Positions 1 to 64,000 of a DNA stretch of 64,000 nucleotides are shown here, piece by piece. The notes under the pieces are model-generated. The model saw only the letters and a list, made by a program, of their open reading frames with translations. It had not been told where the DNA came from and ran no database searches. The position numbers and the translations under genes were made by a program. Position 1 is the stretch's first letter; each line of letters starts with the position of its first letter. The DNA comes from Pseudomonadota bacterium (GTDB lineage Bacteria > Pseudomonadota > Gammaproteobacteria > Xanthomonadales > Xanthomonadaceae): positions 1 to 64,000 of the forward strand of contig JAFEBX010000004.1 in assembly GCA_018242425.1 (NCBI GenBank). Reading direction: 5' to 3'.

Positions 1-84
1 CTAATAATCGATTCAGTCCGCATTTTTTGCATGATCAACGCAAACAAATCTCCTTGGGCACCCTGCTTAACCCGGGTGTCAGGT
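1..84 (+). other. attC site, partial (cut by window edge)
   Basis: The 3' half of an integron attC is visible: GCTTAACCC at about 65-73 followed by the end core GTCAGGT at 78-84, the same L'/R' layout that recurs after most genes up to 10.7 kb. The 5' core would lie at or left of base 1 (the window opens with CTAATAATC). It closes a cassette whose gene is outside the window and shows that the array continues leftwards, where the integrase gene is expected. Confidence 0.6.
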
Positions 85-106
85 GCCATCGAACAGGAGG
101 CCACAA

Positions 107-172
107 ATGCCAGTCGTTTCTTTCAATAACGTCTCGCCATGCATCTTTGGCGTAGCAATTCAGGCGTCCTGA
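107..172 (+). CDS. possible 21-residue leader or remnant ORF with strong Shine-Dalgarno
   Basis: A 21-codon ORF starts 6 bases after a perfect AGGAGG at 95-100 and directly follows the end core of the first attC, the usual place for a cassette gene. The peptide (MPVVSFNNVSPCIFGVAIQA plus S) matches nothing I recognise. It may be a leader for the SDR cassette, the stub of a lost cassette gene or chance. The rest of 84-291 holds nothing else I can support. Confidence 0.3.
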   Translation: MPVVSFNNVSPCIFGVAIQAS

Positions 173-291
173 ATCGCCCCTTTATTGCTGGAGGCATGTG
201 CTTCCTGGACTCCCGAGTCAGGCCATGAAAGTGAATTCCCATCCTTTCTCCACCCGGTAAACCGCTCACTCAAACGCATCAGGAGGCAACA

Positions 292-1046
292 ATGACAACG
301 CTCACGAACAAGGTTGCGATTATCACTGGGGGAATTGGCGGCATTGGCCGGGGGATCGTTCGCCACTTCCTTGATCTAGGGGCAAAAGTTGCCGTTGTCG
401 ACATAGTCGACCAGAAGGACGGTGAATTTTCCGTAGGCGAGATGGCGGACCGAAGCCAAGCCATCTACCTGCAAAAAGACATCGCAATCCCAGAAAATGC
501 CGACCCGATTATTGATTCGACGGTAGAGCACTTTGGCGCACTACATGCCCTCATAAACAACGCCCATGCCTCCAGGCAAGCACCGGTCATGGAGACGACG
601 CAAGAGATGTGGGATCTTTCCCTAGGTACCGGGATGTACGCCACTATCAACCTTATGCGCGCCGCCTACCCAGAGCTGAAGAAGGTACAAGGGCCATCGT
701 CAACTTTGCCTCAGGTGCTGCACTAAGAGGGCAAGAAAACCAAGTTACATATGCTGCAGCGAAGGAAGCAATCCGCGCTATCACGCGTGTGGCTGCAAAC
801 GAATGGGCACGAGATGGTGTACGCGTCAACGTCGTATCACCTATCGCGCTGACCCCGGGAATATCTGCTTGGTCTCGGCAATTCCCGGAGCAATACCAGA
901 AAGTCCTCTCCGGGATTCCACTCGGACGCCTTGGCGACCCCGAGCGCGACATCGCACCTGCTGTCGCGTTCCTCGCAGGTGATGAATCCCGGTACATTAC
1001 TGGTCAGACACTCATGACCGACGGCGGCTCAATCATGCTTCGCTAA
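292..1046 (+). pseudogene. short-chain dehydrogenase/reductase, frameshifted cassette gene
   Basis: The classical SDR fold is split over two frames. The first part (292 to about 680) has the NAD(P)-binding TGGIGGIG motif at residues 12-19 and an NN(A) motif. The second part (about 680-1046) carries the catalytic serine region (NFAS), the YAAAK active-site motif and the typical C-terminal ITGQ-DGG end. The change of frame falls near 675-690, around GAAGAAGGTACAAGG; without it the gene would encode about 250 residues, normal for SDRs. A good AGGAGG precedes the start. Substrate unknown. It is either a decayed integron cassette gene or a sequencing indel. Confidence 0.8.
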
Positions 1047-1066
1047 AACAGGAAATGAAGAGCACC

Positions 1067-1176
1067 CCCTAGCCATTCACTTCAAGCTGGCGCCTATTCG
1101 CGGCATCGGTTTGGCGCTGTGATATGTTGCGCCTCAACGCCGGCGCTCGCGCTACGACTTGGCTCAGGTGCCAAGC
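1067..1176 (+). other. attC site, long type
   Basis: Lies between the SDR and GNAT cassette genes. Start core CCCTAGC at 1067-1073, then TTCAAGC, a central part with TTTGGCGC...GCGCC, then CGACTT-GGCTCAGG and the end core GCCAAGC at 1170-1176. The L' box (ACTTGG) departs from the ACTTAA seen in the other sites, so this is a divergent copy. Confidence 0.5.
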
Positions 1177-1186
1177 TTCTTTTGGG

Positions 1187-1624
1187 ATGAATATGACGAT
1201 TCAATGGACAACATCACAGGATCATATTGACTGGAAGGAACTTTCTGAGCTGTACCGCATCGCCCCGCTGGGGAGCAAGAGCCCAGAATGGCTGCAAACT
1301 GCGTACGCAAACAGCATGTTCAAGTACTTCGCGTTCGATGATGGACGTATTGTTGCTTCCGGGCGCGCTGTCGCCGATGGCGTTGATTGCTCATACTTGT
1401 GTGACATTGTTGTTCACCCGGAGCACCAGGGGACTGGGCTCGGGAAAGAAATCATCAAGAAGCTGGTTGAGAAGTCGCGCGGCCACCGAAAGATCATTCT
1501 TTATGCCGTCCCAGGCCGTGAGCCATTTTATGCAAAATTCGGTTTCCGCAGAATGAAAACCGCCATGGGCATTTTCGATGATCCTGAAAAAGCGATGTCC
1601 GGCGGCTACATAGATGAAGCCTAA
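1187..1624 (+). CDS. GNAT family N-acetyltransferase (cassette gene)
   Basis: A protein of about 145 residues with GNAT motif A: DIVVHPEHQGTGLGKEII, giving the Q/R-x-x-G-x-G acetyl-CoA pyrophosphate loop, followed by the late beta strand with FYAKFGFRR. It would transfer an acetyl group from acetyl-CoA to an amine; the substrate cannot be told. A longer reading frame opens at 1124 but that start lies inside the attC site, so ATG 1187 (or 1193) just after the recombination core is preferred. The stop is 1 base before the next attC core, as expected of an integron cassette. Confidence 0.85.
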   Translation: MNMTIQWTTSQDHIDWKELSELYRIAPLGSKSPEWLQTAYANSMFKYFAFDDGRIVASGRAVADGVDCSYLCDIVVHPEHQGTGLGKEIIKKLVEKSRGHRKIILYAVPGREPFYAKFGFRRMKTAMGIFDDPEKAMSGGYIDEA

Positions 1625-1625
1625 A

Positions 1626-1678
1626 CCCTAGTTCTTGCCAACGCCGCTTCGCGGCACGACTTAACACAGGCGCTAGGG
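1626..1678 (+). other. attC site, short type
   Basis: The best short attC in the window (53 bp). Start core CCCTAGT pairs with end core GCTAGGG (1672-1678). Between them, TTCTTGCCAACGCCGCTTCG and GCGGCACGACTTAACACAGG give the inner L boxes and the CGCTTCGCG apex, very like attC sites of mobile class 1 integron cassettes such as aadA. Confidence 0.85.
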
Positions 1679-1694
1679 CGCAGGAGGTTGCTAA

Positions 1695-2141
1695 ATGGCA
1701 GACCTGTACAACTTGGCATATATCAGCGAAACGGCTCGCGATCTTCTCTCCGCAGAAATTGATGGCATCCTGCTGGATGCTCGAATGTTCAATGCTTCAC
1801 ATGGCGTAGGCGGCGTTCTGTTCTACGGGAACGAGCGTTTCTTCCAACTACTTGAAGGATCCAAAGAATCCGTTCTTCACGTTTTTGATCGCATCAAATT
1901 GGCCAAGTCGCATCAAAACATCAATGTATTGTCGCAATCGCCCATCCCTGATCGCAGCTTTGCATCATGGCACATGGGCTTTATTGAAAATCCGGGATCT
2001 GCCATCCAAGAACTCGCGCAGGCTGCATGGATTGATTCCTTCCCGGTGACTAGAACCCGCACTGAAAAATCAGAAGGGCTTGGAATGGTCTTGTACTACT
2101 GGAACAAATGGCTTGCGGAAGCTGCTCGCCCAGTGCCCTGA
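1695..2141 (+). CDS. stand-alone BLUF-domain blue-light sensor (cassette gene)
   Basis: 148 residues; the first ~95 form a BLUF (sensor of blue light using FAD) domain. The key photocycle residues are all present: Tyr9 in LAYIS, Asn33 in MFNASHG and Gln51 in FFQLLEG, plus the later SWHMGF segment with the conserved Met. There is no GGDEF, EAL or other output domain, only a ~45-residue C-terminal extension, so it is a short BLUF protein that should signal by protein contact. A strong AGGAGG lies 8 bases before ATG 1695. It sits alone between two attC sites, with no regulator or partner gene beside it. Confidence 0.9.
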   Translation: MADLYNLAYISETARDLLSAEIDGILLDARMFNASHGVGGVLFYGNERFFQLLEGSKESVLHVFDRIKLAKSHQNINVLSQSPIPDRSFASWHMGFIENPGSAIQELAQAAWIDSFPVTRTRTEKSEGLGMVLYYWNKWLAEAARPVP

Positions 2142-2195
2142 ATAATCGCTCGAACCGGCACCGCTTCGCGATCCGACTTAATTCAAGTGTCAGAC
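2135..2195 (+). other. attC site, short type
   Basis: Begins over the stop codon of the BLUF gene (GCCCTGAAT), has CGAACCGGCACCGCTTCGCG and CGACTTAATTCAAG, and ends in GTCAGAC at 2189-2195. About 61 bp; layout matches the other sites, cores partly degenerate. Confidence 0.7.
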
Positions 2196-2209
2196 GTAAA
2201 AGGGGAACC

Positions 2210-2626
2210 ATGTCGAATCCGTACAAAGCTCCTGATTCAGGGCCCGCCAATCCAGATATTCCATTGGGAAAAAGCCCCGAAATTATCCGGAAAACCATCT
2301 CGTTGCTTTGCCTTGCCCTGGCGGTAATAGGCTTCTGGGGTGCAACTCTCTTCACGCTGCGAAACGCAAACGAATTGATCTCCTCCGGGTACGCAAGCCC
2401 ATTGGGCTTGGCTTATAGGCTGCTCTTGCCGTTTTTGCTTGTTGTCGCGACTGTGTTGTTCACTTTCAAGCGAAAGATCTCAGTTGTTGCGCTTGCAATA
2501 TATTGCGCATGGGACCTATTGATTCTTCCGAAGCCACTTAACACAATAAATGCATTGAGCATTTCCACCTTCATAGCGCTTCTTGTCTACGCGCTGTACT
2601 TGCACAAGAAAAACGTACTGAAATAG
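2210..2626 (+). CDS. small integral membrane protein (cassette gene)
   Basis: 138 residues starting MSNPYKAPDS, an N-terminal NPY-x-AP signature common in small gammaproteobacterial membrane proteins of unknown function. Four hydrophobic segments follow, at roughly residues 30-50, 64-83, 88-105 and 112-130. The ATG at 2210 has GGGGAA upstream; the longer frame from 2108 overlaps the attC and is not used. No functional motif seen. Confidence 0.75.
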   Translation: MSNPYKAPDSGPANPDIPLGKSPEIIRKTISLLCLALAVIGFWGATLFTLRNANELISSGYASPLGLAYRLLLPFLLVVATVLFTFKRKISVVALAIYCAWDLLILPKPLNTINALSISTFIALLVYALYLHKKNVLK

Positions 2627-2633
2627 CCTTCAC

Positions 2634-2754
2634 GTCCAACCAATCGTCCAGGCCAGCACCACTTCACGGCGTGATTTTGGCCTGCGCAGGCCACTTCATA
2701 GACTCCTCACAAAGCGACCGTAGCTTTCCCTTGTGAGCCCATCGAGTGCTACCA
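2634..2754 (+). other. attC site, long and degenerate
   Basis: A perfect RYYYAAC start core, GTCCAAC at 2634-2640, is followed by CCAATCGTCCAGGCC as in other sites. The 3' side is weaker: GTGAGCCCATCGAGTGCTACCA ends in GCTACCA at 2748-2754, which aligns with the L'/R' boxes of neighbours but lacks CTTAAC. Confidence 0.4.
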
Positions 2755-3063
2755 ATGCGAAAACAACTCTTCCTGCGCCCAGCCATCGCGACCACCCTTC
2801 TACTCTCCATACCTTTGGCCATGACCGCCATTGACCACAATCGACCTTCTGGCCAAGGCTGGCATTGGGGAGTCATGGACTTTGTCGTCATGGGGGCACT
2901 GCTACTGACAGCTGGAACCACCTATGAGCTGCTATCAGCCAAGGCGAGCAACAAAACCCAACAAGTGGCGCTCGGGTTACTCATAGCTGCAATCGTCCTG
3001 GCGATATGGGTGGAACTTGCTGTTGGCGGTATTAGTCAACTTGTCGACTGGGTGACGACCTAA
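2755..3063 (+). CDS. small membrane protein, three predicted segments (cassette gene)
   Basis: 102 residues starting MRKQLFLRPA with hydrophobic stretches at roughly 8-25, 40-57 and 70-93. The middle WGVMDFVVMGALLL-GTTYEL pattern is that of a widespread family of ~100-residue integral membrane proteins without assigned function. A GTG at 2746 would add three residues but lies inside the attC; ATG 2755 begins right at the end core. The TAA stop is part of the next attC start core. Confidence 0.7.
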   Translation: MRKQLFLRPAIATTLLLSIPLAMTAIDHNRPSGQGWHWGVMDFVVMGALLLTAGTTYELLSAKASNKTQQVALGLLIAAIVLAIWVELAVGGISQLVDWVTT

Positions 3064-3166
3064 CTTTTCGTTCAAACCCACCCCGCTTCGTGGCACGGGT
3101 TTGGGCTTTCCGTTACGCTAGCCAAAACCGCGCCACTGTCGGCGCGGGACAACTCAGCCGCTAGCT
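3058..3166 (+). other. attC site, long type
   Basis: Start core ACCTAAC (3058-3064) is a perfect RYYYAAC and includes the stop codon of the upstream gene. It contains CCCCGCTTCGTGGCACGGG, the shared block GGGCTTTCCGTTACGCTAGCC at 3103-3123, GGCGCGGGACAACTCAG and the end core GCTAGCT at 3160-3166. TTTGGGCT...AGCCAAA forms an extra apical stem typical of the long sites here. Confidence 0.75.
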
Positions 3167-3185
3167 TTTTAGGTGAGTGGATCGA

Positions 3186-3986
3186 ATGATCAAACTGGCA
3201 TTTCTTGTTTTATTTGCACTGTCCCAAACGGCATATGCACAATCATCCGGGCCGGAAATCCCGGACGATCTGATGCCCAACGTCCGCTCCGCGGAAATTG
3301 ATGGCGCAGCCATATACCGATACGACCACGCTGCGGCAGTGGCAACAGATGCAGCTCTAACGCTCAAGGAATTCCAGAAAGACCGGCGTATCGCCGGCTG
3401 GCTGACCGAGGACGAGGGCCGATCCACGATTGTCACCTTCTATGGGAACGAGGCTTCCCCAGGCGCTCTTTATCAGGTTACCGTTTCAGATTCTGGAAGC
3501 GTTGTTGGATCTCCAAGAACATTGGAGCCCGCAGTTCCCTTGACGTCCACCCAGTCTGCCCAAGTGTCGGCACGATCGGTTGCTTCGAAATCAGGTTTTG
3601 CTCCGTGTTCAAAATCGTATAACCCCGTGGTCCTGGCCAGGTCTAGCAACGGGGTGAATACATGGTCGGTTTATATGCTGGCTGGAACCACTACGACTGG
3701 CGTTTTGCCTGCCGGAGGCAACTACCGCATCGACACGGACGAAACGGGGAAAAACATTATCTCGACTCGTGGCTTCACCAAATCCTGCATTGAACTAACA
3801 ATGGATCGGCGTGCCGACGCACTTATGCTCACGCACCTCATGGATCCCACCCCAACTGAGATTCACGTATTCCTGAATCTCCTTGCCGGGAAACCCATGT
3901 ATCTCATAACAACCAAGAACTCCTTCATTTGGTCCATTGAAAACGGGAAAATCAAGTTCATCCAAAAAGCCCAGCCCAAAGGCTAA
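3186..3986 (+). CDS. secreted protein of unknown function (cassette gene)
   Basis: 266 residues from ATG 3186 (MIKLAFLVLFALSQTAYAQS) with a clear Sec signal peptide cut after AYA. The mature part has no recognised domain; it contains two cysteines (PCSK and KSCIEL) and a mixed beta-rich composition. A GTG at 3177 would add three residues. It is the largest intact cassette gene in the array and lies between a long attC and a region with attC fragments. Periplasmic location is inferred; function unknown. Confidence 0.7.
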   Translation: MIKLAFLVLFALSQTAYAQSSGPEIPDDLMPNVRSAEIDGAAIYRYDHAAAVATDAALTLKEFQKDRRIAGWLTEDEGRSTIVTFYGNEASPGALYQVTVSDSGSVVGSPRTLEPAVPLTSTQSAQVSARSVASKSGFAPCSKSYNPVVLARSSNGVNTWSVYMLAGTTTTGVLPAGGNYRIDTDETGKNIISTRGFTKSCIELTMDRRADALMLTHLMDPTPTEIHVFLNLLAGKPMYLITTKNSFIWSIENGKIKFIQKAQPKG

Positions 3987-4149
3987 GTGTTCGCTCATGC
4001 AGACGCCGCTTCGCGGTTCGGCGTTTGGCCCTGCGCAAAGTTTGGCCCGCTCCATTTCTTCTCTTCGGTTTTCCCCGGTTGATGGACTGGCTCTTTAGCG
4101 GCCGTCAAAACACCTCAGCACAGCCGGCAGGCATTGGCTTCGTGCTTAT
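3980..4149 (+). other. attC half-site and gene-less stretch
   Basis: Immediately after the secreted-protein stop there is the 5' half of an attC (GGCTAAGTGTTCGC then GCAGACGCCGCTTCGCGG) but no matching 3' half before a second start core at 4150. About 120 bases between them hold no ORF with a ribosome binding site. I read it as a degraded attC or an empty cassette left by deletion. Confidence 0.4.
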
Positions 4150-4245
4150 GTCTAACCTGCTCCATCACGGCGCCCGCATGCTTGCGCTACGATAGTGCGT
4201 CCTCGTTTCTGCGCGGGGCAACTTAACTCGACTCGAGTGCCGGAC
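4150..4245 (+). other. attC site, long type
   Basis: Start core GTCTAAC (4150-4156, perfect RYYYAAC) and end core GCCGGAC (4239-4245) enclose CATCACGGCGCC, CTTGCGCTACGATAG and GGGGCAACTTAACTCG. 96 bp; the L' box ACTTAAC is intact. Confidence 0.7.
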
Positions 4246-4255
4246 GGGCTTCAAT

Positions 4256-4681
4256 ATGCAGACGCGACGCGCTACAAAACAGGATTCCCCGGAAATTTCT
4301 CGGCTCATGGGCGAGCTGGGTTACCCAACACCCGCCCATGAAATCGAGCGTCGCCTCGATTTACTTTTACCAGACCCCTGCCATTTCATTTCCGTGTCCG
4401 ACGAAGGCATCGGTATTGCAGGCTGGGTAGCCGTCGAGCGCAGGATAACCCTGGAATCCGGCATTAAATTCGAGATTGTCGGCCTGGTTGTTGATTCCAG
4501 ACATCGTCGTACAGGCATTGCGCGTTCATTGATCCAAGAGGCCGAAGCCTGGGTTCGGGCAAATGGTGGTTCAGAGATCGTGGTTCGTTCAAATGTCATA
4601 AGGCAAGAGTCTCATCCCATGTACCATTCTTTGGGTTACAACCTCGCAAAAACTCAACACGTGTACGGCAAGCACGTCTAG
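4256..4681 (+). CDS. GNAT family N-acetyltransferase (cassette gene)
   Basis: 141 residues. Motif A reads LVVDSRHRRTGIARSLI, with the R-x-x-G-x-A acetyl-CoA loop; the C-terminal MYHSLGY segment is the usual last GNAT strand-helix. It starts 11 bases after the attC end core. Substrate unknown; it resembles the general AAC/RimI-like single-domain GNATs carried by many integron cassettes, so an aminoglycoside- or antibiotic-related role is possible but not shown. Confidence 0.85.
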   Translation: MQTRRATKQDSPEISRLMGELGYPTPAHEIERRLDLLLPDPCHFISVSDEGIGIAGWVAVERRITLESGIKFEIVGLVVDSRHRRTGIARSLIQEAEAWVRANGGSEIVVRSNVIRQESHPMYHSLGYNLAKTQHVYGKHV

Positions 4682-4684
4682 TTA

Positions 4685-4920
4685 GTCCTTCAATATGTGG
4701 AATACGCCAATTCAATTTCGGAGTCGGAATTGAATGGACTCGCTGAATTCGAGTTCATTGGGGGTCAGGGAAAATGACTCGTCGGGATATCCTCCTGCAT
4801 GTGGTAAATCACGCCACGCATCACCGCGGCCACGCAGCAGGAATTCTCTATTACCTCGATATTTTCCCGCCAACCACTGATTTGCCCATCTTTCCACGGA
4901 AACACACGTTTGGCACCTGA
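4685..4920 (+). pseudogene. DinB-like protein remnant (C-terminal half, frameshifted)
   Basis: Two adjacent frames together give the C-terminal half of a DinB/DUF664-type protein. About 4691-4773 encodes QYVEYANSISESELNGLAEF and then FIGGQGK; from ATG 4774 the next frame reads TRRDILLHVVNHATHHRG. The HVVNH-x-THHRG helix is the hallmark of DinB proteins and supplies two metal-ligand histidines. One base is missing in the AAAA run at 4771-4774, and the whole N-terminal half, with the first metal histidine, is absent. It is thus a broken, truncated cassette gene squeezed between the GNAT stop and the next attC. Confidence 0.7.
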
Positions 4921-4969
4921 CCAATTGTTCTTGCCAACCGCTGCTTCACAACACCGTTTCACGCCATCC
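4914..4969 (+). other. attC site, short and degenerate
   Basis: ACCTGAC at 4914-4920 (spanning the DinB-remnant stop), TTCTTGCCAACCGCTGCTTC and GTTTCACGCCATCC align with the short site at 1626, but the L' box is altered and the end core (GCCATCC, 4963-4969) is poor. Confidence 0.4.
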
Positions 4970-5000
4970 ACTATGCAATTCCGTTATTTGAGGAGGATAT

Positions 5001-5381
5001 ATGCACTATTCGCGTCTTTGCGCACTTCTGATCGATTGCAATACTCCCGATATTGATGGTGCTGCCGAGTTCTGGGCCAATGCCCTTGGCCGTGCAGTGG
5101 ATCATGCTCACCCGGGCACTCGGGGCAACTACAGAATGCTTGACACACCGCCCGACGAACCGATCGTCCAGATCCAGCGCGTCGAGCATGAAAGCCGGGT
5201 TCATATCGATATTGAGACTGACGATATACCCGCAGAAGTTTCTCGCTTGGAAGCGCTTGGCGCCATCGTTGTCTCAAAACTGGAGCGATGGGTTGTCATG
5301 GAAGCACCCACCGGGCAACGCTTCTGCGTAGTGAAAGTGCAACGACCCGGGTTTCCCAAGAACGCAACGCATTGGGATTAA
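5001..5381 (+). CDS. VOC (glyoxalase/bleomycin-resistance-like) protein (cassette gene)
   Basis: 126 residues; a single vicinal-oxygen-chelate module pair: first half LCALLIDCNTPDIDGAAEFW, second half VHIDIETDDIPAEVSRLEAL, ending RFCVVKVQRPGFP, the layout of the glyoxalase-like VOC subfamily. Such proteins bind or modify small molecules and some sequester antibiotics; no substrate can be named. GAGGAGG at about 4991 sits 4-9 bases before ATG 5001, a strong initiation site. Confidence 0.8.
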   Translation: MHYSRLCALLIDCNTPDIDGAAEFWANALGRAVDHAHPGTRGNYRMLDTPPDEPIVQIQRVEHESRVHIDIETDDIPAEVSRLEALGAIVVSKLERWVVMEAPTGQRFCVVKVQRPGFPKNATHWD

Positions 5382-5402
5382 GGATCAACCCCGCCTGGCG
5401 AT

Positions 5403-5507
5403 ATCCAACCAATCGCTGAAGCAGGCACCGCATCGCGCCACGGATCTGGACTCTGCGCAGCGCCAGCCCGGCGCCACTCCTGGTGCGACTTAACCCAAAT
5501 GTCAGGC
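5403..5507 (+). other. attC site, long type
   Basis: Start core ATCCAAC (5403-5409, perfect RYYYAAC) followed by CAATCGCTGAAGCAGGCACCG; 3' side GGTGCGACTTAACCCAAATGTCAGGC with end core GTCAGGC at 5501-5507. Both L boxes are well kept. Confidence 0.8.
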
Positions 5508-5619
5508 GCATTGTTTTCCCTACGCCACAATCGGAAAATCCCGATACCCAACTGCCTGACGCCGTGCTAACTCTCCTTCTGTCGGACTTCCCCGACATCA
5601 AGGCAACGGAGAGCCGCAT

Positions 5620-5835
5620 ATGAGCACGAAATCACGCATGGACCTTATCCTCCTACTTACTCACTGGTTCAATGGGCACTGGGAAGACCCAAGCTGGGGG
5701 AAAGACAGCCTCCACCAAGCCGTCCTCGGCACCATGATCAAAGAGCTTGCGTCAAAAATCACCGACCATGACCTTCAAAAACAGGTGACTGGGGCAGCAG
5801 ACAAAGTCATCGCAAATGGCCTCAGGGCGAATTGA
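5620..5835 (+). CDS. hypothetical 71-residue protein (cassette gene)
   Basis: 71 residues starting MSTKSRMDLI, rich in Trp and His near the front (HWFNGHWEDPSW) and helical afterwards. No family recognised. GGAGAG lies 8 bases before the ATG. Codon use is plausible and it occupies a cassette position between two attC sites, which is the main reason to believe it. The 110 bases upstream (5508-5619) hold a small hairpin (ATCGG...CCGAT) and may carry a promoter. Confidence 0.55.
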   Translation: MSTKSRMDLILLLTHWFNGHWEDPSWGKDSLHQAVLGTMIKELASKITDHDLQKQVTGAADKVIANGLRAN

Positions 5836-5848
5836 TTTTCCGTCCCGT

Positions 5849-5955
5849 GCCAACTAGTCGTCGAGCCGACGTCGCTTCGTGGCGTCGGTCTCGCGCATGA
5901 GCTACGCTAGATCGAATCCCCTGCGCCCCACTGCGCGGCCATGCTCAGGTTCAGG
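5849..5955 (+). other. attC site, long type
   Basis: GCCAACTAGTCGTCGAGCCGACG starts the site; GTCGCTTCGTGGCGTCGG, GAGCTACGCTAGA and CTCAGGTTCAGG follow, with end core near GTTCAGG (5949-5955). The L' box is CATGCTCAGG rather than CTTAACCCAGG. Confidence 0.6.
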
Positions 5956-5968
5956 CCGAATTCAACCC

Positions 5969-6301
5969 ATGATCAATCCGACTGGAAAAACAGCTGCTGG
6001 CAGGTACATGCAGTGGATCATGGCCACAATCTACGTTGTCGCGCTCGTGTTTCTGGCCTACTTGGCCGTTGCCCTCTTGCGCGCGAAATGTGAGAGTTTC
6101 GGCTGCACGGGCATTGGAGTCGGGTGGATACTCTGGATTGCAATTTCCGCGATCGCATTCGGCATTGGGATCTTCACGAAAATCGCTGCAAAAGCGGACC
6201 TGAAGCTCAACTGGATATTGGGCAAGCTACTTGTCCTCCACGCGTCATCCGGATTGGTCCTAGCAGGCGTCTATTTTCTCCACGCAATACGGACTAACTA
6301 A
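5969..6301 (+). CDS. small membrane protein (cassette gene)
   Basis: 110 residues from ATG 5969 (MINPTGKTAAG) with three hydrophobic segments at about 18-40, 50-68 and 85-105 and two cysteines in the first loop (KCESFGC). The frame is open from 5879 but that part lies in the attC. No family recognised; inner-membrane location inferred. Confidence 0.65.
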   Translation: MINPTGKTAAGRYMQWIMATIYVVALVFLAYLAVALLRAKCESFGCTGIGVGWILWIAISAIAFGIGIFTKIAAKADLKLNWILGKLLVLHASSGLVLAGVYFLHAIRTN

Positions 6302-6355
6302 CCGCCCAGGTCAACGCCGCTTCACTCCTGGTGCTGTTTGACCCAGGCGTCATCG
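6292..6355 (+). other. attC site, short type
   Basis: Overlaps the stop of the upstream gene (ACTAACTAACC), then GGTCAACGCCGCTTCACTCC and GTGCTGTTTGACCCAGGCGTCAT. The overall length (~60 bp) and the GACCCAGGCGTCA end fit the family; the cores pair imperfectly. Confidence 0.6.
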
Positions 6356-6367
6356 CGCAGGATCGAC

Positions 6368-6814
6368 ATGAAAGCGACATTCACGAAAGGCAACGGCAAG
6401 TACGACAAGCTGATCGTCGAGCGCTCAGATGGCTCGGTTGAAAGCCTCGATTGCCCGAAGCAACGCATCATCCCGCACGACATGGTCCATTTCGCCGTGG
6501 AAAGCACGCTCAGCAAGCGCGGCTTCATGGCGCGTGTCAAAGCGGGTGAACCCGCGAACTTCACCATGCAAGGAGACCCGGAAAGCGACGGGGTTGAACG
6601 CCTTGTGGAAGTCTTTCAGGGCGACGCCTGGTCCGGGGGAGCAACGCCATTCCCGGAAATGCTCGATTTGTACCTGGTCACTTGCCAAGAACGAGCCTGC
6701 TCCCCCTTCGATCTTTCCATCGAGGACATGCAGGCAATCAGGGCAACGGTCGAGGACCTGGATCGCCAATGGGACCAGGTTCCAATCGGCGGATCGCTCA
6801 GCGTGATCCTGTAA
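6368..6814 (+). CDS. conserved hypothetical protein (cassette gene)
   Basis: 148 residues starting MKATFTKGNGKYD. I recognise the CPKQ-IIPHDMVH-AVE segment at about residues 31-45 as belonging to a conserved proteobacterial hypothetical family, but know of no function. Soluble, no signal peptide, no metal-binding cluster. The frame opens at 6338 inside the attC; ATG 6368 is chosen. Confidence 0.65.
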   Translation: MKATFTKGNGKYDKLIVERSDGSVESLDCPKQRIIPHDMVHFAVESTLSKRGFMARVKAGEPANFTMQGDPESDGVERLVEVFQGDAWSGGATPFPEMLDLYLVTCQERACSPFDLSIEDMQAIRATVEDLDRQWDQVPIGGSLSVIL

Positions 6815-6931
6815 AACACCCCCGCTCCACGGCTCGTTCGTGTCGCCGTCGCTTCATGGCGCGGCCTTGGGCTTTCCGCTACGCTAGCCCAAAATTCGCG
6901 CTCCCAGCGCGACTCAACTCGGGTGTCAGGG
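6807..6931 (+). other. attC site, long type
   Basis: Shares GTCGCTTCATGGCGCGG, the block GGGCTTTCCGCTACGCTAGCCC (6869-6890, nearly identical to the one at 3103) and GCGACTCAACTCGGG, ending in GTCAGGG at 6925-6931. The start core is unclear, somewhere near the upstream stop codon. Confidence 0.7.
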
Positions 6932-6955
6932 CTTGCCAGGGAGAATCCAGTGACC

Positions 6956-7417
6956 ATGAAACGCATCGGAATCATCATCGCCTTCCTTATTGCCTGCGCG
7001 CTTCCCGCGCGATCACAGGCCGGGATTTACGGAGAGAGCTTCGGAAAATGCCTCGTCAGCAACTCGAGCGAACAGGACAAACAACAGCTTGTCGAGTGGA
7101 TATTTACCGCAATTTCCTTGAACCCAACCATTCGTTCCTACGTCAATATCCCGGCTTCAAAGCGTGAGGAAATCGACAAGCGCATGGCTGCGATATTCCA
7201 AAGACTGATCGGCGAGACATGCAGAAAAGAAGCTGCCGAGGCGTTGAAATACGAAGGCGCCAGCTCTTTCGGGGTCGCGTTTCAACTTTTCGGGCAAGTT
7301 GCCGGGCAACAGATATTCGCAGCGCCTGAGGTTTCACAAGGCTCAATGGGATTCCTGAAATATATTAATCAAGAGGATCTCCAGAAAAAGCTGGGCCTTC
7401 CAAATACCAAGCCCTGA
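6956..7417 (+). CDS. secreted protein of unknown function (cassette gene)
   Basis: 153 residues from ATG 6956 (MKRIGIIIAFLIACALPARS) with a Sec signal peptide ending about QAG. The mature chain is helical with two cysteines (GKCLVS, GETCRKE) that could form one disulfide. No family recognised. A GTG at 6923 in the attC would add 11 residues and is disfavoured. Confidence 0.65.
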   Translation: MKRIGIIIAFLIACALPARSQAGIYGESFGKCLVSNSSEQDKQQLVEWIFTAISLNPTIRSYVNIPASKREEIDKRMAAIFQRLIGETCRKEAAEALKYEGASSFGVAFQLFGQVAGQQIFAAPEVSQGSMGFLKYINQEDLQKKLGLPNTKP

Positions 7418-7424
7418 AGGAATT

Positions 7425-7472
7425 ACCCGCCCCCATTCCTTCGCCAATAAAATCGCGATGGAATGGGTGGGT
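7425..7472. repeat. long inverted repeat in place of an attC
   Basis: ACCCGCCCCCATTCC (7425-7439) pairs with GGAATGGGTGGGT (7460-7472) with one bulge and a 20-base loop. It lies where an attC is expected after the secreted-protein gene but lacks CGCTTCG, CTTAAC and the terminal cores. It could act as a transcription terminator (no clear T-run) or be a divergent cassette end. Confidence 0.5.
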
Positions 7473-7560
7473 GCCTGCAACAATCACGACTCCGGCGCCG
7501 CCACGAGCTTTCCTTGCGCCGCTCCATGCGAAAGTTCATATGACTTGCAACGATGAGGAA

Positions 7561-8118
7561 ATGCAGGTGCGAAAGCTCGTACTAAAGATGGACTGCTCGC
7601 TTGATGGGTTCATAGGAGGTCCAAATGGACAGCTGGATTGGCTGATACCTCAATTCGATAAAGAACACAGTGAATGGCTCGTCGAGAAATTATGGAAAGC
7701 CGGCGCGCATCTCATGGGAAGCGAGACGTATTCGGGCATGGCTTCACATTGGCCGAATTCGGCTGAACCCTACGCTGCACCAATGAATCAAATCCCGAAG
7801 GTTGTTTTCTCTCGCACCCTGAAGAAAACCACCTGGGGCGAAACGCAAATCGTCTCAGGCGATCTAATCAGCGAGATCGTGAGAATGAAGCACGAATCCG
7901 GGGATTATTTGCTTGCCCATGGAGGAGCACGCTTCTCCCAAGCGCTGATTGAAACGGGCCTGATCGACGAATATTGGCTGATCATCCATCCGGTCGCGCT
8001 AGGGAGTGGCCTGCGTCTATTCCCGGAGTTAGCAACTCCGATTCGTTTCAGACTTGTGGGTGAGACCACTTTCAAGACCGGAGTCATAGCCACTGTATTG
8101 CAGCCGGCACGGGATTAG
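7561..8118 (+). CDS. RibD C-terminal/dihydrofolate-reductase-like protein (cassette gene)
   Basis: 185 residues from ATG 7561: RKLVLKMDCSLDGFIGGPNG is the opening of the DHFR-like RibD_C family, followed by HLMGSETYSGM and the LLAHGGARFSQALIETGLID segment containing the nucleotide-binding GG. Family members are NAD(P)H-dependent reductases of pteridine- or pyrimidine-like substrates, mostly uncharacterised. Longer starts (7471, 7540) exist but the family consensus begins at about MxxRKL. It is not a canonical trimethoprim-resistance Dfr, so resistance should not be assumed. Confidence 0.8.
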   Translation: MQVRKLVLKMDCSLDGFIGGPNGQLDWLIPQFDKEHSEWLVEKLWKAGAHLMGSETYSGMASHWPNSAEPYAAPMNQIPKVVFSRTLKKTTWGETQIVSGDLISEIVRMKHESGDYLLAHGGARFSQALIETGLIDEYWLIIHPVALGSGLRLFPELATPIRFRLVGETTFKTGVIATVLQPARD

Positions 8119-8142
8119 TTCATTCACCTCATTGACAGCGCG

Positions 8143-8264
8143 AATTGGACCGCTGCCCGACAAATCACCCGGGCAGATGCCGCTTAATGGCACGGCCCGG
8201 TGCTCTACGCTACGCTAGCCCAAACCCACATCACTCCCGTCGCGGCTTAACCCAGGCGCCAATC
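8143..8264 (+). other. attC site, long type
   Basis: ATTGGACCGCTGCCCG begins the site and pairs with the end core GCCAATC (8258-8264). It carries CCGCTTAATGGCACGG, TACGCTACGCTAGCCCAAA and CGCGGCTTAACCCAGGCG. 122 bp, with an intact CTTAACCCAGG. Confidence 0.75.
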
Positions 8265-8274
8265 TGTCACGCAT

Positions 8275-8703
8275 ATGCGTCTCTGGACCCTTCATCCAAA
8301 GTTCTTAGACACAAAGGGACTTGTTGCGCTCTGGCGCGAATCCTTGCTGGCCCAGGCAGTGATCCGAGGACAAACAAAGGGCTACAAGCACCACCCCCAG
8401 CTAATCCGATTCTATGAGCAGGATTCCCCTCGCTACGCCATCAATGGCTTCTTGGCGCACGTCTACGCCGAATCCCTGCGCCGCGGCTACCATTTCGACA
8501 AGTCGAAGATCGGGCCCACGTCTGCGTCTCTTGCGCCTATGGAAGCGACCACGGGACAACTCGACTACGAGTGGCGCCATCTGCTGGGCAAGTTGCGTGA
8601 TAGGTCCCCGGATACCTACACCGAGGTCAGGAAGCTGAAACCGGAAGCAAGCCCCATTTTTTCGATCTCTGCAGGTCCCGTGGCGGACTGGGAAAGGCCT
8701 TAG
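8275..8703 (+). CDS. pyrimidine-dimer DNA glycosylase-like protein (cassette gene)
   Basis: 142 residues that open MRLWTLHPKFLDTKGLVALW, the pattern of bacterial proteins related to phage T4 endonuclease V (Pyr_excise family). The glutamate of WRES (Glu22) aligns with catalytic Glu23 of the T4 enzyme; RGQTKGYKHHPQL and a RGYHFD segment also fit. T4 endonuclease V uses an N-terminal threonine amine; here Arg follows Met, so the Met1 amine would have to serve. Likely role: base excision of UV photoproducts. Assignment is from memory of family motifs. Confidence 0.7.
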   Translation: MRLWTLHPKFLDTKGLVALWRESLLAQAVIRGQTKGYKHHPQLIRFYEQDSPRYAINGFLAHVYAESLRRGYHFDKSKIGPTSASLAPMEATTGQLDYEWRHLLGKLRDRSPDTYTEVRKLKPEASPIFSISAGPVADWERP

Positions 8704-8807
8704 CCGCCACCGGACCAATCGCTGCATCGCAGCATCGCCCCAGGCTTTCCGTTACGCTAACCCGGAACCCGCACCACTCTCGGCGCGGTTTGACTCACGT
8801 GCTGGGG
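8698..8807 (+). other. attC site, long type
   Basis: Starts at the stop of the glycosylase-like gene (CCTTAGC), has CGGACCAATCGCTGCATCGC, the shared block GGCTTTCCGTTACGCTAACCC at about 8743-8763 and GCGCGGTTTGACTCACG, ending in GCTGGGG at 8801-8807. Confidence 0.65.
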
Positions 8808-8812
8808 CCTAC

Positions 8813-9133
8813 ATGAAATGTCCTGAAATCACGATCTGCAATTCGCTTGATGATGTCCGGTCGAATATCGATCGCATTGACCGCCAGATTGTCGCCCACC
8901 TGGCTGAGCGCGGCAGCTACGTCAAGCAGGCTGCAAGGTTCAAGAAATCCGAAAATGATGTTCGTGCGCCCCAGCGCGTGGAACAGGTAATTGGCAAGGT
9001 CGTGGCGCTGGCCAGAGAGCTAGGCGCCAATACGGACATTACGGAGCAGGTCTATCGGGTCATGATCTCCGGATTCATCAACGCCGAACTTGCTGAGCAG
9101 GCCGCGCTTCAGAACACGGTGGAAGGCGCCTAA
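8813..9133 (+). CDS. chorismate mutase, AroQ/type II (cassette gene)
   Basis: 106 residues, all-helical AroQ-class chorismate mutase like PchB or free-standing mutases: NSLDDVRSNIDRIDRQIV with the substrate-contacting Arg, ERGSYVKQAARFK with the active-site Lys region, and RAPQRVEQVI in helix 2-3. Would convert chorismate to prephenate (or act in salicylate-type chemistry if PchB-like). No dehydratase or dehydrogenase domain is fused and no signal peptide is present. The ATG lies 5 bases after the attC end core. A metabolic enzyme of the shikimate branch is an unusual cassette cargo. Confidence 0.85.
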   Translation: MKCPEITICNSLDDVRSNIDRIDRQIVAHLAERGSYVKQAARFKKSENDVRAPQRVEQVIGKVVALARELGANTDITEQVYRVMISGFINAELAEQAALQNTVEGA

Positions 9134-9177
9134 CCGACCGTTCAGCAACCCACCACGGCGTGACTCGGCCGTTGTAC
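9128..9177 (+). other. attC site, very short
   Basis: Start core GCCTAAC (9128-9134) is a perfect RYYYAAC and includes the mutase stop. CGACCGTTCAGCAACC, CACCACGGCG, TGACTCGGCC and the end core GTTGTAC (9171-9177, six of seven to GTTRRRY) follow. Only 50 bp; the start of the next reading frame lies inside it. Confidence 0.65.
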
Positions 9178-9573
9178 CCACGGGTTATAATTGCGTCGTT
9201 CCCTGAGCATGAGCTGCAGTTGCTAACCCTAAAAGCCGATTGGAACTACGCCGTTTCCGACAACCGGCGCCACTACCTGGTCAAAGCGATCCATCGCAAC
9301 CGGGTAATTGGCAGAGCCCATGGCTGGTTCTCTCCGAATTCCCTGTTTGTCCTCCAGAAAATCGAGCTGAACCGGCAGCACCGGTCGCGCGGCTATGGCA
9401 CGGCGATTATCCAGGAGCTTCGAGAAGAAGCCAGGAACCAAAATTGCTCGAGCTTCGTTTTCTCCGAGGTGCAACGAAGCAACACCCGTGCAATCCGCTT
9501 GTACGAGTCGCTCAAAGCGACCTCGACCGATTGTTCGGCGGAAGTTTGCGCTTTCGTACTGACTCCACCGTAG
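9160..9573 (+). CDS. GNAT family N-acetyltransferase (cassette gene, start uncertain)
   Basis: Up to 137 residues. Motif A reads LNRQHRSRGYGTAIIQ, giving R-x-x-G-x-G/A, and SNTRAIRLYES is the usual GNAT C-terminal strand-helix. The frame opens at GTG 9160, inside the attC; a TTG at 9172, the first bases after the recombination point, would also do. No ribosome binding site is obvious for either. Substrate unknown. Third GNAT of the array, not closely similar to the other two. Confidence 0.75.
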   Translation: MTRPLYPRVIIASFPEHELQLLTLKADWNYAVSDNRRHYLVKAIHRNRVIGRAHGWFSPNSLFVLQKIELNRQHRSRGYGTAIIQELREEARNQNCSSFVFSEVQRSNTRAIRLYESLKATSTDCSAEVCAFVLTPP

Positions 9574-9654
9574 ATCCAATCATTCGCCCAGGGCGACACC
9601 GCATCGTGGCGACAAGACCCGACACCCGGCTACTCTTTCGGGTCAATGCCGATC
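9573..9654 (+). other. attC site, degenerate
   Basis: GATCCAATCATTCGCCC resembles the CCAATCGTTC start of other sites, and GACACCGCATCGTGGCG the centre; the 3' side (GGGTCAATGCCGATC, 9641-9654) is divergent. GATC...GATC ends can pair. Confidence 0.45.
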
Positions 9655-9669
9655 CCAAGGAGGCAATCG

Positions 9670-10074
9670 ATGGTTCTGCAGCACCATCCGCTGGTGATCC
9701 CGATGCTCGTGCATGTCCTTTGGGCAGCAATCCTCTACGTGTTTTTGACCGTGGTTCGTGCCCCGGCCATTTGGGGTATCGGCAAGGGACCTGATGGAAC
9801 CAACCCATGGGCCGGAATCGAGCCGCGAATCAGCGCCAACCTGTCGAACCAGTTCGAATGGCCCGTTCTCTTTTACGCAGCATGCATCCTGCTGATCCAG
9901 CAATCACTCGATGGGAATGCAGCCTTGTTGCTGGCGTGGATTTTTGTCTTCGGGCGCGTGGTGCATAGCCTGGTACAGATCTTCACGAAAAACGTTCGAC
10001 TCAGGGGCACCGTATTCACAATCAATTTCATGGCCGTCCTTGGCCTGTGGGGAATCATCGCTGCCAGCAGCTAA
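9670..10074 (+). CDS. MAPEG family membrane protein (cassette gene)
   Basis: 134 residues with four hydrophobic segments and the MAPEG signature around residues 46-75: EPRISANLSNQFEWPVLFY, i.e. R-x-x-x-N-x-x-x-x-P. MAPEG proteins are glutathione-dependent transferases or related membrane enzymes; the bacterial ones are mostly uncharacterised. AAGGAGG at 9656-9662 precedes ATG 9670. It stands alone between attC-like sites. Confidence 0.8.
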   Translation: MVLQHHPLVIPMLVHVLWAAILYVFLTVVRAPAIWGIGKGPDGTNPWAGIEPRISANLSNQFEWPVLFYAACILLIQQSLDGNAALLLAWIFVFGRVVHSLVQIFTKNVRLRGTVFTINFMAVLGLWGIIAASS

Positions 10075-10166
10075 ATCTAGGTGCGTTTATCCGCGCGGAA
10101 ATTTGGTGTTTTTGCTAGTCTTCCATGGCTGCAGTCGCGCGCTGCCCGCCTGAATCCGGGCACGGG
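10075..10166 (+). other. attC site, degenerate
   Basis: ATCTAGG at 10075-10081 follows the MAPEG stop; GCCTGAATCCGGGCACGGG at about 10148-10166 aligns with the CTTAACCCAGG-GTCAGG end of intact sites. Weak cores; kept because position and length fit. Confidence 0.4.
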
Positions 10167-10206
10167 ATCGCCACGCAGCCGCGTCGTTCATCACAGGAGG
10201 TGACCC

Positions 10207-10587
10207 ATGACCGTGAAAACAGCTGCCCAGCTCGTCCAGGAAGCAAAAAGCGCCATCGAAAACCTGACGCCTGACCAGGTTGAAGCCGAACTTTCGGCGG
10301 GAAAAGCAACGCTCGTCGACGTTCGCGATGCTCCCGAACTTGCGTCGGGCACGATTTCCGGCTCCATCCATGCGTCCCGGGGGATGCTGGAGTTTTACGC
10401 GGATCCGAGCAGCCCCTACCACAAGCCCGAGCTCAATCCCGATGATCGCATCATCCTGCATTGCGCATCGGGTGGACGCTCTGCACTAGCTGCCCGGGCC
10501 CTTCAGTCCCTGGGCTACAAAAACGTTGCCCATCTGGATGGCGGATTCAAGGCGTGGCAAGCCGCGGGAAAACCCGCCAACAGCTGA
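10207..10587 (+). CDS. rhodanese-domain sulfurtransferase (cassette gene)
   Basis: 126 residues, one rhodanese domain. LVDVRDAPEL is the first conserved arginine-containing segment, and HCASGGRSAL carries the catalytic Cys86 in a six-residue active-site loop (CASGGR), ending in LDGGFKAW. A persulfide on Cys86 would be passed to a thiophilic acceptor. Cytoplasmic, no signal peptide. AGGAGG at 10195-10200 gives a strong start at ATG 10207. GC content is already closer to that of the downstream chromosome. Confidence 0.9.
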   Translation: MTVKTAAQLVQEAKSAIENLTPDQVEAELSAGKATLVDVRDAPELASGTISGSIHASRGMLEFYADPSSPYHKPELNPDDRIILHCASGGRSALAARALQSLGYKNVAHLDGGFKAWQAAGKPANS

Positions 10588-10598
10588 GCATGCGAGCG

Positions 10599-10711
10599 GT
10601 CGATCCGCCCGTTCGTTGAAGCAGGCGCGCTTCGTGGCGCGACCCCCGCGCTTGGGCTACGCTTGCCCGCAATCCGTGCCGACCCGGCACGGTTGAATCC
10701 GGGTGCCGGCG
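10599..10711 (+). other. attC site, long type (last recognisable)
   Basis: CGATCCGCCCGTTCGTTGAAGC, GGCGCGCTTCGTGGCGCG, GGGCTACGCTTGCCCGCAA (a version of the TACGCTAGCCC block) and CGGTTGAATCCGGGTGCCGGCG with end core near 10705-10711. No further site is visible to the right. Confidence 0.65.
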
Positions 10712-10716
10712 CGAAC

Positions 10717-11136
10717 ATGTTCAAGATCATTCCCGTACTCCTGTTGATCCTTCCCATGTTGGGTCATGCCCAGGAGGCGGATCGCTGCCCGATACTCCCT
10801 GAAAATTCCGGAGTCGAATGGTCCTACCAGGAGGGCCCCGACTTCGACCTGTGCTACGCCATCGATGCGTCTTCGAAAAAAGACCTCTTCGGTGTCTATA
10901 CCGGATTCACTCCAAGCTTCAATCCGGGAACCTCGACACCAGTTGGTGATGGGATCGTCGCTGGCCAGAAGATCCAGTGGTATTCAGCATCCGGCGAACA
11001 TGTCGATCAGTTCTCCAGGCAAACCCTGCTGCACGTCGACCAGAAAATCCTGATGCACGTCTGGATTTCGGCGGACAACGAAACCGATTCCAAACATGCC
11101 GAAGAAGTCCTGGCGCAGATGAAGTTCAGGCCATGA
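10717..11136 (+). CDS. secreted protein with a chromosomal paralogue at 22.7 kb (last cassette gene)
   Basis: 139 residues from ATG 10717 with a Sec signal peptide (FKIIPVLLLILPMLGHAQ). The mature part shares its plan with the protein at 22680-23123: RCP-LP--SGVEW versus KCP-LP--SGLAW, then a second cysteine, a GF-PSF-P versus -RKPTFEP segment, and GQKIQWY versus GQSLQWY. Two cysteines probably pair. Function unknown. It follows the last attC by 6 bases and itself has no attC after it. Confidence 0.75.
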   Translation: MFKIIPVLLLILPMLGHAQEADRCPILPENSGVEWSYQEGPDFDLCYAIDASSKKDLFGVYTGFTPSFNPGTSTPVGDGIVAGQKIQWYSASGEHVDQFSRQTLLHVDQKILMHVWISADNETDSKHAEEVLAQMKFRP

Positions 11137-11165
11137 AACACCCGCTTTTGACAGGAGGCAGCACG

Positions 11166-11546
11166 ATGAAACGCGTTACCGGGATCGGCGGCATCTTCTT
11201 CAAGGCAAGGGACCCGGGCACACTCAGTGCGTGGTATCGGGACCATCTGGGCCTCGACGTAACGGGATGGAACGGCGCCATCTTCAAGTGGGGTGGCGAT
11301 GGCAGCGAACCGGGAATGACCATCTGGAGTCCATTCGCAGCCGACACCACCTACATGGCGCCCAGCACCTCCTCCTTCATGATCAATTTCCGCGTCGCCA
11401 ACATCGATGCCCTGCTCGCAGCCCTCAGGTCCGAAGGCTGCGATGTCGTCGACAAGACCGAAAGCTCGGAGCAGGGAAAATTCGGCTGGGTGATCGATCC
11501 GGAAGGCAACAAGGTCGAGTTGTGGGAGCCTCCCGCAGGCCAGTGA
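11166..11546 (+). CDS. VOC family protein
   Basis: 126 residues: ITGIGGIFFKARDP-type opening (here TGIGGIFFKARDPGTLSAWY), SFMINFRVANIDALLAAL, and GWVIDPEGNKVELWEP with the metal-ligand Glu, a standard glyoxalase-like VOC protein. AGGAGG lies 9 bases before ATG 11166. It is 29 bases from the last cassette gene with no attC between them, so it marks the array boundary or belongs to the same final cassette. Substrate unknown. Confidence 0.85.
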   Translation: MKRVTGIGGIFFKARDPGTLSAWYRDHLGLDVTGWNGAIFKWGGDGSEPGMTIWSPFAADTTYMAPSTSSFMINFRVANIDALLAALRSEGCDVVDKTESSEQGKFGWVIDPEGNKVELWEPPAGQ

Positions 11547-11692
11547 ACTCCGGCGAATCCCGCCCGCCGGATTCGGCGTATAGTCGCCTCGCTATCCGGA
11601 CCGGATCAGCAGGAGACGCGGCGACTGCCCGACACTTCCACAGCCAGCCCATCTTCATCCGACAACCTTTGGAACGTCAGTGGAGATACCCC

Positions 11693-11965
11693 ATGCCGAA
11701 ATACCTCATCGAACGGGAAATCCCGGGAGCGGGCTCCCTCTCCCAGGAAGATCTCAAGGCCATTTCCCAGAAATCGTGCGGCGTCCTGAACAAGATGGGC
11801 CCCACCATCCAGTGGCAGCAAAGCTACGTGACCGGCGACAAGGTCTATTGCGTTTACATCGCGCCGAATGAAAGCATGGTCAGGGAGCATGCCGCGCAAG
11901 GCGGATTCCCGGCAAACCGGATTTCGGAAGTGACGCAGATCATCGATCCGACCACTTCGGAATAG
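11693..11965 (+). CDS. DUF4242 domain protein
   Basis: 90 residues, whole length one DUF4242 domain: opening MPKYLIEREIPGAG, middle AISQKSCGVL and VYCVYIAPNE, end HAAQGGFPAN. Small soluble protein of a family without settled function (ferredoxin-like alpha/beta fold). The start ATG 11693 follows GTGGAGA. Upstream, 11547-11692 carries an inverted repeat (CCGGCGAATC...GGATTCGG) and TATAGT at about 11580, possibly a promoter. Confidence 0.8.
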   Translation: MPKYLIEREIPGAGSLSQEDLKAISQKSCGVLNKMGPTIQWQQSYVTGDKVYCVYIAPNESMVREHAAQGGFPANRISEVTQIIDPTTSE

Positions 11966-12054
11966 CGTTACGGGCGCGTGACTACAGGCACATGCGCGTC
12001 GCGCGCCCAACGGGCGATGGTGGCGGAACATCGCATTGCCATCCGGGTAACGAA

Positions 12055-12942
12055 GTGGACTTCCGTCGTGCACTCCTCGCTTGTGCGTTGGCATCGGCTG
12101 CCATCACCTGCCGCGCAAATGATGGCAAGCCGAACGCAGGCGCCTGCTCGCTCGCCACGAGCCCCGCATCCGCATGGCTCGTGCGCATGCCATTCGAAGT
12201 CATCGATGGGCGCATCTACGTGCAAGCCAAGGTGAACCACAAGGATTCGTTTCGTTTTGCCGTTGATACCGGCGCCAGCGGGATGGCACGCGCGGATTCG
12301 AGCCTGGTTTCCGCTCTCGGGCTCAAGCCCCACGCCCAGGCCGATAATTCCGATGGCGTGAAGACTGCAAAAGTGGAAACCGTCATCCTCGACTCGGTCG
12401 AAATCGGCGGACTGACACGCCGCGGCATCGAGGTCGCGACCCGCGACTACAGCGGGAAGAAGGTCGCTGCGGAAAAATTCCAGGGCATTATCGCCAGGGA
12501 CTTCTTCAACGACGGGCTGCTCGTCATCGACTACCCGCGCAAGACGCTCCATTTCTCCCGGTCGCTGGCGCTGGATCCGGCAGATCGCAAGATCCTCCGT
12601 TACGAACGTCCGTTCCGGATCCCGATCTCGATCGGCAACCTCCAAACCGAAGGCAACCTAGACACCGGCGCGAACGTGGCATTCATGCTGCCCATGTCGA
12701 CATTCCTCAAGGTAGGCGACAAGCCACTCGAAAGCGCTGGCAACGGCACGCTTGCGAATACGGTCATCTCGACCGGGGAATCGATCGTCCACGGGCCGTT
12801 CCGGCTCGGGGATATCCTTCTGCAGGACCAGCGCGTTCGCGTTTCCGACCGCATTGGCGAGATTTACGTTGGCGCCCACACCCTGCGCAACATGACGGTC
12901 ATGATCGACCAGCGGACGAAATCGATCGCGCTTTGCCAGTGA
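12055..12942 (+). CDS. secreted retropepsin-like aspartic protease with two DTGA sites
   Basis: 295 residues from GTG 12055, which begins a signal peptide (DFRRALLACALASAAITC). The mature part has an active-site motif FAVDTGAS at Asp71 and a second NLDTGANVAF at Asp203, together with the flap-type FQGIIARDFF. Each half resembles one retropepsin/pepsin lobe, so the single chain could form a complete two-aspartate active site. Likely a periplasmic peptidase; substrate unknown. The frame is open further up to 11992 but the signal peptide fixes the start. Confidence 0.75.
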   Translation: MDFRRALLACALASAAITCRANDGKPNAGACSLATSPASAWLVRMPFEVIDGRIYVQAKVNHKDSFRFAVDTGASGMARADSSLVSALGLKPHAQADNSDGVKTAKVETVILDSVEIGGLTRRGIEVATRDYSGKKVAAEKFQGIIARDFFNDGLLVIDYPRKTLHFSRSLALDPADRKILRYERPFRIPISIGNLQTEGNLDTGANVAFMLPMSTFLKVGDKPLESAGNGTLANTVISTGESIVHGPFRLGDILLQDQRVRVSDRIGEIYVGAHTLRNMTVMIDQRTKSIALCQ

Positions 12943-12972
12943 TCCCGGCACCGATGCCGCTAGAATGCCGGC

Positions 12973-13401
12973 ATGAACAGACCCTTCATGTCCTGCGTGG
13001 CCACCCTGCTCCTGCTGCTCTCCAGCCACTCCATAGCGCAGGAGGCCGCCAAGCCCGCGGGCATCGTGGTCGAGCGCACGTTCTGGGTGAAGGCCGGCAA
13101 GGAAAAACAGTTCGCCACCCTGTTCGATCGCACCCAGTTGCCGCGGTTGAAAGCCCTGGTCGGTGACCACCAGATCGTTTCCTTCAGCACGGCGACTCCG
13201 CTCATCCATGCCGGCAACGACCAATGGGCGTTCCGGGTGAAGATCAAATGGGCCAGTTGGGAAGCGTTCACCCGGGATGCGTCTGCACGCCCCGACCAGA
13301 AATCCAATCCGACGCTGACCTATGAACAGGCGTTGTTCGGCGATCTGGTCATCGATCGCAAGGACACCGTGATCCAGGAAGACACCTACGGCGCCAATTG
13401 A
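12973..13401 (+). CDS. secreted protein of unknown function
   Basis: 142 residues with a signal peptide cut near HSIAQE. Mature part has the look of an antibiotic-biosynthesis-monooxygenase/NIPSNAP-like dimeric alpha-beta domain (VVERTFWVKAGKEKQFATLF), but I cannot confirm that. It lies 30 bases after the protease gene in the same direction and 38 bases before DUF1993. Confidence 0.6.
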   Translation: MNRPFMSCVATLLLLLSSHSIAQEAAKPAGIVVERTFWVKAGKEKQFATLFDRTQLPRLKALVGDHQIVSFSTATPLIHAGNDQWAFRVKIKWASWEAFTRDASARPDQKSNPTLTYEQALFGDLVIDRKDTVIQEDTYGAN

Positions 13402-13439
13402 CGCCGACGCATCCGTACCCGACACCAGCAGGAATCGCC

Positions 13440-13955
13440 ATGCCCAATCCGGCAATCGAAGATCTGAAGCGCATTTTCACCGAACGCCTCGAAGCCCTCG
13501 AGCGCATCCTCGATGTCGGCGCCGAACACCTCCCGGACATCAATGCGGCGCTGCAGGAACGCCTTGCACCCGACATGTTCCCGCTCGGCACGCAGATCGC
13601 CATCGTCTGCAACCAGCCGCGCGGATTCTCGCAATGGTGCGCCGGCCTGCCGATCGACAACCTCGGCCGCGAGGTCGACACCATCGACGCCGCGCGCGGG
13701 CATATCCGCGATACCAAGGCGCTCGTCGCAGGCATCCAGGCCAACGATGCCAAGCTCGAGGAGATCAAGCGCATCGGCCTCGGCCCGGGACGGTATTGCG
13801 AGTTGCCGGGGCATCGCTATGTCAGCGATTACCTGATGCCGAACCTGTATTTCCACATCACCACCGCCTACGACATCCTCCGCCATCTCGGCGTGCCGCT
13901 CAGCAAGACCGATTTCATGTCCTACCTTGGCCCGCACGTCCGGATGGAAGGCTGA
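13440..13955 (+). CDS. DUF1993 family protein
   Basis: 171 residues; helical, with IKRIFTERLEALERIL-like opening and the C-terminal HITTAYDILRHLGVPLSKTDF segment typical of DUF1993, a DinB-superfamily-like family of unknown role. The histidine in YFHITTAYDILRH fits that superfamily's helix bundle. GCAGGAA precedes ATG 13440. Overlaps the start of the next frame by about 29 bases. Confidence 0.8.
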   Translation: MPNPAIEDLKRIFTERLEALERILDVGAEHLPDINAALQERLAPDMFPLGTQIAIVCNQPRGFSQWCAGLPIDNLGREVDTIDAARGHIRDTKALVAGIQANDAKLEEIKRIGLGPGRYCELPGHRYVSDYLMPNLYFHITTAYDILRHLGVPLSKTDFMSYLGPHVRMEG

Positions 13956-14337
13956 CATCAACTACTTCGCACGCCTGCCCGCCGGAAAAATCGCGCTATG
14001 GTGCTACCTGGCGTGGTATCTGGCGACGGTCGCGACGCATTTCGATCCATCGCCAACCATCTGGCTGAGTTCGCTCGGCATCAGCGCGATCATCGGCATC
14101 GCCCTGCTGCTGAGCGTCTCGGGCAAGCCGGATCGCTGGCAGACCGTGCGGCTGTTCATGATGCCGTTCTGCGTATCGAGCTTCTCCTCGCTGATCAAGG
14201 GCAAGGGCTACATCCTGATCTTTCCGCCGACATTGCGGGAAAACCTGTTGCCGGTCGGTTGCTGCGTGGCGTTCCTGCTGTTCGTGGCGATCGCCAAGGC
14301 GTTCATACTGCCGAAGTCGATTCCAACGTCGAGGTGA
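13927..14337 (+). CDS. membrane protein of unknown function
   Basis: About 136 residues with four hydrophobic stretches (CYLAWYLATVATH, LSSLGISAIIGIALLL, LFMMPFCVSSF, LLPVGCCVAFLLFVAI) and a conserved-looking loop KGKGYILIFPPTLREN. The only start codon options are TTG 13927 or other weak codons inside the end of DUF1993, so it is probably translationally coupled. No family name known to me. Confidence 0.6.
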   Translation: MARTSGWKADINYFARLPAGKIALWCYLAWYLATVATHFDPSPTIWLSSLGISAIIGIALLLSVSGKPDRWQTVRLFMMPFCVSSFSSLIKGKGYILIFPPTLRENLLPVGCCVAFLLFVAIAKAFILPKSIPTSR

Positions 14338-14340
14338 TCC

Positions 14341-14649
14341 ATGGGTCCCGGCCGCTACCGCACGCTGCAGGAGTTCTATCCGTTTTATCTCTCGCAGCAC
14401 CAGAATCGCACCTGCCGTCGCCTGCATTTCATTGGCACGTCGATCGCGATCGTACTGATCCTGTATACACTGGCCAGCGGCCGCTACGGCTTCGCGCTGC
14501 TCGCGCTGGTGCAGGGCTACGCCTGGGCCTGGGTTGGCCATTTCTTCTTCGAACACAACCGTCCTGCCACGTTCACCTATCCGCTGCTGAGCTTCATGGG
14601 TGACTGGAAACTGTGGCTGGACATGCTGACCGGGCGCGTGCGCTGGTGA
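14341..14649 (+). CDS. Mpo1-like (DUF962) membrane protein
   Basis: 102 residues. FYLSQHQNRTCRRLHFIGTS and VGHFFFEHNRPATF contain the conserved histidines of the Mpo1/DUF962 family, whose yeast member is an Fe(II)-dependent dioxygenase of 2-hydroxy fatty acids; TM segments lie at about 30-46 and 50-68. Only 3 bases separate it from the upstream membrane protein gene, implying one operon. Enzyme activity in bacteria is inferred only. Confidence 0.8.
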   Translation: MGPGRYRTLQEFYPFYLSQHQNRTCRRLHFIGTSIAIVLILYTLASGRYGFALLALVQGYAWAWVGHFFFEHNRPATFTYPLLSFMGDWKLWLDMLTGRVRW

Positions 14650-14768
14650 CAGCCATCCGACCGATTTCCGACGCCACCTGAACGCAGGCATTCGAAGTAG
14701 CGCCCGGCACTTCCGCCCCCCCCGATCGTCGCCGGATACACTCGCGCGAACTCCCGATCCCCCGCCCC

Positions 14769-15887
14769 GTGCCCTCCGACCATACTTCCCAGAGAACCCG
14801 ATGGGCACGCCTTCTCTCATCGGCCGTGCTGGCGACAACCATCGCCGCCTGTTCATCGGAAACACCGGTGCGTCGCGAACGCACGCCCGAGGACGTCCGC
14901 GCCGCGTTGAAGCGCCTGATCCCGTCGTCGGTGCAGGATCGCGCGGGCTGGGCCGCCGACATCCAGGCCGCCTACCAGGTGCTGGGCGTGCCGCCGAGCA
15001 ACGACAACCTGTGCGCGTCGCTGGCGGTGATCGAACAGGAGTCAGGCTACAAGGTCGATCCCCCGGTGCCCGGGCTTGGCAAGATCGCGCGCGAGGAAAT
15101 CGACCGTCGCGCCGGCAAGCTCGGCATTCCCAGCATCGTCGTCAGTGGTGCGTTGCTGGTGAAATCGTCCGATGGCCGCAGTTACGCCGATCGCATCGAC
15201 AACGCGCGCACGGAAGGCGAACTCAGCCGCACCTACGAGGACCTCGTCGAGCGCGTGCCGATGGGTCGTCGCCTGCTTGCGCGTGCAAACCCCGTGCACA
15301 CCGCTGGTCCGATGCAGGTCAGCATCGACTACGCCGAACGTTTCTCCGCAGGCCATGCCTATCCCTACGCCAATGCCGACAGTGTTCGCCACGAACTGTT
15401 CACCCGGCGCGGCGGCACCTATTACGGGATCGCGCACCTGTTCGCCTATCCCAACCACTATTCGCGCCACATCTACCGTTTCGCCGATTTCAACGCCGGC
15501 CAGTACGCCAGCCGCAATGCCGCATTCCAGAACGCAGCGAGCATCGCGTCCGGCGTGAAACTGGCGCTGGATGGCGACCTGGTCACGCCGGACACCGTCA
15601 GTGCGACCGAAACCGTGGTGCGCTCGTTGCGTGGCCCGCTGGGGATGGACGACGCCACGATCCACGCCGCCATGCAACGCGAAAGCAGCGTCGACTTCGA
15701 GGACACCGCGCTCTACAAGCAGATGTTCGCGCTTGCCGAACAACGCGCCAGGCATCCGTTGCCGCGCGCGATGATTCCGCAGATCAACCTTGTCGGCCCG
15801 AAGATCAGCCGCAAGCTCACCACCGAGTGGTACGCCAATCGCGTCGAATCGCGTTACCGCTCGTGCATGGCGCGCGCCGGCGGCTGA
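14769..15887 (+). CDS. DUF1615 lipoprotein
   Basis: 372 residues from GTG 14769. The N-terminus has a lipobox (LATTIAAC then SS), so the mature protein is a lipoprotein. The body has features of DUF1615: VIEQESGYKVDP, a lysozyme-like catalytic-Glu region, and AGPMQVS and TYYGIAHLFAYP. Suggests a peptidoglycan-associated lytic function, not demonstrated. Its last 34 bases overlap the end of the convergent serine hydrolase gene. Confidence 0.8.
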   Translation: MPSDHTSQRTRWARLLSSAVLATTIAACSSETPVRRERTPEDVRAALKRLIPSSVQDRAGWAADIQAAYQVLGVPPSNDNLCASLAVIEQESGYKVDPPVPGLGKIAREEIDRRAGKLGIPSIVVSGALLVKSSDGRSYADRIDNARTEGELSRTYEDLVERVPMGRRLLARANPVHTAGPMQVSIDYAERFSAGHAYPYANADSVRHELFTRRGGTYYGIAHLFAYPNHYSRHIYRFADFNAGQYASRNAAFQNAASIASGVKLALDGDLVTPDTVSATETVVRSLRGPLGMDDATIHAAMQRESSVDFEDTALYKQMFALAEQRARHPLPRAMIPQINLVGPKISRKLTTEWYANRVESRYRSCMARAGG

Positions 15888-17464
15888 GCCGGGCACGCGG
15901 CGACGCGCGCGAACGCGAGGTCTTCATAGTCGGAACTGAAATCCCCGTGCGGATCCAGTTTCGACATCTTCAGCGTCGTCACGCCCTTCACCGTGGCAAA
16001 ATCGAGCCACGCATCGACATCGAGCGTGGAATCGTCCCAATGCACCATGGGGCGTGCACCAGCCATGTGCAGCAGGCCGCTCATCTTCGGCGACTTCAAG
16101 GCGGTGAAGCGCAGACCGTCGCCATCTGGACAAATCGTTGCGTCGCCCAGCCACGGATCGCGATAGCGCCCCGCAATGATCCCGCGATCGCTGCGCGCCG
16201 CCAGCCGATGTTGCGGTTCGACCTTGGCCGATTTCGCCGAGGCGGCCGCCTTCGCCGCCAAGGCATCGAGCGCATCGGCGTAGTTCGCAACGGTCTTGCC
16301 CAGCTGCGGCGCGGTGTAGTGCTTCACCAAGGTCTGATTGAGCACGGTGCGGGCATCATCGGCATCGCCATTGATCATGATCACGAAGCCGACGTGCCGA
16401 TCCGGCAATAGCGTCAGCGCCGAATACATGCCTGCGAGTGTCCCGGTGTGCGAGACCTTCCAGACGCCATCGACGTCGGTCATGCGCCAGCCGTAGCCAT
16501 AGGCGAACATGTGGCTGTTGTCCCATTCGCGCATCAGTGACGACACCGGCATGATCGTCTGCGGCGCCCACACCGCGCGCCGCTGCACATCCGACAACCA
16601 CGGTTTGCCACCCACCAATCCGGAGTGCTGCGGATCGAGCCACATCGACGTCCACTTCAGCATGTCATCGAGGCTGCAACGCACACCGCCGGCAGCGGCC
16701 ATCGGCACATCGGGGATGTCGGCCTCATCCTGGCGCACCGGCACGTTGCGGCCATCGCTGCGGGCATGCGGTTGCGCGACATTGCCGACCGCGTCGCGAT
16801 TCCACGCACCGACCTGGCAACGCTGTAATCCCAGCGGCACGAACACCTCGCGCTTCAGCAGGGTTTCGTACGACGCTCCGCCCGCCTTCGCCGCGACTTC
16901 GCCGGCGACGATGTAAAGCGTGTTGTCGTAGGCATAGCGCGAACGGAAACTGTAGGCCGGCTTGAGATAGCGCAGGCCATGGATCACGTCGGCGCGGGTG
17001 AACAGGTTGGGATCCGGCCACAGCATCAGGTCACCCGCGCCGGCCGGCAAACCGCTGTTGTGGATCAGCAGGTCGCGCACCTGCATGTTCTGCGTCACCC
17101 ACGGATCATGCATGCGGAAATCCGGGAGATATTTCGTCACCGGATCGTCCCACTTGAGCTTGCCCTGGTCGACCAGTCGCGCCAGCAATGCAGAAGTCAT
17201 CGCCTTGCTGTTGGACGCGATCTTGAACAGCGTCTGCGTGTCGATGCGCTGGCCGCTGCCGGCGATGCGCTCGCCTTCGGCGCGGGCATAGACCACTTTG
17301 CCGTCCTCGACCACACCCAGCGCCAGTCCAGGCAGGTGGTAGCGCGCCACCGTGGCATCGAACGCGGCATCGAAGAACCTGCGATCTCCGTCATCCGCTG
17401 CAAGCACCGACGCGGGTGCAAGCGCGGCCAACATGATCAACGGAACAAGTGATTTCATCGCCAT
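15854..17464 (-). CDS. class C beta-lactamase-like serine hydrolase
   Basis: 536 residues with a signal peptide (ending near SVLAA). Catalytic motifs of the penicillin-binding/AmpC fold are present: S84-N-S-K87 (SxxK), Y179-D-N181 (YxN) and HTGTLAG as the third box. A C-terminal ~150-residue domain of the lipocalin-like DUF3471 type follows. Such proteins are esterases, D-aminopeptidases or peptidases; true beta-lactamase activity cannot be claimed. ATG 17464 or 17458 is the start. It overlaps the DUF1615 gene tail to tail. Confidence 0.85.
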   Translation of the reverse strand: MAMKSLVPLIMLAALAPASVLAADDGDRRFFDAAFDATVARYHLPGLALGVVEDGKVVYARAEGERIAGSGQRIDTQTLFKIASNSKAMTSALLARLVDQGKLKWDDPVTKYLPDFRMHDPWVTQNMQVRDLLIHNSGLPAGAGDLMLWPDPNLFTRADVIHGLRYLKPAYSFRSRYAYDNTLYIVAGEVAAKAGGASYETLLKREVFVPLGLQRCQVGAWNRDAVGNVAQPHARSDGRNVPVRQDEADIPDVPMAAAGGVRCSLDDMLKWTSMWLDPQHSGLVGGKPWLSDVQRRAVWAPQTIMPVSSLMREWDNSHMFAYGYGWRMTDVDGVWKVSHTGTLAGMYSALTLLPDRHVGFVIMINGDADDARTVLNQTLVKHYTAPQLGKTVANYADALDALAAKAAASAKSAKVEPQHRLAARSDRGIIAGRYRDPWLGDATICPDGDGLRFTALKSPKMSGLLHMAGARPMVHWDDSTLDVDAWLDFATVKGVTTLKMSKLDPHGDFSSDYEDLAFARVAACPAQPPARAMHER

Positions 17465-17516
17465 GCCAGTCTCCGGGGATTCCCGGAGTCTAGCGGCATC
17501 GCGGTGCGCCGGCAGG

Positions 17517-19199
17517 TCAGACCTTGAGTACCGGCACGTCGGCCTTGGGCAGCAGGCGCTCGCTGAAATGGCTGTCCTCGTAATAGCGGATCTTCTCCGC
17601 CATCACCGGGTTGGGCAGCCCTTCGTAGAATACGATTTCCTTCCTGTCGCCCATCGCCTTGAGTTCCTGCGGCAGCATCAGCGCGCGCTTCTCCTCCACC
17701 TCGCTGTAACTGACGCTGCCCTGCTGTCCGTGCGAGGTGCTGCGATTGCGCTTGCGGATGGTGGTGTAGCCCAGCATCTCGGAATAATCGTTGGCGTCCT
17801 GTTGTTCGCGCGGCGCGTAGACGATCTGGAGGGCGTGGTTGGTGATGATGGTGCGCGAGATGTCCTTGCCGTAGGTGGCGTCGAGCTGCGCCATGCTCTG
17901 GATGATCGGCAGCAGGCGAATGTTGTAGCCGGCCATGTAGCTCACCGCGCTGGCGATGATCTCGACCTTGCCGATGCTGGTGAACTCGTCCATCAGCAAC
18001 AGGCACTGGTGCTTCAGCGCCGGGTTGTTCTGCGGCAATTCCTTGGTGTTGACGTTGATCAGCTGACTGAAGAACAGGTTGACGATCAGGCGCGACTCGG
18101 CGAGCTTGTTGGGCTGGATGCCGATGTAGATGGTCATGCGCTTGCGGCGGACGTCGGTCAGCCAGAAATCATTGCCACTGGTCGCGGCGTCGAGTACCGG
18201 ATTGATCCACGGATTCAGCGGCTCCTTGAAGGTGCCGAGGATCGACGCGAAGGTTTCGTTGGCCTGCGACAACAGGTTGTTGAATGCGGTGCGCGTGTTC
18301 GGTCGCACGAACGATCGCCCGGAAATGCCCTGCAGATACGCGCGGAGGTCGCTGCCGTCTCCCGACGACAGCCGGTAAACCGCACCCAGCGTCGGGAATT
18401 GCACCAGTTCCGCGGGCATGCCCTGCGCCAGCTGGTCGTCGAAATTGTCGAACAGGTACAGCGAGAACGCCATGAAGGCATTGCGTGCCTGGCTCACCCA
18501 GAACTTCTGCTCGTCGCTGGTATCGGGATAAAGCATCGCGGCGATGCTCTGCAGGTCTGAGATGCGGAACGCGGGGTCCTGCGAGACATAACTCAGCGGA
18601 TTCCAGCGGTGGGTGCGACGATCCTCCGCGAACGGATTGAACAGGAACACTTCCTGCCCCTGCGATTTGCGCCAGCCGGAGGTGAGTTCGTAGTTCTCCT
18701 GCTTGATGTCGAGCACCACCACCGACTCCTGGTACTCGAGCAGGTTGGGAATCACCACGCCGACACCCTTGCCCGAGCGCGTGGGCGCGGCGAGGATCAC
18801 GAACTGCTGGCCGGCCAGCTTCATCAGCTTGCCCTTGAACTTGCCGATCACCACGCCGTTCGGCTTGTCGTCGAACAGGCCCTTAGCGCCGACATCACCG
18901 CCACTGGCGAAACGGGCATCGCCGTGCAGCGCCTTGCGCTGCGGCTTCAGCGCCAATACCAGCAACACGATCCACGCCAGCAGCGGAATCCCGAAACCGA
19001 GGATGCCGCCGAGCTTGATCTTCATGGCATGCGGCTGGAAACGCGGCTCGTGCAGGTGCTTGAGGTAATCGAGCCAGACAAAGGCCTTGTGGCTAGAGAC
19101 CCCGAGCAGCATGGTCGTGAACATCCCCGACAACCACAGCCCCGCCACCGCTGCCAACACCAGGCAGCCCAACACGAACACGACCTTTCCCGCCTTCAT
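17517..19199 (-). CDS. virD4: type IV secretion/conjugation coupling protein VirD4/TraG
   Basis: 560 residues. Two N-terminal TM segments (about 5-30 and 63-84) are followed by the coupling ATPase: Walker A APTRSGKG at 138-145, Walker B LLLMDEFTSIG, and the later IQSMAQLDATYG segment. VirD4 brings substrates to a type IV secretion channel; in Xanthomonadales it serves the bacterial-killing X-T4SS. No virB gene, relaxase or effector is next to it here: neighbours are the serine hydrolase and a tRNA gene. So it is orphaned, or the rest of the system is elsewhere. Confidence 0.9.
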   Translation of the reverse strand: MKAGKVVFVLGCLVLAAVAGLWLSGMFTTMLLGVSSHKAFVWLDYLKHLHEPRFQPHAMKIKLGGILGFGIPLLAWIVLLVLALKPQRKALHGDARFASGGDVGAKGLFDDKPNGVVIGKFKGKLMKLAGQQFVILAAPTRSGKGVGVVIPNLLEYQESVVVLDIKQENYELTSGWRKSQGQEVFLFNPFAEDRRTHRWNPLSYVSQDPAFRISDLQSIAAMLYPDTSDEQKFWVSQARNAFMAFSLYLFDNFDDQLAQGMPAELVQFPTLGAVYRLSSGDGSDLRAYLQGISGRSFVRPNTRTAFNNLLSQANETFASILGTFKEPLNPWINPVLDAATSGNDFWLTDVRRKRMTIYIGIQPNKLAESRLIVNLFFSQLINVNTKELPQNNPALKHQCLLLMDEFTSIGKVEIIASAVSYMAGYNIRLLPIIQSMAQLDATYGKDISRTIITNHALQIVYAPREQQDANDYSEMLGYTTIRKRNRSTSHGQQGSVSYSEVEEKRALMLPQELKAMGDRKEIVFYEGLPNPVMAEKIRYYEDSHFSERLLPKADVPVLKV

Positions 19200-19288
19200 C
19201 CAGCTCCCCCGACACGGACTCGACTCATTGCCATAGTGTGCCAGCAGTCACTTTTTTTCGCATCCGGGAAAATCGTTGGGGCAAAGAA

Positions 19289-19320
19289 AAAGCCCGCAAG
19301 CCATTGAACTTGCGGGCTTT
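19289..19320 (-). terminator. Rho-independent terminator of the tRNA gene
   Basis: AAAGCCCGCAAG (19289-19300) and CTTGCGGGCTTT (19309-19320) form a perfect 12-bp stem with an 8-base loop. Read on the minus strand it is followed by TTTTTCTTT, directly after the 3' end of the tRNA. Confidence 0.9.
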
Positions 19321-19324
19321 CGAT

Positions 19325-19400
<76 letters not shown>

Positions 19401-19445
19401 GTATGGGCTTACAGGATAACGCGGCGATCACCCTGCCGCCAGCCC

Positions 19446-20690
19446 TCACCCGGTCGCCGGTTCGTCCGCCTCGCCCTTCGCCGCCACATTCTCCGCCGCC
19501 AGGTCGCCGGTGACGTTGCCCAAGGTGGCGAAGACATCGGGGATGGTGTCGAGCGCCATCAGCACGCCCAGCGGTTCCACCGGCAAGCCCAATGATTGGG
19601 TGATCGGCAGATTGGTGATCATGAAACTGGCCTGCCCCGGCAGGCCGATCGAACCGAGGCTGACCACCACCGCCAGTGCCACACCCACCGCCCAGTGCGT
19701 CATGGGAACGTCGGTGCCGTGCGCCCAGGCGATGAAGGCGGCGACCACCATGTACTGCACCGGGCTGGTGAGCCGGAACAGCGAGACCGCCATCGGCAAT
19801 ACGAGCGAAGGCACGCGCCGCGGATGGCCGAGCGTTCCCAGCGTGGTGTCGAGCATCGCCGGCAACGACGCCAGCGACGACTGCGTGCTCATCGCCACCG
19901 CCTGCGCGGGCACGGCGGCGCGGATGAAGCGCGGCAGCGAATCGCGACCGGCAGCCGCGACCACGACGTACATCGCGATCGCCACCAGCAGGTACAACCC
20001 GATCGCCGTCAGCAGGTAGACGAGCAGCGCCTTCAACGCGCCGACGCCGGCATGCGCGGTGACCGCGAACACCAGGGCGAACACGCCCAGCGGCGCCACC
20101 ACCAGCACCCAGCGCACGATCTGCGTCATCGCATCGGCGATGCCATGCAGGAGATCGAAGACGCGCTGCGCGCGATCGTGGTCGATCTTCGTCAAGGCAA
20201 AACCGAAGAACAGCGAGAACACCACCAGCGGCAGCATCGCGCCCTGCGCTGCGGCATTCACGGCATTGCTGGGGATGATGTTGCCCAGCCAGTCGGAGAC
20301 GGCCGGCGTTTTCGGAACCGCGGCAGACGACGACGCCAGCACCTTCATCAATTCCGGATTGCGCGGGAACAGGTTGAACACCATCGGCGCAACCAGCGCG
20401 GCCACCGTCGCCGCGAACGCCAGCAATACAAGGAAAACAACCAGCGCGCGACGCGCCAGTCGTCCCGATGCCGCGGCATCACGCGCGGTGCCAACGCCGA
20501 GGGTCACCAGCGCCCCCACCAGTGGCACCACCGTCATCTGCAACGCGTTGATCCACAGCTTGCCGAACGGTTGCAGCACGTCGGCGACGGTCGCAGCCTG
20601 TTGTGGCGCGAGCGCGGCGAACACCAGCCCGCTCACCGCGGCAAGCACCAGCGCGATCAATACGCGCGCAGTCGCGGAAGTCGGGATCAT
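19446..20690 (-). CDS. sodium/proton-dicarboxylate (DAACS) symporter
   Basis: 414 residues, the DctA/GltP fold: [19 protein letters not shown] near the start, the serine-rich re-entrant region [13 protein letters not shown], and the second hairpin [15 protein letters not shown] with later [16 protein letters not shown] containing the aspartates that bind cation and substrate. Imports glutamate, aspartate or C4-dicarboxylates; exact substrate unknown. The start ATG overlaps the stop of the upstream lipoprotein gene by 4 bases (ATGA), implying coupled translation. Confidence 0.9.
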
Positions 20691-21463
20691 GGCGTCGGCA
20701 GTTTCCAGTCGCGTTGCAGTCGGGCGTATTCGGCTTGCGGCAGCAGCACGAACACCGGATGGTCTTCCTGCTTGAGCCAACCGAGCAGCGTGTCCATCGT
20801 CGCCTCCGCCATCGCCGTGCAGCCGGACGTGGTCTGGTCGGGACGCCCCCACAGGTGGGCGAAGATGCAGCTGCCGCCATTGGCGACGCCATCGGCATTG
20901 TGTTCGATGACGAAGCCTTCCTTGTAGCGATGATCGTCCGCCTTCAGCAGGTCGAGGCGCATGTGCTCGCTCGCGCCCTTCACCGCATCGTCGCCGACGA
21001 CCTGTGCGTCGACGATCTTGTTGTAGAGCGGCGATCCGGACACATCGACGCACCAACTGCTGGCGCTCATCGGCAGGTATTGCAGGCCGGTCGCCAGCGA
21101 TGCAGCAGCGCCGAACGCGGGACCAATCGCGAATACGCCGGCGGGATTGCGGCCGTCGCCCTCGCGTTTCTGCGGGCCATCCGGCTGCGCCGGACCCAGG
21201 CCACGCCCCCAGGCGCTGCCGGAACGACCGAGCACGACTGGCGAGGCATCGCCAACCGCGATCCACGCACCATCGGCGGCATCGCGGCGATAACGACGCA
21301 ACGTCGCCTGGGTGGCGTTCCAGTCGGGCGTCACCACGACAACCATCTGGCGCGCGTCCTGCCACGCACGTGTCGTTGGCGCCGCGGCATTCGGTGCGAT
21401 CGCGCATCCGGTGAACAGCCCCGAAACGACGAGGCCGGCAACAAGCAGAATCGATCTGTTCAT
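20687..21463 (-). CDS. L,D-transpeptidase-like (YkuD-type) lipoprotein
   Basis: 258 residues with a lipobox (VSGLFTGC). The C-terminal half has the L,D-transpeptidase catalytic pattern H-x(6)-S-x-G-C: HLWGRPDQTTSGCTAM. Preceding ASSWCVDVSGSPLYN and the KREGDGRNPAGVF (resembling the REGDGKTPxG motif of the family) agree. Predicted to act on, or resemble enzymes acting on, peptidoglycan cross-links at the outer membrane or periplasm. Co-transcribed with the symporter gene. Confidence 0.8.
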   Translation of the reverse strand: MNRSILLVAGLVVSGLFTGCAIAPNAAAPTTRAWQDARQMVVVVTPDWNATQATLRRYRRDAADGAWIAVGDASPVVLGRSGSAWGRGLGPAQPDGPQKREGDGRNPAGVFAIGPAFGAAASLATGLQYLPMSASSWCVDVSGSPLYNKIVDAQVVGDDAVKGASEHMRLDLLKADDHRYKEGFVIEHNADGVANGGSCIFAHLWGRPDQTTSGCTAMAEATMDTLLGWLKQEDHPVFVLLPQAEYARLQRDWKLPTP

Positions 21464-21529
21464 GACCGCAGCATACCCGCCACGCTGCAGGCTGTGGCAA
21501 CCTGATCCTTTCCGCATCCGTGGCAATGG

Positions 21530-22204
21530 ATGACTGCGATCCCCGAATGGAATGGCAACGTGACGGCCGCGCGCGAACTGCAACGCGAGCTGGCTGGCCG
21601 CGTGTTGATGCGCGACGACTATCCGCGCCCCTTGCGCACGGTGGCGGGACTTGATGTCGGCTTCGAGGACGGCGGCGCGATCACGCGCGCAGCGGCGATC
21701 CTTCTCGATGCCGAAACACTCGCGGTGCTCGACCATCAAATCGTCAGGATCCCGACGCGGATGCCCTATATCCCCGGATTGCTGTCGTTCCGCGAACTGC
21801 CGGCACTTGTCCCTGCGCTGGAAGCACTGGCGCAGGTACCGGACCTGGTCTTCGTCGATGGCCATGGCATCGCCCACCCACGCCGCCTCGGCATCGCCGC
21901 GCACGCCGGCGTGATCACCGGGCTGCCCACCATCGGTGTCGCCAAGTCGGTGCTGGTCGGCACGTCGAAACCACTCCACGAAATGCGTGGCGCGCATGCG
22001 CCCTTGCGCGACGGCAGCGAGCAGATCGGCTGGATGCTTCGCAGCAAGGAACGATGCCTGCCGCTGATCGTCTCGCCAGGGCACCGCGTATCGATGGCGG
22101 CGGCGCCGGAACTGGTCATGCGTTATGTCACCCGCTATCGCCTGCCGGAACCCACGCGCCTCGCCGATCGCCTGGCATCGCGCCGAGACGAGAAGAGGAA
22201 CTGA
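21530..22204 (+). CDS. nfi: endonuclease V
   Basis: 224 residues. Family motifs: GLDVGF with catalytic Asp42, [11 protein letters not shown] with Tyr80 and Glu89, and [19 protein letters not shown] with Asp110. Cleaves the second phosphodiester 3' of deoxyinosine in DNA (repair of deaminated adenine). Length agrees with family (~220-230). Divergent from the L,D-transpeptidase gene with about 65 bases between. Confidence 0.9.
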
Positions 22205-22208
22205 GCCG

Positions 22209-22604
22209 ATGCATGCTCGCAAACTTCATCACTGCGCATTAGCCGTGGCGCTGCTTCCCGCACTCGCGTCCTGTGCATCCGCATCGACCGCTCCGCGCAA
22301 GACGCTGGCTTCCGGTGCCAGCGTGACCCTGCAGCCGGGGGAGCGCGTAGACCTGCCCGATGGGAGTACGCTTGGCTACATCGCCATTACCGCCGATTCC
22401 CGCTGTCCGGAGAAGGTGCAATGCATCTGGGCCGGCGACGCCGACCTCCTGTTCGAACTCGCGAAAGACGGCAACGAAGCCCGCAAATTCCATTTGCACA
22501 CCGGTACCGAGCCGAAATCATTTCACGCCGGTGGTCACACTATTTTCCTCGACGCGGTCACGCGCGGTACCGATGCGCGCGCCACAATTCGCTTGAACCC
22601 TTGA
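22209..22604 (+). CDS. small lipoprotein of unknown function
   Basis: 131 residues with a lipobox (LPALASCAS). Two cysteines (SRCPEKVQCIW) lie in a motif that recurs in small secreted proteins with a predicted beta-sandwich (DSRCPE-VQCIWAGDA). No enzyme motif. It begins 5 bases after the endonuclease V stop. Confidence 0.75.
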   Translation: MHARKLHHCALAVALLPALASCASASTAPRKTLASGASVTLQPGERVDLPDGSTLGYIAITADSRCPEKVQCIWAGDADLLFELAKDGNEARKFHLHTGTEPKSFHAGGHTIFLDAVTRGTDARATIRLNP

Positions 22605-22623
22605 AATTCAGTGGTTTTCATCA

Positions 22624-22652
22624 TTGACACGCGCACAAATCCTTGATAACTG
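22624..22652 (+). promoter_or_regulatory. possible sigma-70 promoter
   Basis: A perfect TTGACA at 22624-22629 is followed 15-17 bases later by GATAAC/TAACTG (22645-22652), about 30 bases before the next ATG. The -35 is consensus; the -10 is poor. Confidence 0.35.
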
Positions 22653-22679
22653 GGAAAACAGTGATTCGAGGGGAGTGTC

Positions 22680-23123
22680 ATGCGCATCCTGTTTCCATCC
22701 GCTGTCCTGGCGTTGTTGCTGGCGTCGTCGGGAATCGCATCGGCGCAATCGGCCAGCAAGTGCCCCGATCTGCCTGCAAGCAGTGGCTTGGCCTGGCAGG
22801 AAATCCAGAGCGATACCCTGCTGTTCTGTCGTGCAGTACGTACGGACGGCAGTGACGCTTTCGCGCTCACGTTCACCCGCAAGCCGACCTTCGAGCCTGA
22901 CCGTCGCAACACCGCCGACGTCAGCATGTTCGATGGCCAGTCCCTGCAGTGGTACCGCTCGACGCTGGCCGGCAATCCCGACCTCAAGGTTCGCGAGGCC
23001 CTGGTGCGACTGAGCGACGGCAGCAGCCTGCAAATGGTCGTGCGTTCCGGCGACGATGCCGGCTTGCAACGTGCCTTCGGCGAAATCTCTGCGCTGAAGA
23101 TTTCCGCAGTCGCGACTCGCTGA
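22680..23123 (+). CDS. secreted protein, relative of the last cassette gene
   Basis: 147 residues with a signal peptide ending ASAQ. KCPDLPASSGLAW, a second cysteine (FCRAV), a KPTFEP segment and GQSLQWYRS match the plan of the cassette protein at 10717-11136. The C-terminus carries two further beta-like repeats (SLQMVVRSGDD). GAGGGGAG is the ribosome binding site. Function unknown. Confidence 0.7.
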   Translation: MRILFPSAVLALLLASSGIASAQSASKCPDLPASSGLAWQEIQSDTLLFCRAVRTDGSDAFALTFTRKPTFEPDRRNTADVSMFDGQSLQWYRSTLAGNPDLKVREALVRLSDGSSLQMVVRSGDDAGLQRAFGEISALKISAVATR

Positions 23124-23138
23124 CGGTCCGACCGGGAA

Positions 23139-25268
23139 TCAACGCTGGCGCAGCCGCCATGCGCGGTGGATGCGTGGATCGCGCGCATAGTCCGGCGGAA
23201 TCGTCGCCGGCGTGATGTCCTCGACGATCGCGAACTCCCCGATGGCTTCAGTCTCGAGCTTGAACCGACGCGAATTGTTGGAGAAATACAGCACGCCCCC
23301 GGGTGCCAGACGCGCCATCGCCAACCGCAGCAACTCGACATGCTCGCGCTGGACGTCGAAGTCCTGCGCGCGCTTGGAGTTCGAGAACGTCGGGGGATCG
23401 CAGAAAATCAGATCGTACTGGCCGCGTTCACCCCTCAACCAATCCATCACGTCGGCCTGCACCAGCTGGTGCCCCGGCCCGCCGATCTCGTTTTCGCGCA
23501 GGTTATCGGCCAGCCAACCGAGATAGGTTGCCGACAGATCGACACTGGTCGTGGCAGTCGCGTCCCCCAGCGCCGCCTGCACCGTGGCCACCCCGGTGTA
23601 GCAGAACAGGTTGAGGAAGCGCAGCTTGCGCGCCTCGGCGTTCAAGCGCATGCGCAGCGGGCGATGGTCGAGGAACAGGCCGGTATCGAGGTAATCGAAC
23701 AGGTTGACCAGCACTCGCGCCCGGCCTTCGCGCACGACGAGGCGCTCCCCGCGCTGGTCGAACTGGCCGTACTTGCTGCCACCCTTGCCGATCCGCCGCG
23801 TCTTCAACACCACGCGTTCGCGAGGCAGTTCGAAGACTTCGCGCGCGGCTGAAAGCAGGTCACCGAGGCGACGCCGCGCCAGCGCTTCGGGAATGTCCGC
23901 CGGCGCCGCGTATTCCTGCACATGCAGCCAGCGTTCGCCGTTGTCGGCATCGGTATAGGCATCGATGGCAGCGGCGTACTCTGGGATATCGGCGTCATAG
24001 GCGCGCCAGCAGGAAATGCCATCGCGCTCGCGCCACGCCTTCGACTGTTTCAGCGTCTTGCGCAAACGGTTGGCGACCATCTGTGCGCCCTCGTTCAACG
24101 CTGGCGCTTCCTCGCGCGCTTCCGGCGCGATGCGGTCGCAGACCAGCAACGCGCATTCGATCGCACCGTTGTAGAGCGTGTAGAGCTTGCGTCCACGCAG
24201 GCCGGTGGCGCGCGCCAGCGTGGCGTCCCCGCACAACAGGCTCGCGCTCCACCCCGGCACGGTGCGCTTGAGGGCATCGCCCAGTGCCTGGTAGAGATCG
24301 CTGCCGGTGGCAAGGCGCACGTCGTAGGGCGGATTGCAGGCGACCAGGCCGTTCGCTTCCGGCGGCTGGAAACCGTCGCGGACATCGGCGACCTGGAAAT
24401 CGACCAGTTCGGCGACACCCGCGGATATCGCGTTGGCGCGCGCGTTGCGGACCACGCCGGGGTCGATGTCGCGGCCATGGAATACCGGCTTCAGCGCCGC
24501 CAATCCCATCTCCGCACGCTGCTCGGCTTCGTTGCGCAGGGATCGCCATGCAGCGACGTCGAAACCCGGCCACGCCGTCGGCAACGTGTCCCCGTAGCGA
24601 CGCAAGCCCGGCGCGACGTCGGCGGCCATCAACGCGCCTTCGATCAGCAAGGTGCCGCTGCCGCACATCGGGTCGAACAGGCCGCCACCTTCGCCATGCA
24701 GCCTGGGCCAGCGTCCGCGCAACAACACCGCGGCGGCCAACGGTTCCTTCAGTGGAGCCGCGCCCTGCTCGCCACGCCAGCCGCGGCGATGCAACGCTCC
24801 GCCGAGATCGATCGAAACGATCGCGCGACCCTTGCGCACCACCAGGTTGAAACGCACGTCGGGTGATTCGGTATCGACGTCGGGACGCTCGCCGCGCTCC
24901 TGCCGGTAACGATCGACGATCGCATCCTTGAGGCGCAACGCGGCGAATCCTCCGTGGCGGATGCCTTCCCCGGACACGTGGGCATCGACCGCGAAGGTCT
25001 GGTTCGCATACAGGTGCAAGGTCCAGTCGGTATCCAGCGCACCGGAATACAACGCGGCTTCATCCGCGCAATCGAATTCGGCGATCGGCCACAGCACGCG
25101 GCTGGCCAGGCGCGACCACAGCAACGCATGCTGTGCATCGCGCAAGGTTCCACGCACGTTGACGCCGGCGGTCGCAGCCGTCGCCTTTGCACCGGCAGCG
25201 ATCAATTCATCGGCGAGGAGATATTCCAGGCCGCGGGCACAGCTGACGAAGAAGCGCGACTCGCTCAC
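23139..25268 (-). CDS. rlmKL: 23S rRNA methyltransferase RlmKL (m2G2445/m7G2069)
   Basis: 709 residues, the fused bifunctional form. Order: THUMP domain (~60-160), RlmL Rossmann methyltransferase with the [13 protein letters not shown] loop and catalytic NPPYD, then the RlmK half with the [15 protein letters not shown] loop and DPPTFSNSK. Modifies two guanines of 23S rRNA during ribosome assembly. The GTG start overlaps the stop of the upstream hydrolase by 4 bases, so the two are coupled. Confidence 0.95.
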
Positions 25269-25786
25269 AGCGCGCGCAACAGGTCGGCGAAGGCACCACG
25301 CGATGCTTCGACATGGGCGGAGAGGCGATGCGAGTCATCGACCATCAGCAGGCGTGCACGACGGGGCCGCGCCCATGCCACCACTTCGTCGGCGGGAATC
25401 AGTTCGTCGTCCCAGCCATGCAGGATCGACAGCGGCACATCGGCGGCATCGAGTCGCGGAGCCGGCCCCATCTGGATCGGCGGCGCCATCAGGAACAGCG
25501 CGCGCACCGGGCGCTGCAGGCTGGCGAATCCGGAGATGTATGCACCCAGGCTCGATCCCGCCAGCACCACCGGCCCGGCCGGCGCGGCATCGATGCGCGC
25601 GAGGAGGCGTTGCATGCGTGCCGGCACGTCGCCCAGTTCGCTCACCTCGCGGCGTGCGTCGAGATCGGTGTAATCGGGACGCTCATGGCTCCAGCCGAGC
25701 GCTTCGGCGGCTTCCGCCAGCGCGGTGACCTTGGTCGCATCCGGCCCGCTTTCGAACCCGTGGGAGAGGATGCAATGGCCTTTCAT
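25265..25786 (-). CDS. small alpha/beta hydrolase (YqiA-like)
   Basis: 173 residues. [10 protein letters not shown] is the oxyanion region, GSSLGAYIS holds the nucleophile Ser, DDELIPADE the acid and DDSHRLS the catalytic His. Esterase-type fold of the YqiA/RssA-like family; substrate unknown. First gene of a two-gene minus-strand operon with rlmKL. Confidence 0.85.
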
Positions 25787-25833
25787 TCACGCAAATCCGC
25801 TTGTTGTAGAGGACGCGATGCTAGCATTTCACG

Positions 25834-26421
25834 ATGCCCAGACCGCTTGCCATGCGCCGTTTGCCGTTGCCCTACGAAGGCTTGTTGGCCGAACGTGCAC
25901 TCGCGGACATCGACACCGTGGTGATCCATTGCACCGAATTGCCCGACATCGGCACCGCGCGCGAATACGGTGAAATCGTCCGCTATCCGGACAGCGGCAC
26001 CGGCAACAGTGGCCACTACTACATCGAACGCCGCGGCCGGGTGCACCAATGGGTGGACAACACCCGCATCGCCCACCACACCCGTGGCTGGAACCCGCGC
26101 AGCATCGGCATCGAGCTGGTGAATCTCGGGCGCTGGCCGGACTGGCTGGATTCCCGCCACCAGGCGATGGACGAGCCATACACGGATGCGCAGGTTGAAG
26201 CCCTGATCGATCTCCTCCAGCGCCTGCAGAAACAGTTGCCGGGACTGCGCTGGATCGCCGGCCACGAGGATCTCGACACCGACATGGTCCCGGCCACCGA
26301 CGATCCCGAGAAAAAGGTCTTCCGCAAGCGTGATCCCGGGCCGCATTTTCCCTGGCAGCGGATCGAAGCCGCCATCTCCATGCAGCGCATTCCGGTGGGA
26401 ACCCGACCCGATTCCCTATAA
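25834..26421 (+). CDS. ampD: 1,6-anhydro-N-acetylmuramyl-L-alanine amidase
   Basis: 195 residues. Zinc ligands match E. coli AmpD: His32 in VVIHCTE, His144 in AGHEDL and Asp167 in KRDPGPHF. HYYIERRG, WNPRSIGIELVN complete the amidase_2 fold. Cytoplasmic (no signal), so it should recycle anhydromuropeptides; loss of AmpD raises AmpC expression in other bacteria. An internal ATG at 25852 is an alternative start. Confidence 0.9.
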   Translation: MPRPLAMRRLPLPYEGLLAERALADIDTVVIHCTELPDIGTAREYGEIVRYPDSGTGNSGHYYIERRGRVHQWVDNTRIAHHTRGWNPRSIGIELVNLGRWPDWLDSRHQAMDEPYTDAQVEALIDLLQRLQKQLPGLRWIAGHEDLDTDMVPATDDPEKKVFRKRDPGPHFPWQRIEAAISMQRIPVGTRPDSL

Positions 26422-26449
26422 TTGCGGCATCGCAACAGCTGCCGCACGC

Positions 26450-27340
26450 ATGACTCCTCCCGTACTCGAACTCGTTGAACTCCTGAAGCTGGAACGGCTG
26501 GAAGAGGATCTCTTCCGTGGCCAGAGCCGCGACATCGGCACCAAGTACGTCTTCGGCGGCCAGGTGCTGGGCCAGGCGCTGTCGGCGGCACAGGCCACGG
26601 TGGACAGCGAAACCAGCGATCGCAATGCCCATTCGCTGCACGCGTATTTCCTGCGCGCCGGCGATATCGAGGCGCCGATCGTCTACCAGGTCGACCGCAC
26701 CCGCGACGGCGGCAGCTTCTCCGTGCGCCGCGTCACCGCCATCCAGCACGGCAAGGTGATTTTCTTCTGCGCGGCTTCGTTCCATACGCCGGAACCGGGT
26801 GGCGAGCACCAGCTGTCGATGCCGGAAGTGCCGCGCCCGGAGGACATCGCACCGGCGCCGCCGCTGGCGCCGGAAGAACTGGCGAAACTGCCGATCAAGG
26901 TGCAGCGCTGGCTGGATCGTTCCGGGCCGTTCGAGTTCCGCCACGTCTATCCGCGCGATGAACTCAATCCGCCCAAGCGCCCGCCCTTCCAGCAGGTGTG
27001 GTTCCGCCTCGCCGACAAGGTTGGCGACGATCCCGAACTGCATCGCGCCCTGCTCGCCTACGCCTCCGACTTCCACCTACTCGGCACGGCGACCTTCCCG
27101 CACGGCATCAGCTATTACCAGCCGAACGTGGCGATGGCCTCGCTCGACCACGCGCTGTGGTTCCACCGCCCGTTCCGCGCCGACGACTGGCTGCTCTACT
27201 CCATCGATAGCCCGAGCGTGCAGGATGCGCGCGGACTGGCCCGCGGCCAGATCTTCGACCGCCACGGCAAGCTGGTCGCAAGCACCGCGCAGGAAGGCAT
27301 GATCCGCGTCGGGACCATGCCTGCAAAGGCGGGGGGCTGA
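26450..27340 (+). CDS. tesB: acyl-CoA thioesterase II
   Basis: 296 residues, double hotdog fold. FGGQVLGQAL opens the first hotdog; SVRRV and LDHALWFHRPFRADDWLLY carry the catalytic Asp region of TesB; the end GRGQIFD-like segment (RGQIFDRHGKLVAS) is conserved. Hydrolyses medium to long acyl-CoA. TATAAT overlaps the ampD stop at 26417-26422, about 28 bases upstream, a possible own promoter without a good -35. Confidence 0.9.
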   Translation: MTPPVLELVELLKLERLEEDLFRGQSRDIGTKYVFGGQVLGQALSAAQATVDSETSDRNAHSLHAYFLRAGDIEAPIVYQVDRTRDGGSFSVRRVTAIQHGKVIFFCAASFHTPEPGGEHQLSMPEVPRPEDIAPAPPLAPEELAKLPIKVQRWLDRSGPFEFRHVYPRDELNPPKRPPFQQVWFRLADKVGDDPELHRALLAYASDFHLLGTATFPHGISYYQPNVAMASLDHALWFHRPFRADDWLLYSIDSPSVQDARGLARGQIFDRHGKLVASTAQEGMIRVGTMPAKAGG

Positions 27341-27341
27341 C

Positions 27342-27740
27342 ATGCGCCAGGTCTTCACCAGTCGCCGGCTCGAGAACGCCGAAGGCGTGGCCAAGATGCT
27401 GGCAGACGCCGGCATCGAGGTCCGCATCATGAACGGCCGCTCGTACAAGGGCACCCATCGCCATGCGTTCAGCTATCGCGAGAACACGCGCAACAAGGAA
27501 CCCCAGCCGGAAGTGTGGGTGGTGCGCACCGACCAGTTGCCGCAGGCACGCAAGCTGCTGCACGAAGCCGGACTGCTCGATCGTTCCAACAGCCCGGAAA
27601 ACGTGCCGCTGACCTTCAATTCGCGCAACGCTGCGCCGACGCCCGGGAAGTCATCGACGCAGCGTGCGAATCGCCTGCGCATCGTGTTGCTGATCGTTTG
27701 CGCGGCTGTCGCGGCGTGGACGTTCTTCTTCCGGCATTGA
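27342..27740 (+). CDS. DUF2007-like signal-transducing protein with C-terminal anchor
   Basis: 132 residues. The N-terminal ~80 residues (RQVFTSRRLENAEGVAKML, PEVWVVRTDQLPQAR) resemble DUF2007 'putative signal transducing protein'; a hydrophobic segment (RIVLLIVCAAVAAWTFFF) at the C-end makes it tail-anchored. One base after tesB, so co-transcribed. Function unknown. Confidence 0.75.
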   Translation: MRQVFTSRRLENAEGVAKMLADAGIEVRIMNGRSYKGTHRHAFSYRENTRNKEPQPEVWVVRTDQLPQARKLLHEAGLLDRSNSPENVPLTFNSRNAAPTPGKSSTQRANRLRIVLLIVCAAVAAWTFFFRH

Positions 27741-27790
27741 TGATCGTCGCGGCACGCGCTGGCTAGGCGCGCACCACGACCACGACAGTC

Positions 27791-28375
27791 TTACTGCGCC
27801 GGCGTCGCCGGCTTCATGTCCATCTGCGGACGCTGGCCCTTGCGACCGCCCCACGCGCCCGGACCACGAGCACCCGGACCGTGGGCCTTCGCCAGCTCGT
27901 CCTGGCTCAACATGCCGTCGCCATTGCTATCGAGGCGCTTGAACATCGCGTCGACGAATTCGCTGCGCTTCTTCGCACGCTCGGCATCGCGCTTCGCCAT
28001 CGCCGCCAGCATCTCTTCCTTGCTGATCTTGCCGTCGTGGTTGGTGTCCATCTCGGCAAAACGCTTCTGTTCGCGCTGGGCGCGCATCGCCTCGAAATCG
28101 GAGCGGTCAAGGAAGCCGTCGTGGTTGACGTCGAGCTGGTCGAACTTCGCGGCCAGCTTCGGATCCTTGGCGGCCTCTTCGCGGCTGATCTTGCCGTCAT
28201 GGTTGGTATCAAGGCGCATGAAGCCGCCCATCATCGGGCCATGCCCCTTCGGTGGCGGCGCGCCCGGTTCGCCGGGTGCCGGCGGGTCCGAGGGCATCTG
28301 CTGGGCGATGGCGGTCACGGCGGCGGCGCCAAGCGCGCATGCCAGGGCCAATACGAGCGGGGTCGAATTCTTCAT
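27791..28375 (-). CDS. secreted EF-hand calcium-binding protein
   Basis: 194 residues with a signal peptide (ALGAAAVTAIAQ) and four EF-hand loops: DTNHDGKIS, DVNHDGFLD, DTNHDGKIS and DSNGDGMLS. A Pro/Gly-rich start and Gly/Gln-rich end surround them. Likely a periplasmic or extracellular calcium buffer or sensor. Repeats one and three are identical in loop sequence, indicating recent internal duplication. Confidence 0.9.
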   Translation of the reverse strand: MKNSTPLVLALACALGAAAVTAIAQQMPSDPPAPGEPGAPPPKGHGPMMGGFMRLDTNHDGKISREEAAKDPKLAAKFDQLDVNHDGFLDRSDFEAMRAQREQKRFAEMDTNHDGKISKEEMLAAMAKRDAERAKKRSEFVDAMFKRLDSNGDGMLSQDELAKAHGPGARGPGAWGGRKGQRPQMDMKPATPAQ

Positions 28376-28475
28376 CTACAACTTCCTGTGCGGGTGTATG
28401 CGCAAGGAACGCCGCGCCCCACCCTTCGGTTGACGCTGCGGCGGCGATATTCATCGACGGGCTAGACTCGTCTTC

Positions 28476-29198
28476 ATGAGCGTGTCCGACGATCTCCGCA
28501 TCTACCGCACCGGGTTTCATCCCTGCGGCTACTGGCCGGACCGATTCGCGCGCGACCTCCTGATCGACCCGCGCGATCCACGCATCGCCGACGTCTATCC
28601 GCTGTCGCTGGAATGGGGGTTCCGTCGCTCCGGCGAAGTCATCTATCGCCCCGACTGCGTGGCCTGCAATGCCTGCGTCGCCGTGCGCGTCCCGGTGGAC
28701 GACTTCCAGCCCGACCGCAGCCAGCGCCGCTGCCTTGCCCGCAATGCCGACCTGCAAGTGCGGGTGGTGCCCGCCGAACGCAACGAAGAACATTTCGCGC
28801 TCTATCGCCGCTACCTGCACAGCCGCCATCCCGGCGGCGGCATGGACGACCACAGCGAAGCCGATTTCGACGGCTTCCTGATCGGACGCTGGTCACAGGG
28901 ACGCTTCCTGGAATTCCGCACCCACGGCGACCATGCGCCGGGGCGCCTGCTCGCGGTCGCGGTCACCGACGTCCTCGACGATGCGCTGTCTGCGGTCTAC
29001 ACCTTCTACGATCCGCTCGAGGCGCAGCGCAGCCTCGGCACCTTCGGCGTGCTGCAGCAGATCGGGTGGGCGCGGCGCGAAGGCCGCAAGCACCTCTATC
29101 TCGGCTACTGGATCGACGGTCACCGCAAGATGGACTACAAGCGTCGCTTCCAGCCGCTGGAACGCTACGACGGCCGCGCCTGGCAGCCGTTCGACTGA
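28476..29198 (+). CDS. bpt: aspartate/glutamate leucyltransferase
   Basis: 240 residues. The N-terminal [10 protein letters not shown] and [14 protein letters not shown] (zinc-binding-type cysteines) belong to the ATE N-domain; [16 protein letters not shown] and [15 protein letters not shown] to the catalytic C-domain. Transfers leucine from Leu-tRNA to N-terminal Asp/Glu, tagging proteins for ClpSAP. Length is as expected for the family. Confidence 0.92.
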
Positions 29199-29201
29199 AC
29201 G

Positions 29202-29504
29202 TCAGCCTTTTGCCGGCGGAATGCCCGGCTCGACGGTGGCGCCACGACGCCCGAAGCCGAACTCACCCGCCGTGCCGGAGTTGGACACGATCATCCGCAC
29301 CATGTTGGTGGGGATCATCACTTCCACTTCCTTGCCATCGCCGGCGTCCAGCGTCATCTCGGTGAGGATGCCGGAGGTATCGACATCCTTGCAGCTGAAA
29401 TGCGAGCCCCCCGGACCGTCCTTGAGATAGGGCTTGCCGGCATCACCCAGCGCCTCGATGGCATTGGGGAAGAGATAGACGTCGTAACCCGTGGTGTCGG
29501 TCAT
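29202..29504 (-). CDS. hypothetical protein
   Basis: 100 residues starting MTDTTGYDVYLFPNA; slightly acidic, with GGSHFSCKDVDTSG holding its only cysteine and a hydrophobic VMIPTNMVRMIVS stretch. No family recognised with confidence. It is 28 bases downstream of purT on the same strand, suggesting one transcript, and ends 4 bases from the convergent bpt. Confidence 0.6.
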   Translation of the reverse strand: MTDTTGYDVYLFPNAIEALGDAGKPYLKDGPGGSHFSCKDVDTSGILTEMTLDAGDGKEVEVMIPTNMVRMIVSNSGTAGEFGFGRRGATVEPGIPPAKG

Positions 29505-29532
29505 GGCCGCTCCTGTCAATCGAGATGATCTG

Positions 29533-30729
29533 TCAATCGAAAGTGATGTGGATGGAGGCAGCGGCATCGCGCGCCCTCGCCCGCGCATCATCGCAAGACG
29601 CCGCGCGTGCCAGCGTCACGCCGACGCGACGCTTGCCCGAAACCCGCGGCTTGCCGAACAAGCGCAGTGCGCTGTCGGGCGACTGCAGCGCGGCCTCGAT
29701 GTTGGCGAAGCACGGCACGCCCTCGCCTTCCGCCAGCAGTGCGCACGACGCCGACGGACCGCGATTGAAGATGGCATCGCCTTCCGCGCCCACCGGCAGT
29801 CCGAGGATCGCGCGTGCATGCAACGCGAATTCACTGAGTTCCTGCGACACCAGTGTCACCAGCCCGGTGTCATGCGGACGCGGCGACACTTCCGAGAACC
29901 ACACCTCGTCGCCCTTGACGAAGAATTCCATGCCGAACACGCCCCAGCCGCCGAGGTTGGCCGACACCGCGCCCGCGATGTCCCGGGCGCGTTGCAACGC
30001 AAGTGGCGACATCGGCTGCGGCTGCCAGCTTTCGACGTAGTCGCCGTCGCGCTGGAGATGGCCGATCGGCGCACAAAACGCCGTGCCGCCGGCATGGCGC
30101 ACGGTGAGCAGGGTGATCTCGTAATCGAAATCGATGAAACCCTCGACGATCACGCGTCCGGCACCGGCGCGGCCACCGGTCTGTGCGTAGTCCCAGGCGG
30201 CATCGATGTCGGCTTCGCTGCGCACCAGTGACTGGCCCTTGCCAGACGACGACATCACCGGCTTGACCACGCACGGCAACCCGAGCGCGGCGACCGCAGC
30301 GCGGTAGTCGGCATGGGTGTCGACGAAACGGAACGGCGAGGTCGGCAGCCCCAGCGTTTCCGCGGCGAGACGACGGATGCCCTCGCGATCCATGGTGAGC
30401 CAGGCCGCGCGCGCAGTCGGGATGACCCGCACCACGCCGTCGCGCTCAAGCTCGACCAGCGTCGGCGTGTGGATGGCCTCGATCTCCGGCACCACGATGT
30501 GTGGCTGTTCCTGGGCGATCAGCGTGCGCAGGGCCTCGCCATCGAGCATGTCGAGCACGCGGCTGCGATGCGCGACCTGCATCGCCGGTGCATCGGCATA
30601 GCGATCGGCCGCGATCACCTCGACGCCCAGGCGCTGCAGCTCGATCGCCACTTCCTTGCCCAACTCCCCCGATCCCAGCAGCAGGACCCGCGTGGCCTTG
30701 GCTGTGAGCGGCGTTCCCAGTGTGGTCAT
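29533..30729 (-). CDS. purT: formate-dependent phosphoribosylglycinamide formyltransferase
   Basis: 398 residues, ATP-grasp enzyme. [20 protein letters not shown], the EIEAI segment, [15 protein letters not shown] (ATP-grasp loop) and [16 protein letters not shown] (metal-binding end) are characteristic of PurT. Makes formylglycinamide ribonucleotide from formate, ATP and GAR in purine synthesis. Start ATG at 30729. Confidence 0.93.
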
Positions 30730-30793
30730 CGACTGAAGTGCTTCGGAAGGGCCATCCAGTCTAACGGAACCCCTCCCACCCCATTCATACAAT

Positions 30794-30814
30794 ATGATAT
30801 CAAATTGATATCAT
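30794..30814. promoter_or_regulatory. perfect 21-bp palindrome, probable operator
   Basis: ATGATATCAA, a single A, then TTGATATCAT: ten of ten bases pair. It ends 25 bases before the ATG of the SPFH gene, in AT-rich DNA that contrasts with the GC-rich surroundings. A ribbon-helix-helix protein is encoded two genes on (31734), a natural candidate to bind it. Confidence 0.7.
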
Positions 30815-30839
30815 TCTCCTCGCACAACGGAGATTCCCC

Positions 30840-31724
<885 letters not shown>

Positions 31725-31733
31725 CCTGCCGCG

Positions 31734-31922
31734 ATGGCCGAGAAGAAAGCCTATCCGCTGCGCATCAACGCCGAGATCCTCGCGGCGACGCAGCGCTGGG
31801 CCGATGACGAGTTGCGCAGCGTCAACGCACAGATCGAATACGTGCTGCGCGAAGCGCTGCGCAAGGCGGGGCGGCTGAAACCGTCCCAACAACAACCAAA
31901 TGACGAGGGAGAGGAATCATGA
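31734..31922 (+). CDS. Arc-like ribbon-helix-helix protein
   Basis: 62 residues: [21 protein letters not shown] then [19 protein letters not shown] is the beta-helix-helix of Arc/MetJ-type repressors, with the basic strand that reads DNA and a Gly/Ser-rich acidic tail. No toxin gene follows, so it is not a toxin-antitoxin antitoxin by context. Candidate autoregulator of the SPFH operon. Its stop overlaps the next start (ATGA). Confidence 0.8.
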
Positions 31923-32098
31923 GTGGTCGCTGGCAATACAAGGTCATCGAATTCAAGCCGGCATTGATGGGCGGGCTCAAGCCGGACGAATGGCAGGCAG
32001 AGCTCGACAAACTGGGTGCACAGGGATGGGAACTGGTCAGTGTCGCCCCGACGATGCCGCTCAACCACCTGCTGGCCGTACTCAAGCGCGAGGCATGA
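31919..32098 (+). CDS. DUF4177 domain small protein
   Basis: 59 residues: [14 protein letters not shown] opening, [14 protein letters not shown] core. This is the DUF4177 pattern (YKV-x(n)-LN-x-G-x-x-GWELV). ATG 31919 overlaps the RHH stop. Third gene of the SPFH operon; function unknown. Confidence 0.8.
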
Positions 32099-32100
32099 CG

Positions 32101-33399
32101 ATGAAACGCACACACGCCCCATTCGCTGCAATCGCCCTCGCCTGCGCACTGGCGCTGCCCGCCTCGGCTGCAACGGATACAGCGCAGGCCATCGCGGCGA
32201 AGCTGCTCGATCGCCTTGATGCCGGTCAGTACGACCAGGCCGAGACGATGTTCAACGCGCAGATGCAGCAGCACGTGCCCACCGACAAGCTCAAGGCCGT
32301 GTGGCAATCGCTGCCGCCCGCGGGCAAGCGCGATGAGCCACAGCTGTCGCAACAGGACGGCGTGCAGGTCATCAAGCAAACGCTGCATCGCGGCTCGACG
32401 GCATGGACGTTCACCGTCGAAGTCGACGCCCAAGGCAAGGTCAGCGGCATGTTCGTGCAGCCCCAGCAGAACGCAGCGCCGATTCCCGCGGTTCCGGTCG
32501 ATGCCGGCTACAGCGAACGCGAGGTCACTGTCGGCGCCGAAGGCCATCCGCTCGGCGGCACGCTGGCGATGCCGAAAGGCAATGGCCCCTTCCCGGTCGT
32601 GGTGCTGGTGCACGGGTCCGGCCCGCAAAATCGCGAAGCGACCGTCGGTCCCAACCATCTCTTCACCGACATCGCGCGCGGACTGGCGGCGCAGGGTATC
32701 GCCGTGTTGCGCTACGAGAAGCGCACGCGTGCACGCCCGCAGGATTTCAAGGACGGCATCATCACCATCGACGGTGAAACCACCGACGACGCCGTTGCCG
32801 CGGTGAAGGCGCTGGCGACGATGCCCGGGGTCGACGCCAAGCGCATCTTCGTGTTCGGGCACAGCCTCGGCGCGATGATGGCGCCGCGCATCGCGACGCG
32901 CGCGGGCAACGTGGCTGGCGTGATCGAACTGTCCGGGCCTTCGCGCAAGCTGGTCGACATCATCCCCTACCAGCAGCGCTACATGGCGAAACTGCAGGGC
33001 AAGTCGGATGACCCGCAAACCCTGGCCGCGGTCGCCAAGGCCGAAGCCGACATCGCCGCGATCCGCGGCAACGCCAGGCCGGACGCCACCGCGCTCGGAA
33101 TGCGCGTCGACTACTGGCGCAGCGTCGACGCGGTCGATCCCGTGGCCGACAACAAGGCGCTCCGCGTTCCGGTATTGCTGCTGCACGGAGACCGCGATTT
33201 CCAGGTGCCGATGGAAGACTGGACGACATTGCAACGCGCATTCGGCAACAACAAGCGCTTCGCCATGAAGCTGTATCCGTCGCTCAACCACATGGGCATC
33301 GCCGGCACGGGAACGCCCTCCGTCGCCGAATACGCGCAGCCGGGCCATGTCGACAGCGGGCTGATCGCCGATGTCGCAACGTGGATCAAGGCGCACTGA
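32101..33399 (+). CDS. DUF3887 plus alpha/beta hydrolase, secreted
   Basis: 432 residues. Signal peptide (ALACALALPASA), then a DUF3887 domain (~30-125) and an alpha/beta hydrolase: HGSGPQNREATVG oxyanion region, FGHSLGAMMAP with the nucleophile Ser, DRDFQVP acid and LNHMGIAG His. Periplasmic esterase or peptidase of the S9-like lineage. ATG 32095 is also possible; both are 0-3 bases from the DUF4177 stop, so it may belong to the operon. Confidence 0.85.
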   Translation: MKRTHAPFAAIALACALALPASAATDTAQAIAAKLLDRLDAGQYDQAETMFNAQMQQHVPTDKLKAVWQSLPPAGKRDEPQLSQQDGVQVIKQTLHRGSTAWTFTVEVDAQGKVSGMFVQPQQNAAPIPAVPVDAGYSEREVTVGAEGHPLGGTLAMPKGNGPFPVVVLVHGSGPQNREATVGPNHLFTDIARGLAAQGIAVLRYEKRTRARPQDFKDGIITIDGETTDDAVAAVKALATMPGVDAKRIFVFGHSLGAMMAPRIATRAGNVAGVIELSGPSRKLVDIIPYQQRYMAKLQGKSDDPQTLAAVAKAEADIAAIRGNARPDATALGMRVDYWRSVDAVDPVADNKALRVPVLLLHGDRDFQVPMEDWTTLQRAFGNNKRFAMKLYPSLNHMGIAGTGTPSVAEYAQPGHVDSGLIADVATWIKAH

Positions 33400-33400
33400 G

Positions 33401-33946
33401 ATGGCGGCGGCGAGTTCCATGCGCGATTTTCCGCTCGCCCCGTTGCAGCAGAAATCCTGGCTGACGCTGGTCGCGATCGTGGTCATCACGGTCGCGCTCG
33501 CGCTGCTGGTGCCGCGCCACGGATTGCCGTTGGCGGCGCGATGGTTCCTGCCCGCTTCCGTCACTGCATTGATGCTGGGTATCGCCCTGGCGTTGCGCCG
33601 TCGTCGCATCACGCTGGAAGGCCGCGAGCTGGTGGTGACCGCGGCCTTCTTCACCCGGCGCGTCAATATCGACGCGCTGGATCTCGCCAGCGCGCGCAGC
33701 GTCGATCTCGCCGAACACACCGAATTCGCGCCGATGATCAAACTTGGTGGATACGATCTCCCCGGTTTCCGCGCAGGGAGTTACCTCCTGCGCAACCGTG
33801 CCCGCGCGTTCTGCCTGCTCACCACGTTCGAGCGCGTCGTGGTCCTGCCACGCCGCGATGGCAAGTTCCTCGTGCTCAGCCCGGAGAAACCGCAGGCATT
33901 GCTGTCGGCGCTGAACGAACTGGCCGCGCCGTCGATGCCTCGCTAA
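33401..33946 (+). CDS. membrane protein with a C-terminal PH-like domain
   Basis: 181 residues: two hydrophobic segments (about 22-40 and 51-68) followed by a cytoplasmic beta-rich domain (ITLEGRELVVTAAFFTRRVN, GKFLVLSPEKPQALLSAL) like a bacterial PH (bPH_6-type) domain. It starts 1 base after the hydrolase stop. An ATG at 33419 would drop six residues. Function unknown. Confidence 0.65.
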   Translation: MAAASSMRDFPLAPLQQKSWLTLVAIVVITVALALLVPRHGLPLAARWFLPASVTALMLGIALALRRRRITLEGRELVVTAAFFTRRVNIDALDLASARSVDLAEHTEFAPMIKLGGYDLPGFRAGSYLLRNRARAFCLLTTFERVVVLPRRDGKFLVLSPEKPQALLSALNELAAPSMPR

Positions 33947-33955
33947 GCTGTCCGG

Positions 33956-34741
33956 ATGCAAAACCGCCCGCGACACCTGGTCAACAGCAATCACGCCGAA
34001 CTGTGGCCGGCGTGGCTGCTGCGGGCGCGACGCAATGCCGATGCCCGCGCACTGGCGACAGCCGACTGGGTGGTACGCGATCGCGACGGCGCCTATCTCG
34101 CCACCATCGACTCGAAAGGCAAAATCCATTCGTTACCGCCACTGCATCCATCGCGCGATGCCGATGGATGGCGCGCGCTCGCACGCGATGCCGGCACGCC
34201 GCATGCGCCCGTCGTCGCGCTGCCGACGCACGGGCTGGAACGTCGCCTGCTCGAACTTGGCCTCGATGCCGGTGAATACGCGCGACGCAGTGGACTGATG
34301 CAGGTTCCGGAACCGTCGCGGTTGTCGCTCGCGGGGTTCGATCGCTATCGGCGTCCGTTATGGCTCGGCGATGGCGCCGGTCGCGCCTGGAATCGCATGC
34401 GTGCGGCCGCAGTCGATGATGGTGTCGTGCTGGATGCGATTTCCGGCTATCGCAGCCACGCCTACCAGATGGGCATCTTCGCGCGCAAACGCACCCGTGG
34501 ATTGAGTGTCGACGACATCCTCGCGGTCAATGCCGCACCCGGTTTCTCCGAACACCATTCGGGTGATGCGCTCGACATCGGCAGTGATGGCGAACCGCCG
34601 GCGGAAGAATCGTTCGAACATACCGCCGCGTTCCGCTGGCTGTCGGATCACGCCGACGATTTCGGATTCCGCCTGAGTTATCCGCGCGACAATCCGCACG
34701 GCATCGTCTACGAGCCCTGGCACTGGCGCTGGCACGACTGA
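33956..34741 (+). CDS. D-alanyl-D-alanine carboxypeptidase (VanY family)
   Basis: 261 residues. The C-terminal half is a VanY-type zinc peptidase: SGYRSHAYQ, EHHSGDALDIGS (H-x(6)-D ligands) and EPWHWRWH with the third ligand. The N-terminal 90 residues are unlike VanY and have no signal peptide, so export is unclear. Would trim D-Ala-D-Ala or D-Ala-D-X from muropeptides. Confidence 0.85.
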   Translation: MQNRPRHLVNSNHAELWPAWLLRARRNADARALATADWVVRDRDGAYLATIDSKGKIHSLPPLHPSRDADGWRALARDAGTPHAPVVALPTHGLERRLLELGLDAGEYARRSGLMQVPEPSRLSLAGFDRYRRPLWLGDGAGRAWNRMRAAAVDDGVVLDAISGYRSHAYQMGIFARKRTRGLSVDDILAVNAAPGFSEHHSGDALDIGSDGEPPAEESFEHTAAFRWLSDHADDFGFRLSYPRDNPHGIVYEPWHWRWHD

Positions 34742-34762
34742 AGGCTTGGCGCCGTGCTTGCC

Positions 34763-35434
34763 CTACTTGCCTTGCGAGCGCGGGATGGGTCCCTTGCCGA
34801 AATCCGAGATCTTCCAGAGGTAGAGACTGGCCCAGGTCCGATACGGCCCCCAGGCCTCGCCGCGCGCCAATGTTTCCTTCGGCGAGGGCATTTCGTCGAG
34901 GCCATCGAGGATCTGGTGGCCCTTGCGGATGCCGAAATCATCGACCGGCAGCACGTCGGGACGACCAAGCTTGAACATCAGCATCATCTCGACCGTCCAG
35001 CGTCCGATGCCGCGCACCGGCACCAGTGCCTTGATGATCGCGTCCTCGTCCATCGTCGCCATCTTGCGCAAGCCGGGGATTTCGCAGCCGAGTTCGCGTT
35101 CGCACAAATCGCGCAATGCCAGCAGTTTGTTGCCGGAGACGCCGCATCCGCGCAGGTCGGCATCACTCACGGTTCCAAGTGAATCCGCATTGAGGCGGCG
35201 ACTGCCCGCCGCGACTTCAACGCGCCCGGTGATCGTCGCCGCGGCCTTGCCGTGCAATTGCTGGTAGAGGATCGCGCGCGCCAAGGCGTTGACCGGATCG
35301 AACGTCTTCCGCCAATCCTCCGGCTCCGGCAACGGCCCGATCCGGCGCATCCATGCAGCCAGCGGCTTGTCGACCTTGCGCAGGTGCTTGCCCGCCGCTT
35401 CGATATCGAATCCCCGCGTGTAACGCACCGCCAT
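34763..35434 (-). CDS. DNA-3-methyladenine glycosylase II (AlkA-like)
   Basis: 223 residues, HhH-GPD fold. YQQLHGKAAATITGRV precedes the helix-hairpin-helix VRGIGRWTVEMMLM, and LPVDDFGIRKG contains the catalytic Asp. No N-terminal AlkA domain, so it is the short Mag-type form. Removes alkylated purines. It runs towards VanY with 21 bases between the stops. Confidence 0.9.
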   Translation of the reverse strand: MAVRYTRGFDIEAAGKHLRKVDKPLAAWMRRIGPLPEPEDWRKTFDPVNALARAILYQQLHGKAAATITGRVEVAAGSRRLNADSLGTVSDADLRGCGVSGNKLLALRDLCERELGCEIPGLRKMATMDEDAIIKALVPVRGIGRWTVEMMLMFKLGRPDVLPVDDFGIRKGHQILDGLDEMPSPKETLARGEAWGPYRTWASLYLWKISDFGKGPIPRSQGK

Positions 35435-35437
35435 CTT

Positions 35438-35800
35438 TCACCTCCACAGTCGCAATGCCGCCAGCCATAGCCAGCCTGCAATCATCGTCATTCCGCCCGC
35501 TGGCGCCAGCGTCGACGGCCAGCCCAGCCATTGCTTCGCAATCAGGCTGAGCGAGAACAGCAGGCAGCCCGCGATCTGCAGCAGGATCGCGCCACGCTCG
35601 CCGCGAGCGCTTGCATGCGGCAGCATCGCCGATCCCGCCGCGCCCTGCACCAGCAGGAACAGCGCCGCACCGCCGATGCGCCGCGCACCTTCGGCGTCGA
35701 GCGCGGCGTGCGCCGCATAGGCCGACAACGCGATGCCCGTTGCCGCCATCAGAGCGGCAACGGCGGCGGCGGCGCGCTGGATGGTGGTTTGCACGATCAT
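35438..35800 (-). CDS. DUF423 membrane protein
   Basis: 120 residues with four hydrophobic segments and the family GA-FGAHAL-like region as ALSAYAAHAALD, plus FLLVQGAAGSAML. Small inner-membrane protein of unknown function. Adjacent to the glycosylase gene (3 bases), so co-transcribed. Confidence 0.85.
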   Translation of the reverse strand: MIVQTTIQRAAAAVAALMAATGIALSAYAAHAALDAEGARRIGGAALFLLVQGAAGSAMLPHASARGERGAILLQIAGCLLFSLSLIAKQWLGWPSTLAPAGGMTMIAGWLWLAALRLWR

Positions 35801-35818
35801 GGCGGATTCCGAAAACGC

Positions 35819-35848
35819 GAACGCCGCGACTGGCGCGGCGTTCGGTGA
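35819..35848 (-). terminator. hairpin terminator after the SRPBCC gene
   Basis: CGAACGCCGC and GCGGCGTTCG pair around a 5-base loop between DUF423 and the SRPBCC gene. On the minus strand it is followed by CGTTTTCGG, a short T-run. Confidence 0.6.
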
Positions 35849-35865
35849 CTGTCTTGCGGTCGCGA

Positions 35866-36936
35866 TTACTTGACCGGCCAGTAGACGTCGAAGCTGGCGG
35901 AGCCGGCGGTGAACGACTTGTCGATGCCGTCCTTGTAGACCTCGAACGACTTGTCGGCGATCTGGTAGCCATGCACCATCGCCCAGCCGCGCAGCGCATC
36001 GCGGGTCAGCTGGAGCGTGTTGTAGTCGGCCGAAGCGATCGACGTCATCACGGCCTTGCGCGCCGGGATGGTCGCGAACTTGACCGTGCCCTGCAGGGCA
36101 ACGCCAGTCAGTCCGGTGGTCGCGGTGGCGCCCTTCTTCTTCACCGGCTGCACCAGGTTGTAACCGTAGTTGGCGATGTTGATGTCTTCGGTCACCAGAT
36201 AGAACGGACCGGCCGGCTCGAGGCCATTGGCATCCATCACGCGCTTCAGCCACTGGTAGTTGTTCTTGACGCTGTCATAGACATGCGCGAAGTCGTTCTG
36301 CACCGTGCCCGAGTTGATGGTGATGACGTCGCTGGCCGGCAGCTGGGTGAACTTGGTTCCGGTAAGCGGCGGGGTCAGCTTGTCGTAGGCCAGGTTCGGC
36401 ACTTCGGCCAGCAGGCCGGTGAGGCGACGCAGGTTGACCTTCATGTCCTCGCCGGCATAGCTGCCCGCGTACAGGCCGGCATAGCGGCCCAGCAGGTTGA
36501 AGCCGTAGTCGACGTCGTAGGTCTGGATGATGGTGGTGTTCTTCTCGCTCTTGTCGGGCTTGATCGAGATGGTCGACTTCTTGTTGCTGCCCATGTCGCC
36601 ATTGGTCAGGGCGAAATCGACGCGCTCATTGGTCTGCGAACCGGTGATCTTCCAGCTGCCCTTGCCGACGCCATTGTCGCCGTCATAGTCGATCTGGGCG
36701 CCGACGCCCGAGGCCGGGCCGCTGATCTTGAGCTGCGTGCGCGGGTCATGCGCGGTCACGGCGTTCCAATCCTTCCAGCGCCCGAAGCTGTTGATGGTGT
36801 CGTACACCAGCGTCGCCTTGCGGTTGGTGTCGATGGTCTCCGACAGGTGGCGGTGCGACGGCAGCACGATGCCGACCAGCAGGAAGAACACGGCCACAAT
36901 GGCCACGGAAATCAACAACTCTTTAAGCAGCTTCAT
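35866..36936 (-). CDS. SRPBCC-domain protein with a second GyrI-like module, membrane anchored
   Basis: 356 residues. One N-terminal TM segment (~8-27) leads into a polyketide-cyclase-like SRPBCC domain (TNRKATLVYDTINSFGRWKDW, GKGSWKI), and a second half with a GyrI/effector-binding-like pattern (ARKAVMTSIASADYN, LRGWAMVHGYQIADKS). Suggests a periplasmic or membrane-side ligand-binding protein. Substrate unknown. Confidence 0.75.
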   Translation of the reverse strand: MKLLKELLISVAIVAVFFLLVGIVLPSHRHLSETIDTNRKATLVYDTINSFGRWKDWNAVTAHDPRTQLKISGPASGVGAQIDYDGDNGVGKGSWKITGSQTNERVDFALTNGDMGSNKKSTISIKPDKSEKNTTIIQTYDVDYGFNLLGRYAGLYAGSYAGEDMKVNLRRLTGLLAEVPNLAYDKLTPPLTGTKFTQLPASDVITINSGTVQNDFAHVYDSVKNNYQWLKRVMDANGLEPAGPFYLVTEDINIANYGYNLVQPVKKKGATATTGLTGVALQGTVKFATIPARKAVMTSIASADYNTLQLTRDALRGWAMVHGYQIADKSFEVYKDGIDKSFTAGSASFDVYWPVK

Positions 36937-37025
36937 TCAGGGGGTCTCCGGAGCGCGTCCGTCAAGCCGATACGAGCCGCCAATCGTAGCAAACCGGCCG
37001 CCCTGCGGGGAACCTTTTGCGACAC

Positions 37026-37673
37026 TCAGACCAGTTTGGCTTCCAATGCCTTCAATACCGCACGGGTCCGGTCGCGGACGCCCAGCTTGCTGAGGATGTT
37101 GGAGACGTGGTTCTTGATCGTCCCCTCGGCCACGCCCAGCGTGTTGGCGATTTCCTTGTTGGAATAGCCGCCGGCCATCAGCCGCAGGATCTCGGTCTCG
37201 CGCTCCGTCAGCGGATCGGGGCGGTCGAGGCTGGCGAATTCGGTCTGCATGTGCTCGAGGCCGGACAGCAGCTTCTGGGTGACTGCCGGCTGCACCAGCG
37301 ACCCCCCGCCGGCGACCGTGCGGATCGCCCCGACCAGCTGTTCCAGCGACACGTCCTTGAGCAGGTAGCCGCGCGCACCGGCCTTGATCCCGGCCAGGAC
37401 GAGCTGGTCGTCGTCGAAGGTGGTGAGGATGATGGTCGGCGGCAACTGGCCCAGTCGCGTCAGCGTCTGCAGGGCCTCGAGGCCCGACATCACGGGCATC
37501 CGCATGTCCATCAGGATCACGTCCGGATTGATCTCGGGAACCATCGCGACCGCCTGCTGGCCGTCACTGGCCTCTGCCACCACTTCCAGCCCGTCGGCCT
37601 CGGGCAATGAAAGCAGCGAGCGGATGCCTTGGCGGACCAGGGTCTGGTCGTCGACGAGAAGGATGCGGATCAT
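37026..37673 (-). CDS. LuxR-type two-component response regulator
   Basis: 215 residues. Receiver domain ILLVDDQTLV with acidic DD, phospho-acceptor Asp in VILMDMRMPV, Thr in ILTTFDDD and Lys in LLKDVSL; C-terminal helix-turn-helix LTERETEILRLMAGGYSNKEIA. NarL/DesR-like. Overlaps its kinase gene by 4 bases. Target genes unknown. Confidence 0.92.
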   Translation of the reverse strand: MIRILLVDDQTLVRQGIRSLLSLPEADGLEVVAEASDGQQAVAMVPEINPDVILMDMRMPVMSGLEALQTLTRLGQLPPTIILTTFDDDQLVLAGIKAGARGYLLKDVSLEQLVGAIRTVAGGGSLVQPAVTQKLLSGLEHMQTEFASLDRPDPLTERETEILRLMAGGYSNKEIANTLGVAEGTIKNHVSNILSKLGVRDRTRAVLKALEAKLV

Positions 37674-38863
37674 GCGGTGTCTCCCACGGTAGAGGGCGGC
37701 AAGCGTTTGAGGGGAAGGTCGAGCTGCAGGCGGAATCCCCGACCGGGGGCAGTCTCCACCCGCATTGTGCCGCCATGCGCGGCCACCCGCTCCCGCATGC
37801 CGTTGAGGCCGTTGCCGGCGACGAGGGCATCGGCGCCGCGGCCATTGTCCTCGGCATCGATGCGGATGCCCTCGATGCTGCGGTGGACGTGCAGGTGCAG
37901 GCGGTCGCCACCGGAATGGCGAACGGCATTGGTGATGATCTCCTGCGTCGATCTCAGCAGCACGTGCGCGCATTCGGGATCGTCGGTGCGCAGGCCCGGC
38001 TCCATGTCGAGTTCGACCGCCATTCCGGGAACATTCTCGGTCAGTGGGCGCAGCGCCGGCTCCAGCTCGATCGCGCCGCCCTCGCGCAGGTGGCTGACGG
38101 CTTCGCGGACATCGGTGAGCAGCAGGCGCGCAAGCTGGTGGGCCTGCTTGACATGCTGCTGGGCCGGGCCGTCGGCGAGATGCCCGGCGACCTCGAGATT
38201 CATGCTGAGCGCGGTGAGATGGTGGCCGAGCAGGTCGTGGAGGTCACGGGCGATGCGCGTGCGTTCGTTGACGCGGGCGCTTTCCGCCAGCAGCGCGCGG
38301 GTGCCGCGCAGTTCGGCGTTGATGCGGCGCTGCTCTTCGCGGGCATTCGCCTGCTCCTTGGCGACGTAGGCGGTGGTGAACACCAGGCCGGAGAAGCCAA
38401 GGTAAAGCAGCGCCTGGACGACGGCCAGCAGCGGCGGGATGTTGATGACGGCGATGAACAGCGGGATGAAGGCGAGATTGCCCAGCAACATCCACGCCAG
38501 GCCGACCGGGATCGGCAGCAGCCACGGCAGCAGGCCGGCCAGCACCATCAGCAACACACTGCCCAGCGAGGTGTCGGAGTAGTAACTGACGCCGATAGCG
38601 CACAGGGTGATGACGAACAGCAGTGCGTGGTCACCCAGCCGGGGCTGGCGCACGCCGGCGTCGCGGGTCAGCCACCAGTAGCCCCCACCGAAGGCCAGGA
38701 AGCACGCCAGCCAAGGCAGCACCATTGCAACCACGGCGTCTTCGCCCCGCTGTTGCAGGTATTCGGGGTCCAGCCAGATGTTCAGCAGCCAGCTGCCCAC
38801 CAGTGCCCAGGTGAACATGCCGACGAAGCGCAGGAGGCGGATATGGTCGAGGCGTTGCAGCAT
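37670..38863 (-). CDS. NarL-type sensor histidine kinase
   Basis: 397 residues: five or six N-terminal TM segments (to about residue 165), HisKA_3 box RIARDLHDLLGHHLTALSM with the phospho-His, N-box QEIITNAVRHS and G-box NGLNGMRERV. Resembles DesK in lacking a large sensory domain, so it may sense membrane state. Cognate of the downstream response regulator. Confidence 0.92.
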   Translation of the reverse strand: MLQRLDHIRLLRFVGMFTWALVGSWLLNIWLDPEYLQQRGEDAVVAMVLPWLACFLAFGGGYWWLTRDAGVRQPRLGDHALLFVITLCAIGVSYYSDTSLGSVLLMVLAGLLPWLLPIPVGLAWMLLGNLAFIPLFIAVINIPPLLAVVQALLYLGFSGLVFTTAYVAKEQANAREEQRRINAELRGTRALLAESARVNERTRIARDLHDLLGHHLTALSMNLEVAGHLADGPAQQHVKQAHQLARLLLTDVREAVSHLREGGAIELEPALRPLTENVPGMAVELDMEPGLRTDDPECAHVLLRSTQEIITNAVRHSGGDRLHLHVHRSIEGIRIDAEDNGRGADALVAGNGLNGMRERVAAHGGTMRVETAPGRGFRLQLDLPLKRLPPSTVGDTA

Positions 38864-39019
38864 GCCTGCATCTTATGGGTCGATCGCCGGCCCCGCGCAG
38901 CCCGGAAGTCATGCAACATGCTGATCCTTGGGGCCATTCAAGCAGGCTGCCCGGGGCATGCGATAATGCCGCGGGGCGCCATGGCGCCCGTGTTGTTTCT
39001 GTCTTCCGGAGCGTTGGGA

Positions 39020-39619
39020 ATGTCGCTGTTGATCCGCGACGTGCAAGAGCACGAGCTTGAACAAGTGTTGGCAATGAACAACGCGGCGGGTCCCGGCATC
39101 CTTCCCATTGACGCGGCCCGGCTCGCGCGTTTCCATCGCGACGCCGAATACTTCCGGGTTGCCGAGCGCAATGGCCAGCTGGCCGGTTTCCTGGTCGCCT
39201 TCGGCAACGACGCCGACCACGACAGCGGCAATTTCCACTGGTTCCGCGACAACGCGACCGGCCCTTTCCTCTACATCGACCGGATCGTGGTGGCCAGCCA
39301 GCGCCGCGGCGGCGGTGTTGGCCGCGCCTTCTACGCCGACGTCCAGGGTTATGCCGAAATGCGCTACCCGCAGCTGGCTTGCGAGGTCTTCGTCCGCGAC
39401 GGCACCGACCCGGTCCTGCTGTTCCACGGCGCCCTCGGTTTCCAGGAAATCGGCCAGCGCCGCCAGGACGATGGCACCATGGCATCCATGTTGATCCGCG
39501 ACCTCTGCAGTTACGAATGGATCCACCGCACCTACGGCAGCCAGCTGCCGGACGCGCCGTGGATTGGTCGTCCGCGCACGCCCCTGCCCGTCCCGCGCAA
39601 TACCGGGACGCACGCATGA
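39020..39619 (+). CDS. GNAT family N-acetyltransferase
   Basis: 199 residues. IDRIVVASQRRGGGVGRAFYAD is motif A (R-x-x-G-x-G). Its stop overlaps the minC start (ATGA), so it is coupled to the min operon; a GATAAT at 38962-38967 may be the -10. A GNAT heading minCDE is common in Xanthomonadales, so it is probably not horizontally acquired. Substrate unknown. Confidence 0.88.
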   Translation: MSLLIRDVQEHELEQVLAMNNAAGPGILPIDAARLARFHRDAEYFRVAERNGQLAGFLVAFGNDADHDSGNFHWFRDNATGPFLYIDRIVVASQRRGGGVGRAFYADVQGYAEMRYPQLACEVFVRDGTDPVLLFHGALGFQEIGQRRQDDGTMASMLIRDLCSYEWIHRTYGSQLPDAPWIGRPRTPLPVPRNTGTHA

Positions 39620-40395
39620 GTGCAGCACCGAATTACGAACAGGCCGGCGACCTCAAGATCGGCCAGGTCGGCATCGCCAACCTGCGCATCCGCAGCTTTG
39701 ACGTTGCCCGTCTCGGCGACGAGATGCGCGAACGCGTGCAGCGTGCGCCGGCGTTGTTCCGCCGCGCCGCGGTGATCGTCGATTTCGGCGGCTTGACCAG
39801 CCTTCCGTCGCTCGAGGACTCCCGCGCCCTGCTCGCCGCCCTGCGCGATGCCGGCGTGATCCCGGTCGCCCTCGCCTATGGCACCAGCGAGAACGACACG
39901 CTGGCCGAGGCGCTGGGCCTGCCCACCCTCGCCAAGTTCCGCGCCCAGTACGAGCGCGCAGCGGGTGGCGAAGCTTCATCTCCCCAAACGCCCGCGCCCG
40001 CGGCTGCCGTGACGGAACCGCGCCCAGCGCCCGCGCCGACATCCGCTGCCACGGCGATCGCTGCCGAACCCGGACTGGTCCTGACATCGCCGGTGCGTTC
40101 CGGCCAGCAGGTCTATGCCGAACAGCGCGACCTCACCGTGGTCGGCACCGTCGGTGCCGGCGCCGAGGTGATGGCCGACGGCTCGGTCCACATCTATGGC
40201 TCGCTGCGCGGACGCGCGCTGGCCGGCGCCCAGGGCAATCCCCAGGCGCGTATCTTCTGCCAGGAGTTCCACGCGGAACTCGTGGCCGTCGCCGGACACT
40301 ACATCGTGGCCGACGAAGCCCCCGCCCACCTGATCGGCAAGCCGGTGCAGGTGTGGCTGGACCATGAAACACTCAGGATCGCCGCGCTCGACTGA
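39616..40395 (+). CDS. minC: septum site-determining protein MinC
   Basis: 259 residues. N-terminal MinC_N (LKIGQVGIANLRIRSFD) blocks FtsZ polymerisation; an Ala/Pro linker (~118-150) precedes the beta-helical C-domain LTVVGTVGAGAEVMADGSVH, YGSLRGRALAGAQGN, the MinD-binding part. Works with MinD to keep division at mid-cell. Confidence 0.95.
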   Translation: MSAAPNYEQAGDLKIGQVGIANLRIRSFDVARLGDEMRERVQRAPALFRRAAVIVDFGGLTSLPSLEDSRALLAALRDAGVIPVALAYGTSENDTLAEALGLPTLAKFRAQYERAAGGEASSPQTPAPAAAVTEPRPAPAPTSAATAIAAEPGLVLTSPVRSGQQVYAEQRDLTVVGTVGAGAEVMADGSVHIYGSLRGRALAGAQGNPQARIFCQEFHAELVAVAGHYIVADEAPAHLIGKPVQVWLDHETLRIAALD

Positions 40396-40422
40396 GCGCA
40401 CCCATTTACGGAGGAACAGCCC

Positions 40423-41232
40423 TTGTCCGAGATCATCGTCGTCACTTCAGGCAAAGGTGGCGTTGGCAAGACCACCACCAGCGCCAGCATCGCAACCGGA
40501 CTGGCGAGGCGCGGCAAGAAAGTGGCGGTGATCGACTTCGACGTCGGTCTGCGCAACCTCGACCTGATCATGGGCTGCGAACGCCGCGTGGTCTACGACT
40601 TCGTCAACGTCGTCCAGGGCGAAGCCACGCTGAAGCAGTCGCTGATCAAGGACAAGCGCTTCGAGAACCTGTTCGTGCTGGCCGCGTCGCAGACCCGCGA
40701 CAAGGACGCGCTCACGAAGGAAGGCGTCGAGAAGGTGCTGAAGGAACTCGACGGCGAAGGCTTCGACTACATCGTCTGCGATTCGCCGGCGGGTATCGAG
40801 AAAGGCGCGTTCCTGGCGATGTACTTCGCCGATCGCGCGATCGTGGTGGTGAACCCGGAAGTGTCCTCGGTGCGCGACTCCGACCGCATCCTCGGCCTGC
40901 TCGCCTCCAAGACCAAGAAGGCGGAGGAAGGCGGCCGCGTGCAGGAATCGCTGCTGCTGACCCGCTACAGCCCGGCGCGCGTCGAGAAGGGTGAAATGCT
41001 GAGCGTCAAGGACGTCGAGGAAGTGCTGGGGCTGAAGGCCGTCGGCGTGATCCCGGAATCCGGTGACGTGCTGAGCGCGTCGAACAAGGGCGAGCCGGTG
41101 ATCCTGGAAGCCGATTCCGACGCCGCCGCCGCCTACGACGACGCGATTGCCCGCCTGCTTGGCGAGGACCGCCCGATGCGCTTCCTCACTGCCGAGAAGA
41201 AGGGCTTCTTCAGCAAGATCTTCGGAGGTTGA
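40423..41232 (+). CDS. minD: septum site-determining ATPase MinD
   Basis: 269 residues. Deviant Walker A GKGGVGKTTT near the N-terminus, DFDVGLRNLD and the C-terminal amphipathic helix (FLTAEKKGFFSKIFGG) that binds membrane. The start is TTG 40423, preceded by GGAGGA at about 40410; no ATG or GTG is better placed. Confidence 0.95.
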   Translation: MSEIIVVTSGKGGVGKTTTSASIATGLARRGKKVAVIDFDVGLRNLDLIMGCERRVVYDFVNVVQGEATLKQSLIKDKRFENLFVLAASQTRDKDALTKEGVEKVLKELDGEGFDYIVCDSPAGIEKGAFLAMYFADRAIVVVNPEVSSVRDSDRILGLLASKTKKAEEGGRVQESLLLTRYSPARVEKGEMLSVKDVEEVLGLKAVGVIPESGDVLSASNKGEPVILEADSDAAAAYDDAIARLLGEDRPMRFLTAEKKGFFSKIFGG

Positions 41233-41234
41233 GC

Positions 41235-41501
41235 ATGGGCATTTTCGACTTCCTGAAGCCGCGCCAGCAATCCGCGAGCACCGCCAAGAACCGCCTGCAG
41301 CTGATCATCGCCGAGCAGCGCAGCGAAGCCGGCGCCCCCGACTACCTGCCGCGCCTGCGCCAGGAACTGATCGAGCTGATCCGCCGTTACGTGCACGTGC
41401 CGGAAGATTCCATCAAGGTGTCGAAGGAAAAGCACGGCGACTACGACGTGCTCGACATCTCGGTTGAACTGCCGGACCAGCGCGCGGGCGCCGACGCCTG
41501 A
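41235..41501 (+). CDS. minE: cell division topological factor MinE
   Basis: 88 residues. MGIFDFLKP is the membrane-targeting N-helix, AKNRLQLIIAEQR the MinD-stimulating helix, followed by the beta-rich dimer domain. Completes the Min oscillator. ATG 41235 is 2 bases after the minD stop. Confidence 0.93.
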   Translation: MGIFDFLKPRQQSASTAKNRLQLIIAEQRSEAGAPDYLPRLRQELIELIRRYVHVPEDSIKVSKEKHGDYDVLDISVELPDQRAGADA

Positions 41502-41554
41502 ACCACGGGCGGCGCGCCCGCCCGCAACTTCAATCTGCACCCAGGGGGAGTGGC

Positions 41555-42307
41555 ATGCGGATTCTCGGACTGATCCTTGCCGGCGTGTTGATCGCGCCGG
41601 CCGCGCTGGCGCAAAAGACGGTGATCACCCTCGGGCCGACTACCGTGCCGCAGGCCTCTACCGACCCTGCCGAGGCGCGCCGCACCGCGATGGTGGTAGC
41701 CGCGAACAAGATGATATTCGAGGGTCACGACTACCAGCGCGCCCTGGACGAGAAGCTCACGCCCGTCATCCAGGAATACGAAGCGATCCCGCGCAAAGGA
41801 GATCCGCAGCTGTATTCCGCGCGATCACCCACCGAGGCCCTGTATTACATGTTGCTGGCCGCCTCTGCACAGGACAAGAACGGACCCGGGCGCAACGCCA
41901 TCGACATGGGCTATTCCTACGGTTACGCGTACTACCTCAGCTCATTTGCGCAAACCGAGCTGAAACACCAGATCGAAGCCGAAGCGCTGTTGAGGAAAGC
42001 CGTCGAACTGGCACCCATGAATTCGTTGTTCATCGGCGAACTCGGATATCACATCCAGATGACCGGCGACAGCCAGGCTGCACTCGAGATGTTCAAGCGC
42101 GCCGAAGCCGCGACGGAATTCTCTCCGGATGGGGCACGGAATTTCGAGAAAGGGCGCGCCCTCCGCGGCCAGGGTTACGCCCTGGTCGAACTCGGCAAGC
42201 TCGACGATGCCGAATCCGCTTACAAGGCCGCACTCAAGCTCGATCCCGAGGACAAGAAATCGCAGGGCGAACTGGAATACATTCGCCAACAGAAGGCCAA
42301 GCATTGA
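41555..42307 (+). CDS. secreted TPR-repeat protein
   Basis: 250 residues with a signal peptide (LILAGVLIAPAALAQ). The C-terminal half holds TPR-like helices (ELKHQIEAEALLRKAVELAP, KLDDAESAYKAALKLDPEDK). GGGGGAG is the ribosome binding site. Likely a periplasmic scaffold protein. Its stop overlaps the next gene (ATTGA). Confidence 0.75.
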   Translation: MRILGLILAGVLIAPAALAQKTVITLGPTTVPQASTDPAEARRTAMVVAANKMIFEGHDYQRALDEKLTPVIQEYEAIPRKGDPQLYSARSPTEALYYMLLAASAQDKNGPGRNAIDMGYSYGYAYYLSSFAQTELKHQIEAEALLRKAVELAPMNSLFIGELGYHIQMTGDSQAALEMFKRAEAATEFSPDGARNFEKGRALRGQGYALVELGKLDDAESAYKAALKLDPEDKKSQGELEYIRQQKAKH

Positions 42308-42795
42308 GCGAGACCCACGCGGACAACGTTACCCGCGTGCGCGAAATCGCATGGAGCGACTGCACCGCCCTGCTCGCCCGCTATGGACTTGAACTGGTTC
42401 GCGTCGCCGACGGCGAAGCGATCCCCGGCAGCTTCTGGGGCGAAACCGAAGCCGGCATCATCGGCCACTGCGTCTACGCGCGCGCCGACACGCCAGTGCA
42501 TTCGCTGCTGCACGAGGCCGGCCACCTGATCGTGTTGCCGGCGGAGCAACGCGGTGACGTCCACACCGACGCCACCGATTCCATCGACGAGGAGAACGCG
42601 GTCTGCGTGCTGCAATCGTTGCTGGCCGAGCGACTGCCCGGCTACGGACGCGATCGCCTGTTTGCCGACATGGATGCCTGGGGCTACACCTTCCGCCTCG
42701 GCAGCGCCCGGGCCTATGTCGAGCAGGATGCCGGGGATGCCTGGGCCTGGCTGCAACAGCGCGGACTGATCGACGCCGATCGCCAGCTTGCGTAG
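42304..42795 (+). CDS. small HEXXH zinc-metallopeptidase-like protein
   Basis: 163 residues from TTG 42304, a start that overlaps the previous stop. HEAGH at residues 70-74 with SLLHEAGHLIVLP resembles the metal-binding helix of the ImmA/IrrE-type or related peptidases. IDEENAVCVLQSL is the likely downstream glutamate region. Cytoplasmic by sequence. No transcription factor target is visible. TPR and peptidase are translationally coupled. Confidence 0.7.
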   Translation: MSETHADNVTRVREIAWSDCTALLARYGLELVRVADGEAIPGSFWGETEAGIIGHCVYARADTPVHSLLHEAGHLIVLPAEQRGDVHTDATDSIDEENAVCVLQSLLAERLPGYGRDRLFADMDAWGYTFRLGSARAYVEQDAGDAWAWLQQRGLIDADRQLA

Positions 42796-43003
42796 TGCAC
42801 CGGCAGGCCACCCTCCCTGTGGCCTCACTGGTACCTCGACAGCTTGTGCATCCCGAGCGCCAGCGTTGCCGGTTGGGGGGATACTGCGCTCCGCGAATGG
42901 TACGCCGGCGTGAAATTCCATTGCCATTTGCGCGAACTGCACCAGCGATCACTGTATTTTTCGTGGCGCGTCCGCTTCCGTGATTCCGCGTCATACTCGC
43001 GCC

Positions 43004-44068
43004 ATGGATTCCCGGTCCGATTTCGCCCCGCAACCCCTCGACACTGCCACCGCCCTGGCCGCCCATTGCTACGTCGGCACGGAAAGCCTGGAACGCGACC
43101 TGCGCAATGTCTTCGCCCGCAGCTGGCAGTTCGTCGCGCACGTCAGCCAGCTCGCCGGAACCGGTGACCATGTCGTCGCTCGCATCGGCAACCTGCCGGT
43201 GATCGCGGTGCGTGGCGACGATGGCGAGATCCGCGCCTTCCACAACGTCTGCCGCCATCGCGCCGGCCCGCTGGCGCAATGCGATGGCATCGGCGCGAAA
43301 GCATTGCGCTGCCGTTACCACGGCTGGACCTACACGCTGGAAGGCCAGCTGCGTTCCGCCCCCGAAATGAAGGACGTGCAGGCATTCGACATCAGCGAGA
43401 TCCGCCTCCCTCGACTCGCGCTGCGCGTCTGGCAGGGACTGGTGTTCGTGGCGGTGGATGAAGCCTCGGCGCCGGATTTCGATGCTTTCGTCGCCGGCAT
43501 CGACGCCCGCATCGGCAACGATCGCGGACTGGAACACTATGGCCATCACCATCGCGTCGGCTACGACATCGACTGCAACTGGAAGGTCTACGTCGACAAC
43601 TACCTCGAGGGTTACCACGTTCCCCATGTGCATCCCGAACTGAATCGCCTGCTCGATTACCGCAGCTATCGCACCGAACTGTCGCGCTGGCATTCGCTGC
43701 AATGGAGCCCGCTGGAAAGCAGCGATTCGCTGTATGGCAACGGCGATGCGTTGTACTACTGGCTGTGGCCGGCAACGATGCTCAACATCCTGCCCGGTCG
43801 CCTGCAGGTGAACCGCGTGCTGCCGCTGGGGCCGGATCGCTGCCGCGTCGAGTTCGACACCTGGTATTCACCCGACATCAGCGACGAAGCACGCCGCCAG
43901 GCCGATATCGATTTCAGCGACGAAGTGCAGCACGAGGACATCGGCATCTGCGTCGACGTGCAACGCGGGCTGACGTCGGGATCGTATGTCGCCGGACGCT
44001 TGAACCCGCTGCGTGAATCCGGCGTCCACCATTTCCACGAATTGCTGCGCGAGGCCTACCGCGGATGA
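43004..44068 (+). CDS. Rieske-type ring-hydroxylating oxygenase, alpha subunit
   Basis: 354 residues. Rieske 2Fe-2S motif CRHRAGPLAQC-x(n)-CRYHGW: Cys-x-His in CRH and Cys-x-x-His in CRYH. The mononuclear iron site is built from the YLEGYHVPHVHPE segment (two His) and a later Asp. Terminal oxygenase such as those acting on glycine betaine, carnitine or aromatics. The TGA overlaps the next ATG (ATGA). No reductase gene is beside it. Confidence 0.88.
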   Translation: MDSRSDFAPQPLDTATALAAHCYVGTESLERDLRNVFARSWQFVAHVSQLAGTGDHVVARIGNLPVIAVRGDDGEIRAFHNVCRHRAGPLAQCDGIGAKALRCRYHGWTYTLEGQLRSAPEMKDVQAFDISEIRLPRLALRVWQGLVFVAVDEASAPDFDAFVAGIDARIGNDRGLEHYGHHHRVGYDIDCNWKVYVDNYLEGYHVPHVHPELNRLLDYRSYRTELSRWHSLQWSPLESSDSLYGNGDALYYWLWPATMLNILPGRLQVNRVLPLGPDRCRVEFDTWYSPDISDEARRQADIDFSDEVQHEDIGICVDVQRGLTSGSYVAGRLNPLRESGVHHFHELLREAYRG

Positions 44069-45327
44069 ATCGTCGCGCACTCGGCATCTGGTCGGCCACC
44101 GCGCTGGTCGTCGGCAACATGGTGGGCAGCGGCGTGTTCCTGCTGCCGGCATCGCTGGCACCCTACGGCGCGACCGCGCTGATCGGCTGGGCGATCACCC
44201 TGGTCGGCACGCTGGCGCTGGCCGCGACCTTCGCGCGACTGTCGATGAAATGGCCACACACCGGTGGCCCCTATGCGTTTGCGCGCGCCGGCTTCGGTGA
44301 CGCCGCCGGATTCCTGATCGCGTGGAGCTACTGGGTCTCGATCTGGAGCGCGATCGCCGCGATCGCGGTGGCATTCGCCGGCAGCATGGGGGCGCTGTTC
44401 CCGACGATCGCCTCGACACCGGTGTACTCCGCCGCCTGCGCCCTGGCCGCGCTGTGGCTTTGCCTCGGCATCAACCTCGCCGGAGTCCGTGAAGCGGGTC
44501 GCACCCAGGTGGTGCTGACGGCGATGAAGATCATTCCGTTGCTGCTGTTCGCGCTGGTCGCGATCTGGTTCATCGATCGCCACAACCTTGCCCTGACCCA
44601 TCCCGCCGACACATCGTTCCCGTCGGCGATCAACGCCACCGTGGCGCTCACGCTGTGGGCGATGCTCGGCTTCGAATCGGCGACGGTCCCGGCCGGGCAC
44701 ACCGAAAATCCCGAACGCACCATTCCGCGCGCCACCGTGTCCGGCGCCTTGCTGGCCGGCGTGGTGACGGTGCTCGCCTGCACCGCGGTCACCGGCATCG
44801 TCGCGCCGGACATCCTTGCCAAATCATCTGCGCCGATGGCTGATGCCGCGCGACAGTTGTGGGGCAACGGCGCCGGCGTCACCATCGCGGCATTGATGGC
44901 GGTCGCCTGCCTCGGCGCACTCAACGGCTGGGTGCTGCTGTCCGCGCAGGTGCCATTGGCTGCAGCGCAGGACGGATTCCTGCCGGCGGCATTCGCGCGC
45001 CTCGACGCCAATGGCACGCCACGCTTCGGACTGGTGGCGAGCGGCCTGCTGGCGACGCTGCTGATCGTCGCCAACTACACGCGTTCGCTGGTGCAACTGT
45101 TCACCTTCTCGATCCTGCTGTCGACCGCGGCGACGCTGCTGCCCTATCTCGCCGGCGCCGGTGCGTGGTTGCGCCGTGGCGACAAGCGCGGACGCATCGT
45201 CGCGACCATCGGCTTGGTCTTCGCGATCTATGCGTTGGCCGGCATCGGCGGCGAAGCAATGTTGTGGGGTGCGGTACTGCTGGCGGCGGGGCTGCCGGTG
45301 TACTGGTGGATGCGCCGAAGGCCCTAG
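44065..45327 (+). CDS. APC-superfamily amino acid/amine permease
   Basis: 420 residues, ~12 TM helices; the opening WSATALVVGNMVGSGVFLLP is the APC signature (G-x-x-x-G-S-G-V-F), and HTENPERTIPRA matches the basic loop of arginine/agmatine-type antiporters. Coupled to the Rieske gene, so it probably imports that enzyme's substrate. Confidence 0.88.
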   Translation: MNRRALGIWSATALVVGNMVGSGVFLLPASLAPYGATALIGWAITLVGTLALAATFARLSMKWPHTGGPYAFARAGFGDAAGFLIAWSYWVSIWSAIAAIAVAFAGSMGALFPTIASTPVYSAACALAALWLCLGINLAGVREAGRTQVVLTAMKIIPLLLFALVAIWFIDRHNLALTHPADTSFPSAINATVALTLWAMLGFESATVPAGHTENPERTIPRATVSGALLAGVVTVLACTAVTGIVAPDILAKSSAPMADAARQLWGNGAGVTIAALMAVACLGALNGWVLLSAQVPLAAAQDGFLPAAFARLDANGTPRFGLVASGLLATLLIVANYTRSLVQLFTFSILLSTAATLLPYLAGAGAWLRRGDKRGRIVATIGLVFAIYALAGIGGEAMLWGAVLLAAGLPVYWWMRRRP

Positions 45328-45349
45328 CACGCGCCAGCTTGGCGCGTGC
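45327..45349. terminator. hairpin between convergent permease and efflux genes
   Basis: GCACGCGCC and GGCGCGTGC form a perfect 9-bp stem with a 5-base loop starting at the permease stop codon. No T-run follows, so it may terminate only partly. Confidence 0.45.
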
Positions 45350-45358
45350 AATTGAGCA

Positions 45359-46615
45359 CTACGGATTCGTCGGTTCCAGCGACACCGCTTCGTCGGCGTC
45401 GTGCGGTGAACGCGGCGGACGCTTGCCACGCTGGTACTCCCAGCGCCAGAACACCCACGCCAGCACGCTGAGGAGGCCGGCCGCCAGCGCAAGCTGGAAC
45501 AGGTTGGCGCTGAGCCATGGCGAGACGAGCCCTGCCATCAGCGCATTCGCGAGCAGGCCGATGAACGCCTGCATCGATGACGCCGCGCCGCGCACGGCCG
45601 GGAACATGTCGAGGATGGCGAGCGTGAGGATCGGGAACACCAGCGCGATGCCGAACGAATTCAGCGCGACCGGCAGCACGGTCGGGAGCACCGCAGGCTG
45701 CGGCACCGCGTAGTGGTAGACGGCATTGATCAGCGCAGCCGCGATGCAACAGGCGAAACCGATGCGGATCTGGGCGATGCCGCCGACGCGACCGGCGAGG
45801 CGCCCCGATGCGAAGGCGCCAAGCATCATTCCACCGATCATCGGGATGAAGAACCAGCCGAAGCCGTTCTGGCCGAGATGGAGATGATCGAGCACCAGTG
45901 CCGGCGCCGACGAGATGTAGAGGAACAGCGCGGCGAAATTGAGGCTGCCGGCCAGCGCGAGGCGCATGAAGCGCGCATCACGCAGCATCGCCCAGTAGCC
46001 GCGCGCCATCGACACGACGCGCAGAGACTGCCGCGATTCGCGCGGGTGGGTTTCCGGCAGCAGCACAAGGACCGCGGCGATCATCGCCAGCGACAGGATG
46101 GCGAGGAACCAGAAGATCGCCGGCCAGCGCGACCAGCCCAGCAGCCAGGCGCCGACCAGGGGCGCGATCGCCGGCGCGATGCCGAAGATCATCGAGACGT
46201 GGCTCATCAGGCGCTGCGCGTCGTCGCCGTGGAGGACATCGCGGATCACCGCGCGCCCGACGATCAGACCGACACCAGCCGACAATCCCTGCAAGACGCG
46301 GAACGCCAGCAGCATGGGCAGGCTGGTCGCCAGCGCGCAACCGGCCGATGCGATTCCGAACACCGCCAAGCCGACCAGGATCACCCGGCGCCGCCCCAAC
46401 GCATCCGACAGCGGGCCGTGCGCCACGCTCATCAGCGCGTAGGCGAGCAGATAGGCGCTGATGGTCTGCTGCACCGCCAGCTTGTCGGCGCCAAACTGCG
46501 CGCCGATATGCGGGAATGCCGGGAAAATCGTGTCGATCGAGAACGGGCCGAGCATGGCCAGCGCGCCCAGCACCGGCGCCAGTCGAGATGCCGACAGCGG
46601 GGACGATCGGACCAT
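45359..46615 (-). CDS. Bcr/CflA family MFS drug efflux transporter
   Basis: About 418 residues, 12 TM helices. LGPFSIDTIFPAFPHI and the motif DALGRRRVILVGL (MFS motif A) with RVLQGLSAGVGLIVGRAVIRD are typical of Bcr/CflA. Exports drugs or sulfonamides in relatives; substrate here unknown. Start ATG 46615, in a minus-strand pair with the upstream membrane gene (overlap of a few bases if TTG 46621 is used). Confidence 0.9.
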   Translation of the reverse strand: MVRSSPLSASRLAPVLGALAMLGPFSIDTIFPAFPHIGAQFGADKLAVQQTISAYLLAYALMSVAHGPLSDALGRRRVILVGLAVFGIASAGCALATSLPMLLAFRVLQGLSAGVGLIVGRAVIRDVLHGDDAQRLMSHVSMIFGIAPAIAPLVGAWLLGWSRWPAIFWFLAILSLAMIAAVLVLLPETHPRESRQSLRVVSMARGYWAMLRDARFMRLALAGSLNFAALFLYISSAPALVLDHLHLGQNGFGWFFIPMIGGMMLGAFASGRLAGRVGGIAQIRIGFACCIAAALINAVYHYAVPQPAVLPTVLPVALNSFGIALVFPILTLAILDMFPAVRGAASSMQAFIGLLANALMAGLVSPWLSANLFQLALAAGLLSVLAWVFWRWEYQRGKRPPRSPHDADEAVSLEPTNP

Positions 46616-46617
46616 CC

Positions 46618-47382
46618 TCAATGCACCGGGTTCGGCGCTGCAGGTGCAGCCGGTGTTTTTGCCGTGGTGTTGCCAGTGCCGATCAGCGATTCGATGCGGC
46701 CGACTTCCTCCACCGCGATCGCTTCCGCACGCTTTTGCTCGGGCCAGTAGAGGAAGACGAAATCGCCGATGGTGCCGAGCAGGCGCGCCGTGCCCGGTTG
46801 TGCTTCATGTGTGTGCGCGAGGGTGATGCGCACGACATGGCCGCCACCGTTCCGGATGTTCTCGGCCTTGCTCTGGACATAACCGAACGTCATCCACATC
46901 GTTGCCCAGATCACGCCGAAGGCGACCGCCGTCGGCATGGAAAAGCCCCCCCAGCCCAGCAGGCGGCTGGTCCAGTTGCCTTTTGCCGGGCGATACGGGA
47001 ACGGCATCAGCACGCGCCCCCACCAGTGCGAACCGCGGGTCTGTTCGTAATACGCCTGGCCCTTCCTGCGCGCGTATTCGTGGAAGTTCAGCACGAAGGT
47101 AAGCGCCAGCGCGGCGATGATCATCAGGAAATACATCGGATCGCGCAGGCCGGCAGTGATGTAATCACTGGGATCCATGTAGTCGATCACCGGGATGCCG
47201 AAACTGCGGAAGAACCAGTAGCTCGCCCACAATCCCAAGGCCGAGGTGCCGATGTAGAACAGGGTCAAGGCGTGCGTCGGCTCATGGCGGAGGGCGCGCA
47301 ACAGCCAGTCCAGCCAGCCCGAATGGGTCGGAGGCGTGTCCTGCGGCGCGGATGGCATGGTGTCGGTCGTCTGCGGTTCCAT
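46618..47382 (-). CDS. membrane protein of unknown function
   Basis: 254 residues, three or four hydrophobic segments (LFYIGTSALGLWASYWF, MYFLMIIAALALTFVLNF, MPTAVAFGVIWATMWMTFG) and a soluble C-terminal part with an Ala/Pro-rich tail. No family recognised. Just upstream of the MFS gene, so co-transcribed. Confidence 0.65.
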   Translation of the reverse strand: MEPQTTDTMPSAPQDTPPTHSGWLDWLLRALRHEPTHALTLFYIGTSALGLWASYWFFRSFGIPVIDYMDPSDYITAGLRDPMYFLMIIAALALTFVLNFHEYARRKGQAYYEQTRGSHWWGRVLMPFPYRPAKGNWTSRLLGWGGFSMPTAVAFGVIWATMWMTFGYVQSKAENIRNGGGHVVRITLAHTHEAQPGTARLLGTIGDFVFLYWPEQKRAEAIAVEEVGRIESLIGTGNTTAKTPAAPAAPNPVH

Positions 47383-47420
47383 TCAGGCATGGTAACCGGC
47401 CCCGGCACGGGACCGCATCG

Positions 47421-47426
47421 TATAAT
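47421..47426 (+). promoter_or_regulatory. -10 box of the glycine-riboswitch/gcvP transcript
   Basis: TATAAT (47421-47426) lies just before the first aptamer, with no clear -35 at 17 bases. Best guess for the gcvP promoter. Confidence 0.45.
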
Positions 47427-47433
47427 CGGCGGA

Positions 47434-47606
47434 ACCGGTGGGAGAAGCGGGATTCGTCCTGCTGCCGAAGGCGCAATCGCCCGAAATCGCTCAGGCTCCG
47501 TACCACCGCGGCAACACAACTCTGGAGAGACCGGCCTTGCGCCGGCGCCGAAGGGGCAAGACGGTTCGCCGTCCAAACTCTCAGGCAAAAGGACAGAGGG
47601 GCGAGC
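47434..47606 (+). ncRNA. tandem glycine riboswitch upstream of gcvP
   Basis: Two aptamers follow each other: GGTGGGAGAAGC...GCCGAAGGCGCAA...CTCAGGCTCC, then CTGGAGAGACCGG...CGCCGAAGGGGCAAG and AACTCTCAGGCAAAAGGACAGAGG. These are the conserved glycine-binding core sequences (GCCGAAG, CTCAGGCAAAAGGACAGA). In other bacteria the tandem switch turns gcv genes on when glycine is abundant. It is about 140 bases upstream of gcvP. Confidence 0.93.
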
Positions 47607-47744
47607 AGGGATTTCGAGCAGCGCCAGCTGCGAGCCTGCGAGCGCCCATCGGCATGCAGGCCGATGGGCCGGAACGTGCCCTCACGCACTTGATGATGTA
47701 TCTGGTGCGTTGTTTTTGTCCTCAACTTGCCAGAGACACTATCA

Positions 47745-50687
<2,943 letters not shown>

Positions 50688-50706
50688 TCCCGATCCGCGC
50701 AACACG

Positions 50707-50738
50707 GAAAGCCCCGCATCGCGGGGCTTTCTTTTGGC
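50707..50738 (+). terminator. Rho-independent terminator after gcvP
   Basis: GAAAGCCCCGC and GCGGGGCTTTC form an 11-bp stem with a 3-base loop, followed by TTTT, 20 bases after the gcvP stop. Confidence 0.9.
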
Positions 50739-50798
50739 ACATGCCGGGCACGGACTCGCCGGCTACCTTCGGCCGATGTTGATGCCCAGGGAAGGATC

Positions 50799-52253
50799 AT
50801 GAGGACGATCGCGCTGACGCTTTGCATCCTGCTCGGGACGCCCCTGCCATTCGTGGCCGGAACGGCGGAGGGCGCGACGCGAGCAGCGTCGCCCCAATCC
50901 ATCACGGTCGGCGTCGACACACGGGTGGAGCTGGCTGCCACCATGGCGCGACTGGCCGGGTATCCGGAATACCGAAACCCGGGCATCGCCGCTTACGACC
51001 GCGCAGTCGACGCGCACTTCGCACGCTTCGCGAACCACCCGTCGATCATGCTGATGCGCAAGCTGCGCGCCGACCATGGCATCTCCTACAACGCCGTGGT
51101 CGAAGCCGCGTTGGCCGCTGATCCAGTCACGTGGAAACCCGTGATCCGCCTGTCGCCATGGCCAGGCACGCTGGATTCGCGCTGGAACGCGCGGACGTTG
51201 AAGTCCTTCCTGGACTCGGCAAAAGCATTCGAGCGCGATACCGGGGCACGCGGATTCTTCGCCCATCAGCAACCCGTCCGTGTCCAAGCCGAAGCAAGCG
51301 TGCGCGCGAACCTGGAAGGCCGGCTCGACGTGGACTGGTATCGCACGCGGATGCCAGCTTCTCCCCAGGCGATCTCGCGCTATATCGTCATTCCCGGATT
51401 GCTTGACGGCCCCAACAGCTATGCCGTCCAGGTTGGCGATCGCGCGTACGGCGTCCTCGCCACCCCGGTCTTCCGCGACGGCGACGCCATCGAATATCCG
51501 GCGGACGCGCAGATCGCCCTGCTGGTGCACGAATTCCACCACAGGTTCATGAATCCATGGGTGGATGCGAACTACACGATGCTGTCCACGCCCGCAGGCC
51601 GGCTGTACAAGATCGTCGAAAAAAGCATGGGCGAATTGGCCTATGGCGATCCCCGCATCATGCTGTACGAAAGCCTGGTTCGCGCCAATACGATCAGTTA
51701 CTTCCGCCAGCACGGTGAAGAGGCCGTTCTCCGTCGCCAACTGGCCGAAGACGCCGGCAAGGATTTTGCATGGGTCGCGGCACTGGCCGATTTGCTGGAC
51801 AAGGAAGAAGCCGATGGCAAGCCGCGATTCAATTCCGGCACGCCGGCAAAACTGGCGGAATTCCTTGATGCGTGGGCAGCCAACGATGGCGCGAAAGTGG
51901 TCGCCGAGCGCCAACGTCTCGCCAGCGAACGCACGAACGCGCTGGCACGAGGCCCGCAACTGGAGGGATTGTCGCCAGCGGACGGGGCGACGGCTCCAGC
52001 CGGCAACGCCGTGCTGGAACTGCGCTTCGACCGCCCGATGGATGGTCGCATCGCGGTGTTTGGAGATATCCCCAAGGTCACCGGAAAACCGCAATGGGAT
52101 GCAGGCAAACGCGTGCTGCGCATTCCGGTCTTGCTCGCGGCCGGCGCCAACTACCGGGTCCTGCTCAACAACGAGGAGGAAACAGGCTTCGCGAGTGCGG
52201 CAGGCGAAAAACTGACTCCGCGCAGCTGGGTGTTCGACGTGTCAGCCGAATAA
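50799..52253 (+). CDS. secreted DUF4932 metalloprotease with an Ig-like C-terminal domain
   Basis: 484 residues with a signal peptide (to ~25). Zinc site H244-E-F-H-H248 (HExxH) lies in ALLVHEFHHRF, followed by a helical part; about 100 C-terminal residues (LEGLSPADGATAPAGNAVLEL, RFDRPMDG) resemble a bacterial Ig-like (SbsA-type) domain. DUF4932 members are predicted peptidases. Divergent from the sterol desaturase gene at its far end. Confidence 0.8.
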   Translation: MRTIALTLCILLGTPLPFVAGTAEGATRAASPQSITVGVDTRVELAATMARLAGYPEYRNPGIAAYDRAVDAHFARFANHPSIMLMRKLRADHGISYNAVVEAALAADPVTWKPVIRLSPWPGTLDSRWNARTLKSFLDSAKAFERDTGARGFFAHQQPVRVQAEASVRANLEGRLDVDWYRTRMPASPQAISRYIVIPGLLDGPNSYAVQVGDRAYGVLATPVFRDGDAIEYPADAQIALLVHEFHHRFMNPWVDANYTMLSTPAGRLYKIVEKSMGELAYGDPRIMLYESLVRANTISYFRQHGEEAVLRRQLAEDAGKDFAWVAALADLLDKEEADGKPRFNSGTPAKLAEFLDAWAANDGAKVVAERQRLASERTNALARGPQLEGLSPADGATAPAGNAVLELRFDRPMDGRIAVFGDIPKVTGKPQWDAGKRVLRIPVLLAAGANYRVLLNNEEETGFASAAGEKLTPRSWVFDVSAE

Positions 52254-52254
52254 T

Positions 52255-53247
52255 TCAGCGGGCCGCATCCGCGGGGGGGCTCGCGCCCAGCGGCACCTGG
52301 CTCTCCTCCAACGCGTGCAAATCGAAGTCGCGCACCGACACCGGCTCGTAGTCGGTGTTGAACGCGACGTCGCCCGGGCGCCAACCGGCACGACTGCGCA
52401 ATGACGCCCCAAAGCGCTTCAGCACGTACAACTGCTGGCCGATGATGCCGCGGCGATTGTCGGCATCCACCATCGGATCACCGACTCCGGTGGGCCGTAC
52501 GTCTTCGCCGTACAACGCGGTGCCGAACAGGATGTCCCACAGCGGGAACACCAGCGCGTAATTGCAGGCGTGCAGTGTCGGCCGCTCGGGATCGACGCGC
52601 ATGTGGTGCAGGCGATGGAAGCGCGGATCGACCAGCAACTTGTCTAGCACCGGACCGAAGCGCAAACGCAGGTTGGCGTGGCTGAGGTTCTGCAGCAATT
52701 CGCCGGACAGCACCAGCAACGCGTATTCCACCGGCGGCACGCCGATCACCACGGCGACGCCGGCGACGATCAGCGCTTCCAGCAGGTCGTCGAGATAGTG
52801 GTCGCGGTCGTTGGTCCAGCAACCCACCTGGCGCTGGCTGTGGTGCAGGCTGTGCAACGCCCACCACCACGGGATGGCGTGCTGCAGGCGATGGATCAGG
52901 TAATAGGTGAAGTCCTGGATCGCGTAATAGACCAGGAACAGCAGGACGGGGTGATGCCCGAGCCACGGCACCAGTCCCTGCACGCTGACGACGCCGGCGG
53001 GATCGTCACTGCCACCCCCAAGGAGATTGCCCAGCGGCGCCAGGATCAGGTAGGTGAACAAGGGCAGCACGCCGAGCAGCTTGATCAATGTGTAACTGCG
53101 ATCAATCACGGTGATGCGGCGATCCGGCCAATCCTCGGCTGGCCACAGGCGCTCCATCGGCCGGAACACCAGCGCGATCACAGCGATCTGGACGATCGCA
53201 AGCAGGAAGTATTCGGCGATCTCGTGCGCCTGGGACGAATCGGGCAT
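52255..53247 (-). CDS. sterol desaturase/fatty acid hydroxylase family protein
   Basis: About 330 residues, three or four TM helices and the eight-histidine di-iron motif as HRLQH, HSLHHS and HRLHH. Would hydroxylate or desaturate a lipid, or act like TMEM195-type ether lipid oxidase; substrate unknown. Start ATG 53247 (GTG 53253 possible). Confidence 0.88.
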   Translation of the reverse strand: MPDSSQAHEIAEYFLLAIVQIAVIALVFRPMERLWPAEDWPDRRITVIDRSYTLIKLLGVLPLFTYLILAPLGNLLGGGSDDPAGVVSVQGLVPWLGHHPVLLFLVYYAIQDFTYYLIHRLQHAIPWWWALHSLHHSQRQVGCWTNDRDHYLDDLLEALIVAGVAVVIGVPPVEYALLVLSGELLQNLSHANLRLRFGPVLDKLLVDPRFHRLHHMRVDPERPTLHACNYALVFPLWDILFGTALYGEDVRPTGVGDPMVDADNRRGIIGQQLYVLKRFGASLRSRAGWRPGDVAFNTDYEPVSVRDFDLHALEESQVPLGASPPADAAR

Positions 53248-53438
53248 CTCCACAGCATCGGCGCCCGACCCTTCGCCGGTCTTTCGACAACGCTGTTGCG
53301 GCAACGCAACACCGCAGGGCAGCGAAAATCGTCTAGATTGTGAATCGTACGTGACCGCTGCATGACGCCATGTCAACGCATTCGGTAAATCGTGCCAGCG
53401 CGCCAAATCCGCGCCGCACTCAACGCCATGAGGGATTC

Positions 53439-56330
53439 ATGCCAAATCACACCGCGCCCGCCATTCACCGCCTCACTCTCGCCCTTGCCGCCGCACTGGT
53501 TTCCATGCCGGTGATGGCGCAACAGGCCGACCCGCAGTCCCCCGCGCCCCAGACGGACAAGGACAAGAAAGAACTCGGCTCGGTGACGGTGACCGGTTCG
53601 CGCATCAAGCGCACCGACGTCGAAGCGGCGATGCCGGTGACCATCATCCAGAAAGCCGAAATTCGCGCGCAAGGCATCACCTCGGCGGAACAGTTGTTGC
53701 AGCAACTCAACGTCGCCAGCAACAGCTCGGACAGCCTCGCCGCCAACAGCGGCATCGCACCCCCGGGCACGCGTGGCAACAACGGCGTCTCCGGCGCCAA
53801 CCTGCGCGGCCAGGGCGCCGACGCCACGCTGGTCCTGCTCAACGGTCGCCGCGTCGCCGCGCACGGCCTCGCCGGACAGGTGGTCGATCTCAACTCGATC
53901 CCGTTTGCCGCGATCGAACGCGTGGAAGTCCTGCACGACGGCGCATCGGCCGTATACGGCACCGACGCCATCGGCGGCGTCGTCAACTTCATCACGCGCA
54001 AGGACTACAAGGGCCTGCAGCTGACCTCCGGCGTCGACATCACCCAGGATGGCGGCGGCAATATCTACCAGGCCGGCATGCTCGGCGGCTGGGGCGATCT
54101 CGACAAGGACCGCTGGAACGTCTGGGTCACGGTGAACGCCAAGAAAAACCAGGCGCTGCGCGGCTACCAGCGTGATTTCGCCAACAGCTTCCAGCCCAAC
54201 CGCGGCTTGTCGCCGGATACCCGCGGCGCGCCCTACGGCAATGTGGTCACCGGCACTGGCAGCCTGATCGGCGGCGGCCTGAAGGATCCCGTCACCGGCC
54301 TCACCAAGACCACGATCAGTCCGCTCGATCTGCCCGGCGGCGCCGGCTGCGTCAACGGCGGCGACATGATGGGCCCCTACGGCGACCAGATCTGGGCCAG
54401 CCCCGGCGCCAGCTTCGCCTGCGCCTGGGATTACGGCCGCGCACGCACGATCCAGCAGCCGGTCAAGACCCTGCAGGCGATGGGCCGCGCCACCTTCAAG
54501 CTGGGCGAGCGCCATGAATTCTTCGTCGAATTCATGGGCTCGAACGTCACCTCGACCCGCCAGTTCGAAGCGCAGCAGATCACCAGCAGCATCAACCCCA
54601 GCGCTTCCCAGCTCGATCCCTATCCGTTGAATGCGAACACCAAGGCGACCTACGACTCGGTGTACAACGCCCTGCTCAATTATTTCGGGCCGCAAGCCAA
54701 CCTGGTCTATGGCCGGCCGATCACCTACCGCTGGCGTTGCGAGGTTTGCGGTCCGCGCCAGCTCAAGACCACCACCAAGTCCTACCGCATCCTGCTGGGA
54801 CTGGAGGGCACGCTTGGTACCTGGGACTACAACGTCGGCCTGGCGCGTGCGCAGAGCAAGGCGGAGTCGTCGCTTGCAGGTGGTTACTACTACACCCCGC
54901 AATTGAAGGCGCTGCTGGCGAACGGCACGCTGAACCCGTTCCTGATGCCCGGCCAGAGCCAATCGGAAGCGGCCGTCCAGGGGCTGGCCGCAGCCGACGC
55001 CACCGGGCTTGAACTCTATTCCGGCACGACGTCGACGACCACGTTCGATGCCAGCTTCAGCGGCAGCCTCGGCTTCCACCTGTGGGCCAAGGAGCCCGTG
55101 CAGGCTGCAGCCGGCGTCGACATTCGTCGCGAGGAATACGAGTTCAGCGGCCCGGCCCAATGGGCGCTGGGCAACGCTTTCATCTTCGGCGCGCCCGGCG
55201 ATGCGGCGAACTACATGCCGAAGAAGACCCGCAACGTGAAAGCGATATTCGCGGAATTCAACGTGCCGATCTTCAACAGCCTGTCGGTGGATCTCGCCGT
55301 GCGCCACGATCGTTACGACGGCTTCGGCGGCACCACCAATCCCAAGTATTCGTTCAAGTGGCAGCCGGCGGACTGGTTGGCATTCCGTGGCTCCTACAGC
55401 ACCGGGTTCAAGGTGCCGGACTTCGCCAAACTGTTCCGCGGCGTGATCGAAAGCCCGTACACCGGACAGGATCTCGCCGACCCGGCGATCTGCCCCGGCG
55501 GCAACTACAACCCTGATGTCCCTGCCTGCAGCGGACAGATCAAGCCCAACATCCTCAGCGGTGGCAATCCCAAGCTGGAACCGGAAAAAGCCAAGCAGAA
55601 GAGCATCGGGTTCGTCCTCGCGCCCACGCGCAACAGCAACCTCACCGTCGACTGGTGGGAAATCGAGCGCACCAACACGATCCGCAGCGGTTTCAGCCTG
55701 ACCACGATGCGCAACAACTATGCGCTCTATGCCTCGAACTTCATCCGCGATTCGAGCGGGCAGATCATCGACATCGACCAGCGCTACATCAATACCGGCG
55801 GCACGCTGAATCGCGGCATCGAACTGGATGGCAACATCGGCGGCAAGCTCGCGGGCGGCATGTGGAACGTCCACCTCAATGGCAACTACCTGCTGACCTT
55901 CCGCACCAAGAGTTTCGACAGCCTGCCCTACAGCGACAACCTGGTCGGCACCTACGACCCCTACTTCAACCTGCCGATCAAATGGAAGCACACGCTCGGC
56001 TTCAGCTGGAACAAGGGCAACTGGTCGCACACGCTGACCCAGATCTATCGCGGCGGTTACAAGGATTGGCAGCCGCCGGGCATCGTCAACGGCTATCGCC
56101 CGCCGGACTACAACCCCAAGGTGAAGCCGTACATCACCTACAACTACAGCGCCACCTGGAACGCCGCGAAGGATCTCAAGCTGACCTTCGGCATCCGCAA
56201 CCTGCTCAATACCGATCCGCCGTTCACCCTGCGCTACCTGGACGACGGCGATGGCGCCGGCTGGGATGCGCGCGTGGCCGATCCGCGCGGCCGCGCCTTC
56301 AACCTGCTGGTGGAATACAACTTCATGTAA
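53439..56330 (+). CDS. TonB-dependent outer membrane receptor
   Basis: 963 residues. Signal peptide (to AQQA), TonB box ELGSVTVTGSRI, plug domain (RGQGADATLVLLNGRRVA, VEVLHDGASAVYGTDAIGGVVNF) and a 22-strand-type barrel ending in F-M, as usual (LLVEYNFM). Long loops and no identifiable substrate motif; Xanthomonadales use many such receptors for sugars, siderophores or peptides. No transporter gene adjacent. Confidence 0.92.
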   Translation: MPNHTAPAIHRLTLALAAALVSMPVMAQQADPQSPAPQTDKDKKELGSVTVTGSRIKRTDVEAAMPVTIIQKAEIRAQGITSAEQLLQQLNVASNSSDSLAANSGIAPPGTRGNNGVSGANLRGQGADATLVLLNGRRVAAHGLAGQVVDLNSIPFAAIERVEVLHDGASAVYGTDAIGGVVNFITRKDYKGLQLTSGVDITQDGGGNIYQAGMLGGWGDLDKDRWNVWVTVNAKKNQALRGYQRDFANSFQPNRGLSPDTRGAPYGNVVTGTGSLIGGGLKDPVTGLTKTTISPLDLPGGAGCVNGGDMMGPYGDQIWASPGASFACAWDYGRARTIQQPVKTLQAMGRATFKLGERHEFFVEFMGSNVTSTRQFEAQQITSSINPSASQLDPYPLNANTKATYDSVYNALLNYFGPQANLVYGRPITYRWRCEVCGPRQLKTTTKSYRILLGLEGTLGTWDYNVGLARAQSKAESSLAGGYYYTPQLKALLANGTLNPFLMPGQSQSEAAVQGLAAADATGLELYSGTTSTTTFDASFSGSLGFHLWAKEPVQAAAGVDIRREEYEFSGPAQWALGNAFIFGAPGDAANYMPKKTRNVKAIFAEFNVPIFNSLSVDLAVRHDRYDGFGGTTNPKYSFKWQPADWLAFRGSYSTGFKVPDFAKLFRGVIESPYTGQDLADPAICPGGNYNPDVPACSGQIKPNILSGGNPKLEPEKAKQKSIGFVLAPTRNSNLTVDWWEIERTNTIRSGFSLTTMRNNYALYASNFIRDSSGQIIDIDQRYINTGGTLNRGIELDGNIGGKLAGGMWNVHLNGNYLLTFRTKSFDSLPYSDNLVGTYDPYFNLPIKWKHTLGFSWNKGNWSHTLTQIYRGGYKDWQPPGIVNGYRPPDYNPKVKPYITYNYSATWNAAKDLKLTFGIRNLLNTDPPFTLRYLDDGDGAGWDARVADPRGRAFNLLVEYNFM

Positions 56331-56356
56331 GCGGGGGATTCACCGCAGCGGCAAGG

Positions 56357-56389
56357 AAAAGGCGCACCCGGTGCGCCTTTTCTTTTTTC
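56357..56389. terminator. terminator between TonB receptor and AraC genes
   Basis: AAAAGGCGCACC and GGTGCGCCTTTT pair, with TCTTTTTT after the stem on the plus strand and A/T-rich sequence on the other. Serves both convergent genes. Confidence 0.9.
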
Positions 56390-56390
56390 G

Positions 56391-57299
56391 TCACGCATCA
56401 TCGCCATCGCTGCGCACGCGCCCCGGACCGACGCCTTCGAGGCGCTTGAAAAAACGCCGGAACGCCGCCTCGCTGCGATAGCCCAGCATCTCGGCCACCG
56501 TGGCAACGGAAAACCGCCGATTCCTCAACAGACGGCGCGCTTCCGTCGCGCGCCACTGCGCAAGGTACTGGATCGGCGGAACGCCAACGACCTGGGTGAA
56601 CAGTTCCGCGAACGAGGTGCGCGACATCCCGGCGACATGCGCCATGCCCTGGATCGTCCAGTCTTCGCCCGGCCGCATGTGGACGGCCGCCAATGCCTTC
56701 GACAATCGCGCATCGACCAGCGCCGCCAGCAATCCGCGCGGCTGTTCGGCACGCCGCACGTATTCGCACACCGCCATCGCGAACAGCGAATCCGCGAGCT
56801 TGTTCTGCACCACTTGCCGGCCCCAACGGGTATCGCGACTGTTGTTCGCCAGCAATTCGGCGAGTTGGCGAAACGCCGGGCCGCTCTCTTCCGAACGGAT
56901 CACGAAGCACGACGGCAAGGCGGTGAAGATCGGATTGCCGCTGCCGCCGTGGAAATCGAGATCACCGCACAACATGGAGGTATCGGGCGCATCGCTGGCG
57001 GGCGGATGATGGGGATCGGGTCCGGCCGAAAGCATGTGCCTGCAACCACCCGGGAAAACCACCAGATCGCCACGCTCCAGCCATAACGGTTGTTGCAATG
57101 TTTCTTCGTTGATCCAGCAGCCACCCGCCGTCACCAGATGGAACTGGCCGTGCGGTGTCGCCGGTTCCTGTTCGAACCATGGCCCGCAATAACTGACATT
57201 CGCGGTGATCTCGACGCGGACGCGATACGCGCCCAGCACCGTTTCCAGCACGCTGTCGATGCTGTCCGGGGCCGGTGGCGAAAGATCGCTTTGCTGCAT
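56391..57299 (-). CDS. AraC family regulator with a cupin_6 sensor domain
   Basis: 302 residues. N-terminal cupin (PHGQFHLVTAGGCWIN, ERGDLVVFPGGCRHML), C-terminal double HTH (WTIQGMAHVAGMSRTSFAELF; RRFSVATVAEMLGYRSEAAFRRFFK). Binds a small molecule and switches a promoter. It is divergent from the bufferin operon (216 bases between the starts), the most likely target besides itself. Confidence 0.88.
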   Translation of the reverse strand: MQQSDLSPPAPDSIDSVLETVLGAYRVRVEITANVSYCGPWFEQEPATPHGQFHLVTAGGCWINEETLQQPLWLERGDLVVFPGGCRHMLSAGPDPHHPPASDAPDTSMLCGDLDFHGGSGNPIFTALPSCFVIRSEESGPAFRQLAELLANNSRDTRWGRQVVQNKLADSLFAMAVCEYVRRAEQPRGLLAALVDARLSKALAAVHMRPGEDWTIQGMAHVAGMSRTSFAELFTQVVGVPPIQYLAQWRATEARRLLRNRRFSVATVAEMLGYRSEAAFRRFFKRLEGVGPGRVRSDGDDA

Positions 57300-57514
57300 G
57301 GCCGCATCCTAGGCCAATTCCGCGGCCACTGGCCATGCTCGCGCGCATGCCAATTCATGGCGCATCGTCCGGATCGCCTGAATGGACGCGGACTCACGGA
57401 CGTTCGGGCATGGCGACAGGACGAAGGGGACTATCCCCAGCCGCCATTCGCGAGTGGAATGACCACGCCGCCGGATCGCGACGGCTTCCTCTTCCAACCA
57501 TTCGAGGTTTTCCC
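57300..57514. promoter_or_regulatory. divergent regulatory region, AraC gene and bufferin operon
   Basis: 215 bases between divergent starts; must hold both promoters. I see no convincing -10/-35 or AraC direct repeat, only scattered short inverted repeats such as CGCGCATGCCAATTCATGGC. Confidence 0.4.
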
Positions 57515-57817
57515 ATGAGCACGCAACTCAAAACCGTTTCCGGCCTGTCCGTGGCGCTGGCCGCCGCTTCGATGTTCCTGGTCGCGCCGATCGCACAAGC
57601 CGCCGGCTCCGGCAGCGCCCCAATGGGCCATTGCATGGGCGCCAACGCCTGCAAGGGCCAGGGCGCATGCAAGACCGCGCACAACGCCTGCAAGGGCCAG
57701 AACGCCTGCAAGGGCCAGGGCTTCACCCAAACCAGCGAGAAGGACTGCAAGGTCGCGGGCGGCAAGTTCGAGAGCGCCAAGGGCGCCGCGGCAGCGAAGC
57801 CGGCCAGCAAGTCCTGA
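57515..57817 (+). CDS. bufferin-type Cys-rich metallophore precursor (BufA2-like)
   Basis: 100 residues: signal peptide (SVALAAASMFLVAPIAQA) and a mature part with six cysteines (40, 46, 52, 59, 65, 78) in a run of ACKGQ-type repeats plus EKDCKVAGG. This is the pattern of the BufA2 precursors whose cysteines are converted by BufB/BufC to thiooxazoles that bind copper. The immediate downstream genes supply exactly those enzymes, which supports the call strongly. Confidence 0.85.
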   Translation: MSTQLKTVSGLSVALAAASMFLVAPIAQAAGSGSAPMGHCMGANACKGQGACKTAHNACKGQNACKGQGFTQTSEKDCKVAGGKFESAKGAAAAKPASKS

Positions 57818-57888
57818 TGTCCCCTGCCCCGTCCTTTCCACCCGAAGGGACGGGGCCTTTCCATCCGATGCAACGCAGAGAAGACGCG

Positions 57889-58734
57889 ATGACACGCCCC
57901 CTGCAAGGTTTCGGCCTCGGCCTGAGGCCCGGCTATTACGAAGACGCGCTGGCGCCGCAGTGCCCGGTGGACTGGTTCGAAATCGTCAGCGAGAACTACA
58001 TGGTCGCCGGCGGCCGCCCGCTGCATGTGCTCGACCAGATCGCCGAACGCTATCCGCTGGCGATGCATGGCGTGTCGTTGTCGATCGGCGGGGGTGATCC
58101 GCTCGATCGCGATTACCTGCGCCAACTCGCGGCACTGGCGCGACGCGTGCGCCCGCGGGTGATTTCCGATCATCTGTGCTGGACCGGCGGCGATGGCATC
58201 CAGCTGCACGACCTGTTGCCGTTGCCGCAGGTCGAAGAAGCCGTCCGCCATGTCGCGGCGCGCGTGCGCGACGTCCAGGACGCGCTGGGCCAGCAGATCC
58301 TGCTGGAAAACGTCTCCAGTTACCTGCGTTTTTCCGGCGACACGCTGGATGAAGCGCAATTCCTTTCGGCGATCGTCGCGGAATCCGGCTGCGGCCTGCT
58401 GCTCGACGTCAACAATGTGTGGGTCAACGGCCACAACCACGGCTTCGATCCCCGCGCGATGCTCGATGCGTTGCCGATCTCCGCCGTCGGGCAGATCCAT
58501 CTCGCGGGGCATTCCATCGATGCGCTCGGCAGCGGCCTGCTGGTCGACACCCACGACCAGCCGGTCTGCGCCGACGTCTGGAATCTCTACGCGCATGCCG
58601 TCCAACGCTTCGGCGACGTGCCGGCGATGATCGAGCGCGACGACAACTTTCCGCCGTTCGCCGAATTGCTGGCGGAACTTGCGCGTGCACGCGACATCGC
58701 GGCGATGACGACGACGCAGAAGGAGGCGGCATGA
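57889..58734 (+). CDS. DUF692 multinuclear non-heme iron oxidase (BufB-like)
   Basis: 281 residues, TIM-barrel DUF692/MNIO. Metal ligands are in MHGVSLSIGG, ISDHLCWTG, LENVSSY, LLLDVNNVW, IHLAGHS and ERDDN. Family members modify cysteines of partner peptides. ATG 57889 preferred; 57868 and 57817 are upstream options. Overlaps the next start by 4 bases. Confidence 0.9.
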   Translation: MTRPLQGFGLGLRPGYYEDALAPQCPVDWFEIVSENYMVAGGRPLHVLDQIAERYPLAMHGVSLSIGGGDPLDRDYLRQLAALARRVRPRVISDHLCWTGGDGIQLHDLLPLPQVEEAVRHVAARVRDVQDALGQQILLENVSSYLRFSGDTLDEAQFLSAIVAESGCGLLLDVNNVWVNGHNHGFDPRAMLDALPISAVGQIHLAGHSIDALGSGLLVDTHDQPVCADVWNLYAHAVQRFGDVPAMIERDDNFPPFAELLAELARARDIAAMTTTQKEAA

Positions 58735-59519
58735 ACCTGCCCGCTGCCGGTCTTTTCGCGCAGCAGGCGGCCCTGCAGGACTGGCTGCTGCATGGCAATG
58801 CCGTGGCGTCCGGATTCGTCGATGGCGATCGCCGTGACCAGCGCCTGCGCATCTACGGCGATGCCTACCGACTGCGCCTGATCGATGTCCTCGCCAACGA
58901 TTTTCCCGTGCTGCATGCATTGGTCGGTGAAACGATGTTCGAAGCGCTTGCGACTGGCTACCTGCATGCGCATCCGTCGCGGCATCCTTCCGTTCGCCAT
59001 TTCGGACGCGACTTCGCCGACTGGCTGCGGCGGCAGGAACATCCATCGACATGGTCGATACTTGCCGACTTCGAGTGGATGCAAGGCGAAGTGTTCGACG
59101 CCGCCGATGCCGCTGCGATCGCGATGGAAGATATCGCCGCGCTTCCCGCCGAAGCCTGGCCCGGGTTGCGATTCGCCCTGCATCCGGCAATCCGTCGCGT
59201 GCGCACGCCTGGCTGCATCCCGACGATGGTCGAAGCGCATCACGCTGGCCGCCCACTGCCATCCACGGAGGATCGCGATCCATCCGACTGGCTGTTGTGG
59301 CGCGACGATTTCCGCGTCCATTGGCGCCGGCTCGATGCCGACGAGGCAGCCTTGCTCGGCATGGCTGTCGACGGTGCGACATTCGCGGAACTGTGCGCCC
59401 GACTCGCGCTATCCCTTCCCGACTCCGAGGCCGCACTGCGCGCCATCGGCCTGCTCAAGCGCTGGATCACCGATCGACTGGTGATCGCGGCGACACCTGT
59501 ACCGAACACGATCGATTGA
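58731..59519 (+). CDS. DUF2063 partner protein (BufC-like)
   Basis: 262 residues. LRIYGDAYRLRLIDVLANDFPVL is the DUF2063 N-domain motif (YRxxRLxxxLxxxFP), joined by a second domain (SWTILADFEWM-like STWSILADFEW). DUF2063 proteins help present the precursor to the MNIO. ATG overlaps the DUF692 stop (ATGA), so the two are coupled. Confidence 0.88.
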   Translation: MNLPAAGLFAQQAALQDWLLHGNAVASGFVDGDRRDQRLRIYGDAYRLRLIDVLANDFPVLHALVGETMFEALATGYLHAHPSRHPSVRHFGRDFADWLRRQEHPSTWSILADFEWMQGEVFDAADAAAIAMEDIAALPAEAWPGLRFALHPAIRRVRTPGCIPTMVEAHHAGRPLPSTEDRDPSDWLLWRDDFRVHWRRLDADEAALLGMAVDGATFAELCARLALSLPDSEAALRAIGLLKRWITDRLVIAATPVPNTID

Positions 59520-59529
59520 GGAATCCACC

Positions 59530-60039
59530 ATGCAACGCTGCGCCACCTTCATGAAGAAGCCACCCATCGATCCAGCCATCGCCCAGGCATCGATGCCGGT
59601 GCGCTTCCACCACACCTTCCTTTTCTACGCCAGACGTTACGACTGGCTCGCACCGCTGCTGCTGCGCCTGGTGTTCGGTTATTTCTGGGCGGAAACTGGT
59701 TGGGCCAAACTGGTGAACCACGCCGGATTCGCCGAGCGCTTCGCCAACTGGGGCGTGCCCTTCCCGGACCTCAGTGCCTACGTCAGTGGCGCGACGGATC
59801 TGGTCGGCGGCGTGCTGCTGATGCTGGGGTTGATGACGCGCCTCGCCACACTGCCGATGATCTTCAACATGCTGGTCGCATTGGCTCTGGTCGTGTTGCC
59901 GGGCATCTCGACCGTGGACGAATTCGTCGAGCTCGACGAAGTGCTGTACACGCTCGTGCTGTTCTGGCTGTTCATGGCCGGTCCGGGGCGCGCCAGTCTC
60001 GACCACCTGATTGCACGCCGTTTCGCCAATCGCATGTGA
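59530..60039 (+). CDS. DoxX family membrane protein
   Basis: 169 residues, four TM helices: LLLRLVFGYFWAETGWAKL is the DoxX signature, then GGVLLMLGLMTRLAT. It commonly follows bufABC-type genes (as hvfD). Probably assists maturation or redox chemistry at the inner membrane; mechanism unknown. 10 bases after DUF2063. Confidence 0.88.
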   Translation: MQRCATFMKKPPIDPAIAQASMPVRFHHTFLFYARRYDWLAPLLLRLVFGYFWAETGWAKLVNHAGFAERFANWGVPFPDLSAYVSGATDLVGGVLLMLGLMTRLATLPMIFNMLVALALVVLPGISTVDEFVELDEVLYTLVLFWLFMAGPGRASLDHLIARRFANRM

Positions 60040-60043
60040 AAAA

Positions 60044-60075
60044 GAAACCCGCCTTGCGGCGGGTTTCTTCTGTTG
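60044..60075 (+). terminator. terminator of the bufferin operon
   Basis: GAAACCCGCC and GGCGGGTTTC pair around TTGC, then TTCTGTT; 4 bases after the DoxX stop. Confidence 0.85.
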
Positions 60076-60104
60076 CGGCATTGCCTGCAAAACCGACGGA
60101 TCGA

Positions 60105-62753
60105 TCAGCCGCCGTTCTTCGCCAGCCAGGCATCGACGGCCGGGATCTGCTCCTTGTGCACCTTGATGCGATATTCGATGCCCGCGATCGCGGTATCGGC
60201 ATCCCGGCGCGATGTCGGGGCAAGATACTTCTCGGCGTAGCCGCGGATCTTGCCGACCATCGCCGGATCCGAGGAGCTGGCGCCCAGGCCGGCGTAGTAG
60301 CGGCTCAGCGACGAGGCATCGACCAGCTTGTCGACCTGCTCGCGGTGCGCCAGCGCCCAGTCGAACACCATGTCCGGGTGATCGAACGCGGCGCCGCGGA
60401 TCATGCTCGCGCTCGTCGTCGCACCCGGCTCGTCGGTCAGGGCCAAGTCCAGTGCCTTCTGGGTCAGGGCCGCGTCGTCCGCCGATGCCAGCAGCGAATA
60501 CATCTGCGACTTCACCATCGGCGTCGGCGCCGACTTCGCCATCGCGTGCAACTGGTCCCACTCGGCCGGTGTCGCCTTGGAGCCCACGAGGCCCAGCACG
60601 ACGCGACGCATTTCCGGCGCCATCGCCCCGCCCGACTGCAGCGTGGCGAAACGCTTGCGTGCCTCCGCGAGCGTCGCCGCATCGTCCATGTCGCCGAGCG
60701 TGCCGATCAGGCTCATGCGCAGCGACTTCACCGCAGCGGAATCACTGGCCTTCTGCTCCCAGCCGAGCTTGTCCAGCATCGGGCGCAGGCGCTTGGTCGC
60801 ATACGCCTGGAACGCGCCGCGGTTGGCATCGTTCTTCTTGTAGCTGTTGATGGTCGCGAGCGAACCCACCAGGGCCTGTTGCACCTGCGGCTTGGAATTG
60901 GCGTCGATGCTGCGGGTCAGTTCGAGGTAATCGGCGATCGGCTGGCGACCGGCGGTCCCGAGCGACCAGGTGTCGCTCATCAGGCCGAGCTGGTCGATCG
61001 GCTTCAGCTGCGCGAACGCCTTGCTGATCGCGGCGAACTGGTCGGCGGAGTAATGCGTGCGGTAATAACCGGCCTGGCCGGCATTCACCAGCACCGGGCC
61101 GCAACCCTGCAAGGTGATGCTGCCCTTGCCATCGCGCACCAGCGTGCGCGACTGCGGCTTGCCGACCACTTCCGCCACCACCGGCACGCGCCAGCTCAGC
61201 GGAGTCTTGTCGGGACGGTCGCGGGTGAATTCACCCTGGGTCAGCTGCACCGTGGTCTTGCCATTGCTGCAGGTGACGGCGCCGACATCGATCTGCGGGA
61301 TGCCCGGCTGCAGGGTGAAGTCATGCGCGATGTCCTTGATCGGCATCTTGCTGCCTTCGTCCATCGCGTTCCAGAAATCGTCCGACACGGTGTTCGAATA
61401 GGCATGCTTCTTGATATAGCGACGCACGCCGGCGCGCCACGCGTTCTCGCCGAGGTAGTTCTCCAGCATGTGGATCACCGACTCGCCCTTGGAATAGGTG
61501 ATGGTGTCGAAGGCCTGGCTGGCCTGTTCCACCGTCGCCACGTGCTGCACGATCGGATGGGTGGTCGCGATCGCATCGCGGCCCATCGCCGCTTCACGCA
61601 CGCCGACCGCGCTGATCGCGGTTTCCCACTCCGGATGCAGCTTGGCGGTGGTGCGGCCTTCCATCCACGAGGCGAAGCCTTCGTTCAACCACAGGTCGTC
61701 CCACCAGCGCATCGTCACCAGGTCGCCGAACCACTGGTGCGCCATTTCGTGCGCGTCGGTCGAGAACACGCCGATCTTGTTGCCTTCGGTCGAGACCTTG
61801 GGGTCGAGCAGCAGCGCGTATTCGAAGGTGAAGATCGCGCCCCAGTTTTCCATCGCACTGAAGAACTGGCTCTGGCCCGGTGCCGCGATGTTGTCGAGCT
61901 TCGGCAGCGGGTACTTCACGCCGAAGTAGTCGTTGTATTCGTCGATGATCTTGGCGCCCGATTCCAGCGCGAAATCGGCCTGCGAGACCATGCCCTTCTG
62001 CGCGATCACGCCGATCTCGGTGCCACCGGCGGCCTTGGTCGTGCGGCGCTCGAAATCACCCAGGCCAAAGAACAGCAGGTAGGTCGACATCTTCGGCGAG
62101 GTTCCGAAGGTCACGCGCTTCATGCCGTTGCCGGCGTCCTTGCTCGACTTGACCGGCATGTTGCTGACCGCCATCTGCCCGCTCGGCACCACCGCGGTGA
62201 GGTCGAACACGGCCTTGTAGTTCGGCTCGTCCCAGCTCGGGATGAAGCGGCGGGCGTCGGAGTTCTCGAACTGGGTGTACAGCGCGCGCTTCTTGCCTTC
62301 CTTGGTGTCGTAGTCGAGGGCGAAGATGCCGACGGCCTGGGTACCGATCTTGCCGGTGTAGTGCGTGGACAGCACGTAGCGGCCCGGCTTCAGTTCCTTG
62401 TCGAAGGTGAAGGTCGCGGTCTGGTTGGCCGCGTCGATGCTGACCTGCGGCGTCATCGCGCCACCGGCACCCTTCAGGCTGGTCTGCGAGAAGGTCATGT
62501 CGATCGCGTTGAGGGTGATCGTCTTGGTCGCCTGGACCACGGCGATGTCGATCGAGACCACGCCGTCGAAGTTCATGTCCTGCGCGTGCGGCGTCACTTC
62601 CACCGTGTAGTGCTGCGGCACCACGTTGCGCGGCAGCTGGGTGGTCGTGGTGGTGTCGATGCGCGGCAGCGCGGACGCTGCTGCAGGCTTGGTGGCGGCG
62701 TGGGCCTGGCCCGCAAGCGCGGCGGCGATGGCGAGGCTGAGGATGCGGGACAT
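60105..62753 (-). CDS. M1 family zinc aminopeptidase
   Basis: 882 residues with a signal peptide (to AHA). HEMAHQWFGDLVT and the downstream NEGFASW form the HEXXH-x18-E zinc site; SAMENWGA is the GAMEN-type N-terminal recognition loop; ERAP-like C-terminal domain follows. Secreted or periplasmic peptidase removing N-terminal residues. Stop is 38 bases from the convergent DoxX terminator. Confidence 0.94.
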   Translation of the reverse strand: MSRILSLAIAAALAGQAHAATKPAAASALPRIDTTTTTQLPRNVVPQHYTVEVTPHAQDMNFDGVVSIDIAVVQATKTITLNAIDMTFSQTSLKGAGGAMTPQVSIDAANQTATFTFDKELKPGRYVLSTHYTGKIGTQAVGIFALDYDTKEGKKRALYTQFENSDARRFIPSWDEPNYKAVFDLTAVVPSGQMAVSNMPVKSSKDAGNGMKRVTFGTSPKMSTYLLFFGLGDFERRTTKAAGGTEIGVIAQKGMVSQADFALESGAKIIDEYNDYFGVKYPLPKLDNIAAPGQSQFFSAMENWGAIFTFEYALLLDPKVSTEGNKIGVFSTDAHEMAHQWFGDLVTMRWWDDLWLNEGFASWMEGRTTAKLHPEWETAISAVGVREAAMGRDAIATTHPIVQHVATVEQASQAFDTITYSKGESVIHMLENYLGENAWRAGVRRYIKKHAYSNTVSDDFWNAMDEGSKMPIKDIAHDFTLQPGIPQIDVGAVTCSNGKTTVQLTQGEFTRDRPDKTPLSWRVPVVAEVVGKPQSRTLVRDGKGSITLQGCGPVLVNAGQAGYYRTHYSADQFAAISKAFAQLKPIDQLGLMSDTWSLGTAGRQPIADYLELTRSIDANSKPQVQQALVGSLATINSYKKNDANRGAFQAYATKRLRPMLDKLGWEQKASDSAAVKSLRMSLIGTLGDMDDAATLAEARKRFATLQSGGAMAPEMRRVVLGLVGSKATPAEWDQLHAMAKSAPTPMVKSQMYSLLASADDAALTQKALDLALTDEPGATTSASMIRGAAFDHPDMVFDWALAHREQVDKLVDASSLSRYYAGLGASSSDPAMVGKIRGYAEKYLAPTSRRDADTAIAGIEYRIKVHKEQIPAVDAWLAKNGG

Positions 62754-62829
62754 GAACGCTCCGGTTCCGTGGGTTGGAAACCGGAGAGTCTGCGGTGAAT
62801 AGCACCTGACCGCCCCCGCCAGAAGTCAT

Positions 62830-62855
62830 GTCAACGGCGCGGGAACCCCGTTGAC
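62830..62855. repeat. inverted repeat between aminopeptidase and purA
   Basis: GTCAACGG (62830-62837) and CCGTTGAC (62848-62855) pair around 10 bases. It lies about 77 bases upstream of the aminopeptidase start and just past the purA stop; no T-run, so an operator is as likely as a terminator. Confidence 0.4.
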
Positions 62856-62863
62856 TATCCCAT

Positions 62864-64000
<1,137 letters not shown>

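Follow-up and report, generated by a model that had tools for sequence, protein, structure and literature searches.

A Buf2-type bufferin operon of a Lysobacter-like bacterium with a linked AraC-family regulator and a candidate operator

We analyzed a window of 64,000 nucleotides from a Lysobacter/Solilutibacter-type genome (2.7 Mb assembly, 24 contigs), in which a bufferin-type operon had been predicted at positions 57515-60039. The four genes named there, for a Cys-repeat precursor, a DUF692 enzyme, a DUF2063 partner and a DoxX protein, are all present on the forward strand. The first gene, bufA (bufA2, 57515-57817), encodes a bufferin precursor of 100 amino acids that scored 88.9 bits against the BufA2 equivalog model NF050166 (cut-off 60), the match spanning residues 11-85. 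It is followed by bufB (57889-58734) for an MNIO (DUF692) maturase of 281 amino acids, which reached 375.3 bits against NF050167 (MNIO_BufB, cut-off 310) and also matched PF05114 with 361 bits in a profile search. The third gene, bufC (58731-59519), encodes the DUF2063 partner (PME type 1, 262 amino acids; PF09836, 82.8 bits, cut-off 27.2) and the fourth, doxX (59530-60039), a DoxX-family membrane protein of 169 amino acids (PF07681, 64.6 bits, cut-off 23.6). BufC and DoxX stayed below the cut-offs of the HvfC and HvfX equivalog models (56.4 vs 142 and 72.4 vs 80 bits, respectively), and a comparison of BufC with solved structures gave no match. The original prediction further described a tight operon with overlapping genes. 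This applies to bufB and bufC, which overlap by ATGA (58731-58734), but not to the other junctions, as 71 nt separate bufA from bufB and 10 nt lie between bufC and doxX.

BufA contains six cysteines at positions 40, 46, 52, 59, 65 and 78, five of them in Cys-Lys pairs, and six conserved cysteines are a trait of 90% of the BufA2 family. The arrangement of six cysteines in ACKGQ repeats had been taken for a variation from which a specific pattern of modification could be predicted. The cysteines are there, but ACKGQ is the normal BufA2 motif: together with six cysteines it is common to BufA2 proteins of Pseudomonas, Dyella, Methylobacterium, Ferrovibrio and others, and a canonical motif gives no ground for a special pattern. 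Read by eye, the N-terminus comprises Lys6, a hydrophobic stretch and an AQA-A site with the cut after AQA29, and BufA probably carries a Sec signal peptide. With this cut, the mature peptide would have 71 residues and a calculated monoisotopic mass of 6843.15 Da; each modified Cys would lower the mass by 4.03 Da, giving for instance 6825.01 Da with four modified cysteines and one disulfide. BufB is the sole BufB-type maturase in the genome of the window. It has ERDD at residues 249-252, and the Asp-Asp pair 251-252 is invariant in 13 BufB proteins, whereas the HvfB-type structure 3bww has ERDF, i.e. Asp-Phe at the place of D251-D252. In the captophorin study an Asp replacing the Phe after the catalytic Asp was reported to mark the maturases of Cys-Lys-type bufferins (PMC13097082), and by its residues 251-252 BufB belongs to this type. 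The order bufA-bufB-bufC with a DUF2063 partner and DoxX is likewise that of bufferin gene clusters. Gene order, the Asp-Asp pair and the curated cut-offs passed by BufA and BufB all bear out the assignment to the bufferins, and we predict with high confidence that 57515-60039 is a Buf2 bufferin operon of a kind already known. Buf2 (BufA2B2C2) bufferins such as that of Caulobacter vibrioides, and the Cys-Lys 'captophorins', share with it the precursor model, the six cysteines, the gene order with doxX and the Asp-Asp specificity pair of the maturase. The operon of the window differs from them in a linked dedicated AraC regulator and its operator. The new part is thus found upstream of bufA, and the bufferin operon itself is an ordinary family member.

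Judging from the family, BufB would act together with BufC in the cytoplasm and oxidise those cysteines of BufA that stand in Cys-Lys pairs; the most likely products are 5-thiooxazoles (-4 H each). Once modified, the peptide would exit by the Sec route and buffer copper in the periplasm, with an accessory membrane role for DoxX. It is improbable that the peptide serves another metal such as zinc, gold or silver or remains unmodified, a reading to which the first naming of Buf clusters as gold-induced genes and the existence of MerC fusions (PMC12452194) lend some weight. Copper buffering by a modified peptide is the role that we prefer.

Two hairpins were found in the operon region. The first (57826-57856, forward strand) lies between bufA and bufB and has a 13-bp stem (-27.2 kcal/mol, z -2.7). 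A perfect stem of at least 8 bp occurs at this junction in 73% of 86 BufA2 operons from many families, compared with 15-23% in the controls (shuffles, upstream regions, coding regions and the bufB/bufC junction). The hairpin sequence is turned over or unrelated between lineages, with paired changes of the stem in close relatives, and the hairpin was lost in one Lysobacter-like lineage (L036, L040-L042). A canonical terminator was considered and rejected, as a T-rich tail follows no more than 15 of 63 hairpins. Therefore, partial termination is not general, though possible in some operons; protection of the 3' end or processing that keeps the precursor RNA above the enzyme RNA would be the favoured function. 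In the literature searched, PMC12452194 included, no description of this hairpin was found. The second hairpin (about 60042-60065; -21.1 kcal/mol, z -5.0) is located in the gap that separates doxX from the M1 peptidase gene, which is convergent. It had been regarded as the operon's own terminator. However, this two-way terminator also serves the peptidase gene, and it is kept in another member of the genus (G015) at the site where the operon is absent.

The gene of an AraC-type regulator (56391-57299, reverse strand, 302 amino acids) is divergent from bufA. The protein combines a Cupin_6 domain (PF12852, 116.8 bits) with an HTH_18 domain (PF12833, 72.4 bits, cut-off 33.6). This neighbour had already been mentioned in the original prediction and turned out to be a good lead and the most interesting part of the locus. 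Of 17 genomes of the genus, 5 have both bufA2 and the AraC ortholog and the remaining 12 have neither. Among 395 genomes of the family, the ortholog (>380 bits) was found in 22 and adjoins bufA2 in every one of them, while the next-best AraC protein reached 220 bits, leaving a gap. BufA2 without this AraC occurs as well, namely in 21 of the 43 family genomes with BufA2. In Dyella (Rhodanobacteraceae) an AraC protein with 45-47% identity is encoded after bufC, and it is doxX that diverges from bufA; the DoxX proteins of Dyella-type buf loci are 56-64% identical to that of the window. The same arrangement was seen in a second family (f12), where all ten loci with the operator described below carry bufABC, divergent doxX and, after bufC, an AraC gene (46-51% identity). 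The five genes araC, bufABC and doxX thus stay together, in two orders, that of the window and that of Dyella. Moreover, in G015 the flanking genes are 84-89% identical on the DNA level and the whole araC-bufABC-doxX block is absent. Therefore, the block is present or absent as one unit. It sits between a TonB-receptor gene and the M1 peptidase gene, which adjoin at the empty site of G015 (contig 74, ~2316-2759; L128, ~1061-1501). The TonB-receptor gene at this site reads in two frames.

Alignment of the araC-bufA gaps of relatives yielded conserved blocks that resolve to two half-sites and a -10 element. Half-site R1 (GGACGTTCGGGCATG, 57398-57412, forward strand) follows the pattern GGACGnnCGGGCATR, and half-site R2 (57419-57433, forward strand) is a direct repeat of the R1 core exactly 21 bp downstream. 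In 27 loci the R2 core showed on average 8.0 of 9 matches at +21, compared with 2.83 (sd 0.69) at other offsets. The 21-bp direct repeat was present in 27 of 27 loci, i.e. two half-sites two helical turns apart beside the promoter, with R2 adjoining the -35 position of bufA. The probable -10 element (TGGAAT, 57455-57460, forward strand) conforms to TGnAAT at a fixed distance of +57 from R1. Its AAT is invariant in 21 Lysobacteraceae loci, and in Dyella this register is occupied by CACAAT at most loci. This element came from the alignment, and a sigma-70 consensus scan of the bufA promoter found no promoter-like site, which is expected since the promoter would be activator-dependent. A search of positions 57200-60200 against Rfam gave nothing at gathering level. 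Besides, an inverted half-site L (CATGGCGCATCGTCC, 57356-57370, reverse strand) faces araC; it is weak here and strong in relatives. Its spacing to R1 in Lysobacteraceae is mostly 16, 27, 38 or 49 bp, in 11-bp steps, and the inverted half-sites of these loci are predicted to lie on one face of the helix. No p-value is given for this phasing because the spacings are common to related species. The inverted half-sites of Dyella are weaker and located 37 or 46-47 bp from R1.

With at most one mismatch, R1 was found in 26 of 29 araC-linked bufA2 loci compared with none of 63 BufA2 loci without AraC. The motif was defined on Lysobacteraceae loci, so the enrichment among these is partly by construction, but the tests on Dyella-type loci, on unlinked loci and genome-wide are independent of that definition. 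A perfect R1 occurs just once in the window's own assembly, before bufA. Dyella-type genomes have the same operator before bufA even though araC is at the other end of the operon. A blind search for the composite operator in a family sample of 395 genomes and a partly overlapping order sample of 397 returned 34 distinct sites, of which 30 precede bufA2. The remaining 4 equal in number the 4 distinct sites of a reversed-pattern control. Ten of the sites, those of f12, had been held out from motif definition, although loci L086-L114, whose upstream regions were viewed before the composite pattern was drawn up, may include some of the same Dyella species. Two of the 22 linked genomes of the family (G281 and G305) gave no match to the composite operator. 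We conclude that the AraC protein would have essentially one target, further targets with a degenerate operator being possible.

These results also bear on whether the regulator acts on the operon at all. It might be a passenger that came to lie beside bufA by chance or hitch-hiking, the promoter motif then belonging to another regulator, and gain or loss of araC and buf as one block, as indicated by the empty site of G015, could indeed retain an unrelated neighbour. However, the motif tracks AraC and not BufA2, in all 30 operator-bearing bufA2 genomes and across two gene orders, the 63 BufA2 loci without AraC are also without the motif, and a 21-bp direct repeat is a layout typical of AraC proteins. 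We consider a passenger highly improbable. Dedicated control of bufABC-doxX by the AraC protein is strongly supported by these comparisons of gene neighbourhoods and promoters. The divergent AraC would bind the tandem sites R1 and R2 and, from R2 beside the -35 position, presumably switch on bufABC-doxX, and the opposite half-sites probably control araC itself.

As to the signal, the best NCBIfam match of the protein is RclR, the HOCl-sensing AraC-family regulator of E. coli, with a score well under the cut-off (107.7 vs 400 bits). An AlphaFold model (pLDDT 79.7, pTM 0.68) confirmed the AraC layout, and a Foldseek search with it matched ToxT, Rns and AraC by overall fold only, with large rmsd. 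In an alignment of 30 buf-linked AraC proteins, Cys38, His54, Cys61, His88, Cys111 and Cys178 are invariant. At position 178, eight unlinked AraC paralogs have Arg, and they retain nearly all other conserved Cys and His. Five of the six residues are also found in unlinked Cupin_6 AraC proteins and, by themselves, would be no argument for copper. RclR is switched on when Cys21 and Cys89 form a disulfide, and a Cu(II) reductase belongs to its regulon (PMC7464077). It is through YbtA, another cysteine-rich AraC protein, that a metallophore pathway responds to copper (PMC8725597). Because of these parallels and the conserved Cys and His, the AraC protein is likely to sense copper or thiol stress, which would probably be perceived by Cys38, His54, Cys61, His88 and Cys111 of the Cupin_6 domain together with Cys178. 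Alternatively, the protein could be a repressor, or answer mainly to oxidants such as hypochlorous acid or thiol stress in the manner of RclR and not to copper. The RclR match, the disulfide activation of RclR with its induction of a Cu(II) reductase, and the link of DoxX to oxidative stress speak for this. However, no rclABC-like genes were noticed in the operon, and R2 beside the -35 position with a well-placed -10 of poor consensus is the usual layout of an AraC activator. We regard this alternative as possible but rather unlikely. A Buf2 operon for copper buffering, under a dedicated one-component, cysteine-rich AraC regulator, presumably an activator, that probably answers to a copper or thiol signal, is in all probability the best explanation of the whole.

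Bufferins are among the largest RiPP families. Similar regulatory arrangements were described for other systems. Buf1 (DUF2282) bufferins with ECF sigma/NrsF are likewise encoded in a RiPP operon for copper buffering that brings a regulator of its own, but the precursor family and the class of regulator are different. YbtA of yersiniabactin is also a cysteine-rich AraC-family regulator of a metallophore pathway and responds to Cu(II)-Ybt (PMC8725597), but it has another sensor sequence and serves a small-molecule metallophore taken up via a TonB-dependent receptor and no RiPP. RclR likewise has conserved cysteines in its sensor domain and differs, besides its score, in its target genes. The landscape survey reported sigma/anti-sigma genes with Buf1 clusters and none with Buf2 clusters. 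It took unrelated genes into account up to a distance of 10 bp and says nothing of AraC or of the hairpin (PMC12452194). Under this limit araC, which is divergent and 215 bp away from bufA, would be overlooked. In the part of the literature that we searched, no regulator of the Buf2 branch was found; AraC was named alongside DUF692 or DUF2063 in two papers only, once in each. The AraC-operator pairing makes the question of what turns Buf2 operons on directly testable: with the composite operator almost only before bufA, this would be a one-gene, one-site system whose inducer and natural role could be read by a simple reporter. If true, a further and chemically new metallophore pathway would be under an AraC-type sensor as in the case of YbtA.

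The two AraC-linked bufABC lineages differ in gene order and stay apart in the BufB tree, the backbone of which is weak (87/17); a single origin of the linkage is not borne out by this tree. Counts of changes along the tree were set aside, as a score threshold had wrongly placed loci L035, L037 and L039 with the Dyella-type AraC. As the same AraC, operator and DoxX are found on both lineages, the module was perhaps recruited twice or retained. The chances appear evenly balanced for the broader proposal that a new Cupin_6/AraC thiol/copper-sensor module with a single target per genome controls bufferins across several Lysobacterales lineages, having been recruited twice or kept amid exchange, and that the widespread intercistronic hairpin sets the precursor above the enzyme.

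Some further loci were observed. Related AraC proteins with 38-41% identity occur in five genomes without BufA2 (L163-L167 in G088, G147, G122, G095 and G020), four of these loci being at contig ends. In one genome (G142, L035/L162) the buf-linked AraC gene was matched as two separate pieces, which suggests a frameshift or an insertion in the assembly. A Dyella-like buf locus was also found in a metagenome-assembled genome of another phylum (L074, record labelled Candidatus Eremiobacteraeota), where it was probably mis-binned or transferred. Finally, in one genus of the family the BufA2 operons adjoin a second maturase/DUF2063 pair and have no AraC (L023-L027 in G306, G278, G339, G297 and G331).
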